In this document: piece by piece, positions 1 to 64,000 of the stretch | Position numbering within the stretch: position 1 is the stretch's first letter | Layout of the letters: every line of letters starts with the position of its first letter | Origin: Arctopsyche grandis | Taxonomy: Eukaryota > Arthropoda > Insecta > Trichoptera > Hydropsychidae | NCBI RefSeq assembly: GCF_051622035.1 | Contig: NC_135358.1 | Span: 21,332,501 to 21,396,500, forward strand | Reading direction: 5' to 3' | DNA length: 64,000 bases | Notes under the pieces: generated by a model | Told to the model about the DNA's origin: nothing | Databases searched by the model: none | Seen by the model: only the letters and a program-made list of their open reading frames with translations | Made by a program: the position numbers and the translations under genes

Positions 1-572
1 AAAAAAAAAAGCTAAAATTTTTCACATATTCCATACGAAATTTCGTTGCTTGCAAACGAAAGTTTTCAAAGATTGCACTAAATATTATAAAAATAATTTA
101 ATATAAAAAAAATACAAACACAAGAGAACAACTTTCAATAAAATGTAATAATATAATATTATGAATAAATTTTAATATCCACATAAAATTAAATAGTTTT
201 TGTGTCACCCGAGAGATTAGCTAAATGATTAAATTTATAAAAAAAATCATAGGGGACACTCGAATAAATCAATACTCCAATTAGTAAATATAAGAACTCA
301 ATCAAAAAATACTGGGAATTTAAGAGAAGCAATAAAAATAAGATATGCATAAAATGTGCTGTTTTTTAATACTAAAACAAATGAGTTAACATAGTAAGTA
401 ATTATAATAGACCTACGCATTATATTCATTTGAACAAACGCAACAAAATGCAAATCAATATGCTAACAATCTTAAATCCGAACCAAATGTTATATAATGC
501 TATTTTATATACATTTTTTTGGAATGCCAAAACTGAGAAGAACAAAAAACAAAACTCGTTAATATCTGCACT
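1..572. other. AT-rich DNA downstream of Sec31
   Basis: I see no convincing gene here. The open frames are short, AT-driven and begin with non-ATG codons. The right edge overlaps the probable 3' UTR end of Sec31. Confidence 0.6.
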
Positions 573-578
573 TTTATT
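573..578 (-). terminator. Sec31 poly(A) signal
   Basis: AATAAA on the minus strand lies about 100 bases past the Sec31 stop codon at 680-682. This is a normal spacing for a short 3' UTR. Confidence 0.5.
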
Positions 579-679
579 AGCACCGCTATCAAATCAACGT
601 TACAAAATACAGCAGACAAATCTACTCGTAATATTACAACATATGTATGTATGTATATGAATGAATACAATCATCACAT

Positions 680-3600
680 TCACCGGAGGTATATCTGAGA
701 ATTACTAGCGGTCTGTATCATAATTTTAAGCGACGGAAGAAACGAGGCGACTGTCGAAAAGTCGGGACCGCTGGCCAACGATGTCAACGTAGATAACGAG
801 TTTACATAATCGCCGGTCTGGACCATTTGCACGACACCGTGAAGCGTGTTTATGGCATTGCCCGATAACTGTAAACAATTTCAAAAATTAATTTCAACAT
901 TCATAGATCACGACTCATATATACATATAAAATCACTCACCCTATTCTCTCTCAATAGATCATAAAGCGTTTCTAGCTTTCTTTGAACATCGTCCAATTT
1001 GCGTTTCACTTGCTGCATAACAGAAATTTACAATTGCAATTACTCAATTCGGCAGTTTCGGTTAAAATAGTATCATTCAAATAATAATAAAAAAATATTT
1101 ACAGGATTATTAGTAGACTGTGCACACTGGGCACGCAATGCATCAAACACGGTCTGCATGTGTATATGTTGTTCCGGAATGGGAGCTTTTTGTACAGGTG
1201 CCGGGATCGGTTTTACCACGTTCTCAACAGGAGGTGCCTAAAATTTACCATAGCAACGATAAATACAATCGAAATATATTCAAAATGTTACAAATATTAC
1301 CTGTTGTTGTTGGTTGTTCATCATATTTTGCATCGGTGGTTGACTAGGTGGCATGCCGCCGTATCCTTGCTGTCCTCCATATCCTTGTTGAGGAGCAGGC
1401 TCTCCTTGGAATGGCGTTTGGTATGTAGGAGGACCTGTAAGTGGAACGTGCTGTGGTGCTACTCCGTACAATGGATGCGTTATGGGAGCAACGGGTACAT
1501 AGTCTTGCTTAGGCTGAAAACAACACGAACATACATACAATCACATATACTCTAGAACGAAATCAGAACAAACAAACTCCATGAAACAAACATGGTTTAA
1601 AATAAAAGTCATGCTGTCGACATAAAAAGGAAATTAATATTGCATGAAAATACTATTACAGTGTAGTTTTAGAACCCAGTATCCACAGACGGAACACGTG
1701 TCAAATTCATTCATTAAAAACTTAAATTTTTCAATAACTACATATGTATATATTTACACAAATGAGATTCCTTGTGTGTAATTCAATGGTATTCGGAAAA
1801 TTTTTCGAAAGCAATTCACCGAATGCTATTCTACTATGAACGTTTTCTTCGAAACGCAATTGTTCGAAAGACATATTTTCGAATCGCTGTTCTAATGCAT
1901 ATTGTTAGCCAAGTTTTTAAGCAGGTGGTAATATGGTGTAACAACGTAACTTAGAGATTGGGTAATTGGTGCTCTTCGACCACTAGTTAACTAGCGCTGA
2001 TCACCTGATCTCGCATTCACGCCAAAAACGCCTCGACATACATATGTACAAGCTACATATATACAACAGCCAATAAGGTCTCGCGACCCATCAACCAATG
2101 ATATCTCTGTTGAGAGTACACGCTGGGTATAAATGTGCTTCATTCAGAGCTGGCAGGCCGAAGGATCAAAAAAAATTTGCTACCTCTATTTGCTTCGTCT
2201 TTCACTCCGATCTCAGAAACCCCTCTACACGTCCACGATACAACAACGTTATTTTCGACGCGATATCAAGAGATTTTAAAACTTATTATCTTATAAAGGG
2301 ATTTCCCGCTCATTGATGAATTAACTAAATTCAGTAAATTGAACAAATTATTTAACTTTTGCAACTATGTTGTATATTATAGCAACTATTCACACACATT
2401 TTTCAAAGACTATGAAACGTGATCAATTTTTGACTCAGTCGTGGTTCCCGCTCAGTCAAATTTTCGCATGATCACATATATTGATACTTCGTATATACGT
2501 ATGTACATATGTACATTGATTGGTAGATAAATTATAAATGGAAAACCGCAAAACTTATTATTTTACACAAAAATTATACATACAAAAGTGCCATCTATCC
2601 ATCAACGTAATAATTTACATTCGAAAAATGTGCTATTCTCGATTACTCGTATTCGACCAATTGATTTCGAATAATTTGACCGCATAGAATCACTCCGAAT
2701 CAAAGATCGGCGTTAGATGGATGCTTTTCGCATAAAAAAAGGTTCACTATTGACAATTTCTAGAAAAAAATCATGCTTTTTTGCTTTCATGCTACACTAA
2801 TAGAGCGGTCTATTTTTATTTGAAAATCATCCATCTAACGCCTATCTTTTCTCCCAATGTATGACATGAATGTTGACAAGTGTTGCTCTGTGTGGGCCCC
2901 GAGTTCAATAACAGAATGAAAACTAGTGAGTTCAGATACTAGATATAATAAAACAATTTAACATCAAACAAACACTTAAGAATTTAATGTATATAATACA
3001 TAGTTTTAATTTCAAGTGTATCATGCAACGATATTTTTTTCATTAAAAAAAAATCATAAAACAACAAATAAGCATAAATTTTAATACACAGACGTACATA
3101 TCTCTAAGCAGTATAGAGAAATGAAAACTTGGGAAGTTATGTATGGGTAAAACCTAAACAGCAAACGGGTATTATACCTCATCTTTTGTACGATCGTGAG
3201 CGTGAGCGATCATTTGTTTCCATTTACGAGTACCCGCATGCTCGGCAAACATCTCTTTCTAACACCGTACAACATTGATAAATACAAAGCGTGACTTATA
3301 GTAGCAATAAATAATAGGGCAGTAATAAATAAAATAATAGTATAAATCCTAGGCGACATAATAATTACAGAAAATCTATCCTAACTTACATAGCCGTGAT
3401 AAAAATCCATTAGCGGCTTAAAACATATAGTTTTTCATATTATAATCAACAAGAATACACAATAAATACTTTATATAAGAAACATTTACCTGATTTTTCG
3501 AAGACGACAACGGCGGAGGATCGTTCCAACCGGACGGTGCCTGATTGATGGCAGCGTGTATGGCGTCAATCCCCGTCTCCGTTTCGCCATAGTACGGTGA

Positions 3601-6600
3601 ATTATTCACACCGTTGGAGAGCATATCTGGAGGATTCATACTAGACGGATACGAATTGTTAGCTATTGGATTTAGCATCGACGGTGGATTGGAAGCGGCA
3701 GGCACTGACGGCATGGGAACATTTGGAGCCTGGTTGAAATTGCGAGCTGTATTGAAGGCAGTTTGAACCGGAGCAAATGCCGGTTGAGGAGGATTGTATG
3801 CAGGTTGAACAGGCGCAGCACCAGGCTGCATGAATCCCTGCCGTCCCCCGAATCCAGGTTGAGTATCAATTGGTCCCTGTTGATACCCACCAGGTCCCGA
3901 TTGAACTGATGGATCGCGAAGGTATTTATTCCTACCGATCAATCCGCCTATGGACGAAAGAAATACATGTCATATTTTCCACGAGCCACTATCGTGTAAT
4001 AAAAAATGAGAATTATACTGTGAGAGGAAGCACTAGACGGCCGGGGAGGTTGAGACATCGGAGGTTGCGACGGTGGAGGCTGAGACGGCGCAGGTTGAGT
4101 GAAACCATACGATTGAATAGGAGGAATCTGTTCAATTCCTGAAATTCAAACAAACCATTATATTATGTTGATAAACGCAAATGCTACTATTATAAGACTT
4201 ATGTATATGTAGATATACTACCTGAATTGTAGAGTGTATTCTGATTCACAGCATTTGCTGTATAAGTGGGAGGTTGAGAAACTGCGCCCCAACTGTCCTG
4301 CTGTTGGGTAGCACTTTTATAACTGGACGTCCTGACTCTGCTTCCTGGAGTGTAATGATTCTGAGCTGCAGATCGTTGGGGTTGAACGTTGCTAGCTGAA
4401 TACGGTTGAGCATAACCCAAAGCACATTGAAGTCGAAACACCAAGTCTTGATCTTGGAGACCTGACAAGCAAGTGAGAGCACCTTCTAGGAAACCTTGAC
4501 TGGCAAGTTTCATTGCATAGCTCGATAGCAAATTTGACAAGTATCCAGTGGTCTAAATGTGCAAAATTATTACATAAAAAATACATAACAAATACAATAT
4601 TCAAATTAATAAATGTAAATTACTTCGATAGGACGTCCCCGCTGCAAGGCAGCCAATCTGGAGACCAACACTAATTCGGCGACTCGTGTGAGAGTCTTGG
4701 CGTCGATTTTTTGAATGTCGATTTCTTTCTGCCAACGAGCTACCAACTTTTCTACGCTTGCACTGCACAAATAGCAAATAATTGCTTCGCGGATCAATAA
4801 CGGATCATTTTCCATTTCTAACTTATCACCGAGCGTTTCTGCAACCAATCAATCGCCAAATTTACAACACGATTCATTTAATATTTCGATTAATTTAGAA
4901 GAAATCTATAATTACCACAAACAGAATACAACTGATCGGGCGAGCAGTGAGTCAAAGCAGCTGCTAAAGCTGCTTTCCAACCAGACGGAGAAACTCCCGT
5001 TGCAAATTCGGTCCAATTTCCACCGAGCAGAGCCGAAGATAGACTTGTAATTGCGCCGGTATTGTTTGTTAGATAACGCCATTGAGTTCGTTGAAGAAGA
5101 TCAGCACCTCCTACAGCAAAAAGTAACATGAAAACAATCCAAAAAACAAAACACATACCACGTATTTCGATCCCTACCTGTACTGGCGATAACCAAAGCA
5201 TCAGATGTTCTGCCAGCATCCATACACAGTTCTACGGCTATTTCCGTATTGCCACTCAACAACGCCTGACAAATGAGACCGTCGGGATCTAAAACAAATT
5301 CAACATTGTAGCAAAATTGATGCATCAATTGATTATTCACTAAACGAATGAATTCATTTTTACCATCCCCCATCGGAATATTGAACGTTTTTTTAGCCAA
5401 TTTAGCGGGAAGTTCGCTGTCAATCTTATTGGCCTGGGCTATACTATCGAACGCTGCTGTCGCATCTACCCCCTAAAAAATGAAATGCATTTTAAATACA
5501 ATTATTCGATTCCCGTTAACTTCCACCTCCGATTCAAACAACTACATACACAAAAGCGATGACACAATGAACGGAACATATACAGTCAGTAATAAAAGTG
5601 GTGTAAAGTCGTGCAGGAAACTGTGAAGTCTTACCGATATGTCTGTGCTAGTGTCTGTGGAAGGTTCTGCGTCAGTCTCGGACGATTCACTCTAAAAATT
5701 CAACCACACCACCATAGGAAACGATCGTAATTATAAAAAACGTATAAAGGATATTAGTAGTAGCGGAATGGATGACAAATGAATAGCATATTCAAAAACA
5801 AACATGTAATAAGTCAAAATTATTAGCATTAATAACACTGAGCAACATAAAAATTACTGAATCGGAGACTCGCCAATCTTAACTGTTTGGTTTGGCCAAC
5901 TGAATTCGAACATGACAATGATTTTTGTTGGTTTCCTCACATTTGAGATATGTATAAGCGTTTAAAAAAAATTGCAAAAATTTTTTACTAGGCTTTTCTA
6001 TGTTTCACTTCGCAAACAATTGAGCTAAAATTCCTACAGTCTTCCAATCGTTTTGAAACTTTGCCATTTTGCGCGGTTAGGTCAACGATGGAAATTTAAA
6101 TCGATGGTGAAAAATAATCGTAATAAACACTTCTAAATTTTCGAAATTTTTGAAGACGGTCACATTTATTTACAGTAAAAAATGTATTAATAAAATTGTA
6201 TTAATAAAATGTATTAATAAAATTGTGTATTTTTGACTTTTAAAATTCACTTGATAATTAATTATACGTATTTTAAAGCAATAAAAAATCATAATCAATA
6301 TAAAAAACATCGGACAATAGACTCCAATACTCACTTTTGGCAGAGCAATACTAGTTTTAGAGTCAAGGACTGCAAAAGCAAAAATCTGTAAAAATTGCGC
6401 ATTTTTTAAAAGCTTATATTATATCTCGTAAACGAAAAGAAGCCAACAAAAATCATTGTCATGTTCGAATTTAATGGATCAAACTTAGTAAATATTGATT
6501 CGCCTCTACTCCGGTAAGTGAAAAATGTGATTTCTGTTGCCCAGTGTAATCGATTATACGTACATATGAATACAACTGAATGCAGGGTAGATAAATTCAC

Positions 6601-9043
6601 AATTTAAAACCTTTTAAGCACCAAAAACACTGCCCAAGTTATATTTTTTAACGATTACTCAACATAAAACATTTTATATACAGAAACAAATATGATACAA
6701 TGTATAAACATTAACAAAACAAATTGAAACTAACCCTACTGAGGCCTGATAAACGATCTGTAATTTGTTCTACATTCGCATCGATATTATTAAGTTGATT
6801 TTTGCTCGTCAATTTTGCAAAGTGTGCATTCAACTTATTGTTCATATCATCCATTCTAAATCCTGGAAGTAATAAAAAAACAAATAAGCTTCAAACAATC
6901 ATAATATGATTTAAAAAGGTTAAAACCCTATTCACCTAAAAGATTGAGCATTTCAGCTCTAGGATTCTGCTCGAAGCTTGCCTTCAAGAAATGCCAAACG
7001 TATCTATCGTGCTGATCGTCTGACTGATCGCCTTTACGATTGCAATATTCTGTGAGAATGGAAGCTGCACCTTCAGCACCGCCTGCTGCAATAACCTCTT
7101 GCAATGAACGAGCCTCTGTGACCAATTCTGGTTCAGTGATAACCTAATACATAACAGTAAAAATATGAAATATAAATTCATTCAACTCACATAAAAAATC
7201 GACGATATTTTACCTGACTAATAAAAACTTCTCTCTGAGGTGCTACACCATTTTGACCGGCAGCTGCAGATGCAAAATTTCCAAAAGTGACCAATTTACC
7301 TCCGAACTAGGTACAAATAAAAATCATTATATTTTTAATTGTAATAATACATATGTAAAAACATTATAAACATACTCCGAATGAAGCTCTGACAGGTCTC
7401 TTCGACCATTGAGGAGGTCTGGGTAAAATCTGAGGTGATGAATGTATCTCAGTTGTAGAAGGCACAGGTGCTTGATGCAAATTTTCCATTCCCGGGAATG
7501 AATCCATTATTTTATTACTAGTAGCTACCTGTAGAAACGATTAATTCGTTACATTTTGTCAATGTCATATGAAATATTTTATTAATTAAAATATAATATG
7601 TACTGGAGGTAGATGTGCTCCACCGTTTATCGAATATATTCCAACACGTCCATCGTTGCTACACGCTGCAACGAGATTAGGATTTTTAGGGCACCATTGA
7701 ACGTCATAAATCCATTGACCCGTAGAGCAAAGTTCAGATAGGACTTCTCCGCCGCCAATGTTGTTATTAGGATTCCAACATAGAACTTTGCCATCTTTAG
7801 AAGCAGACAAAAGCAAATCTGGGTCTTGCTGACACCAAGACAAAGCTAAAACGCCTTTTTGATGTCTTTCCAATGACAATAAGGGAGATGTAGCCAATCT
7901 GAAATATTGAATAGTTTTATTAAATAAAAAATCGATTTGAAATTTTGAAATCAAATGAAAGTTTGATTGCGAGACCTTAAATCCCACAGTTGTACAACTG
8001 GATTTAAATCATCTTCCGATGCTAAGCACAGTTGAGTTGCAACAGTTGGATGCCAGACAGCTGCCTTCCATTTCGTTCTTGCTTGACCATCACTAAAATT
8101 ATATTTTTAGTCATAATAAATACTTTTTGAACATAAATATGTACATAAGTAAATAAATACAAACCATAATTTGATAATTGGTTCATTTTTTCTAAGATCC
8201 CACACAATACATCTGGTAGAAAATGATGATGCTAAAATATGTTGGACCTGAAATATGAAGAACATATTTTAAAAATTAAATTATTTCTGAGTCTTTTTTA
8301 TTCGAAAATATAATAGATTTACCTGTCTATTCCAAGCTAACGATTGAACATGTTCATTCGGTTGAGATTTATTACCCGGAGCCATGGGAGTGCTTGTATT
8401 ATTCAAATCCCAAATGTATATTTCACTATCAGCCGCACCGGATGAAAACAGATTATTTTGGAAAGGATTTAAATCGAGTGCAGAAACAGATCCTACAAAG
8501 CAAAATAAAATAATTAAATTTCAATAATAGTATGCGTATAAACTTTAAAACGTTTCATTAGATTATTCGTATGAACCAGTATGTTTTGTATTGGAAGCAA
8601 TCAACGCCTCTTTTTTCTTAAGTATATTATCCACGTTGTAAAACTTCAGCAAACCACCGTCACATCCTCCAACCAATATACCACCGGAAGACCAAACCAA
8701 TTTCTGAAATCTGAACAAAACGATGAAATGTATTACAAATTTAAGTACTTGTTTAATAGTGAGGCTCGCGCTTCACGTACAAAAATCAATTATTAAGCTT
8801 TGCTGCGACTTCACCTTTAATACTGATTGATACAACTTACTTATGTTCACTGGCAACGGAAGCCTTCTGTTCCATCTCATACCCAGGATCACCCAAATTC
8901 AAAGAATAGAACTCTAGCGAAGCGCTAGAGCTGAACGATGAATCGACATGTTGAGCTGCCGAACCCGTCGCCAGCATAACAGGATGACAGTTCTGCGGTG
9001 ACCACACCACATTTGCGGTGGTCTCCAACTCTTTAAACTTCAT
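680..9043 (-). CDS. Sec31: Sec31, COPII outer-coat protein (about 19-20 exons)
   Basis: Sec31 pairs with Sec13 to form the outer cage of COPII vesicles at ER exit sites. The start (ATG at 9041-9043, protein [16 protein letters not shown]) matches the family N-terminus and follows a 5' UTR splice acceptor. Coding exons, high to low: 8841-9043, 8577-8710, 8323-8492, 8165-8247, 7978-8092, 7604-7898, then approximately 7375-7529, 7215-7306, 6937-7143, 6738-6865, 6337-6371, 5639-5696, 5179-5474, 4915-5112, 4622-4839, 4222-4553, 4022-4140, 3491-3949, 3180-3259, 1300-1516, 1106-1236, 944-1015 and 680-870. Order of regions: N-terminal WD40 propeller (LQLWDLR-type motifs, exons down to 7604), helical solenoid (6937-4222), a Pro/Gln-rich linker with repeated QPP and [10 protein letters not shown], and the C-terminal helical domain ending SNSQIYLR. 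The 35- and 58-base exons near 6350 and 5670 may be alternative. Family identity is secure. Some exon edges in the linker are approximate. Confidence 0.95.
1517..3180. other. Long Sec31 intron in the proline-rich linker
   Basis: AT-rich intron of about 1.6 kb. It holds an inverted-repeat element near 2703-2849 and TATG/TACA microsatellite tracts, and I see no gene. Confidence 0.6.
2703..2849. mobile_element. Short inverted-repeat MITE-like element in a Sec31 intron
   Basis: About 20 bases around GGCGTTAGATGGATG at 2703-2723 recur inverted as CATCCATCTAACGCC near 2829-2849. The spacer is about 105 bases, giving a fold-back structure typical of MITEs. I could not define a target duplication, so superfamily and exact ends are uncertain. 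Confidence 0.4.
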
Positions 9044-9417
9044 TTTGACCCACTGAAAAATAAATAAATAAAAATATTTCAACTCTCAAAATTTCTTTAA
9101 AAAATCAAATATGTATATTAATTACAATTTACATTTCAAAAGTTAATATTTGTTTGCCAACTATGTATGTATGTATATTCAAATACATAAAACAAAGTTC
9201 GACGTGATTTTGTCACGCTATAATATGTAGTGCATATCTAAGAGTTGAGCTAATCAAAAATTAATGAATTAATGAATGTGATAGTTTTACAAAATGAGAC
9301 TTGAGTCACATATTGCGGTCTCTTTCTTTGCCGACTCAAAGATGGGTGGTGTAAATAGGACGATACGACATGCATATATGTTTAGTCGATCGAGTAGATA
9401 TCTCAGAGTAAACTTAC

Positions 9418-9660
9418 CAGTGACGACAACTATGTTTGGAAAAGAGTAAGCGGACACTCCAAGGAAGATATCCTCGGGGTGGTGATGACGTGGAATATGA
9501 ATGGGACGAATGACGTAGAAGAGGCTGTAATTGAGTGGCAAAATCGACAACAGAGGCGACGGCCGCCGGCCAGAATGACAGCTCGACGTGGCCGCCGACG
9601 CGAGCTCGCGAACACAACACGTAACCATTCGGCATATTCACACACTGCATCACCACAGCG
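9418..9660 (-). other. Sec31 5' UTR exon and probable promoter-proximal region
   Basis: On the minus strand a strong donor (CACTG then GTAAGT) ends this block at 9418. A matching acceptor (TTTTTCAG then TGGGTC) opens the first coding exon at 9052, nine bases before the Sec31 ATG. The block is locally GC- and CpG-rich (9540-9625), unlike its surroundings, as expected for a housekeeping transcription start. The 9660 boundary is an estimate. Open frames within it are not conserved-looking proteins. Confidence 0.55.
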
Positions 9661-9943
9661 TTCGTGAATCTACCAAAAATTAATATCCATCATTTAATCT
9701 AATTCTTATTAAATATTCATAAGATATTATAGAAAATATACCGATACTTAAATCGTTGACCATGTGGAATTTGCGGCATATTTGGATTTTTAAATTAGTG
9801 ATATTTTTTAGTGCTCAGGGAAATTAGCAAGCGTAGGCAAATAAGGACGATATATTTTGAGGGGCGGTGAACTAAAGCAAGAAAAATTACCACTTACACA
9901 AAAACCATGTGAAATGTATAAAAGGTTAATAAAAATGATTGCA

Positions 9944-10170
9944 ATTGTAAATTGAAATTATACATAATTTGTCATTAATTCATTAATTATACAATTATTG
10001 TAAATTGAAATTATACATAATTTATCATTAATTCATTAATTATACAATTTTAAATTGAAATTATACATAATTTGTCATTATTTCAGTAATTATACAATTG
10101 TAAATTGAAATTATACATAATTTGTCATTATTTCAGTAATTATACAATTGTAAATTGAAATTATATTTTA
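9944..10170. repeat. Minisatellite, about four copies of a roughly 53-base AT-rich unit
   Basis: The unit containing TAAATTGAAATTATACATAA followed by TTTGTCATTA recurs about four times in direct orientation with small differences. The array abuts a hAT MITE starting at 10185. Confidence 0.8.
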
Positions 10171-10184
10171 TTATACATCATTTG

Positions 10185-10345
10185 CAGTGGCGTGCGCTGA
10201 AATTCTCTCTATTTTTATCGTACAGTCTTACTTAATGTGCACGAACGGGATACAAGAGGAACAGTCTGTTCCTCTTGTATCCTGCTCGTGCACATTAAGT
10301 AAGGCTGTACGACAAAAAGAGAGAGAATTTCAGCGCACGTCACTG
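10185..10345. mobile_element. hAT-type MITE, near-perfect palindrome
   Basis: Begins CAGTGGCGTGCGCTGAAATT and ends with the near-inverse ...CAGCGCACGTCACTG. The two arms pair along almost the whole 161 bases. It is flanked by a perfect 8-bp duplication ATCATTTG (10177-10184 and 10346-10353), the hallmark of hAT transposition. It has no coding capacity. Related copies lie at 11238, 18823 and, in part, 44752. Confidence 0.85.
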
Positions 10346-10530
10346 ATCATTTGTCATTCGAGAACGAATCGGCAATCTTTAAATAATCTACGTAAGTGCA
10401 TCCTAAGATTACTTTCGTTAAATCATTTGATATAAAATATCTGTTTATAATATATTTTTTTTGTTAAGGTGGCATTCTGAACTTTGTTTAATGCTGTATT
10501 TATAAGAAGCCAATTGTTAAAACATTCTAC

Positions 10531-11201
10531 CAGTGGCGACTCGTGAGAATTCATAGAAGGGGGGCTGCAGAGATTAATCGGGATGTAATAGCTCGTTGAC
10601 CATACCGGTGATCAAATGCAGACAAAAATAGCATGCATATGTACTATACTGGGAGGTCTGCAGCCCTACAGCCCTTATGGATGGCAAGAATAGCATGCAT
10701 TTGTACTATATTGGGAGGGCTGTAGCCCCGAAGCCCATAGCCAGCCAGCAGCATAGCTCGGACGTTAAGCTTCTGCTTACCGTCAAGAAGGTGCCGGGTT
10801 CTATCCCTGAATGAAAATGAATTTTTCAGAGTATGCTGTTGGTCAGACCTGGATTTGTGACTCCAGGTTGATCGTTTCCTATCAGAGTTTGCCAATTTTC
10901 TCTGATTTCATTGTTGAAACGGTTCCCGGAAAAAAAATTGGCTAAAAATCCTTCCTACCTACTATGTCACCACTATTTGAAATTTGATGGATGTACAATA
11001 AAAATTTATGTACAATTCATAGATGTCTCGTTAATTTGCGAGTTTTTTCAGTGTCTCGCAATTCAACGACTTATAATAAAAAAAAATGCTGCATTTGTAT
11101 TTGTAATTGGACAGGAAGGCGCATTGGGATTTACCTGTAAGGCCTTCCTGGTATATATGTAAAATAAAAATAATAATAATAATATGGACGAGCCGCCACT
11201 G
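10531..11201. mobile_element. hAT-type MITE split by a SINE
   Basis: Left end CAGTGGCGACTCGTGA, right end ...GGACGAGCCGCCACTG, flanked by a perfect 8-bp duplication CATTCTAC (10523-10530 and 11202-11209). The 5' two hundred bases match the MITE at 39678-39911 in inverted orientation. A tRNA-derived SINE (about 10744-11184) has inserted near its right end, so most of the 671-base length is SINE. Confidence 0.85.
10744..11184 (+). mobile_element. tRNA-derived SINE, group A (nested)
   Basis: It starts with a tRNA-like head: CCAGCAGCATAGCTCGG and a box-B-like GGTTCTATCCC. The shared core follows (GATCGTTTCCTATCAGAG, TTTGCCAATTT, GTTGAAACGGTT, TGTCACCAC). The tail forms a hairpin (GGAAGGCGCATTGGGATTTA ... 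GCCTTCCTGGTATAT) and the element ends in TAA/AAT repeats. It is almost identical to the copy at 43311-43755. Confidence 0.85.
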
Positions 11202-11237
11202 CATTCTACTAAGCCAAGTCAATATTTGGCCTTGTGG

Positions 11238-11330
11238 CAGTGGCGTGCCGTGAAAATCGCTCTGTTTTTGCCGCAAAAGCTTTACTTACGTGTGCGACAA
11301 AAACAAAGAGATTTCCATGGTACGTCACTG
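11238..11330. mobile_element. Short hAT-type MITE copy
   Basis: Runs from CAGTGGCGTGCCGTGAAAAT to ...CATGGTACGTCACTG, 93 bases, with arms related to the 10185 and 18823 elements. The flanking 8-mers CCTTGTGG and CTTTTTGG are similar but not identical, consistent with an aged duplication. Confidence 0.7.
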
Positions 11331-11682
11331 CTTTTTGGAAAGAAACATTCCAAGGGAATACACGATAATAACGACATTTACATATGTATACAGTCTAAGA
11401 AAGATTCTGATGGTGCTAATTTTTTTTACTTATTACTACTTACATTAACGTACTACTTTAATCCAAGTAGTTTTCAACTACTGTTGCATAGCAAACAACT
11501 AAAATATTTTCCAAAAAGCAAAGTCACTCGCGGTATTATTGTAATTAGTAAAACGGTGAAGTTTTGTGTTTGGACCAAATTTTGCACAACATTGACTGTC
11601 AAATGTGTGCTGTCAGTTTTGCCGTATTTGTTTGTTATATTTTGAAATTAGGTTCGTAAATGTTATTTTTACTAATTTGACA

Positions 11683-12185
11683 ATGGTGGAAGACACTTCT
11701 TACATCAACAATAAACCCAAGGTATTTATTTATCAAAATAATCTTTAAAATATAAGATTCGTAGTTTTAATGCTCAATTATTTTTCTTATTTATTTCTTA
11801 TAGAGTAAGGCAACCAGACCGAGGGACATTCATTTATGGTCTGTACCAGATGTAATGAAATGGTTTCGAAGACATTGTACCGACTACTATGCTTACTCTG
11901 AACTATTTTCCAAAGTGTGTATTTCATTTTTGTTTAAATTCATTAACGTTATATACATTCATATTACAGTTTATTTTATATTTATAGCATGATATCACTG
12001 GCAGAGCGCTCGTCAGAATGAATGACAATACTCTAATGCGACTGGGCATAACTAATGCCGACCACAGAAACGCCATATGGCGAGAAATATTAAAGTTAAA
12101 ATTAAAAACAGACATTATGGAAATTAGAGACTTGGAAAGACGGAATAATTTCAGTGCCTACGATTTGCAAACGGTTCCTGTGTAA
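11683..12185 (+). CDS. ave: Aveugle/Hyphen-type SAM domain protein (115 aa)
   Basis: Three exons: 11683-11721, 11804-11914 and 11988-12185, with GT/AG introns that join in frame to give 115 residues. In Drosophila, Aveugle is a small SAM-domain adaptor that bridges CNK and KSR and promotes Raf activation below Ras in EGFR signalling. The SAM core spans about residues 20-85: HLWSVPDVMKWFRRHC, HDITGRALVRMNDNTLMRLG and HRNAIWREILKLKLKTDIME. The C-terminal motif TDIMEIRDLER is the family signature. The protein ends NNFSAYDLQTVPV, slightly longer than I remember for the fly protein. A poly(A) signal (AATAAA) follows near 12437. The gene is head-to-head with Sec31, about 2 kb away across MITEs. Confidence 0.92.
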
Positions 12186-12449
12186 TACGATACCTATTCG
12201 AAAATTCGATAATATGTATATGGTGACTACAGAAATCTCCTCGTCTCGAGCATTTTGTGTAACGATCATTCTATGTATAACCAAGAGTGGCTGTTGCACA
12301 AAATGTATTCGATTTTCTAATGAGATTAACAACACTTGCCAAGTCGAGTACTTGCCAGATAACGGGAGATTCTGTTTATAAATTATGTAGTTTTATACGC
12401 ATGCTGTACTGATAGTATCTTACAGTTGACTTTGTAATAAAAATATTTT

Positions 12450-15400
12450 ACAATTAGTGTTTTTTTTTTTTTAATACTGAAGTATTTTATTTTTTACACA
12501 CAATATTTTTTACCATTGAAGTCTATTTTGAAAAAACAACGATGACATTAACGAAACGCGCAAAGAAAACAATAAAATTCCACATTCACAATATGAAAAT
12601 AAAGTTATTCTCGGCGTTTTCAAGGCAACATTGTGCCAAAATTTATACAAAAATTTTAACTATAAAATATTACATGACTATAAATATTCAATGAAGCGCC
12701 TCGTAATAGGCTATTTTAATAATACAAAACTAAAAATTCGTAAGATTATATTATATATTAAAGATTAGATTATATATTAAAAATCTTTCGAAAAACAGGT
12801 CACATTAATATAAACATGCAAAATTTTATTTTAATCCAATCTATTATTTTTTGTTTTCTTATCGATGTCCGTATGTTTATTTTCATTAATTTACTTTGGG
12901 AGGAAATCCAACAAGTGACAGCATTGACTGTGAGATGAAAATACCATTAACACTCCACTGCCTACAATTTATACCAATAAGTAAACACACATGAATATTT
13001 CCCACACATATTTAACACTTACATTATATACAACTTTTTAACAATATAAACAATATTAAAAATAGTAATTTTAGTAATAAATTGAGATTTTACACAAACT
13101 AATCCTAACTTTGACCAGATTTATAATCAACGTGTTAACGTTATCTTCATCTCATCTTTATAATCATCGTTATCGTTACCTGTTATCGTTAAACTTCATT
13201 GTCAATATTATTCGTTTGTACATATTGTGCCCAATACAGTTGCTTGAAATAAAATAAATATATAAAATAGTTAAATGTTGAAATTAAACTGGCTTTCGGG
13301 TCAATTTGGACAGGCCCGGACATTCTCGGGTTGCTATAGCTATGGTCCAACGAAATAATTGACTCTGGGAGACGCCACATTCAGATTAAATCAACCTCTT
13401 GGATATAACCTGTCAAATAATGCAGTCTCTAAAATAATGTCTATACGTGCACCATTACACTGAACTAAAATTCATTTTGCATTCCCACCTGACAAGTTGG
13501 ATATAGTTTTTTTTTTACATTATAATAATAATTAAGTGTCTTCTTTATACAAAGTTTATAATACAATGTGTCGTAGTTTAAAGTGACTTTAAAATAGTGT
13601 AGTTTGATTTAATGAAACCGTTATTGAATTTCAAATGTGTTAATGAATGAGAGTTCTGTTATCTAGTACGCTGTTTGCGTTCATTTAAATTAAATTAATC
13701 AAATATGAAATTTGAAATATGATCATTTGAAATTTCGCCAATGGCAATTCCGTTTTGGCCACAAGCCACTATTATTTACACAGAGATTGAATCTGCAATT
13801 AATATAAATGAGATTATTTTCATATAATTTCGTCGTATTTTATTTTAATATAAAAAAAATACTTCTTTACTAAATGGGATTTCAAATACAAAAACACATT
13901 GAACAAACGGTTATCTTTCATTTTTATGACCTGATTTATCCCTATATACAATCCACATGAGATAAAGTTCAATTTCCCAAGTCAAATAAAAAATACCATG
14001 GAACTGTGCAATGTGTTTTGCAGCACATGCACGTTCCCAACTACAGTTAATAGCTTTCTTTGACAAACGTTTAACGGATTGCGCGTGCAAATTCTAAAGG
14101 AAAACTGCATGTCGTCTCATCGACAGAAATAACGCAACAGAAAATTAATATTTAGGCCATGGAAACGCAGTTGCATCACGCGGTTGAACGTTTAAACGGT
14201 GCAACTTTTGGGACAAAATTTTCAATATATATTTCGACGGAGCCGTTTCGGAAACGTAAACTGCAAATAGTGTGTGCAATTTTCAACATGCATCCTATGC
14301 AGTTGTGTTCGATCCGCGAAAGCGGACGTACTGAATTTTTATTTGGTTTCTTTTTTTTATAATATAGCTAAAGTTCAATAAATAAAATATCAGTGAATTT
14401 TTCTTTGTTACCTAAAAAAATATAGATATATCAAAAGCAATTAAATTAAATTAAAAGGATGCATAGATCACAAAATGGAAAGGTAAAATATAATATAAAA
14501 TAAAATTGTTTATTGAAACCGCAGACATAACGTAATAAATTCGTATGCTTGTTGTTCTTATAACACATAAAATCCTATATAACCCCTATTTTATGTCAGT
14601 AGCTGTTCGGCTTTATGTACACCGGTTAATATATTGAATGGATAAAAGATTTAACATTTATGTATTGGTAATAAAATACATAACGAACTTCATAATAATA
14701 CATCTAATGTGAAATTCGACGAGTCTCGATAAATAATAAAAATTACGATCAAGCTCTGAAAATTTTCATAACACACAACTATTAATCTAATGTGATTGTT
14801 CCGTTTTCATAATATAATTTAATAACTAATATAATATCATAACATATTGATCGTTCTTATAGCATATAAAAATCTTGCAATTGCACGTAAAGATTTGCAC
14901 GTTTTGATCAATTCGGTTGTACGATGTTTCATAGTTAATCAAATCCAAGTTACTATTTGATTTAAAATATCTGGTCTTCTTATTGGCAAAGTAACCATAA
15001 CATAACGAAAAAAATACATTGAGCCTTAAACTAATGTAACAAATTGAAATTGAAGTTGAAACCAACCCTTTGGACTTAAAATGAAGAACTATTTAGTCAA
15101 TAATTGATTTGCAAAGTGTATTTATACAATAAATAAGTATGATTTTCAGCAATCAAAATATAATTCAATCAATTTAAAATTTGAAAATTATAGATATTTG
15201 AAATTTTGTTCAATAGAAATACAGGCATTCAAAGTTAAATTTTTTCTTCCTTTCGTTTGTGAGACTCAATACTTTATGGTATTTTCTATAAGTAATGTGA
15301 CATTATCTATTCGTGGAAGTGACTGAGAAAATCGTCCATGCTAATTTTCCCTTGTATTCGGCAGCACGTGCAGGAAAAATCTGCGCCAGGAAAATCTTTT

Positions 15401-16396
15401 ACGCCGAATGTCAATTTTTCCGACATTGGAAAATGTCTACACGTGCGGCGTCGTTTTGGCTATTAATACACGATTTTTTTTAAAATGCGACGATTAAAAA
15501 TAAGAAAGAGAATAACAGGCAAACTGATCCGTTCGAATAATGAGCTTGTGAAACGAGCGGCGTGCGGTGAAATAGATAAATAAATCTCTAAAGCGAATTT
15601 GCCGCTCCATCGACCAGAAAACGTCGTAAAATTGAAACGATCGCATAATTTTGGCATTTATTAGTCTTTGGTAACAAACAATCATTGAGTCTATTATTTA
15701 CACAATCACTATATTCGAATTTATAACCGGCGAAAGTGAAGAGCTTCGTACACACTTAGCAATTCCTATAGTTCATCGTCCGCCAGTTACATAAATCTTA
15801 TTAGATCAATCGATAATGCATTACATGAGTGTTGCGTTATTGAATTCCCATCTCTGGTATTACACAATGGACACAAAGGGTCGATCGTCGCATATTCTGT
15901 ATTACGATCGTATGCCAAAATCAAGAAATAAATTCGACCATGCTAAATAAACAATATATAAGAAGAGAGGGATAGGGCTCATCTTGAGATTTATTTGCAA
16001 CGTGTATTTAATTTCAGTAGTAAATTGTGCAAGTTGCACGCGCTGCGTATTTGGCAGGCGATAGGCGCCCAATAGTTTAGCAATTTAACAATGTTTGGTA
16101 GACTGGGTCCAGCTCGTTGACCTCCATAGTCAGGATTGATTCATGACCAACCATTAGCTCTACACACTACAATAACTTAGTCCGTATAACACCAATCACA
16201 CTCCCAATAATAACTGGGAAGCTATTTATAAAACTTAAGTCAAAGAAAAAATTACAGTTCAAATTCCAAGGAGTTATTTTGACATTCAGCAACATAAAAA
16301 TATTGGTAGGTAGCACCAAATCAATATGCCTTTTGTCACTCTACATGTCCTTGTGAACTTGAAAATCCCACTGTAGAAGCATATTCCTAATATATT
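12450..16396. other. Gene-free AT-rich intergenic stretch
   Basis: I find no supported gene, RNA gene or intact mobile element here. Open frames are short and lack recognisable domains or splice partners. Weak, unassigned sequence islands lie near 14040-14340 and 15300-15450. Confidence 0.5.
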
Positions 16397-16432
16397 TCGG
16401 TTGCATGTATGTATGTACATACATACAACCGA
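16397..16432. repeat. Microsatellite palindrome of ATGT/ACAT units
   Basis: TCGGTTG plus ATGTATGTATGT is followed by its inverse ACATACATACAACCGA, giving a self-complementary 36-base structure that can fold as a cruciform. Confidence 0.7.
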
Positions 16433-16510
16433 GATTGCTTTTCGTTGTAGGTACAATCATATAACCATTTATATGTGACAATTAGAAAAATATTCAATTA
16501 TAAAAAAACT

Positions 16511-16655
16511 AGTGTTGTACTCGTTTGCTACTGGGCTTCTTATCATTGATTTTAGAACCCATTATGGCCCAGAGATTCTCGATAGGGTTCAAGTCTGGAC
16601 TGCTACATGGCCATTCCAATTACAAAATGACCTTCTTTGCAATAAATTCTTTCAC
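16511..16655 (-). mobile_element. Tc1/mariner transposase relic (C-terminal catalytic segment)
   Basis: Minus-strand translation gives WPCSSPDLNPIENLWAIM, the conserved block around the third catalytic acidic residue of Tc1-type DDE transposases (usual form WPxxSPDLNPIENLW). An in-frame stop shortly upstream and the lack of the rest of the enzyme show it is a degraded fragment. I could not see its terminal repeats. Confidence 0.8.
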
Positions 16656-16659
16656 CTAA

Positions 16660-18822
16660 AATTTACAGAATAAAATTTGCTTGATATTCTTAATTTTAGT
16701 TATTGATTATGATATGAGGCAGTGGAAAAAAAAACAATTTACGGATTTGGCACGATGGCACTATTATAGTATAGAGTCAAGATCTGCGAGCTCGAAATAT
16801 AAAGAAAGGATAAGGAACCACCCCAACACTCTGGCCAGGGAGTTATAAGATAACAAGCCAATAAAAATACTCAATAGAGGTGATCTCTTGGACCTCTAAC
16901 AGAGGGTGAATTGCCAATGGGCATTTCATCCACAAGCTAGGGAATAAGGAAGAAGAAATGCGCAGAATGTCCCGAGGAGGACAGATAGCTGAATGTAAAT
17001 TGAAAAAAAATAAAAAAAATTGGAAAATTAAACTACACCTCGGTTAGAAATTAGCATAGAAATAATTTTATTCCTTCTGATTTTATTCTGAAAACACTAT
17101 ATAAATTAGAATTCCGACATTTTAAATTTATTTAAACAAATAAATATTTGAATGAAATCTGATCTCGTTTGTTTTTCATTATGTAATTTAATTTGTTTTC
17201 AAACATTATTTAAATTATTCAAACACTAAATACATTCAGATTACCAAATAATAAATTTAAACCGAAATAATACTACCTGATTAAAGAGGATGTATTAGTT
17301 CAGCCTAAAATCAATTAATTCGATGATAATAATTAATATTGATGGATTTAAAAAGAGTCATTCCTCATTTATAATGCATATCATCATTATTTCAAAATAT
17401 AAATATGTATGTATGTATGTATGTGAGTCAAACTTTAAAAGCTCTCGATACAAAACGTGTAATTCGAATCGTGTGAAACTTAAATTCCAATTAAATTCTG
17501 ACTAATGACATCTCTTTTTTCAGATGGACAGTATTTTTAAAACCGCAAATAAAAAAATAAACAAAAGCCGTTTCTTCGAGTTTATTTTTGAGAATCTTTT
17601 AAAATGCGCTGTTAGCATTTGTACTCATATTACAAATGGATACAAATGGAATATTTAAAAATATACTTTTTACAACACAACATGTAATAGAAATAAGCTC
17701 ACATAACAAAACCTACGTACAAAGTTTCCGTGAAACTATACAGTCGACTAAGAAACAAATTATTCGTATTTATAAACGAATTGTATTTTCTCAAGATTTT
17801 CACGCCATTTTCACAGCCAAGTCGCCTCGCCGCCTTGCAAACAAATGACTTTAACTCGCATCGTTGAGATATTTGGCATCATTGTTTCGTCATTCTAGAT
17901 TGTTCGATCTGGAATTTGCGACGACAGGATCTTGACAAATTCGTTGAAATATTATTTTTGAAAAAAGCGTGCGTCGATTTTAGGCTATTCGATTTCGCGC
18001 GCCAAAGAAACGTCAAACATTTGCACACGGCCGTAATACAAACAATGTCGACCATCAGAATTATTCAAACGTTTGTTTATTCATAAAAATCGTTAGAAAA
18101 AGTCGACTGCCTTAGTATTTTCATACACATTTCTAAAATAATCTTCACCGTAATATTATATAGCATTTTAGCGATCGTTATTCGCACGATAATATTCCAG
18201 TGTTGACGCATTGTTCAACGCCGTGCTAACAAAGACGTCAGTTTTAACGAACGTGCAATTTATAGAGGACGTTACCGTTCCGCTTTTAACAATGGCTATT
18301 TGAAGATGCTTAAAATATTTCATATTCTAATTTATCGCTCTAATATAAGCAACGATATTGTACCTGTTTTATTATATGGAAGTATGTACTTAATTGTGGA
18401 TCGTTTATAACATAAACTTTTTTCGCCCGTAAGGTAAAATATGTTGTAGCTATTTCAAAAATTGATCGATTTTAAAATGATGTAATAAGTTCAATTTATT
18501 GTTTTTAAAACATAAAATTCATAAATATTTATGCATTAAACACTCGCTAAAACTCATTGATCATATGTATTTATGAACAGGTTGGCCACGAGAAGAACTG
18601 TATTTTTTTAAAAAGCAAAACAGTATTAATTTTTCAAAAAAAAAATTTAAGTAATGTAACATGTTTGTATGCTATTTTTTGTCAGATATGTGACGTCCGT
18701 CTTACCTGATGCAGTTTTAAATCCAGACCATCTTCTGTTCGCACCGTTCGTGGAGCGCCCGTGGTTCGAAATTTTTCAACTCATTTCATAATGGACTACT
18801 GTTCCATTGCTACTGAATACAA
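16660..18822. other. Gene-free AT-rich intergenic stretch
   Basis: No supported gene. It contains a short TATG microsatellite at about 17405-17422. The 16750-16990 part is slightly less AT-rich and could be more transposon debris, but nothing recognisable remains. Confidence 0.5.
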
Positions 18823-18996
18823 CAGTGCCGTGCCGTGAAAATATCCCTGTTTTTGTTACACAGCCTTACTTGCGTAGGCGCGAGCAGGATACAAGGAGAC
18901 TGGGTACCGTAATACCGAGTTCCCTTGTATCTTGCTCGCGCACATGTTAGTAAGACTGTGCGACAAAAACAGGGAGATTTTCATTGCACGGCACTG
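18823..18996. mobile_element. hAT-type MITE, long palindrome
   Basis: Begins CAGTGCCGTGCCGTGAAAAT and ends ...TTGCACGGCACTG. Internal arms pair over most of 174 bases (TCCCTGTTTTTGT with ACAAAAACAGGGA; TACAAGG with CCTTGTA). No clean 8-bp duplication remains. Same family as 10185-10345. Confidence 0.75.
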
Positions 18997-19276
18997 CAAT
19001 TAAATATGGCGATCCATTAGGAGTTCAATGGCCATACCGCCACCACTCCACAACTCTCCCTTCCAGGAGTACCAACCCACCAAAAATGTATGTAAGAGAA
19101 TGTCAGAAGCTTACAGCGTTATCTGTTTAATGTAAACCGCATCTATTGGTATGCACTTTCATAAATGTTGATTAAATTATCTATGTACGTAGTAACAATA
19201 GATGAAGTTTTGTGATCATGCGAAAATTCGAACTCGAGATTTTTTTTATTGCATGGTTCTATTTAACTTTTTAAAA

Positions 19277-19803
19277 TCTAATAAATAATTTCGAAAGAGA
19301 CTTTGTATGTAAGTATTTGGTTCGTAGAATCCATGACGTTATCAAAAAAATCAAAATTTCTATAACGACGATATCGACGATTCAGTTTTCGATTTCGATT
19401 CCTTTTTCAGTTCCAGATTTGGATTCCTTCAGTTCCGGATCCGGATTCCTATTTCAGTTCTGGATCCAAATTCCCTTTTTTAGTTCCGGATCCCGATTCC
19501 TTTTTCGGTCCGGATCCTATTTCCTTTTTCAGTTCCGGTTCCGGATTCCTGTTTCAGTTCCGGGTCCCAATACTTGTTTCAGTTCCGGATTCAGATTCCT
19601 GTTTCAGTTCCAATTCCGATTTCAGTTCTGATTCCCTTATACATATATAAAAAAAAACTACCCTTCGTTTCTGATTGGTCGTCGTTAATTTATTTTATAG
19701 ATTCAAATAAATTTAAATAAAAAAACAAATAAATGTTTACTACCATATTAGATTATGTTTAAACCATGTTTAAGCGGTTTATATTAGAAATACCGAGCGA
19801 AGA
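19277..19803 (+). mobile_element. Helitron-like non-autonomous element with TTCCGGATCC minisatellite
   Basis: Homologous to the elements at 29412-29973 and 33220-33385. The left end TCTAATAAATAATTTCGAAA fits the Helitron 5' TC. The centre (19400-19630) is an imperfect array of TTCCGGATCC/TTTTTCAG units. The right end has GTTTAAGCGGTTTATATTA and CCGAGCGAAG, the start of the 3' hairpin, but a degraded terminus. Open frames across the array (FRFLFQF-like) are repeat artefacts. Confidence 0.7.
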
Positions 19804-22449
19804 TCAATAAAAATAAAACAGTGTAATTTTTCTATAGCTATTATTGTTTTTCCTGAAAGTCCGTTATAACCATTATAAATCAGAATAAACATTTGTATAT
19901 TTTATTTATACTTGAACTTTTAGTATGAAATTAATCTTTCAATGTTTATAAAATTAATAACTCAATGTTTGTTTTTTGCTCTCCTTTGAATTCATTCAAA
20001 GTTATCTTTTGGCACAGATTGAACCGCCTAGAAATTGTCAATTACGTAAATCTTTCTGTTCACATCTTTCTAATACATATGTCGACGTTGCTTCTCAATA
20101 GACTATAATAATTTACTTATTATATTAAGCAATTGCTTAGTAAAATTATCATATTCGTTATCAGTGAGCAAACATGTATAAGAGAAATTAAAATGTATGT
20201 ATGTATGTCATCGCAGAATAATTTTCATAAATTGTAAGAACAATAGGCTCCGTATCACTTCACTGGTAATTACATTACCGATAATAATCGCTATAATTTT
20301 CGCATTCTTCAGACTCGCGATACAATCAAATGAAGGCGTTAGAATCTCGACATGGTTAAAGTAGACAATCTGCTCAAATTGTCGCAGACAATTGCGATCT
20401 TGACAATAGTGCGTGAGCGATGCTCGCCTACGTCTCTAATCAGCGATCATTAGGCACACCGTACGTCGGATTTTCCACGCTTTTCCGCCACGAAAGCAAC
20501 GATTCTAAATATCTGACTCGCTATGTGGCACATGGGCTCTCTGGGCCAGGGCCAGCTATAAGAAAGGTTTGACATAGCTACAGCAGTCGCGCGGACATTA
20601 TTTCGCCATGGTTGTTCAGCTGCTTGACACCAGGCAATTAGTAGCCGGTATTTATTGCCACGTTGCTTTTATTGTCTCCGTTTATCTCTCGGGTGTATCT
20701 CCTACTAGCATAACAAAAACAGTATTTAGTGAGACGATCGAAACACCCTCTAAATGTGTGTAGATTAACGCTATTGCGAAAATTGGGCTATTCGTGCCCA
20801 CAAGCTATTTATATGATACAATTGCGTAAACAAATTATCATTTAAAATTATCGGAATGCTACAATTTATACTTGTATAGACAACATACTAAATTTCAAGT
20901 GTTGCTTTATTACTTTTGATGTACTAGTTTGCTCTCAAATGAATCGAAATCCTTTATTAAGGACATTCCAGTTGCAGGACTGACAATTTTTGGTCAAAAA
21001 TCGACTTTCGGTAATACCGGTAGCACCGAAATATGATTATTTTAATTTTATGTTAGTTGAATTGTTTTGAATTTAGGAGAAAACATTGTTGAGGCTATTT
21101 TGTATGGATTAGTTGAGAAATCTGTCAACATCCTTTTTGACCTGCTATTCAAATAATCCGCTAAGTGTATGATAAATTTAAAATTATACTTTATCATTGA
21201 AAAATGCATTTATACCTGAGACTGCTTCCAAATACATATATACATTTGTACATATATTGAGTTATAACTTATTTAAATAACAATGAGAAGCCTAATCGCC
21301 TTCCGATTTTTTCGGAAACCTATTTTTTTCACTTTTTTGAAAACATGTACATATGTATGTATGTATATTATATTTAAAAACTTAAACCATCCCTTGCACA
21401 CAAAAATTCTTCAAAGTATCCCTTGCATACAAAAATTTATTTACTTTATTTTGGACATTCGCTGATCAGCTCGCTGGACTCATTTATAAATTTATTTAAT
21501 TAATTGAATAAAATAATAAACTAATTTGATTTCACTAGTTGTTTAAATTAATCGATTCTGGTATTAACAATAGTTCGAAAATTTTTCGATAGAGGCAGAT
21601 GTTGGTATATTTGGAATCCGTGAAACTGAAAAATTCTTCTTATGCCTTCGTAAAGTAATCTAATAATATTTGAAAGAAATTATCGAATTAACTGATGTAA
21701 AATAAAAAGACATTTTGTAGAGATTTCACTATTTCTTGCAAAGAAGATCAATCAGAGAAAAATCAAAAATAGTTGTGCCAATTTTTGTGCAGAACTCTAT
21801 CATCAACCACATCAGATAAAATCAGTCAATTCTAATAAATCTGAAAAAGCATCAAAACCTTGCCAGAAATGATAGCAATAAAAGCAACATTCTAAAAATC
21901 AAATTCTGTACACGTATCAATCCCATTATCTCTACTTATGATCTGAGCTATTCCATTAACAAAATTAATCCGTATCATATACAAACATATGTGTTTGCAT
22001 GTTACAGTCCAAGTGTATAAACATACATCTCGTTCGTTCATTAACATACAAGTTAGCTCATACACGAACCAATCTGGCCATTTATACTGTACACAAATGA
22101 ACAAAATAACTAATTCGTTCATGCACAAGCGAATTAGTTCTTTTACGCATAAGCTTAAGTACTCTCAATCTTTTGCTTCATCTTTCATTATCTTCTATAT
22201 ATGTGTACCCAAAATTGAATTGTTTAAAATCGGAGAATTGAGAGCTATAGCAACATCGAAATGTGGTTTACATAGGATTTCTTATTTCAAATACTTTTGG
22301 TTTTGATAGATAAAAATTTCATGCTATACCTGATGGGAATCCATTAAACTGCTATCAATTAAACTTAAACCAATAGCTCATGTATGAACAAACTAGTATG
22401 TTTATGAACCTTAGTGAACACTTGGACTGTACCATGTAAACATACATAC
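19804..22449. other. Intergenic stretch with a dispersed repeat and a GC-richer block
   Basis: No supported gene. About 20400-20720 is richer in G+C than its surroundings, with no open frame and no terminal repeats, so it could be regulatory. About 21001-21150 matches sequence at 41885-42030. The rest is AT-rich with TATG microsatellites. Confidence 0.5.
21001..21150 (+). repeat. Dispersed repeat, copy 1
   Basis: Shares long stretches with 41885-42030, including TTTTATGTTAGTTGAATTGT, then TTTTGAA, GGAGAAAAC-like, TGTATGGATT and CATCCTTTTTGACCTG. I could not assign it to a transposon family. Confidence 0.7.
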
Positions 22450-22457
22450 ATACAAAC

Positions 22458-23026
22458 CAAGGGCGTGCCGTCATTTGACTAGAGGTACTAGTCTAGTCCC
22501 CTAAAATCTCTACATAAAATTAAAAAACATCAACAATTAAATTAAAATAAATTCAAATCGTTGTCCATATTGATATTGTTGACTCGGATTAGTAAGTTCA
22601 GAAACTGGAATCGGCCCTACTTGAAGTAGTCATGGTAGTGGATTTTTTTATGATATGGTCTGCCGCGTAGTTTGCTTGCACGGACTTGCCGTCTCAATTA
22701 TATTCCCTTCGCAGTACTGCTAAAAGATCCGGCTCACGAAACGATTCCCTCAGAACAAATCAACGCGGAGTGTCCAGAAACAAGTAACGAGGCCTTGGAA
22801 TGTTGCATTCTTGATAGTTTGTTCGACAAATTATTCAGAAGATTAAGTTTTGAGGACAAACAATATGTTATTTAGAAACGTAGGCTACTTGGGATATTTC
22901 AGTAAGCACAAAAAATGAAAAATTATACTCATCAATTCAATATAGATTGTTATAATTCAAAAATTAAATAATATATTTTTTTGTCCATACCTAGTTCACT
23001 GCTTTAAAAGTCACGGCACGCAACTG
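22458..23026. mobile_element. hAT-like non-autonomous element with a short ORF
   Basis: It is flanked by a perfect 8-bp duplication ATACAAAC (22450-22457 and 23027-23034). Ends are imperfect inverted repeats: CAAGGGCGTGCCGTCA on the left and, read inverted, CAGTTGCGTGCCGTGA on the right, related to the CGTGCCGTGA ends of the other local MITEs. It is 569 bases long, too short for a hAT transposase (usually about 600 aa). An internal frame at 22672-22875 is described separately. Confidence 0.8.
22672..22875 (+). pseudogene. Unrecognised 67-codon frame inside the hAT-like element
   Basis: The frame begins at a non-ATG codon and reads ...PFAVLLKDPAHETIPSEQIN, then ALECCILDSLFDKLFRR and LSFEDKQYVI before a stop. 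Base composition is more coding-like than the flanks. I do not recognise the family. It could be a remnant of a transposase terminus or a captured host exon. There is no evidence that it is expressed. Confidence 0.3.
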
Positions 23027-23034
23027 ATACAAAC

Positions 23035-24119
23035 ACATATGTACATATATGTAAATGCATAATACAAAATGCAAATAGTAATGGCAAAGAGAGGACAAAA
23101 CAGTAATCAAATCTCGCCAACAATTTTGATAATCTATAAAAACTGAATTGAATTATGAACTTCAACCAAGATTTGTACCTCACACCGTTCATTACTACCC
23201 GAACGACTACCAACTACGTAAGCTAAGCTTTGTGGCTTTGTTTGTTTACTCATGCCAAAAAACACTGTTTACTCAAGACTAATTAGAGTGTAGTACATAG
23301 GTGCTTTAAAATACCAATGATTAATGGCTAGCGGGCCATATGGCGATCAATCTTTTTACGAAAAGAATATGATGCCACACGCATCGATCGACCGTACATA
23401 TAATCTAATTATAATCCACATAGACACACATTGCGGACAAACCCCAGTTCTGACAAAATTCAATTAACAGTGCCAATAATCCATTGTATACAAAAACGCG
23501 AAATTAAAATCCAATTTTGCCACTGGTTCAACGTCTGCAACAATCGACCTATTTATCCAGTGTTAATATGGTGCGCCAATGCCGAAAAATAAAACACTCC
23601 TATCCTATATGTAGATAAAACAGTTTAATTATATAGACTTCAGCGATATTGAAATAATACAGTGCTGTCTATTTTAATATAGTCACACAATGTGCGATAG
23701 ATTGGCACTGAATTTATCATATGCGCAACTTACCAGTATGTATACACCATGGTCAAAAATAATGCTCCCACTATTTTCAATGAAATAATCACAATTTTCG
23801 TCATTTATGATATGATCGTTGATATCAGTTTCAAATTGTCATAATAAACAATCGCGGTTGCTCTTGGTCACTCATGGTCACTCAACTCGGGCAACCAGAA
23901 GGGATAAAATATAAATGGAAAAGGGGGTATAACTACAAAAGTTCTAAAAAAATAATAGTGTCTTTTATATAATTTCTTCTACAAAATAAATTATTACTAA
24001 AATACTTCTCAATATGGAGACTTCTAGGCCCGGTCATTGGCAATTCCGAAGATTTTCATTATTATGGGTATTACATATGTACATATAATTATTTATTGCT
24101 TTTTATTATAATTACTAAT
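23035..24119. other. Gene-free intergenic stretch
   Basis: No supported gene. At 23747-23775 the sequence TACACCATGGTCAAAAATAA resembles a Tc1-type terminal repeat, but I see no partner end. Confidence 0.45.
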
Positions 24120-24535
24120 GGTGTATCCGATAACATATCATCGCATGGGTTTTGGAATATTAAGTTATTAAATAAAATAAATGTGCCGTCGGTCATGTGT
24201 TCGATCCCCACGCGGTCGATTTTTTTCAAATGCATTTTAAATATACTTAATTACTTATAAACAATATAAAACACCGATAGAAAATCTAATTAATTAAATA
24301 TTTTTTTAATAGATGGCGGTAAATTCTCAGCCTAGAAGAAATATTAGTAGCGATCAGTATATATATAGAAGTTTTTTCCTTTTGTTATTATATCTTCGTA
24401 TACGTTTTGGCAGTGGTTTAGCTGTGACGTATGTACATACATATGTATGTCGAATCGAAACGACTATTATAGTACGGCGAGCGTTATCTCAGACAGACAC
24501 ACAGACAGAATAGCGATATTATATATATGATGTAT
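24120..24535 (+). repeat. Dispersed repeat family (copy 1; copy 2 at about 52150-52690)
   Basis: Shared landmarks in the same order as copy 2: ATATTAAGTTATTAAAT, a tRNA-box-B-like TTCGATCC with CACGC, GGCGGTAAAT, CAGTGRTTTAGCTGTGACGT, TCGAATCGAAACGACTATTA, TAGTACGGCGAGCGTTATCT, then CAGACAGACA repeats. The box-B-like motif hints at a SINE origin, but no clear head is visible. Confidence 0.7.
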
Positions 24536-24675
24536 TTGTGCATAAATGGAAAAAACCTTCATATTATTTATACAGATTATTCTTATACTGCACATTAGTT
24601 AATGGGATACAATTTTCGAAAAAGTGGTATGAATTTTTGTACTCACTGTATACAAATACAATATACGTTCAGGGT

Positions 24676-24681
24676 TCAGTT
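24676..24681 (+). promoter_or_regulatory. Candidate initiator for the first SmydA-type gene
   Basis: TCAGTT matches the arthropod initiator consensus and lies about 270 bases upstream of the ATG, where base composition changes from AT-rich to mixed. No TATA box is evident. Confidence 0.3.
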
Positions 24682-24946
24682 TAGGTGCCGGCCCAAAGTG
24701 CGTCTAAAATTGATCTTATTTCTCGGAATCGTGGCGTGTGATGTCTCATTGGTATGAGCTTTTCCAGAGGTATTAAATTGAGCATTTTCTCTATGAGCTT
24801 TTATGTCAGTTTGAGCATACATGTCAGGTGGTCGAGGCCACCATGTCGAATGCGGCCATGTGCACTTGGCGTTTGAGCGTCGCCGGCGACGTACGCGGGA
24901 AAAGTCCCTCTGGAACCCTCCCGAGAGTTGAATCCTTCAGAGGAGG

Positions 24947-27900
24947 ATGTTAAGAAGGGCCATCTTAAAAGTTGCTGGCTTTTTGCAGAAGAGGCGCAGC
25001 TGCAAGAGCTCGCAGAGACACCACCAGCAGCCGGCAAAATCTCACGATAAGGAGAACGACGTCGTTGATGTACTTCAGAATAGAGAAGACACGTGTAAAA
25101 ACTTTGAGAAGCCGGTGAAAAGTAATGGAGGCAATGAGGAATATCCGTATGAAATTAAGGATTCGGAAGTCATGGGAAGGTGAGGCTTTAATTCTTTATT
25201 TATTTTGCTTAATCGAATATATTTCCATTGCTTTTTACTAATACTTTTTAGTATCCTCATCGTCATTTCGTTATGCAGCTATTAAAAATCAATAATATTA
25301 CGTTTTTTCTGATGTTTTCCATTGTCAATGATTGCGAATATCATGAATTAACTAAATCCATATACATAATATGTATTCGTAGAAATTTATGATTTTATTT
25401 CCGAATGATGTTTTTATTGATATTTAGTAGTAGAACTTTAGCTTTTAAGCGACGACGATCAAATTTACGTATATGTTATTGTATGTAAATATATACGTAG
25501 AAGCTATTTATTAGAAATATGTAGCTGTCTATTAAAATAATACTATGAAAGTAAACAGAAGCTTTATATGACGGGCGCGTAGAGCTGTATTACTGCTTTC
25601 TCGCCAGTCAATTATTAAACTTCAATTTCAATATTCTCATACATGAAATTTAATGCGATTAAAATTTTCTATTTTTATTCGGGCTTCTCATTAATGAAAA
25701 CAAAACAGATAGGTAAATTGTGGTGAAATTTTTAGTAAGCGTTTCTTTATTAAGTTGAACTATTATATTAAACATGCATTTTTAGATATTTTTATTTTTT
25801 CAATAGACTTTTATCACTTAAATGTTAATACTTTTTATATTTTTCCATTGAAAATCTCTATTTTTTAAATAATATTCTCAATTCAGAATTTAATATATGT
25901 AATATGTGATTATGCGTTTATATTTCATACGATGATAGATAACTATTTCATACCGTATTCACAATACATATTACCTACATACATACATACATATTTGGAA
26001 TTGTCTACTAAATTAATTATTAACATCTAGTTACCTAAAGCTCTTTACAAATAAATTTGAATGAATGGGCTTTTATACTTCTTCTTTTGTATTTATTCTT
26101 GTTATATTTTTTCTTCTTTTAATATTATTTCCTTTAGTTTTAGATTCTGTTTTAATTTTATTGTATTTTATATATTTTTTGTTATTTTTATTGATATACT
26201 CATTATGTCCATCGGCTATGCCACCCCTCTCAAGTATTAAATAAAAAAAATATCTAATTATTATACATATGTATATAACTTATTTTAATTTAATATAACT
26301 TTATTTTAATTTATGAAATCGCATTTACATACAATGGAATGAGCACAGGCGACAGTCGAGCGTTTTGGGGTTTGACGCTAGCGACAATACTCTTGAGCGT
26401 ACGATACGCCAAATACTCACCCCTCACCTTTAAAACATGCATTTAGATATTTGACGTACTCATTAAAAATTATAAGTATGCTAAATAGCTAATAACTTTT
26501 TTTATTATACTCTCAAGTTGTAAATGTATATAGGTGCGATATTTCGTAGTTTTCCCGGGGGTGCTGCAGCATCGTAGCTTCTATACACAAGCCGCCACTG
26601 TGTATAAGTGTACATTTACAGCAGATCATCGCAACTCGAGTGCCGCGACCCCTTTTAGTACCGCAGGCACCACTTTGATCTAACGTGTGCGAGCGAGATC
26701 GGGTGCGAGGGAGAAAACCGATGTTAGTTAACGTTTTGTCACATATGTATGTAGAGACTAGCTAGCTACTGCCGATAAAGTTCATATGTATGTACGTAGC
26801 TGACAAATTCTACGAGTCGTAAACAATGTGTACCGCGAATATCAAGAATTTAGTTTGTGTATCAATTCCTTTCCAAAACCACCGGTTGAAATATCAACGG
26901 GCACAATCTTAAAAAGTTGTCATAAAGTTCCCATAATTTTCCGACCACTAATTTGGTCTCATATTTTTTTGTTTCAAAATGTTTTGGTAATAATTCAATC
27001 AATTCGTGTAAAACCTCGCACAAATTCCAGTGCCCAAAATATTATAATATTTTGAAAAATCAAAATTAGCATTTGAATCATATGTAGTTGCCATTTTTCA
27101 CTATAGCAGTAAATCACATTTACGATGATGGGCGTTCACTCGCAATGCCTTTCTGCATTTCCGATAAATGTAAAGTGCGATATCGCTAGTAGTGCTCTCT
27201 TTCATATCTACAGAGTGGTATAAAAACATAAATTTTATTTTATTGCAACGAAAATATTTTACAATTTCACATGCACATAATTATTGACGGTCATAACTTA
27301 AAAATAGAATGAGAAGCGTTAAACATCGATAATTACTTGGAACTTTGATGATTCGAATTTTGCGTAAAAATTCGTTGCAGAAGATCTGAGAAAATCGCTG
27401 TTTGTTTTTATAATCATATTTGAGTGGTTTGTTGAGTTTTTCGCCGTTTATTTGTTCTCGAATGTACAGAATCAGTATTTTGACACATGTGCACATGTAC
27501 GTCAGTGGTTTGGCGCTTTCGTATATGTATATTATTTTACTTTTGAAAATCTGACGATAAAAAAAACACAATCAATGGGACCACCACACCCGTGTATTCT
27601 GTTGAAGCGTTGATGTATATTTATATATACATAGTGAGAGGAGTGCCAAAATTTTCATTCAGATGCAGACTGATGGGCTCGGCACTATTTGATGACCCTC
27701 AAAATTTAAGAGTGGGCGAAAGCAGTGTCATTTGCTCGAAATGATGAATGACTTTGACCATGACAAGATCAATGGGCATAGATTTGGCCAACTGTATTAT
27801 AAAATTTTCAACAATTCTTCAATTAATACTAATGCTCTTAACATTTCAGATACTTGGTGGCTTCTAGAAATTTGGAGCCTGGGGATGTTATCATCATGGC

Positions 27901-30900
27901 TGAGCCGATAGTCGTCGGTCCGTACACTGGTTGTGATCTCATATGCTTAGGATGCTACCATCCCATAGTTGGCAATCCGTTCAAGTGAGTAAACAACAGT
28001 TATTTACTCGCTTTAATGTTTGCAGCTGTTTATTTATTTCCATTGAACGTTTTTCACAGATGTAAAGATTGCTCTTGGCCTTTGTGTGGCGATGAATGCA
28101 TCGGGTTTCACCAACCTTTGGGACATTCAATTGAAGAGTGCTCCATTTTGAAGAAACATACTAAATTAGATTATACTGATTTAAACGAAGTCAAAGACCT
28201 CTATCAAACTATAGTTCCAATCAGGTAGTACGATTTAGACTTTATTACAACTTTAATTCGGAAATGAACTAATCACTGTAATTTTTTATTCATTTCAGAT
28301 GTCTTTTACTAAAAACTAATGATCCTAAAAAGTGGAAGATGCTACACGAAATGGTGGCACATAATAGCATACGAAAGAAGAGGGTTGAACTGTGGAAGAG
28401 CAATCAATTGATGGTTGTAGACAAAATTAGGAAAATGTGGGGTATGACCCAATATGAAGAAGACGAAATTCATACCATATGTGGAATACTTGAGGTATGA
28501 TGGATAAGAAATATAATATTTGGTTGTACAATACATATATTATATAGTAATAGTTTTATTTATTTATAAAGGTAAAAACCCATTTAAGCAAATTACATAA
28601 TAAAAAAGTATAATGAAATCCTACAATATAAAATTAACAATAAAGAAAAATCAGAAAAGGTTAAGGAAATACAATATTCTGAATGGATCCTATGAACCGA
28701 CCAAAAGTAACATTAAATATGTCAATGTCCGTCTGATCAGCTATGTAAATGGTTAAAAACCCCTATGACTGTGCATATAGGAGTATGTAAAAGAATGTTA
28801 TTTTTAACTATAATTGGCGAAAACAGAACACGTTTGCGAATTCTAAAATAATTTTCTGGTGCATAGAACGTGAATTCGCTAAGAGTTGGTGGATTATAAA
28901 TATTTTCCCGAAGAACAAGGAACATGTGTCGTAATAATTAAATACGACGACGAGATTCATGACTGACTAAGCCCGTCTTTCCCAAAATAAATTTGCTTGG
29001 ATATAACCAAGGGTAGTATCCATACATTTTATAATGGAGAAACCGACAGAATTTTTTGTGAACTTTTTCTAATAAATTAATATACAACTTTTTGTTAGGT
29101 GATCAAATTATGCAGTTTAACTCCAAAATAGACCTGAGAAAAGAATTATAGAGGCAAATCATAGAATTGGAATTAGACAACAAATAAGATTTTCTGATTA
29201 CAAATGCTAATGATTGGATAGATTTATTGACAACATTTAAAATATGGTTTTTAAATTTCAAATTGCTGTCAAAAAGTACACCAAGATCACGAATCATATA
29301 CGATCGATTCAGAACAATCACGTCCATTGAATATTGGAAACTTGAGAAGTTTCGCGATCTAGTGAAAGTGATTGCTTTACATTTGCTTAAGGAAAATGAC
29401 ATACGATTGTTTACCCGGCTTCGCACGGCATTTGTAATAAAAACCGCTTAAACATGGCTAATCTAATAGTAAACATTCAATTTTTTTTTATTAAATGTAT
29501 TTGAACCGAAAAAAAGTAATATTTAACGACAGTCAATCAGAAATGAATTACACACTCACAAAAAACGAATGGTTTTTTTTATAAATAATCCTGATCCGCA
29601 ACTGAAAAAGGAATACGGATCCGGGACTGAAAAAAAATCGGGATCCGGAACTGAAACTGGAATCCGGATCTGGAGCTAAAAAATGAATCCGGATATTGAA
29701 CTAAAATAGGGACCCGGAACTGGAACTGAAAAAGGAATCCGGAACTGGAACTGAAACAGGAATCCGGATCCGGAACTGAAAAAGGAATCCGGAACTGGAA
29801 ATGAATAAGAATTCCGAACCGGAACTGAAAAAGTAATCCGGAAACGGAATCGAAATCGATATCTATATCGTCGTCATAAAAAATAATTTTGTTCGATAGC
29901 ATTACGAATTCTACCACCCAAACTTTACATATATACTCACATTCAAAATCTCTTTCGAAATTATATATATATTAGTTAAACAGTGCTAGGGTATTTCAGA
30001 TTAAATTTACATGTAATTTCAGGTGAATGCATTTGAAGTGGGTCAATTGGGTGCTAGTATTCGAGCTTTATATCCAAGAGCTTATCTCCTAGCTCACGAC
30101 TGTACTCCAAATACAACACATACAGACGATTCACGCAGACGCATCACAATCAGAGCTGCTACTAAAATCATAAAAGGAGACGCCATCACACTCAGTTATG
30201 CGTACACTTTGCAGGTACATACATACATACATAGGATAGTTGTTTAGATTTACAATACCCAGTTTTTACGCTCACGTTCGAGCTTTTACCGTCGTGTTTG
30301 ATTTGTAGAGTACCCATAAACGGAGGGAGCATTTAGTCGAGAGCAAGTTCTTCGAGTGCTGTTGCACTAGGTGTAAAGATCCAACGGAACTAGGCACCTT
30401 TGCTTGCGCCCTCAAGTGCCCCAAGTGTGGAATGGCGGCAAACCGGGACGTAGTACTACAGGCAATGCTCAATGGTGACTGTCCGAAGAAAATGGAAGTA
30501 AAAAGCAAACCTGGAGTTGTTTTACCCACTGATCCTTTGGATCCGAATGCACCATGGCGATGCGACACTTGCCCTTCGTACACCATCAGTGCTGCATCCG
30601 TCAAAACTGTAGTCCAAAGGTACAATTAATTTCAAAAATCTTTTACATATATATTACAAATACTTTCATTTAATTAATTCCATTCAGATTAAGCGACGAG
30701 CATGACAAGATAGATGTGAACGACGTCGAAGGATTTGAAGCGTTTCTCCATATGTACCGCAATATGCTTCATCCTAACCATTTCCTATGTTTGTCGGCCA
30801 AGTACGCCCTCAGTCAACTTTACGGTAAAGTGGACTCTCATCTCATACACAAGATGTCGCTGAGTCAACTTCAGAGGAAACGAGACATCTGTCGAGATAT

Positions 30901-31336
30901 TCTTAAAGTGTTCGACGCTTTGGAGCCGGGCTATTCGAGACTCAGAGGTACGTCACCCAACTACTTAAATACTCAAGACATCTGTGTCTCATTAAATGGT
31001 TTAAATTCATCAAATTGTGCTATAGGTATTACTTTATACGAACTTCATGCGCCTTTGATGATCTTGACCACCAGGGATTATGAAAAGAACGAGCTTAGCA
31101 AGAACGAATTGCGCATCAGATTAAAAGAGGTATTTCAGCTCAATGCATGCTCAAGTTATTCAATGTGGATAAGTTGATTGAGGTATTTGAATTTTCAGGT
31201 AGTAAAATGTTTGGAAGAATCTGTAAAAATCCTTAACTATGAACCCAAAGAATCTTCAGAAGGAATTATGGCCACTGCAGCCATAGACGCACTCCTAAGA
31301 ATCAAAGACTGGGAAAAGATTATTGGAAAGATTTAA
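24947..31336 (+). CDS. SmydA-type SET/MYND-like protein, copy 1 (577 aa)
   Basis: Nine exons with GT/AG introns in frame: 24947-25179, 27850-27984, 28060-28224, 28299-28494, 30023-30214, 30309-30619, 30688-30947, 31026-31129 and 31199-31336. An in-frame TGA lies six codons upstream of the ATG. After a basic N-terminal tail (about 78 residues), YLVASRNLEPGDVI opens the split SET domain. Next comes a cysteine cluster (CLGCYHPIV, CKDCSWPLCGDECIGFH) and the SET core (HDCTPNT, ITLSYAYTLQSTHKRREHL). Post-SET cysteines (CCCTRCKDPTELGT) and a helical tail (HAPLMILT, ESVKILNYEPKESSEG) follow. SMYD proteins methylate lysines, but many arthropod SmydA members are diverged. Here NHSC-type residues read AHDC and there is no classical N-terminal MYND finger, so activity is uncertain. 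It is in tandem with a second copy 3.1 kb downstream. Confidence 0.9.
25180..27849. other. First intron of SmydA-type copy 1
   Basis: A 2.7-kb AT-rich intron with TACA microsatellites (about 25975-25993). A lone GCCGCCACTG end near 26590-26599 is probably a truncated relative of the hAT MITE at 39678-39911. The 26610-26760 part is GC-richer and unassigned. No gene is visible in it. Confidence 0.5.
28547..29411 (-). mobile_element. 5'-truncated LINE (jockey-like), 3' end of the reverse transcriptase ORF
   Basis: Minus-strand frames give LSKCKAITFTRSRN, IRDLGVLFDSNLKFKNHI, then FVIRKSYLLS and YNSFLRSILE (29103-29411), typical of the thumb region of jockey/CR1-type reverse transcriptases. Further on, YNPPTLSEFTFYAPENYFRIRK (28737-28925) matches the C-terminal part of such ORFs. 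The 3' end has an ATAAATAAATAAAA tail near 28558. Several frame changes mark it as dead. It lies in intron 4 of SmydA-type copy 1, antisense to the gene. Confidence 0.8.
29412..29973 (-). mobile_element. Helitron-like element with TTCCGGATCC minisatellite, inside a SmydA intron
   Basis: Reading the minus strand: TATATAATTTCGAAAGAGAT at the 5' side, the TTCCGGATCC/TTTTTCAGTTCC array (29580-29850), then GTTTAAGCGGTTTTTATTAC and the hairpin CCGTGCGAAGCCGGG at 29413-29431. It matches the copies at 19277 and 33220. The expected CTAG terminus is not clear because LINE sequence follows directly. Confidence 0.75.
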
Positions 31337-31409
31337 TTAAATTGTATTGAAGATATGATACATGATCTCAAAATTCATACGATCGAAGAAAGTAATGCTT
31401 TTTATGCAT

Positions 31410-31415
31410 AATAAA
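31410..31415 (+). terminator. Poly(A) signal of SmydA-type copy 1
   Basis: AATAAA lies 74 bases after the stop codon at 31334-31336. Confidence 0.6.
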
Positions 31416-31669
31416 TGTACACAGTATTTTCAATATTAAAAGTGTTAATTCAGAGGAACTCTCACTGTACTATAATATAGGGACCTGATGAATATTGCTT
31501 AAATGTATTTATTAAATAAATTATCTATATTGTTCTTCTTTTTTAATACGATAACATGTAATACAAAAGTATACATATACAAAATCCAATATACTAAACA
31601 AGTTTCTAAATTTTTAAATTGGATTATGATTAACAGTATAATAATTAACCATCATATTTTCTCTACAAA

Positions 31670-31672
<3 letters not shown>

Positions 31673-31731
<59 letters not shown>
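31673..31731. repeat. (AT)n microsatellite
   Basis: About 59 bases of uninterrupted AT dinucleotides. Confidence 0.95.
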
Positions 31732-31737
<6 letters not shown>

Positions 31738-32049
31738 TGGATACACATGTTTGTTCAAGTTTATATATACATACATACATATTATATTTAACAAATATAC
31801 ATTTCACACAATAAGATGTATAAAAGGTACACAACGTATGTTCTGCAAATAGATTGACCACAGATGAGCCGACCAGCCGAACAGTCTACGGGTATCGACA
31901 ACCTTTTTACAATATATTGACACATCTTCTGATTTTGAAGCGCTATATATTGTATATAAATTATCTTCATAATACGCCTTACGTCTATAATAATAGTTCT
32001 TGATCTAGTGATCATTCTCTATTTTACATTTTTTTTGTGAGTACATACA

Positions 32050-32400
32050 ATGTATCTCAGTGATTAGCATATAATGATATCAACCGAGAGGTCATAGGTT
32101 CAATTCCTGGCCCGGTGTTGCTGGCCAGATCTTGGATATATATTCAACTCCATGTCGATCGTTTCTTGCCAGATTTTGTCAATTTATCTGATTCCATTAT
32201 TGAAACGTTTCCAAACAAATTGGCAACCTATCCTCAATTGTCACCATCATTTGAATATATTTTAAAATGTATAATAATAATGATATAAATTTATATATAG
32301 TACATATGTACAAATTTCGACATAGATGTCACCTTGGGACAAAACCTGTAATGGCACCATGGTAAATATAAATTTAAAGTATAGAAATAAATTAAAATAA
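32050..32400 (+). mobile_element. tRNA-derived SINE, group B
   Basis: The tRNA-like head has a box-A-like TAGCATATAATG and a box-B-like GGTTCAATTCC. The shared core is present (GTCGATCGTTTCTTGCCAGA, CAATTTATCTGATT, TTGAAACG, TTGGCAACCT, TGTCACCA). The group B tail is GGGACAAAACCTGTAATGGC then ACCATGGTAAA. It ends in AAATAAA-type repeats. Confidence 0.8.
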
Positions 32401-33219
32401 AATATAGATTTATCTTGTTTGAATCTTAATGTACAGCATAACAGGAATAAAGGTCACAAACTTATTTACAATTCTAAAAATTCTCTAAAGTCGACGATCT
32501 AAAGCAGATTGTGTGTAGGCATCTGTGTTTATAACTGAAGGGTATGTTGTAATCCACCGAAACTCTTCACTAGTGTATTAGTATGGTTATTAGTGATTAT
32601 GTCATAAAATCTACTGGTTAATTTGTTAATCATGTCTACGACTGTCGGAATTTTATTTCTGGCCTGTATTTTTCTATTTTTAGAGATTTGTTTTGGATTA
32701 TTTGGAGATTGGAATGGTTGGTATTGGAGGAATTATTCCATGCGGGTGAATATTGGTGATATGAGCACGCGATATAATTTTACTTTATTTTATATTAATA
32801 ATGAACTATTAATTTAAATACTAGCTATATCGTGGATATATCCATGTATCGCCTTAATTTGAACTACAAACAAAAATTTCCATAAAATCGGCTTCAATTT
32901 AATCCATAGACGTTCTTTTCATACGCCATACCTCTCACACATACATATACATATAATTCGTAATTATATTATACATACATATGTACATTATAAGGGGATA
33001 AAAAAGGTATTAACATTCAATATAGCTCCAAAATTTGAATGGGTGTTAATTATACGCACAATTATATCAGTGAATTTGGCTCAGCAGAACAGAAAAATAT
33101 ATATTATTACATTTCTCTGATTGTGTCATTACAGTTCACTCTATCACACTACAATATTGTGAACTATTTTGACACTTCTAGTAAGGATGTAAAGTAATTA
33201 TACTTGATTTCATATTATA

Positions 33220-33385
33220 CTAGTTTTTTTACCCGGCTTCGCTCGGTATTTGTAATATAAACCGCTTAAACATTTTATCAAATTTATTTGAATAGTTTTA
33301 TTTTATTTAAATTTATTTGAATATTCATTTGTTTTTCTACGAACCAACAATAGGTACAAAGCCTTTTTCGAAATTATATATTTGA
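33220..33385 (-). mobile_element. Short Helitron-like element with intact ends
   Basis: On the minus strand it starts TCAAATATATAATTTCGAAA, preceded by A. It ends with the hairpin CCGAGCGAAGCCGGG, then TAAAAAAACTAG followed by T. The 5' TC, 3' hairpin plus CTAG, and A/T insertion site are the Helitron hallmarks. At 166 bases it lacks the minisatellite seen in its relatives at 19277 and 29412. Confidence 0.8.
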
Positions 33386-34330
33386 TCAACGTATTCGAAA
33401 GTATTTATATTGTTCCTATAAAATACTTATAATAACTATATAATATGAGCCGTTATGTTTTAAAGCAGCGCGAGTCCACTTTTTTTCATTTCGATATATT
33501 TAATGTTTTGCGTTTTACAATATTTAAACATAATGTTAGCGTGTAATAAATTTATTTTGCTTTCCAGAGATTCTGGACCTATCAAATTTAAATTAATAAT
33601 AATAATTAAATCAAACTGAAATAGTGTTTTTGAAGCTGAATAAAGACTGACGGCACATTCATTTATATTGTTTTTTTTCAAAATTGGACAATTTTCAAAT
33701 TTAAAGGGTCATATAATGAAAGCTGAAATCTGATGCCATTTATCCTTATATGTATTACTATGCAAATATTAAAATATCATAAATAAAGTTGATGAGAAAT
33801 TTCAAAAATGTTTACAATTCCCTACTCGTATAATATATCCGTTCTCTATGCAAATTTTAATGAAATAAATTCAATGTTTAAATATTACATAATAACATAA
33901 AAGTGCAATGTGTAAATTTTCATTTATTGCATTACTGTTAATTTATCTACACTACAAATACTGTAGATGTACTGTATTTATTGTAGCTGATTTAATATAC
34001 AGTATAAACACATCATTGGAATGTAAGACACAATTTTTCATTTACATATGAATTTATAAAAGCAAATACATTGATTGTGACATGTGCTTTCTGTAATATA
34101 CGTTTACATTGCTGATATATTACATCCAGAAATAAATTTTCAATTCAAACGACCAGCACATTCAAGCTAGGAAACGGTAGTACATGCCAGAAGTTCAAAC
34201 GACCCATCGAAAAATAAACCGATTTATTTTAGTCAGTTCTAGAAATGTGTAGTTCTACCACAGATCAGTATCGGACTGAACACGTTGCCGGTAATTTCGA
34301 GAACAGATCATTGTTTCGCAGTAATCGCAT
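33386..34330. other. Upstream region of SmydA-type copy 2
   Basis: AT-rich, no supported gene. The last 150 bases are less AT-rich and lead into a TATA box. Confidence 0.5.
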
Positions 34331-34338
34331 ATAAATTG

Positions 34339-34346
34339 TATAAAAG
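34339..34346 (+). promoter_or_regulatory. TATA box of SmydA-type copy 2
   Basis: A consensus TATAAAAG lies 114 bases upstream of the ATG, predicting a start site near 34370 and a short 5' UTR. Copy 1 has no comparable TATA box, suggesting different promoter types for the pair. Confidence 0.55.
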
Positions 34347-34459
34347 ACGATACAGTTTTGAGATTTCGGTGGTGATAAATTCAATGCCCACGTGGAACAA
34401 CGCCACGGCTCAGATTATATTTTTATTTTAAATAAAACGGTTCTTTGTGATTATTTAAA

Positions 34460-37375
34460 ATGGACGGAAAGTGCATCGTGTGCGAAAAGAACACATCGTC
34501 GAAATGTTCCAGGTGTTACAGCGTGTATTATTGTTCAAAAGATCATCAGAAAGAGCATTGGAAAACGCATAAACACCACTGCAAACCAGTACAAGTAATG
34601 ATGCATTTCTATACATTTACATACATATATATCAGGCAAGACACACTGACTGAAATTTATCACATTTAACGACGTAGAAATGGGTTACAAACTCACTTGA
34701 TGACTTTCACTATAGAAAATATATTCAATTGTTAAAAAATTTTGTGTGCTTCGTATGACATACTTTAGTATAACGCATGACAGTTTATTTATTGTCACAG
34801 CGAAAATTTTCTCACGGAGATTTTTAAATACTTTTTTATACCGTTTCATATCAGGTAAAAGAAGACAAGACACTCGGCCGCCATTTAGTCGCCACGAAAG
34901 ACATCAAAGAAGGTGAAATCATATTCACGGAAAAACCCCTCATCATTGGTCCAGCTCAGGTTAGCACTTCCATATATCGCTTTCACTTTTGCCTAAAATA
35001 CCAGAAATCGATTGTAAAATCAAATTTCGCGGATTTACATATTTGACGCATAGTTATGGCATGTTGTGCAATTATTTGTTCACAGGTAACAGCTCCAGTA
35101 TGTTTGGGATGTTACAAAGTCCTAACGGAAAAAATATCTCGTCCTTGCTCCAATTGCGGTTGGCCTGTTTGTGATGAAAATTGTGAGAAATCACCGAATC
35201 ACAAGGCGGAATGTGACATGACAGTAGCTCGAGGTCAAAAGGTAATATTTTGAACGGTGATATGTGAAAAAAACTCAATTATTCTGTATATAGTTTAAAT
35301 TCATATGTACCTACGTATATTATAAGAAAAATCATATTGATTCCAGGTCAATATCCAGACTTTCGGTTGCGCTCATCCAAATTATCAGAGCATCATCATA
35401 GTGCGTTGCCTACACTTGAAGAAATCTAATTCGACGATTTGGAATATCTTGATACAGCTAGAGTCGCATTACGAACAACGAAAAGATACTGAAAAGTGGA
35501 AGAGTGACTATTTGCAGGTAGCCCAATTTGTCAGAAAGTTCTACAAATTGGAAGACCAGTTCACCGAAGAGGAAATCATGAAAGTGTGCGGAATCGTACA
35601 GGTGAAATCGAACTGTTTTGCTTATGTGTGATTTCCATTCCCACAACAAGCACGTTTTGAATAATGTAAGAACTGGTGTGACTTTCAGGTTAATGGTCAC
35701 GAGGTACCTTTCTCAGATCCACCGTTCGTAGCTGTCTATAATACGACCTCTATGCTTGAGCACAATTGCATGGCCAACAGTAGCAAAAGTTTCACCAGTA
35801 ATGGCGAAGTAAGTATACAAATTAACATATTATTTAAATCAATAGTTAGTCAGCTGTTCTGTTGTATATTTTTCATACTTTTTATTATTTACATATACAT
35901 ATGACTTAAACTAGCATCGGTTATTGATTTAGTAATCAGTTAATCATCGGAAATTTATGTTACTAAAATGTCCATAAACTAGTCAAGTTTTAGACATCTA
36001 AAAGTTTTAACAAGTTAAGACAATCCCCTAGGAATTGCTATTAATCTAATGGTTTTAGTATTACCATTTATCACATAACTACAAATTCATAAAGAAAGCA
36101 GTAAATTCTACAATATTGTATTCATAATGTTGTAGAATTTAATAGGATAATTAAATTCAAATTTTTAGTGTGGTCTTTCCATTATAGGTCCTAATTGCAG
36201 CTGCTATGGATTTAAAAGCCGGTCAAAACGTGTCAATTTGTTACACAGACCCAACTTGGGGTACCATAAACCGTCGACATCACTTGCAAGAAACTAAATT
36301 CTTCAATTGCTACTGTGACAGATGTAAAGACGTAACTGAATTCGGAACTATGTTCAGCGCACTCAAATGCCAAAAACAGTTAAGACAAATCTATTTTTTA
36401 CCATTTTAAATGTTAAGAATTGAATGATCTTAATATACCAATCTAATTATTTTTTTACAGAGATTGTACTGGATATTTACTGCCGAAAACTTTTCTATTT
36501 GAAGAAGACAAAAATACAAATGTTGATGGACAAGAAAAGTCGTATGATTGGTACTGTAATCAATGTGATAAAATAATGAGTGAAAAATCAGCTCATAAAC
36601 TTATAGAACATATCGGAACTGATTTAGATGCAATGGAAAAGGGAGATATTGAATCTTGCAAAAAGTATTTGGGGTTTAATAATTTAACCTTAATTAAGTA
36701 TGAATTTTAGATAATTTAATTAATTGTACGTGTTTTGTTTTATTTAAGATTTTTGGATCATTATGGAAAATATTTACACCCCTCTCACTACTACATGATA
36801 GATGTCTCGTTGGCTTTGGCTCATCTGATTGGCCAAGAAACTGATATTGGATTAGCGGGAGTTTCGGAAGAAAATCTTACTTTAAAGGCAAACATATGTA
36901 GAAAGATTGCTGAATTCCTAGAAAAACTTGTCCCAGGTAAATAAATAATGCAAACTACATATATGTACAATGTGGTATCGTATCAACATTTTCATGAATG
37001 TATTTGGTTTCAATGAAGCCGAAATAAGAGGAAGAGGAATGATTCTATTCGAATTACACGCAACCATTGCTGAAACTGGAAGGAGACGCGCTGAAAAAAC
37101 AGGAGAAGGTCCTGCAATGCTCATAGACTATCTTTTAGTGAGTTTAATACACACATTCTGTAAATTAATTTTTATTATACATAATTATTATTAATATCAA
37201 TTGTTCTCCATATTGATAGGATTCGAAAAAAATATTGGAAAAGTCACTTAAGCTACTTCAACATGAACCCAAAGAAATGCCCGAAGGAAAAATCGCTGTT
37301 CAAGGAGCCAAAAATTTGGAAGAAATGAAAAAGCTCTTGCAAAATCTATACATAGCAATTGACAGTCCTATGTGA
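34460..37375 (+). CDS. SmydA-type SET/MYND protein, copy 2 (542 aa)
   Basis: Ten exons in frame: 34460-34594, 34855-34959, 35086-35241, 35347-35601, 35689-35808, 36188-36378, 36461-36664, 36749-36936, 37019-37137 and 37220-37375. A complete MYND zinc finger opens the protein (residues about 4-41: CIVCEKNTSSKCSRCYSVYY with CSKDH, HWKTH and HHC). Then come LGRHLVATKDIKEGEIIF (SET start), a second cysteine set (CLGCYKVL, CSNCGWPVCDENC), the SET core (LEHNCMANS, NVSICYTDP), post-SET cysteines (CYCDRCKDVTEFGT) and a helical tail ending HEPKEMPEG. The usual NHSC reads EHNC and the following PN reads AN, so methyltransferase activity is doubtful. Closest family name: SET domain-containing SmydA. The order of parts matches copy 1, supporting tandem duplication, though the sequences are far diverged. 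Confidence 0.92.
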
Positions 37376-37399
37376 TCTATTAAAATATTTTTGTCACAT

Positions 37400-38460
37400 A
37401 AAAACATGATTGTATGACACATCTTCTAATTAATTATAAGAAAAAAACAAATAAATAGAAACGTGAATTAGTTTTGGAGAGTGTCTCTTTAGCACTAATT
37501 GCTACAGTATGAAAAATCAGTGCGTCAAATCAATTGAACAGTGACAGTGAATCACTGTTTAAATAAAACTGGAACCAATATCAGAAGGTATCCAGAACCA
37601 CATACTTGGTCAACACTCGAATCCTTAGTTAAAATTTCGCAGAAAAGTGCCATTCATTCACTGTATATACAACTGTATTTTCTTTCCTTCAAATAAGTAC
37701 ATATGTATGTATGTACATACTTTGTACTTCTGGAAACTTCAATAGGGAACTTTGGTAGTATGAATGTAAACCATTTTTTCGGGGAACAGTCAACAATCTC
37801 TATAGGTAGACCCACGATTGTTATCCAAACCACAAAAAGAAGGTTTAGCACGTCTGCCCATGGAAAGCATTAGTGGAGCAGAGTGAAAGTAAACAGTCGG
37901 GATTGTGGAATTAGTGAACAGTCCACCTGCCCACGTTATGTAAATGCCACAATGAGACCGCGACCGATGGCACACATACGAGACGCCCGATAGTCTGCCC
38001 TAGACCATCTAGGGACCTCTAGGCAGACAATTGAAAAACGAAAAACGCTTCGACTAGTGAAAATTTCACATCCATTAGACGGGCAACGAACTCACTACAT
38101 ACCTCGCGCAAGATCTGTTAATTATACAATCGAGTACAAAGATAAGCACGAGTAATATAATACTAATAATGAGAATGGGAATGGTTGATTTGATCTCGTC
38201 TCATAATATTTTACGATGTGACAGTGCAGAATCGAACATGAAAATACGTTTATTGTGCCGCATCATATTTGCAAAGCATCTGATTGTACATATTATACAA
38301 TCATTATTCATCAAAGTACAGCAATCCCATTTCATTACGAATATCATACATATCAAGTACTTCTAAAACTGTTGTTTCTCTTTTGATAATTTATTATATG
38401 GTATATTTCTTACTGTACCATTTTTAATTCTAAATATGAATGCATATGTATGTACATATG
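37400..38460. other. Intergenic DNA downstream of SmydA-type copy 2
   Basis: No supported gene. The 37740-38110 part is mixed in composition with no recognisable protein or repeat ends. Confidence 0.5.
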
Positions 38461-38564
38461 GGCGAATGAACGCCGTTTTTAAATCAAAAATGACACTTTT
38501 TCGATGTATTTTGCCAGTGATGACGTATGAATGTGAAAATTGGACATTGAATTCCAAGATGTTA

Positions 38565-39567
38565 TGGTCCGTACGCACCAAACCAACGACGATTTTGGGC
38601 CAACTTTTAAAACCAGTAGCGTACAAAATATCGAAATAAAAATTAAATAAAAAAATTGAAATTAAATATCAAAATTAAGATAACGAGCGAGATTGAGCTA
38701 AAATTAGATCATCGTTAATGTTTTGAATTACAACAATGTTTTGAATTACGACGATACGCATTACAACCAGAGAAATATTATAATTACGAGCGAAAAAAAC
38801 CTTGTTATTGTTTCTTATAAGTCGTCACGATACACTACTGTGTTTCGCCGTCGATGAAATATTTAACAAAAAAAATGTCGGTGATTTGTCAAAGGGTTTT
38901 TTTTTCTTTCGTCGAAATAAAATTAATAATCACACATTATCCGATAAATTTTACCTCTGAGATGGATTTAATTATTTGATTTATTTCGACGAGTGAAACA
39001 ATTGAAGACATTATCCGATAAAATTTACCTCTGAAATGATTTAATTAATTGATTTATTTCGACGAGAGAAACAATTGAAGACTAAAAAAATTTCGTTTGA
39101 TAAACCGACAACGTGTCGGGTTGGGACCATCGCTCGGTCACCCATACTAACACATGATATATTCTCAGTAACTGCGCATTACGGGGAAGTAAAAATAATA
39201 ATTCTTTGATTTTTTTTTCGATCTTAGTGCGTATCTACGTAAGTCAAAACATCTTCGACAAACAAAAGTCGAGGATTACCTGTATGTGATTGTTGATGAT
39301 CTAATTTTAGGTCAATCTCGAAAATTTATTTAAATTGGGCATGTTCTGTTTTAACTTTCAATATTTTATTTTAAATTTAATATATTGATTATAATTTTAT
39401 TTTGATATTTGAATTTAATTTTAATATAATAATAATATTTTTAATTTTGATATTTGATTTCAATTTTTAAATTTAATTTTTATTTCGATATTTTGTACGC
39501 TACTGGTTTTATCCTGCTGGTTAAAACGTTGGACCAAAATCGTCGTTGGTTTGGTCCGTACGCAGCA
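38565..39567. mobile_element. Long-TIR DNA transposon, non-autonomous, 3-bp TTA duplication
   Basis: The 1003-base insert is flanked by TTA (38562-38564 and 39568-39570). The ends are inverted over about 95 bases: TGGTCCGTACGCACCAAACC ... AACGACGATTTTGG on the left, and the inverse with CAAAATCGTCGTTGGTTTGG on the right. The arms continue through GTAGCGTACAAAATATCGAA and then AT-rich palindromic sequence. A 3-bp TTA duplication is typical of PIF/Harbinger, but the TIRs are unusually long and I see no transposase, so the superfamily is a guess. Confidence 0.8.
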
Positions 39568-39677
39568 TTACACAAAGTCCGATGCACTCAAAGAAGTATG
39601 GAACGCTGTATGCTTGGCATAACGAGGAAAGATAGAAAGCGGAATACGTGGTTGAGAATAATGACAAGGGTAGTGGT

Positions 39678-39911
39678 CAGTGGCGGCTAGTCAATATGAC
39701 ATGCAGGGCTGCAGCCCTCTCTTGTGCCAAAATACCATATTCATGCTATTTTGATGCCCATTTGGGCTGCGAGACTGTAGTACTCCCAGTGTAGTTATGT
39801 ACATATGCGTGCTATTTTTACTTGCATTTGGTCACCGGTATAGTCAACGAGCAACATACTACAAATTGATCTCTACAGCCCCTCACTGTGAATTCCTACG
39901 TGCCGCCACTG
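39678..39911. mobile_element. hAT-type MITE inserted in the LINE
   Basis: Runs from CAGTGGCGGCTAGTCAATAT to ...CTACGTGCCGCCACTG, 234 bases, flanked by GTAGTGGT (39670-39677) and GTAGTGGA (39912-39919). Internal sequence matches 10531-10740 in inverted orientation (GTCACCGGTATAGTCAACGAG-like block). Confidence 0.85.
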
Positions 39912-40140
39912 GTAGTGGATATAGTGGATAAAGTGAAGATATTGAATGGGCAGGTTACGTAGCTAAAATAATGTATAATGGAATTGCTAGAGTTGCACCC
40001 GAGGGAATGTAAAAAGGTCGCAAGAAAGATGGGTTGAAGAAATTAGAAAAATTTATGGGTGAGATGGATGATAGTTGCGCAAGGCAGAAACGAATGGAAG
40101 CGTAAAAGAGAGGCTTTCATCCAACAGTGGACGGTGAATG

Positions 40141-41884
40141 ACTGTAAATTATGATAATGATAAAATTTCTTGTTTGTATTCTCATAAGACTTTTTAACTC
40201 TTCTCCATGTATGTACAAACACATTAATATATGTTTGAACGTGAAGAAGAATATAATTTTATTTAAAATCTCCTATAGACTGCTTAATATCTAACGAACG
40301 ATCTTTTCTACACTTTAACCAAGAGGTAAGCAACATATGCCACTAAGTGGCACTCGAGAAGTTTTCAGGTGTCACACTAAATTTAAATTTAACCCATTGT
40401 GTAAATCACATAAATCGTTTGAACCAAGATAATTCTGAAGTTTGCATCGTTTGTCAAACTATATTACATGAAAAGAGCTTGCTTGGAAAACAGAGATTAA
40501 AATTTTTGTAGCATACACTTTAAAGATACGTATGTATGTATTTTAATATTTTAGCTAAGTTTTCGATCACCACTCAGATCAATATGTGTTTTGATTACAA
40601 TCAAATTATAGCACTCCAACTAACATAGTATATGTACATATATACCTATATATGTGGTTGTAGCATTGATACAAAAGTTTGATGTTGCAAAAAAGTCCAT
40701 TTCAGTAAAAAAAAAAGAAAAAGCAAACCGATCGAAAGATCGGTGATAAAAAGTCCACGCGTCCAAAAAATGATTTACATTTCAAAACAATACATCCCGG
40801 AATAGAGCAGTTGAATTTAATCTGTGCAGATAAATCATAACGATCGAGAGTTGGCACAGCGTAGTCGATTGACCGATCGATCGATCGGTCGCGACAATCC
40901 GTCTGTGAATAAACCGGTAATTAAATAGACTAGTCTAGAACGAGATTGTCCACCGGTCTAGTTTACGAGCCAACCAGCTACCCAAGATATCCTCGTCCAA
41001 ACTGGACGAGTAGGTGGAAGACACCGCGTCTCCTATCATAATCATAATTGCATATAATCACAGTAATCGCGCACCCTACGACCGCCTACCAATTATGACG
41101 GACAAATAAAGCCTCTAATAATCTTAATTTACGCACACCTGGCCACATTCAAGAGGCGTATGTCAATGTAAGTATAGTATACATTGTATATGGCAGTGTG
41201 AAGAAAAAGTTGCAGACTCCTCACATGGTAACGAAACGAGAATAAAGTGCACGTTTGACTCTTCATTGAGCGTATATCTTTGATGATAAGTAATGTGTCG
41301 AAAACCTTTTTTTTCAGTCGGACTAATTATATGTATTTTACAATGTCATTTTTTAACTTTACATACATTTGAAGTGAGTAAAGTGACATTAAATAGTAAG
41401 CGCGATCGTTTAAATGTAACGCTTGTTTTCCACATTAGCGCTATTAAATAATTGCATATACATGTACATATTATGGTTTTTTAATGGAAAATTATTTCGG
41501 TAATTAAAAGCGTTTATCTGAATGCTGTTCGTTTATTTTATTTCATAATTTTAGCAATGTAAATATACCTACGTAAATACTTGTAATTAAAAATTCATGC
41601 TAATAATGAAATATGTACAACCAAAATTAATCTAAAAAAGTATACTAGAAATATCTTTATTGCATCTCATTTTAAAATCGTTAAATGATCTATATCTTCT
41701 GTCATAAGATTTGATGTTTTAGTGGGCAAATGTAGGTAGACATTAAAATTTAATAAAATATATTTATTTATTTCTAATTAAAAACATCGATAAGATAAGT
41801 CTATCTAGATATTTAAGGATTATATAATACCTATCAAGAAATCGACATTTAATTTGACCTTCAGTACTAACATGAGTACAATAT
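40141..41884. other. Intergenic stretch with a GC-richer block
   Basis: No supported gene. The 40740-41170 block is richer in G+C and contains a perfect 20-base palindrome (40871-40890). It could be a regulatory region or an unannotated 5' exon. I cannot distinguish these from sequence. Confidence 0.45.
40871..40890. repeat. Perfect 20-base palindrome with GATC repeats
   Basis: GACCGATCGATCGATCGGTC is fully self-complementary. Confidence 0.9.
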
Positions 41885-42240
41885 AGACTACCAGTAGTAC
41901 CAAAATATGATATTCTCAATTTTATGTTAGTTGAATTGTTTTGAACTTAGAAGAAAACGCTGTATCGGCTAGTGTGTATGGATTTGTCGAAGAATGGATA
42001 AACATCCTTTTTGACCTGGTATTGTAGAAGGAAACTATTTTTTTAAATTAATAACCTAATTAATTAAAGTTATTGATTAAAATAATTAATTAAAGAAAAT
42101 TAGTTAATTGATATTTTATTAGTAATTAATGAAATTGTATTATAGTACAAATTTCTTAAATAAATCGATACTAGTAAATACCAGTACTACCGGTTGCGAA
42201 TATTTTTTCGGTAGTACAAATAGTGACAAATGTTGATATT
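41885..42240 (+). repeat. Dispersed repeat, copy 2
   Basis: The first 145 bases match 21001-21150. The far end (42170-42230) contains ACCAGTACTACCGGTTGCGA and GGTAGTAC, which roughly inverts ACTACCAGTAGTACC at the start. It therefore resembles a degenerate terminal-inverted-repeat element of about 350 bases. Confidence 0.55.
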
Positions 42241-42778
42241 TAATCCGTAGTTCTGGTCTACATATAAGCTCTTCATACAGTTTTCAATTTGATTATCCGA
42301 TTAAATTTTCACATACATATTTCAAACAGATGAAGCGAATACTTATACTCAATATTAATTAATTCCAAATCATAAATTCTCCAAGATAAAATTAGAGGTT
42401 TTTTAAAATCATTAGCATAATTTGATTTAAAAACACCATGTATAAAATGAATCACTGGATTTACATATTGAGTAGGTGCATCCCAAAATGAATATTCACA
42501 AATAATGCAATTACAAACAAATTTAAAAAGTCATCGAAAAGTTCGGCCCTTTTAAAAATTGTCTATACGTAAAATGGTATATTTTGATTTTTTAATATTT
42601 AATAACACGATACGTTATGATTGTATGTAAATAAACAGCAATTAGATCGACCGGCGCGCGCTCTTCGGCCGGAATAAGTTAATTCTTCGAAGCGGTATTT
42701 TCTTATAAAGTGATCGATAAAATTTCGATTAAATTAATAATTGAAGGTAAAAGCTGTGGCGGTCAATTAATTGAGCGT
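42241..42778. other. AT-rich intergenic DNA
   Basis: No gene seen. The last 130 bases become GC-richer toward the palindromic block at 42779. Confidence 0.5.
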
Positions 42779-43002
42779 TGGGTCCGCGAATCACCGGTTG
42801 TTAAGGGATGAGTTAGCAGATAACGGTATGTCTTGTGCGCGGAAGAGTCGCTCAAACAAAAGTAAACGTATGGTTGTCTCGCTCGCACAAACGCGGATAT
42901 GCATTGCGAGGAAGCGAGACAGCGGTACTGGGCCGCGACCACTCGACTGACCTACTGAATGCACACACTTTTTCTTACGGTAACCGCGGGACCCAATTTC
43001 TT
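42779..43002. repeat. GC-rich block bounded by short inverted repeats, with an internal hairpin
   Basis: TTGGGTCCGCG at the left is mirrored by CGCGGGACCCAA at the right. Inside, TGTCTCGCTCGCA (about 42871) pairs with TGCGAGGAAGCGAGACA (to about 42922) across about 20 bases. The block could be a MITE or a structured RNA locus. No family was recognised. Confidence 0.45.
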
Positions 43003-43310
43003 CGCCTAGTCACACATACGTCTACCATATTAACGTGGAACATGCATTTATATATATTTCGATTTCATTAAATTTGTCTGTGGTCACATTCAGTTGATTG
43101 CATCTACTACATTTCAGTTGATTACAATCTACATATGTATGTGCTACATTTCTACTACAATCAGAATCGTAATCCTATTTTAATTTTCCGCCACCGAAAA
43201 ATTCATATAAGAATAGTTTTTCTTCCAGTAAGGATTCTAATTGGAATTTTCGTTTTCCTTTGAAAAAAGAAGCCGTTGAAACAATGAAATGTACAATTTA
43301 AATGATTTAG

Positions 43311-43755
43311 CCAGCAGCATAGCTCGGACGTTAAGCTTCTGCTTACCGTCAAGAAGGTGCCGGGTTCTATCCCTGAATGAAAATGAATTTTTCAGAGTAT
43401 GCTGTTGGTCAGACCTGGATTTGTGACTCCAGGTTGATCGTTTCCTATCAGAGTTTGCCAATTTTCTCTGATTTCATTGTTGAAACGGTTCCCGGAAAAA
43501 AAAAATTGGCTAAAAATCCTTCCTACCTACTATGTCACCACTATTTGAAAAATTTGATTGATGTACAATAAAAATTTATGTACAATTCATAGATGTCTCG
43601 TTAATTTGCGAGTTTTTTCAGTGTCTCGCAATTCAACGACTTATAATAAAAATGCTGTATTTGTATTTGTAATTGGCCAGGAAGGCGCATTGGGATTTAC
43701 CTGTAAGGCCTTCCTGGTATATATGTAAAATAAAAAATAAATAAATAAATAAAAT
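43311..43755 (+). mobile_element. tRNA-derived SINE, group A (young copy)
   Basis: Nearly identical to 10744-11184 from CCAGCAGCATAGCTCGGACG through the hairpin tail GGCCTTCCTGGTATATATGT, differing mainly by a few single bases and A-run lengths. Ends in (AAAT)n. The close match suggests recent amplification. Confidence 0.88.
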
Positions 43756-44103
43756 ATGGTATTCATAATGTACTTATCTATGTATAAGAAAGAAAGAAGT
43801 ATAATATTATTGGGTATGTTAATATTTAGTAACTATCATTATCAGTCATTCACCATACACAGTTGGATAAAAGTATCTCCAAAACGCTTCCATCCGTCCA
43901 GCGAACACAATACTCTTTTTTTTATATTCCATCCACTCATCTTAGGGTCAGGCCGCACCATGCGATTTGCGAGCGACTTGGTTGAGGGCGACCAGACCAA
44001 TGCATGCAGGTAGATGGGACATGCTACACCCGTCAACTTGTTTGTCGCACACATTTTCATACATTTTTTCGTGTCGCGCAACTAGTCGGCCGACAAAGCC
44101 CGC

Positions 44104-44425
44104 CCTTAGTATTTAGCATATGCTACTAGCAACTGGAAGGTCCCGGGTTTAAGACCTGGTTAGATTTTGATTGAAAATAATTAAAAATTATATGATTTGA
44201 AGTATTTCTGCGGTGCTGATGGTTAGAATTTGATATTTATAATCGTTTCCCATGATAGTTTGCCAATTAATCTGATTTAAATGTTGAAATGGTTCCTCAC
44301 AAATTTCTATCTACCTTCTATTTGTCACCACGTATACATATGTGTATGTAAGTGTCGATTTTGAAGCAACTTGTTATGGCACTTTGGTTAAAATGAAGCA
44401 AATAAAAATAAATAAATCTCATTTA
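44104..44425 (+). mobile_element. tRNA-derived SINE, group B
   Basis: The head has TTTAGCATATGCTACTAG and the box-B-like GGGTTTAAGACC. The core has TAATCGTTTCCCATGATAGT, TTTGCCAATTAATCTGATTT, GAAATGGTTCCTCAC and TTTGTCACCAC. The tail is TTGTTATGGCACTTTGGTTAAA and the element ends AATAAAAATAAATAAAT. It is more diverged than the group A copies. Confidence 0.75.
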
Positions 44426-45549
44426 TGACCTTGTTGCGCCCATTTACATTATATTTAATGCCATTTGAGCACTTATCTTGTCTATTCTTCTTATAAATTA
44501 AATATAATATACATATGTACATTAAAAAAAAAAATTACTTAACTAGTACAAAATAATATGATATGTTTAACTATCAAACGAAAGTTAGTATGAAATAGAA
44601 CTACGATTAAATGTATTATGTTCTACAAAAAAAAAAAATGTAACTACGTATAGTTTTCTTTATATTTCTATTTGTTTACTGGTATAATTTGCTAACCGGT
44701 TGCTACGGTCATTATCACAAACCTTTTATCCTTTCAAAAATCAACTTATTTACGCGCACACGTAAGTGACAAAAAGAGAGATTCCACGGCACGCCACTGC
44801 TATGTATGTATGTCAACTACCCCTCAAACTTTTCACCCCCGTATTCATTTTCTTGTCTCTTCAGTTTCTTTTCACCCATGTATTCAGACTGTGTGTATCG
44901 TTTTCGCATCATCATTGGCAAAACACATTGATCGAATACTTTATTTTTTTCAAAGTACTTATACGCTTAAATACGTTCCTAATTTTATACGTCTCTTTAT
45001 TTATTCTAAAAATTAGTAATAATAAATGGTAAATTAGCCCCATTTGCATAGGTTGTACACATATATAAATATTTTAGAGGATATTGTTTTCACTTTTTTT
45101 AATCATGACATGCCGAATTACACTGGTCGCACTATAGTGAAAGAAAGAAAGAGGGGTGTCGAGGTGCAACCGGTGCGATTGACGGAGAACCGCCCGCTCC
45201 CACCTGCTGTCGCCTGTCGTCTGTCGACAGACAGACACGCTTTCATACAGACACGAACCGCCGTACAAACACGTCGTTCTTCGTATACTTTCATAATTAT
45301 AATAATAATAATAATAATAAATAAGTAAACGTTACTTTTTGCGCGCACTATATATTTTCACGCCGGTTTCGCGCTTCACCGCTCGTTGAAGTCGCCTGGA
45401 TCGAATTTTCCCGGCAAGATTCGCCCGCTTTTCCGCAGTGCAATAAGAACCCACTCAAGTGAAGTGAAAATCAGTACGTTTTCCACGAGTGCAAAGTTCA
45501 ATACTGTGGATGGAAGTTGATGAAGAGTTTTCTCGTTTGAATCGCAAGG
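44426..45549. other. Upstream region and 5' UTR of the spaetzle-family gene
   Basis: AT-rich to about 45050, with a half hAT element at 44752-44799. From about 45130 it becomes GC-richer, with an (AAT)n run at 45298-45320 and mixed sequence up to the ATG. A possible initiator, TCAGTA, lies at 45471-45476. Confidence 0.4.
44752..44799. mobile_element. One-ended hAT MITE fragment
   Basis: GTAAGTGACAAAAAGAGAGA followed by TTCCACGGCACGCCACTG matches the right arm of the 10185/11238 MITE family. No left arm is present. Confidence 0.65.
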
Positions 45550-48500
45550 ATGGAAAAAAATCGTAGCGGTGCAAGTCTAGCTTTGAGCTTCGTATCAACG
45601 ACAATACTATTGTGTACTGTAAGTTTCTCATATTGAATATTTAACATCGCTATACTGTTTACGTTTATTGTAATCAAAATGTGTCAATATAATGTACGAA
45701 TTGGCACTTGATAAAAAGTATATTATGCTATAGAATAATTATGATGTGCATTATTTATAATATTTATTAACATAAATTCAATATGAATTTGTTTATAAGG
45801 ATAGTTCAAAGTACATACATATGAATATACAATGTATAAATTTGTAAATTAAATGTGGTGCCAAATCAAAGTACATACATATGTACATATGAATGTTAAA
45901 ATTGTATATTATAACATCTTGCATATGTACCTATATTTACATAAACTTAATGAAGTAAAAAATCGAATTTAATATCAGAACGTTCATTTTTTTTCTATTC
46001 AAATAATTTGAATATTTTCCATGTGAAATAATACGCATTTGTATTATATTTCTATATAATACATAATACGTATGAATACTTTTAAAATTTTGCATGCCAT
46101 AAATAAATAAATGTACAAGTATTGTGTTATAACAATCAATATTTTTAAGAATTATTGAATAATCAAACATTTTTCTACAATCATTATACAAGACTTAAAT
46201 ATTTGTATGGATGTATATAAGATCCATTTATATTATATATTGGAACGCGTATGATTATATCTCACTTAATTCTTATTTATTAAGAGATTTGAAGATTATA
46301 TACGTTCGAATAGCCTGGAAAAACGGTATATCAAAGCAACGTATTGTTGTATGGATTTAAAAACTGACTAGATTTGAGACTGTTTGATTTAAAGCACTAT
46401 TGTAAACCATTTGAAACTATAAATAAACTCCATGGAAAAAACATACATACATAATATAGCTGATATCGCACCCGATGCTGTATGCATCGAAAGCGATCTG
46501 AGCAACAATGGAAAACGGTAAAATTCCGAATGAAAAAAACGGTATTATTTCGGCAAAATGAGCTTTTATTTCGTTCAGTTCGATGTGAATTTCTTCTTGT
46601 TCATCTACATTGTATTTTCGTATCGAATCAACCCACTTTTCCGTATGCGGAGTATAACAAATACAAACGAATACCATTATGTACATATGAGTATGTACAA
46701 CCAAAGATCCAAACACATAAATTATGATCACACGGTAGCTAAGTAGCCTTTTCATTATCCCTGGAAAATAATTATTATACATAGAAAAATTTTCACATAC
46801 TCCCATAAAACACAATGAAAGCCTACCTGAGTCATATTTATTGAGTAGCACTAAACAATGTTTGATCCGATCTCTACTTTATTACTCGATTTTCTTTTAA
46901 TTAACTATAAATATTATTGTATATACTTACTGTATTTTTATTTCAAAATCAATAGAAATAACTGCATACTATGCACATATTTTTAATCCGTAACTAGATT
47001 TTTCCAGCTTTTCAAAATAAACATTAAAGAAAAAAGTTGAATTAGTAAATGCTGAATTTTATTACATATGTATTACATTACCGTCACCGTATAATTATTA
47101 ATATTTGATATAAGACTTTCATTTTTATTCAAAACAGACGCATTAAATTACCTCGCGTAATACATAAATAAGCCTAAATATTGTTTTTTGAAATCGCTGA
47201 AATTGACATTATGATTCAATAAAATATAGAATCATCGTTTGATTCAATATGAAGCATATGCGCTAAATAAAATTGATTTGAACACACTTTAATCAATCCA
47301 ATATAACAGAAAGTTGAAAATTAACACGATTGTTTTAAATATACATATTTAATTGCACATTTTTTAATCGATTGGTAAGATATTTTATGCATTCACAATG
47401 GCCGTCGATTAACACGAAAATCAAACGATTTAACGGCCGAATATTAACCCGGTGAAACGTTTAGAAAAGGGGCTAAGATCGTAAAATAAATAAAGTAAAA
47501 TCTCTCCTTATTTATTTTATAGCATACATACGTACATACATAAGTATTTATGACATATCTGAGAGCATTAATACGAATTTACACGGTCGTAATTGGTAAC
47601 GAGTTACGCGCCCATCGCGAGTGTATAACATAACTGCGGCCGGTTATTTATCATATTTACCTTTTTTTTTACGATCGATAATTGGCGGTCAGCTTGACCG
47701 AAAACGATACCACATCTTGAGGTGGTATCGCAACGACACCAATTTCACCATTTCTCCGGTGGTCGCGCGGAGGCGTGCTGCCGTGGCCTAAAAAAAAATA
47801 TTGTCTCGCGAAATTCACCTCTAGACCAGTCCGAGGGCCTCGACACTGGTCTGGCTGGTCCCAGACAACTCCAACAGGCCCTCGACCACTTCGTATGCAG
47901 GTCAACCGTAAATGAGCCAGCCGAAATAATTAAGGTTTGGTTAAAGCTTGGCTAGGGGTAGCTGTAATCTATATATGTATATAAAAATGAATGTCTGTGT
48001 GTGTATGTGTGTCTCGAATAGGCCACTGAAGCGATTACGATGGAACTTTCAGGATTTGTTGTATGCATGTCCGGGAAGATTACTGTGAAAAAAAAACGGG
48101 AACAGAAACGGGAAAAACGGGAATGAGTGTCTTTCGCTATAATTTCAAATGTTTTCGCGTCGCGACTAGAATGTTCGCTGCCTGCGTTGTTCCGAAAAAT
48201 GGGAACGGGAACGGGAACGAGAACGGGAAAGGGAACGGGAACGAGAACGGGAACGGGAACGGGAACGAGAACGGGAACGGGAATTGCATGCGTTATTGTG
48301 GCATTGCAACGCTCGCTAGTTTTATTACTAAAAGTTGCAGGAGTCAAAATTTCTATATTGCCAAAATGGAAGTAACACTTTCTGTTTTCTTAACGTGCTA
48401 TGTTGAGCTATTTACGATCCATTTTCATAAGCTTGGCTGTGAATAAAAGTAAAGTGCTACTAAAAGATCCAAGACTAGGCAAACCAAATTATTTTTAAAT

Positions 48501-50711
48501 CGTAAGAAGTTTTGCTTAAAGCCTCATATATGACATCCATATTTTCTTTGAACCACAACTCATATATTAATATAAGACGTTCAGAAAGGTTATGGTATTC
48601 CTGGTAAAATATGTATAGGTATATACAGAAAATGAGTCTCAAATTAACATGCGGTCATATTAACATTATTAGACTTACTATCTAATAATGTTAATAACTA
48701 ACATTATTAGACTATCTTACCCGTATCGTAATTTAGAAAAAAAAAATTGTTTATAATTTACAGAAATTCTGAGTATATAACCGATAAAAAATCAAGACGA
48801 AGAAAAATTGACATTTTCCGCAATAGGAAAAATATAAATTTTTATTTGTTTTTGAAACTTAATTTAGTATATGTACATTTTATACATTTTTTTTTTATAT
48901 TTACTGTTGCGTAGGGGTGGGGTGGAGGATCCAAGTAAAAGGCCAACAGTCGTTTCACAGCATTTATTGATGATTAAGGAGATACACGCAGTGTCACGGC
49001 TAAGTCCAGAATGACATGATATCACCTACGTACCGCCTTATAAAGGGTAGATCTCTCAGGACGCCTAATCTGTTTACCTGTTGTATAGTCACGTATTCGG
49101 ATATGTGTTTCCACGACATTGGGTCTCGTAACTCAATCCGTGGCGTACGTAACATTACCATAGTGCCATTACAGATTTCCCCAAGGGACCAGTAGAGGTG
49201 ACAAATAGAGGTTGGGTGGCTAATTTGGTGAGGAACCGTGTAAACAATGAAATCAGATAAATTGGCAAACTCTGATAGGAAATTATCGAGTCACATACAT
49301 ATATCCAGCAGGATATCTTGGTGGTTGCGTTAACGCTAACCACCGAGAGGTTCCCGGGTTCAAGCCTTGGGTTGACCTCGATTGAAGAGAATTTTTTCGG
49401 AGTATTTCTGCGGTGCGGCTGGTCAGAATTGGATATTTGTGACTCGAAGTCGATTGTTCCCTATAAAAGTTTGCCAATACATCTGATTTGATTATTGAAA
49501 AGGTTCTTCATCAAATTGGCAAATTTCACCTACTATTTGTCACCACATTTGAATATGATTTCAAATTTAAAATTTGCAATATATAATTTATATACATATA
49601 CATATGTGTATATGTGCAAAATTAATACCATAATAGTCGCTTAGGGATAAAACCCGTAATGGCATCATGGTAAAATATAAGTTTTATATATAAAAAATAA
49701 ATTTATATACAAGATCTGATCAGCAACACTGGGCCAGAGCTTGAACCCGTATTTTAGATATTTATAAGAAAATTCATAAGCTCTGAAGTTTTAAATCCAG
49801 ACAACTTGTGAATGTCATTCAAAGTTTACATATGTAAAGGGGACGAGGAAACGAAATAAAATTATAAAATCGACTTGAAATAATACAAACAACTCTTTTT
49901 AACAAAATTAGTGATGATAATATGCAATCACAGTAGCGGTAGAATGCATTATTGAATTATTAATGACTATTTTAATTATACAAAAATTGTTAAAATTTAT
50001 TTAAAGCTTGAGTATCTTAAAATATTTGTATAGGAATGTCAAGAAATCTTTATCGGATATGTTTCGAGTGTATAGATATACAGATCTATCAAGAGATAAA
50101 TTTACAAACGTATTTCTTCAATTTAAACATATGCGCGTTAAGCAACTAACGCTTTTCCAACAAGCGCACATAATTCAAAATCTGTTACATCTCACCGTTA
50201 GAGTGATATTAAATTTCGCATTTTCGCTGTCACATGTCGCCATATTTCAATCAATGCAAGAGCTCAGAGAAAAGCCAATTTGGAGGCGGATATTCTTATG
50301 AAGAAGATTTCGTGTGTAACAAACCAGATTAGACCACCACTAGACTAATTACGCAATATCACCTGTCGTGTTTGGAAAGAAAGAAAGTGTTTGACCACTT
50401 TCTAACGATCAAGGGCAACGCTTTAGGGTCGTCCGGGTTCACTAGAACTGAACGAAAATCACCATAGTCCAAATGATATTTAAAAAAAATGTACCTGTCT
50501 TCGACACAGCTCGTCCAAGTACAATGTCATTATTGTTCGAAATAGAAAGTGTCATATTTTGGCAGTCATTCGAAAGTGACATTGCAAATAAGCCGATAAA
50601 CAACTTGAGAAACTATTCCGAAACCATAATAACTAATAACTACTTATAAATTAAACTATAATTTCAAATCCAATCTATTGCTATAGTCTAGAAATTTCCA
50701 CATACACACAT

Positions 50712-50799
<88 letters not shown>

Positions 50800-53700
50800 A
50801 GCAGCGTGGTCTAGTGGTGAATGTTGAATTATTTCGTACTTGATGTTACGAGCTCGATTCCCGCTAAATCTCGCTGTTGGCCAGACCTTAGTTTGTCGAA
50901 GTCGATCGTTTCTTATCGGAATTTTCCAATTTTTCTGATTTTCATTGAAACGATTCCTGTAAAATTGGCGTTTCCTTCCCAATTTTCTGTTGCCAACCTT
51001 TAGTTATTGTTATATCTTAGGTTTCGCCATATTGCTCACCATAAATGTCTCTGTGGTTGTTTATCGAATATAAAATTCGTATTGTTACATGAAAGTTATT
51101 CATCGTTATTTATCGTATTAATACGATGTTTGTAATATCGGACCATAGATGTCAGATATTGTTTAGATTTACATGTATCTATGTAATAATTAGGACCAGG
51201 AAGGCGCATTTGGGGTTTACCTGTTAAGCCTTCCTGGTATATTTGTATGTATATATGTATGTATATGTATATGAAATAGTATACATTGAAGTATCAAGTA
51301 AACTGAACTTGATAAATGCGACTAAATTTGTATAGGTCAAATTCTATAATTTGACACAACTTGATTGAAAGTAAAACATTTAGATTGGGCTTCTATTCAT
51401 TCAAATACGGTTCGATTCGATACGAGTGCACTCAAACCGAATCCGTTAATTAGATTACTCAGACGTTACTCGTAACGTAGCAACATCCGAGTAACGTCCG
51501 TGTACACTCGTATCATATCAACCTAGTATAAAATATTTTTCTTAATTCTGATATTGAGCTCCAATGAGCTCGGAAACTCAGTGAACGCTATCCTATGTAT
51601 GTACATTGAGCGACCACAAAGCTCTTGATACAACAAGCTCACCGAATTAACTGATAGGTTTTAGAAGCAATAAAAACTGCGTTGTAATATTTTAGGTTCA
51701 CACAATGAAAAACAATCTATCGTCGTCCATCTCCGGTTGGATAATGGCCGCTGATGATACGTTCGTTCGGACTTCTTCAAAGCGGGCCCCGAGTGTTTAA
51801 TGAAGGGAGCACAATGGGGCACACCATAAAAAGAAAGAGAACACACCTGACATTGTGTGTACACTTTACGGCCTGTCCCACATTCGGTCAGGTGTCCGTA
51901 GGTCCATTAGTCTCATGTCGATGGACCTTTGACTGTGCGATGCACACCTTTGTGTGTTCAGGGTGGGGCTAACGAGTACTGTAGTGGCCCATGAAAATTA
52001 AACTTTCAATACATTAAAGTCTTCGAAGATTGTTTATTCTTTAACCATTTACATAAATTTAATAATAATGACTGCCTCGTTCGACTAAAAAGCATATTAT
52101 GATACTTATTTGATTTTAGACCTTAGCTTTCATGACATGTAACACACATTACATTTAATTTTGAACATTGGGTGTTGGCATATTAAGTTATTAAATGAAA
52201 AAAAATTAAAAGAAATGTGTGGGTTCTGTTTTCGATCCGCACGCAGTCAAATTTTTTTAATATATGTAATTTAACAGTTATATTTAATTGTTTAATATGA
52301 AAAAAAATGGTAAAAACTACCTACCTATGTACCTACATATTAACAATATAAAACATTTATTTAATTATTTAATTTATAATTAAATAAATTTTCAATAGAC
52401 GGCGGTAAATGTTCAGAGACTTAGCGCCGTTTCTGTGTCTAGAGGAAACATTCGTAGCAAACAGTATATACATATAAACAGTATAAACTTCTATATATTC
52501 ATATATATATATATATAGGAGTTTTTTCTTTTGTTATTTATATTCGTACGTTTTGTTGGCAGTGATTTAGCTGTGACGTACATATATATGTCGAATCGAA
52601 ACGACTATTATAGTACGGCGAGCGTTATCTCAGATACACAGACAGACAGACAGACACACATAATAGTGATATTATATATATGCTTGGTTGAAACTTATAA
52701 CCTAAAATAAAATTTCCCTTGTAGTAATACACAGTGGGATTTATCGACATATAAATCATTCGTAAGATCTCTTACTAGGATATATTATATTTATTTACCA
52801 TAGGTACATATAAGCAACACGTCTTAAACAAAATACTCTTGTTTTAAATATAATTTTGACAAAAGATCAAAATCCCCCGAATGATTTTATTTTGACGTGA
52901 ACAAAACCTCGTTGAGAGATACATAAGTTGCTAGTCTATGAAATACCACTACACCAGAAAAATTGGTAAAGATCTGCTGATTTGTATACGAGTATGTGCG
53001 TGTTACATGTGTATATTGATTCATTGAATGTTCCACTTCTACTGGTTGGAATATGTAGAGTAATAATATTATTATAAATTAATATATGTACACATACATA
53101 TAACGATATCAAAACCTATTTTACATATATAAAATCACACTATTCTGAACGGATTTCGATCCTTTCATTTTACCCTATAGACCGAGCTATAAAGTGAAAT
53201 TTGTAGTAACATTTCAATACTATATGTATGTATGTATGTATGTATGTCGAATAACTTTGAAGAAAAAAATATTGTCGAGTGTCAAATTTTTGTGGAAATG
53301 TATATAATACAAATTGATTGTACTTTAAATGTGTGTAAAGCACTCCGATGCGGTGCAAACGATCGAAAAGCGCCAGGCAGACTGAACCACAGATTAACGA
53401 CACGTGTACCTCATGCGTGCGCACTGCTCGCACTTACACTAAGTGAAATCTACCCGAAGTCCCGACATACCTACCCTGTATACGTTCTGTGCTTCTGATA
53501 CTTTAGATCCGAATTTTTCCTTATTAAATTATTAAAAACCCGCCAGAAAGATCCAACTCAATTTTAATAATTGCATCTGTGCACATCGAAAGGTTACTCG
53601 TCATCTGATGTGCAATTTTTCATTCGTGAAGTCGAGAATTGCGTTTAAAGCAGCCATCCAGTTAATCTGTGGTTCAATCTGGCGCTTTTCGATCGTTTGC

Positions 53701-56700
53701 ACCAAACCCAAAGCACTCATACAGTACAAACGAAAGAACTTATGCAAATAAATATAAAAGATAGTTTGCTTTCATCACGACCGGTTATCCTAAAACTGCA
53801 ACTTCACTTTCAATGAACATATTGATCCAAACATTAAATTTTGTATACATACAAAATCTAGACGAATTTCACCACCCTCGCTCATTAATGCGTCGCTTCT
53901 TTACTTCTAGTAGGCGTAGGTGACGTCACGCTCTCTAAAATATCGCAAGTGAAAGTAGTGGCACTGCAATCCTTTCCGAAAAGACATTTGACCTACTTCC
54001 AACTGTAAAAAATCCAATAAAAGACTTAGATTTGTTTAAAACCTCGATTATACGAATACGAATTAAAAAAAAATTCATTGCCTGTTTTTATATTACTCTG
54101 ATGTAGCAGGAGAATCTTGAGGGGGCGATTTTAGAAATTAGAAAAATAGGCGAGCTGAACGTGAAATGACAGGCAAATGCGCCATGACCTTGTATGCATG
54201 AATGTCACGTAGTGAAAGTTGTGACGTGCGTGATGTCATGGCTCTGTGTGGCCGAAAAGATATGGCTGGACAGTGACCAATTATGGCCATTCAACCGTCA
54301 AATTTTCTATTAGTAGCATACTGCACAGCCAGCTCAATAGTACCAACTTGATGATTCTAGTCAGAACGAAGAAAAATTACAGTGTTTCAGCTGACTTATT
54401 ATTATTGTGGCTATGTATTTTTACCACGATTTATCGATAACACTCAACTAATCGATGAATTTTAATGTAACGGAAAAGTCATTGTCAAATTTTCATAGTC
54501 ATTGTTACATTTTAATTCTTATACTGTATCCGTTTGTATACATTTATTAACAGAAAATCTAAAAACACGTAATTCACTAGTGTTTTGCCCATTGACATTT
54601 AACGAATGGTTTTGGAAAGACAGATATATATATATATAATTCATTATTACCAAAAAGCCGTATCTATCTCTTAATAATAAAACTAATTTTATCATTTCAG
54701 ATAGTCTCATTGTTCGCACAGAGAGCTTCCTGTTTCAACTATGACTACTCATCTGCGTGTACGCGACCCTATAGATCAGGAAGATCTAGCTCTCGAGTAG
54801 CACCATGTGATCTCAGCAAGCAATCTTACTGCAACTTGCCAGGATCTACTTACCCTTGGCATGCAGTCAGGCGCTTCGTCCACGAGAACCAAGGTCTCAT
54901 GAGGAGGATGTATGGTGACCAGAGACACATATCTGTCCTAAAAGCCGAAATTGAAAACAACGACTTGGATTCTGAAACATATCAAGTCCCACTAAGAGAT
55001 AGTACGTATGCCAGATACTCCAAAGATTGGGAAGTCCTGAATACAAAGTTCGTCTATTCAAAGAAACCGAATGGTCGTTCCAACGAACAGTATACTGTAC
55101 CACATTTCCGACCTGTTCAAACGACACCGACTACCACAACGACGACGAGCAAAACCGAAGATGCTTCTAGTAAAACTGATCAGAAAGCAGAAGTTCAAAA
55201 GCCTTCCAAGAAAGAAGCTGAAGATATTAAGATGGCAGCTTATAAGACATCCTATTTCGAAGACGAGCTGAACGTGCAGGAACTCAGTAAAACGAATTTA
55301 GAAATGAACAAGATAGAACCAGAGATAGTCACGTTGGAAGCTGCCATAAAGCAAAGCATCGAAGCAAATAGTGCTTACCCTGCTTACGGATTGGTCAATA
55401 AAAGTGTAACCACTCGCCCTATTACCTCAAATATAACCATTGAAACCTCGTCAACAGCAGATTCCACGACTTCTGAATACGTGACCCAAGATGAAACGAC
55501 GAGCACTCCCGATTTCGGAGAACAATCAACGGACACTGACGACGAAGATGGTGGATGGAAACCAGTCATGATGGATAAAATGTCTACATTACCATCGACA
55601 ATGTTATTCTCGCAAAGCGTCAAAGAAGAACAGAACAAGAATGACAGGATAGACTTAAACACAGAAGAGAACTACAAAGCACAAGAACAAAGTTCTGTCA
55701 GCAGCAATACTGCTGCCACGACACATCTAGAAGGACAATTATTTCAAGATGTTGTGCAAGAAGAAGCAAAACCCATTGTCAAACTCAGAGGAGTGTAAGT
55801 ATACGAATTTTAAACTATTCACATCCCTAAACTAAATATGTATATATCTAAAAATGTATATACATCAAAATTGCTCAGGTTGCATTAGAATTGGTTTAAA
55901 TGAGGGGGTATCAGTTTAAATAAATCAACTCGTAAATACTGTTTTATTCAGAGATCAGGGTGTGACTGAAGCTACGCATGGTAGAAGCTAAATTTCTTTG
56001 CATTCGATTTAATTATGGTTTTAAGAGATTGCTACCATGTTTCGTTTTTATTTACCATTATTTTAAGAATCAATTTAGGAATGATGGAAAATTCGCTTTT
56101 TGCTTTAAACCTTATGCCTTTAACATAGTACCTAGTGGCGTAACTACTATGACGCTGGGTATGCGGTACATGCAAGCCCTTAGGCTCGGGAGGATCTTCA
56201 AATATTAATACATATTTATGTATATTAAAAATAAATAAAAAATACAGGTAAACCAATTCGCTCCAATTGAAAACAGATAGAAGTATGTATAAAAAAATTC
56301 TACTTGTTCTGCGAACTTAAAATATTAGCATGAATAAGTTCATAAAATGTCTTTAAAATATGTAATTGCAGAATTTTCAAATTTACATATAGGCAATTTA
56401 GAATTTGTAAGTTTATTTATGTCATTAAAAACATATGGGGGGGCCCTTTGGTAAATTTTTCATGCGGGACAAATTTTTCTAGTTACGCCACTGACAGTAC
56501 CTTTGATAGTGAATCTCTGATGAATTAAAAAAAAGTATTTATAACTTATACAAAATAAAATTAACATTTTAGGAATGCTTGTCCGGTCAAAGAGGAAGTC
56601 GTAGCACCATTCTGGGCTAACAACACAAGAGGAGAAGTTCTGGCCCTGTTGAATCTTTATCCATTTGAACAATACGTCCATTGGGAAAAGTGCACACATG

Positions 56701-57068
56701 AACACAAGCAAATGTTCTGCCGAGAAGGATGCAGGTATGACAAATAAAACGTTTAATTAAAAATATATTCTGATCAATTTATTTATACTAAAAATTCATT
56801 CATGATAAATAACGATTTCAGATGCGAACAACAGTACCGACTGCATCGTCTGCTCGCCTACGATCCGAACAACGAATGCCGAGGCATATTCTCCGATTGG
56901 TTTCGGTTTCCGTCTTGCTGTGTCTGCAAATGCTACGACATGCCCCTCGAATTCAGAGTGACTTCGCGGAGTCCCAGAACCATAGAACCAGACATAGATG
57001 AAGCCATCAAAAAGGAAATGTATCAACAGGCCACATCTGACTGGTACACGATAAATTTAGACGATTGA
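45550..57068 (+). CDS. Spaetzle-family cystine-knot ligand (Spz3/Spz4 class, 523 aa)
   Basis: Four coding exons join in frame: 45550-45618, 54701-55794, 56573-56734 and 56822-57068. Exon 1 plus the start of exon 2 encode a signal peptide ([20 protein letters not shown]). The N-terminal part has paired cysteines ([31 protein letters not shown]) and the conserved [18 protein letters not shown] Thr/Ser/Glu-rich, probably disordered pro-region follows. The C-terminal domain carries the cystine knot: [59 protein letters not shown] and [13 protein letters not shown]. Spaetzle proteins are secreted ligands of Toll receptors, and this class resembles fly Spz3/Spz4. I cannot choose between them from memory. 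Intron 1 is 9.1 kb and rich in transposons. Convergent with Dlg5. Confidence 0.92.
45619..47690. other. Spaetzle-family gene intron 1, 5' part
   Basis: AT-rich with TACATATGTA microsatellites. No gene or clear mobile element. Confidence 0.5.
47690..47960. other. GC-rich island in intron 1, unassigned
   Basis: A 270-base block of high G+C inside AT-rich intron, with local inverted repeats (GATACCACATCTTGAGGTGGTATC; ACCAGTCCGAGG and CTGGTCTGGCTGGTC). It ends where a Helitron begins. It may be a retrotransposon or host-gene fragment. No protein family was recognised in any frame. Confidence 0.5.
47968..48319 (+). mobile_element. Complete non-autonomous Helitron with a GGGAAC minisatellite
   Basis: Starts TCTATATATGTATATAAAAA preceded by A, followed by TGAATGTCTGTGTG, a typical insect Helitron 5' end. 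It ends with a GCGTT...AACGC hairpin and TCGCTAG followed by T. Total 352 bases, no coding capacity. The open frames across it (NGNGNEN or TGTRTGTG) are products of the internal array. Confidence 0.85.
48195..48284 (+). repeat. GGGAAC/GAGAAC hexanucleotide array inside the Helitron
   Basis: About fifteen tandem GGGAAC units with regular GAGAAC variants, preceded at 48098-48124 by looser copies. Runs of three Gs every six bases make it a candidate G-quadruplex former on the plus strand. Confidence 0.85.
48320..49149. other. Spaetzle-family intron, no gene seen
   Basis: AT-rich. A perfect local inverted repeat around ATTATTAGACTTACTATCTA lies near 48660-48710. The 48930-49150 part is GC-richer and unassigned. 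Confidence 0.5.
49150..49300 (-). mobile_element. SINE group B fragment, inverted
   Basis: On the minus strand: GTGACTCGATAATTTCCTAT, CAGAGTTTGCCAATTTATCT, CAATTAGCCACC-like, TTTGTCACCTCTACTGG, then the group B tail TAATGGCACTATGGTAA. The tRNA head is missing. It sits back to back with the next SINE. Confidence 0.75.
49314..49700 (+). mobile_element. tRNA-derived SINE, group B
   Basis: The head TGGTTGCGTTAACGCTAACC contains a box-A-like region, followed by the box-B-like GGGTTCAAGCC. The core has GAAGTCGATTGTTCCCTATA, AGTTTGCCAATACATCTGAT, AAATTGGCAAATTTCACC and TTTGTCACCACATTTGAA. The tail is GGGATAAAACCCGTAATGGC then ATCATGGTAAA. Confidence 0.82.
50719..50797. repeat. (TA)n microsatellite abutting a SINE
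   Basis: About 79 bases of TA dinucleotides immediately before the SINE head CCAGCAGCG, so it may have seeded at, or been the target of, the SINE insertion. Confidence 0.95.
50798..51245 (+). mobile_element. tRNA-derived SINE, group A
   Basis: The head is strikingly tRNA-like: CCAGCAGCGTGGTCTAGTGG (box A) and GAGCTCGATTCCCG (box B). The core has GAAGTCGATCGTTTCTTATC, TTTTCCAATTTTTCTGATTT and GAAACGATTCC. The group A hairpin tail is ACCAGGAAGGCGCATTTGGG ... AAGCCTTCCTGGTATATTTG. It is older than the 10744 and 43311 copies. Confidence 0.82.
51246..52149. other. Spaetzle-family intron segment
   Basis: No gene recognised. The 51690-51980 part is GC-richer but shows no domain or repeat ends. Confidence 0.45.
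52150..52690 (+). repeat. Dispersed repeat family (copy 2; copy 1 at 24120-24535)
   Basis: Carries the same ordered landmarks as copy 1, ending TCGAATCGAAACGACTATTA, TAGTACGGCGAGCGTTATCT and ACAGACAGACAGACAGACAC. Differences are mainly microsatellite lengths and scattered base changes. Confidence 0.7.
52691..53344. other. Spaetzle-family intron segment
   Basis: AT-rich, with a TATG microsatellite at about 53223-53247. No gene seen. Confidence 0.5.
53345..53709. mobile_element. MITE with 8-bp duplication AAAGCACT
   Basis: The 365-base element is flanked by perfect AAAGCACT (53337-53344 and 53710-53717). Arms are inverted over about 50 bases: GGTGCAAACGATCGAAAAGC, GCCAG, then TGAACCACAGATTAAC, mirrored by GTTAATCTGTGGTTCAATCT and GGCGCTTTTCGATCGTTTGC. 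The outermost 3-6 bases of the two ends differ. The duplication length fits hAT, P or Merlin, and the terminal sequence does not decide which. Confidence 0.8.
53718..54700. other. 3' end of spaetzle-family intron 1
   Basis: No gene recognised. It ends with the acceptor ATCATTTCAG before exon 2. Confidence 0.55.
56133..56493. mobile_element. hAT-type MITE in spaetzle-family intron 2
   Basis: Left end TAGTGGCGTAACTACTATGA and right end ...CTAGTTACGCCACTG, the classic hAT CAGTGGCGTA terminus with one change on the left. Flanked by ATAGTACC (56125-56132) and ACAGTACC (56494-56501), seven of eight identical. It is 361 bases, non-coding, with a G-run (GGGGGGGCCC) near the right end. Confidence 0.82.
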
Positions 57069-57422
57069 AATCGATAAATTACATGAAATGTATATAGAGG
57101 ACAATACAAAAAAACTATTACACTTAAAAATTCAACAACGTCATTGTTGCCATTTATTTATTACAAGGCTTTTTTTATTCATTAATAATGAAGTTGACAT
57201 AAAGTGTATGTTGTAAATATTTTGTATAAATGTAATTTCAATATAATATAATATAAATATATAATCATTTTAAATTAGGCGACAATACTGTATGTATAAA
57301 GGCTAGTGATTGTAAATAGTAACACAACATATTTAATTACACTTTCGTGTCCGATCTGTATAAAGTAGTCGACTTTTAAGTATTTATTAATTATGTAAGT
57401 ATAATTTATATGTTGTAACCAA

Positions 57423-57428
57423 AATAAA
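57423..57428 (+). terminator. Poly(A) signal of the spaetzle-family gene
   Basis: AATAAA followed by a T-rich run lies about 355 bases after the stop codon. Earlier AT-rich variants are less canonical. Confidence 0.5.
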
Positions 57429-57449
57429 ATGTTTTTTTTACTGTTATAA

Positions 57450-59698
<2,249 letters not shown>

Positions 59699-60586
59699 TT
59701 ATAAAGATTTCCACAAGCCCTTTATGAGACCGATGGAAGGAGATCTTCTATGCCGAAGCTTCTCTTTATCTTCACAAGAGGCACGAAAACCAGTCAAAAA
59801 CTTCTCCTTGAAGTTAAATCTAGACGACGTTGGTCCAAGCAAAAATTGTTTCAGATCGTTGGTAAAACTTTTTCCCGTGTAGTTCGTGGGACTCTTCAGT
59901 GGCTCTTTGTCGTCTAAAAACGAAACTGATTTGACCGAGTGGACGGATCCCCTTCTGACTGTAACAGATCTGCTTCTCGATTCGTATGACGATTGAGTGG
60001 GAGTTAGACTGCTGCTTCTGCACACGCACCTGGAATAACTTCCTTTATTAGTGTCAGAAGCTGCACATAAAGAACAACAAGCCTGACAGTGGGCTCGGTT
60101 TCCGTAGTTTCTAGGAAGAGTTTTGGTTTTACGTTTCGAATCTTTTGGTCTTTCATATTCCTTGGAACCGACGTCGACAAGTTTTTCGTATATAGCATAA
60201 TCATCCTTATCCATGTCGTAATTTCTCGTTTCAGTCTTTTGGTTTGATTTCTTTGCTTTGTGTCTGTAGTTGATGTTTATTTGTGCCAATTTGCTAAGTT
60301 GCTTTAAAAATTCGTAATCGATCTCGAAATATTTACCATCCGGTTCTGAATAATAGCCTTGACTTTTATTTGCGTCTGATATGTACGTTTGTTTCTCAGA
60401 TTTTTTTCTAGAGCGTTTACGAATTTTTCTTTCGCCAGGGTCAGAATAATACATTATATCCGGATCAGAATAGTGCGTTTGCGGAGAAAGTAGGGGAGAA
60501 ACGTTATATTCACAATTACGACAAAAGGTTACAGATTTTGGACGATGGTGAAGAGGAGATTGGGGATGGGGAGTAGGTGGTAAAGG
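59699..60586 (-). CDS. dlg5: In-frame 295-codon extension after the Dlg5 stop (readthrough candidate)
   Basis: Directly after the Dlg5 TGA (60587-60589) the same frame stays open for 295 codons to the stop at 59699-59701. The first 44 codons precede the first ATG and include PLPPTPHPQSPLHHRPKSVT and CRNCEYN. The rest is basic and Ser/Tyr-rich, with three YS[D/E]P repeats (HYSDPD, YYSDPG, YYSEPD), a helical EIDYEFLKQLSKLAQI, a cysteine cluster (HCQACCSLCAAS ... CVCRSSS) and the end SPSIGLIKGLWKSL. The stop context is ACT TGA C, and TGA-C is known as the leakiest arrangement. The first AG downstream of the stop (60429-60430) is in the wrong phase for skipping the last exon. Alternatives are a separate gene starting at ATG 60452-60454, another splice form, or an assembly error. 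I recognise no domain in it. Confidence 0.6.
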   Translation of the reverse strand, partial: PLPPTPHPQSPLHHRPKSVTFCRNCEYNVSPLLSPQTHYSDPDIMYYSDPGERKIRKRSRKKSEKQTYISDANKSQGYYSEPDGKYFEIDYEFLKQLSKLAQININYRHKAKKSNQKTETRNYDMDKDDYAIYEKLVDVGSKEYERPKDSKRKTKTLPRNYGNRAHCQACCSLCAASDTNKGSYSRCVCRSSSLTPTQSSYESRSRSVTVRRGSVHSVKSVSFLDDKEPLKSPTNYTGKSFTNDLKQFLLGPTSSRFNFKEKFLTGFRASCEDKEKLRHRRSPSIGLIKGLWKSL

Positions 60587-63500
60587 TCAAGTTTGTTGGG
60601 ACGGAACCCATAAAGTTTTTCCTTGTTCTTCATCCACTGCCGCCTTTATTTGCGTGCATATATATGCTATATTTACACCAGCTGGAGCTATTTCAGCTGA
60701 AAACAAAAAAAAAAGGTATTAACAAACTATAATAGTAACATAGAGAAACAAGACGAATTTTCATATTACCTGAAATATATTGTTTATATTCAGTTTCCAA
60801 CTTAAGAGCATGTTCATACATTTCTTTAGCTGCTTTAGCAGAGACTTTCTCCATAGGATACCGAGTATCCCTAAATTCTTTGATTTGTTTCGTTGACTTA
60901 AATTTAATAAACAACACAATTGGATGAATTTGTTGTTTATGTAATTTTTCAATTGATGCTACGCTTATATCCAATACGCAATGAATTCCCTAAAAATAAT
61001 CAAACATTAATTCAAAAAGCTATTAAAACAACATAGATAATTAACAACGGAAAAAATATTTACCTTATCGGAAATGTCTTTTATAGACTGAATCGATATA
61101 CATTCGAAATAGTGTCCACGCTTTCTCGGTTCCAAGTATTTGCCTTGCGAGAGAGCACGTTCTATCGACGTAACCTGAATTAATTCAGGAGTTGCGCGAG
61201 AAAATTCTTGTGTGAAATCTGTGACCATTTTCTCAAGCACACACTCGCATAACGGACCCAAAACTACGACAGGCCTATGAGAAGGATCTGCAATATTCGA
61301 ATTTTTTATTTTATTATAAATATAATATTACGTAAACACAAACAAACACCGATTTATCAAAAATATGTCTCACAATTTAAACGTTCTACTCTTTGATATG
61401 AACAGAGAGGCAATTCTTCGTTGAGCGTTCCTGAATCACTCCACCACCCTAAATTAGTATTCGAAAACGAAGCTAGTTCTTTAGGATCTCTCTGTTTTTT
61501 CCTTCTAAAAAATGATCGCCTAGCAGCAGTAGAACCACGTCGAGCTTGACTACTATCGCCCCCTTCCAAAGATCCGACAGAACGTCTCAGTAATTCTTTG
61601 ACTCTACAATTGTAAATTATACAAATTAAAATCAACACCAAACAAAAATGAAATACATTTATAAATTTCGAGTACTCACTTGAATTTGCTAGGTATCGTT
61701 CCCCATTGTTGTTTAACACCTTTGTGATCCAAATTCCACGCTCTCCACAGCCCAGGAGCACCGTTAAACAAAGTATTATCGACGAATATTACTTCGTCCT
61801 TACGAAACCATAGCGAATGAGTGTCTACTGTTGTATCACCTCCACAAGACGCCAGATCGGCGTTTCTATCAAAACCAGTCCTTATATAAAAAGCATCTCC
61901 CGGTTTATCCTTTATTTCATGATACCGTTGCAAATCGTGCTTTGCCAATACACTAACCTATAACGATAAAGAAGAAATATTAATAGAAAACAATGCAACA
62001 GAATAAAATATATTAAATTAATGTCACGCTCTTACTTTATCTGCGGGACTAGCTAGCTCTAAAGCAGCTTGTTCAGCAGTTGCACGACGAAGATCAGTAT
62101 TATTATATTCAAGAATTTGATCACCAGTTCTCAGGCCTGCATGATAAGCCGGTGAATCAATTTGAACGCTGTGTACAAAAATTCCAACAGCATTACCTCC
62201 AACTAAGCTGATCCCCAAGTCTGAACTTTTCCTCATTTCAATCAATAGAAAGCGAGGTTCCGACAAGTCTTTACTATTTTGAGTTTGACGATTACTACTC
62301 ATGTCAGAAGAGGGGGCTTCCAATCTCAACGATTGTTGAGGACCGGGAGAATTCCGCGGTGTAGGTGAGCCAGAAACGGACACTTCGTCACCAGAGCCTT
62401 CTTCTGGTGATGAACTACCGGAATTTTCAAATTCGTTATATTTGTCTGGACTAAACTGAACTAACATGGTAATCGAGTTACCACATTGTCTTAAAACATT
62501 GGCGGCTAATTTATAAGTTGCGGACCTCATATTTATTCCACAAACTTCCAAAAGCTGATCTCCGACTTGAAGGCCGACTTGGCTAGCGAGCGAATGCTCA
62601 TTAACGGTCGACACGAAAACTCCCCCACTATTTGGTGGACATGAAATTTGAATACCTAAAGGCTGTTGACTTTTGTCAATGTGGACTCTCCTCAGCTCAC
62701 CAGGTAATGGTTTATTCGCCCAACCTACTCCGTAATAGTCTGGCATTGAATTTCGAGTGTTATTGTGAGGTAATTGTATTGTATGAGTACCTCTCCCAGG
62801 ACTTAAAATTTCAACATGAAATGTCGGCATAGGTGAACCTCTTTCAGAACTACGTTCAATAGAGCCCGTGCTCACTTTTCCAACAGAATTCTTCGATGTT
62901 ACACTCGGGTTTGAGGGTATCCGAAATCTTGGGTTTTCCTTCTTTCTAGGAAATGTCCCACCTTCATAACCATGATGATGATAGTGATCACTGCCAGCTC
63001 CTCTTCCACTTCTTATATTTGGTTGTATATCAGATGCATTGTGTGAGTGTGCTCCAAAGCCGCTGCATTCGTAGCTAACTCCAATGCTTTCGCCCGATTG
63101 GCTTTGGGTTATGGGTAAGGTTGGACTTCCCGGATGTGGGTAGCGAACTGGTGGCAGATGATGTGGATGCGGATTAACAAACGGAGGTACTATTCCAGCT
63201 CTGTACAACTGAGATTGTAAACGCGAATGTGAAGGTAATGTGCTAGTAATACCGATATTTAATCCACTGGTCAAACTTTCAGGTCCTAGGCTCTCACTAT
63301 CTGATGAATACTTACTTACAGGTTTAGACTTTTTTCCTGTATAATAATCTATGGTGTCTTTTCCTGGGTGAATTTTTAATGGAAAGTCCAAAGAATTAGG
63401 ATTTTTAGATAGAGATGGTAATGGTGGAACAAACTCTAAGGAGCTAGGACCTTTGTTAGAACCACCAATGAAATCCAGAGAATTAGGACTTTTGCTATCT

Positions 63501-64000
63501 CGCATTACAGATTGACAATCTAAAGAGTCGTCTGATGGATTTAAATTTCTACTTAATCTATTTGGTGTATTATCATGCTCAAAGTCGCTCATGTGTTTCT
63601 CTTTGAATTTTTCATAGCTCATCTGCACACTTATACTAGGAGGTGAAAAAGGGTCATGTACTGACAACGGGACAGTCTTGGGAAAGTGGGGTGTAGGATT
63701 AGCCGGAGATTCAATAGACTTATACACAGAATGTCTCGACGGAGTCGTAACATTGGTCAATGGAAGGTGACTAATTGGTATTGGATTAGAATTTCTATTC
63801 CACTGTGGCTCAGATTGTAAAAGTTTTGTTGGTGGACTGATCAAAATAGACAGTGGTGGTCTTTCCTTTTTGGATCGCGGTTGAACTATTGTGCCTGTTA
63901 GGTTTTGTTGAAATATCATATTGGATTTCACTTTAGGCCATGTACCCCTATTCTTTGAAGAATCGTAATTCTCCTGTAACGCATTGTCCTTGTTTCTACG
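60587..64000 (-). CDS. dlg5: Discs large 5 (Dlg5), C-terminal half; 5' part lies outside the window
   Basis: Dlg5 is a MAGUK scaffold at cell junctions, involved in polarity and vesicle delivery of adhesion proteins. Exons, high to low: 62036 to the window edge, 61680-61957, 61374-61603, 61064-61287, 60770-60989 and 60587-60696. The reading frame is open to base 64000 (SKNRGTWPKVKSN near the edge), so the N-terminal part, with coiled coil and earlier PDZ domains, is missing here. The large exon encodes a Ser/Pro-rich linker and two PDZ domains (QQPLGIQISCPPNSGGVFVS; DLGISLVGGNAVGIFVHSVQ). An SH3 domain follows (GDAFYIRTGFDRNADL ... FRKDEVIFVDNTL), then the guanylate kinase-like domain (HRPVVVLGPLCECVLEKMV; RKRGHYFECISIQSIKD; GIHCVLDISVASIEKLH). 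It ends GKTLWVPSQQT, like other Dlg5 proteins. As in MAGUKs generally, the kinase-like domain is likely a binding module. Confidence 0.93.

Follow-up and report, generated by a model that had tools for sequence, protein, structure and literature searches.

Probable stop-codon readthrough from Dlg5 into a 295-codon in-frame extension in Arctopsyche grandis

Functional stop-codon readthrough is already a known phenomenon, described in genes of Drosophila, Anopheles and bumblebee (PMC5100048, PMC3840789, PMC4528330, PMC7826183), with hundreds of cases or candidates published for these insects, among them 851 candidates in bumblebees (PMC7826183). Of 220 second open reading frames (ORFs) with high scores in Anopheles, 187 were retained as readthrough once alternatives had been excluded (PMC5100048). 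The resulting tails are typically long, disordered and free of domains (PMC4528330, PMC4999894), some published insect examples exceed the 295 codons of the Dlg5 tail described here, and 3′ RNA structure is enriched among pancrustacean readthrough genes without being required. Compared with these published genes, the Dlg5 tail is known here from sequence alone and lacks a predicted 3′ RNA structure; the main texts of PMC5100048, PMC3840789, PMC4528330, PMC4999894 and PMC7826183 do not mention Dlg5. Drosophila vvl/Dfr resembles it in being a developmental regulator with a long disordered C-terminal extension past a leaky stop, but encodes a transcription factor rather than a scaffold, reads UAG as glutamine at a rate of up to 50% in one tissue, and is backed by mass spectrometry and CRISPR removal (PMC8417969). 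The Drosophila Dlg5 protein (CG6509) is likewise a MAGUK with C-terminal PDZ, SH3 and GUK domains and serves as a polarity and Hippo/STRIPAK scaffold; it differs in that the passages of these papers that describe it have it ending at the GUK domain, with no mention of an extension (PMC4876392, PMC7815313). A fly Dlg5 transgene with a C-terminal GFP fusion rescued lethality (PMC4876392, PMC7815313), so a tail, if present in the fly, would probably be dispensable for viability.

The window analyzed here, a 64,000-nt stretch of A. grandis contig NC_135358.1, contains the 3′ part of a MAGUK gene on the minus strand (Table 1). PDZ (PF00595) and guanylate-kinase-like (GK; PF00625) domains both scored above the Pfam cut-off, and the GK domain aligns with that of Dlg1 and also gave a match to PSD-95. 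The SH3 region between them was covered only by long ZO-1 and ZO-3 matches, and the exon in which the GK domain starts gave no Pfam match when its frame was scanned by itself. We take the gene to be Dlg5, as named in the preliminary description, with its 5′ part, expected to encode the N-terminal coiled coil and PDZ1-2, lying beyond the window.

Table 1. Features of the Dlg5 locus and its 3′ extension, in window coordinates
Feature	Position	Strand	Evidence
Dlg5 exon, two PDZ domains	62036..64000	minus	Open frame; PF00595 6.6e-27, 2 stretches; donor GT at 62035; runs past window edge
Dlg5 coding exon, SH3 region by position	61680..61957	minus	Splice sites, open joined frame; within long ZO-1 and ZO-3 matches
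Dlg5 coding exon	61374..61603	minus	Splice sites, open joined frame
Dlg5 coding exon, GK domain start	61064..61287	minus	Open joined frame; alignment to fly Dlg1 GK (3tvt)
Dlg5 coding exon, GK domain	60770..60989	minus	PF00625 32.2 bits (cut-off 25.2); open joined frame; GK alignment
Last Dlg5 coding exon, C-terminus ...KTLWVPSQQT	60590..60696	minus	Open joined frame; aligns with fly and mammalian Dlg1 WVPS/WVPA C-terminus
TGA stop, next base C; proposed readthrough site	60589-60587, C at 60586	minus	Sequence
Start of tail (codons 1-44), devoid of AG and of ATG in all frames	60455..60586	minus	ATG and AG scan
295-codon extension in Dlg5 frame (P0001)	59702..60586	minus	Open frame; length beyond chance; codon-position asymmetry
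Acceptor-like site GCTTGTTGTTCTTTATGTGCAG, exon start 60060, in frame with donor 60769; possible partial-tail isoform	60061..60082	minus	Splice-site scan
Second stop TAA, GC lower beyond	59699..59701	minus	Sequence, GC windows

The preliminary description had reported TGA C after LWVPSQQT followed by 295 open codons in the Dlg5 frame, and we found exactly this at 60586-59702. The TGA is evidently the old stop position at the MAGUK C-terminus and not a new nonsense change, and the tail would therefore be an addition rather than the mark of a broken gene. Its context, TGA with a 3′ C, is the leaky one preferred in pancrustacean readthrough, and 2 of the 43 first stops in a control set share it. 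The control set consisted of further open frames of this genome, taken near kinase and PDZ matches; their second frames had a median of 9 and a maximum of 124 codons, none reaching at least 295, some of their stops probably being intronic. In none of 20,000 simulations run with a first-order Markov model of the tail did the frame remain open over 295 codons; the chance estimate was 1.2e-7, or 4e-9 at the noncoding stop rate. The tail has a GC content of 0.403 overall (0.33-0.46 in 150-base windows), which falls to 0.15-0.25 just past the TAA (59375-59674). A duplicate or processed copy was rejected, since a search of the 476-Mb genome found a single copy, the second listed protein match having an E value of 3.49. 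A PDB match to the tail at E 0.27 was taken as chance, and the 12 and 38 pattern matches in viral and prokaryote contigs, the only ones searched for relatives, all went unconfirmed.

Mechanisms other than plain leakage at the TGA were considered as well. Selenocysteine insertion was rejected because a search of 56500-64000 against Rfam, with matches considered up to an E value of 1, gave no SECIS element. Similarly, a stimulating 3′ stem-loop was set aside as unconvincing, no stable RNA structure being predicted near the stop (z = -1.2 for 100 nt, 0.4 for 150 nt and 0.9 for a third stretch).

Once openness and composition are allowed for, the tail as a whole keeps a moderate coding signal, weaker than that of the Dlg5 exons. 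Among 1,000 simulations matched for both properties, 7 reached its codon-position asymmetry and 24 its trained phase score; the asymmetry was 23 in the tail versus 30-55 in five equal-sized Dlg5 windows. The frame-phase model, from whose training Dlg5 and the tail were left out, ranked frame 0 best of six in the tail by 0.117 bits/base, and on held-out Dlg5 it gave a mean margin of 0.112 bits/base (5 of 5 windows); total margins were 103 bits for the tail and 84-157 for eight overlapping Dlg5 windows. We do not count these margins as strong evidence, because, when stop-free noncoding windows were combined into 2,000 composites, 1,606 of these reached the tail's margin over the other sense frames; the margins mostly restate openness. 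The coding-over-noncoding score of +34 bits was reached by 1 of 2,000 such composites. When the composites were built from GC-rich stop-free windows, which averaged 0.446 GC and may include some unmasked exons, 247 of 2,000 reached it; GC accounts for part of the score. Codon-usage log-odds proved non-discriminating, with left-out Dlg5 itself at -0.147 bits/codon, and the phase model was used instead. On the evidence of this single genome, the second ORF carries a protein-coding signature in frame 0, one of the criteria for readthrough.

Another such criterion is that no ATG lies near the start of the second ORF. Here the earliest one in any frame past the TGA is at codon 45 (60454), in frame, as expected from the earlier statement that the first 44 tail codons lack an ATG. 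That no AG occurs until about 160 bases past the stop was likewise borne out: one AG ends at 60622 in the last exon and the next stands at 60430-60429 (tail nt 157-158), with none between. Since ATG is absent before codon 45 and AG before codon 53, the tail start lies out of reach of both AUG initiation and GT-AG splicing, and codons 1-44 would be a stretch readily explained by readthrough alone. Evidence that these 44 codons are coding is mixed, as they are strongly asymmetric by codon position, yet the trained model does not tell them apart from noncoding DNA. Their asymmetry was reached by 18 of 5,000 shuffles, 9 of 589 stop-free noncoding windows and 6 of 1,000 matched simulations, and it exceeded that of 20 of 22 Dlg5 windows; odd pyrimidine-rich sequence may contribute something to it. 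The trained model gave them -2.1 bits, matched by 180 of 589 stop-free noncoding windows and 502 of 1,000 matched simulations, at a length where it is weak (only 2 of 22 Dlg5 windows pass 0.05). Their frame margin was equalled by 509 of 589 stop-free noncoding windows, and an antisense frame outscored frame 0 there in the phase model.

Of the explanations considered, readthrough accounts best for the tail, and we consider it likely that it gives a C-terminally extended form of Dlg5. It is favored because the frame is open far beyond chance, continues that of Dlg5 across a TGA C at the usual MAGUK end, and begins where no ATG or canonical acceptor can reach. On these points the readthrough proposed in the preliminary description finds support, though only in part; it is tempered by the mixed signal of codons 1-44 and by possible splicing into part of the tail. 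For the latter, the whole tail or its 3′ part would be an alternative C-terminus, formed when one of the Dlg5 donors is spliced to an acceptor within the tail (for example exon start 60375 or 60060), a reading we regard as unlikely. The first AG is indeed out of frame with donor 60769 (phase 1), as had been stated; several later ones (for example 60377-60376, and that for exon start 60060) are in frame with it, and the earlier exclusion of splicing therefore covers the tail start only. The acceptor for 60060 has a pyrimidine fraction of 0.68, compared with 0.37-0.89 in five real acceptors, and the last exon contains GT sites in phases 0, 1 and 2, so alternative splicing could make partial-tail isoforms. 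As a source of the entire tail, however, it fails for codons 1-52, which no GT-AG splice can bring in, and it leaves as coincidence both the openness of the stretch back to the TGA (probability about 0.06-0.12 for the 52 codons) and its agreement with the Dlg5 frame (about 1/3). The stretch that lies upstream of 60060, codons 53-176, also carries signal of its own, with a phase score reached by 20 and an asymmetry by 22 of 1,000 matched simulations.

Somewhat more doubtful is a separate 251-residue protein started at the codon-45 ATG, whether encoded on a transcript of its own or downstream of Dlg5 as a second cistron in the same mRNA. That ATG has an A at -3, and it is codons 45-295 that hold the trained signal, at a level reached by 10 of 1,000 matched simulations, and not codons 1-44; against this, codons 1-44 are themselves open in the Dlg5 frame and asymmetric relative to noncoding windows and simulations, and reinitiation following a long ORF is rare in animals. 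One YSDP motif also precedes the ATG and two similar motifs follow it, a weak point since they were picked by eye. It is highly improbable that the TGA arose through faulty assembly or sequencing, or that it is a codon edited from UGA to UGG (A-to-I), which would place the tail in Dlg5 always or often: a single assembly underlies the call, but the TGA lies at a C-terminus that Dlg1 also has, and no double-stranded structure is predicted near the site. Least probable is a chance open frame within the 3′ UTR. The coding signal past openness and composition is only moderate, which speaks for it, but neither simulations nor controls yielded a frame this long, few matched simulations reached the asymmetry, and GC drops at the TAA.

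Under the favored readthrough explanation, most Dlg5 translation would terminate at the TGA, while some ribosomes would insert an amino acid there via a near-cognate tRNA, presumably helped by the 3′ C, and would go on for 295 codons to the TAA to yield extended Dlg5. Should this hold, standard annotation, by ending the gene at the TGA, would miss a second form of a conserved polarity scaffold, and insect readthrough would gain a long, testable case and a handle on tail function. The likeliest role would be that of a disordered regulatory tail whose motifs, namely a basic KRSRKK cluster, cysteine clusters (CxxCCxxC) and YSDP/YSEP, alter the localization or partners of the scaffold in some tissues. 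A more specific and rather speculative idea is a lineage-specific dual-output MAGUK, in which the tail motifs retarget the polarity and Hippo/STRIPAK scaffold, for example to nucleus or membrane, in chosen tissues; we found no report of dual-output Dlg5 or of a Dlg5 C-terminal extension in the literature on Dlg5 readthrough or the CG6509 stop codon. The YSDP and YSEP motifs differ from one another only at third codon positions, which we did not use as evidence, the motifs having been chosen by their amino acids and the argument being circular. The tail looks mostly disordered, with a disorder-type balance of charge and hydropathy in 10 of 10 windows, and, together with the lack of any Pfam domain match within it, this fits typical readthrough tails.

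The minus-strand MAGUK gene, called Dlg5 after the preliminary description, lies in an assembly of 476 Mb and 189 contigs, in which the window is C4:21332501-21396500. Its six joined exons form an open frame harboring PDZ and guanylate-kinase domains, and the solved relatives matched by this region were Dlg1, PSD-95 and ZO proteins. In the guanylate-kinase domain, GKTLWVPSQQ aligned with GPTIWVPSKE of fly Dlg1, and two other Dlg1 chains aligned likewise. Because each of these three chains has just one to four residues beyond its aligned part, the TGA at 60589-60587 is the ordinary MAGUK end, and the 295 codons that follow it in frame (the tail, 60586-59702, up to a TAA at 59701-59699) are an addition rather than the remainder of a protein that a recently arisen stop has interrupted.

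Coordinates of the Dlg5 exons and of two mobile-element frames in loci L035 and L036, beyond the right end of the window
Feature	Position	Strand	Basis
Dlg5 exon	62036-64000, running out of window	minus	joined open frame
Dlg5 exon	61680-61957	minus	joined open frame
Dlg5 exon	61374-61603	minus	joined open frame
Dlg5 exon	61064-61287	minus	joined open frame
Dlg5 exon	60770-60989	minus	joined open frame
Last Dlg5 exon, TGA included	60587-60696	minus	joined open frame
Retroelement polymerase frame	L035 2347-5469	minus	open frame of 200 or more codons
Transposase (DDE_Tnp_1_7)	L036 1-1320	plus	domain match

The openness of the tail greatly exceeds chance expectation: none of the 43 second frames taken as controls from this genome reached 295 codons (median 9, maximum 124), nor did any of 20,000 simulations stay open that long. 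A scan for frames of at least 200 codons across the window and the 40 kb past its right end returned, apart from the tail, a Dlg5 exon, the frame at 54596-55795 that adjoins a Spaetzle domain, and, in L035 and L036, four more: one retroelement polymerase, one transposase and two that overlap each other on opposite strands. The polymerase and transposase lie approximately 12-21 kb outside the window, to its right and thus 5′ of Dlg5. The Spaetzle domain (PF16077), on the plus-strand neighbor frame, fits an arthropod; between this convergent Spaetzle-type gene and Dlg5 lies a long (AT)n microsatellite (58500-58602), where a sub-threshold mir-297 match (E 0.84) was probably caused by the repeat itself.

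Beyond openness, the coding signal of the tail is real but moderate, because few matched simulations (1,000, built to the dinucleotide composition of the tail and kept free of in-frame stops) equalled its codon-position asymmetry (7) or phase score (24), yet five equal-sized Dlg5 windows were more asymmetric (30-55, versus 23 in the tail); the phase score stood out in just two of those five. Under a frame-phase model whose training set was 39 open frames from elsewhere in the genome plus that at 54596-55795, the tail frame ranked first of six with a margin of 0.117 bits per base, and held-out Dlg5 windows gave a mean of 0.112 in five of five. Lack of stops alone, however, tends to put a frame ahead in such a ranking: among 2,000 composites of stop-free noncoding windows, 1,606 equalled the margin over the other sense frames. 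The coding-over-noncoding score of +34 bits was attained by 1 of 2,000 such composites and by 247 of 2,000 built from GC-rich windows (mean GC 0.446 versus 0.403 in the tail), which may contain unmasked exons. GC is 0.33-0.46 within the tail but drops to 0.15-0.25 over 59375-59674, and the 885 bases past the TAA scored -270 bits or lower in every sense frame, in part through low GC.

In the tail, no ATG occurs in any frame ahead of codon 45, so codons 1-44 are unreachable by AUG initiation; likewise no AG precedes tail nucleotide 157, and codons 1-52 are therefore unreachable by GT-AG splicing. In favor of their translation, codons 1-44 are open in the Dlg5 frame, with a codon-position asymmetry exceeding 580 of 589 stop-free noncoding windows and 994 of 1,000 matched simulations. 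Against it, the phase model failed to tell these codons apart from noncoding sequence (-2.1 bits; score equalled by 180 and frame margin by 509 of the 589 windows, phase score by 502 of 1,000 matched simulations), although it is weak at this length, with only 2 of 22 Dlg5 windows passing 0.05. Also against it, fifty-two codons staying open is not very rare (chance about 0.06-0.12). The case for readthrough thus rests on a conjunction: the tail is in frame, open back to the TGA, joined to a stop of TGA-C context, asymmetric by codon position, and has no other route into its start.

Splicing from the Dlg5 donor 60769 (phase 1) into the deeper tail is possible. The preliminary description was right that no early AG exists, but it missed an in-frame AG at 60377-60376 and an acceptor-like site, GCTTGTTGTTCTTTATGTGCAG (60061-60082, minus strand), whose exon start at 60060 is also in frame with this donor; in an isoform using that start, tail sequence beginning at codon 176 could take the place of the end of the guanylate-kinase domain. 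This start alone does not explain the tail, because codons 53-176, upstream of it, carry their own signal (equalled by 20 and 22 of 1,000 matched simulations). Initiation at the codon 45 ATG is a possible but less likely route, as the trained signal is located in codons 45-295 (equalled by 10 of 1,000 matched simulations), but it would leave codons 1-44 an accident. That the TGA is edited or misread is unlikely since the protein end is conserved, and selenocysteine at the TGA was unsupported.

Readthrough of the Dlg5 stop is probably a new case of a known insect phenomenon. Annotated Drosophila extensions are reported to span four to more than 1000 residues, with readthrough transcripts in 328 genes (PMC4528330), and 851 candidates, at least 306 of them estimated functional, are described for bumblebees (PMC7826183); for honeybee and Tribolium, a single-genome test is reported not to show abundant readthrough, possibly an annotation effect (PMC5100048). 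Literature queries and the main texts of readthrough papers yielded no report of a Dlg5 extension, but a Dlg5 orthologue may already be on the supplementary gene lists of such papers. As the probable mechanism, occasional decoding of the TGA by a near-cognate tRNA would let translation run on to the TAA. UGA followed by C is reported to be leakier than UGA before other bases (PMC8417969), and candidates from Anopheles and Drosophila reportedly show an excess of TGA and likewise of a 3′ C (PMC5100048). In fly ribosome profiling, however, UGA reportedly accounted for only 25% of events (PMC3840789); that paper also gives median rates in fly data, 5.2% for conserved extensions and 1.7% for novel ones. 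For the Dlg5 TGA, no RNA structure likely to stimulate readthrough turned up.

The tail is rich in Ser, Lys and Arg, and 10 of 10 windows along it have a charge/hydropathy balance of the disorder type. It contains a proline-rich start, three YS[D/E]P motifs, a basic cluster (KRSRKK) and two cysteine clusters (CRNC and CQACCSLC). Because three fly readthrough tails are reported to hold working nuclear localization signals (PMC3840789), changed localization would be a reasonable candidate function.

Elsewhere in the assembly, a COX1 copy in the 42.7 Mb contig C1 (C1:36084329-36085669, locus L068) has 11 TGA codons and is open under the invertebrate mitochondrial code; it is either a nuclear copy of recent origin or mitochondrial DNA wrongly joined to this contig in assembly. 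Long open frames with protein kinase matches occur on 11 short contigs (C45, C51, C52, C69, C76, C79, C90, C100, C157, C171 and C175; loci L008, L020-L022, L024-L026, L028 and L030-L032), with GC of 0.25-0.30 versus 0.31-0.48 at 19 chromosome training loci, and these contigs are possibly DNA of an AT-rich parasite.
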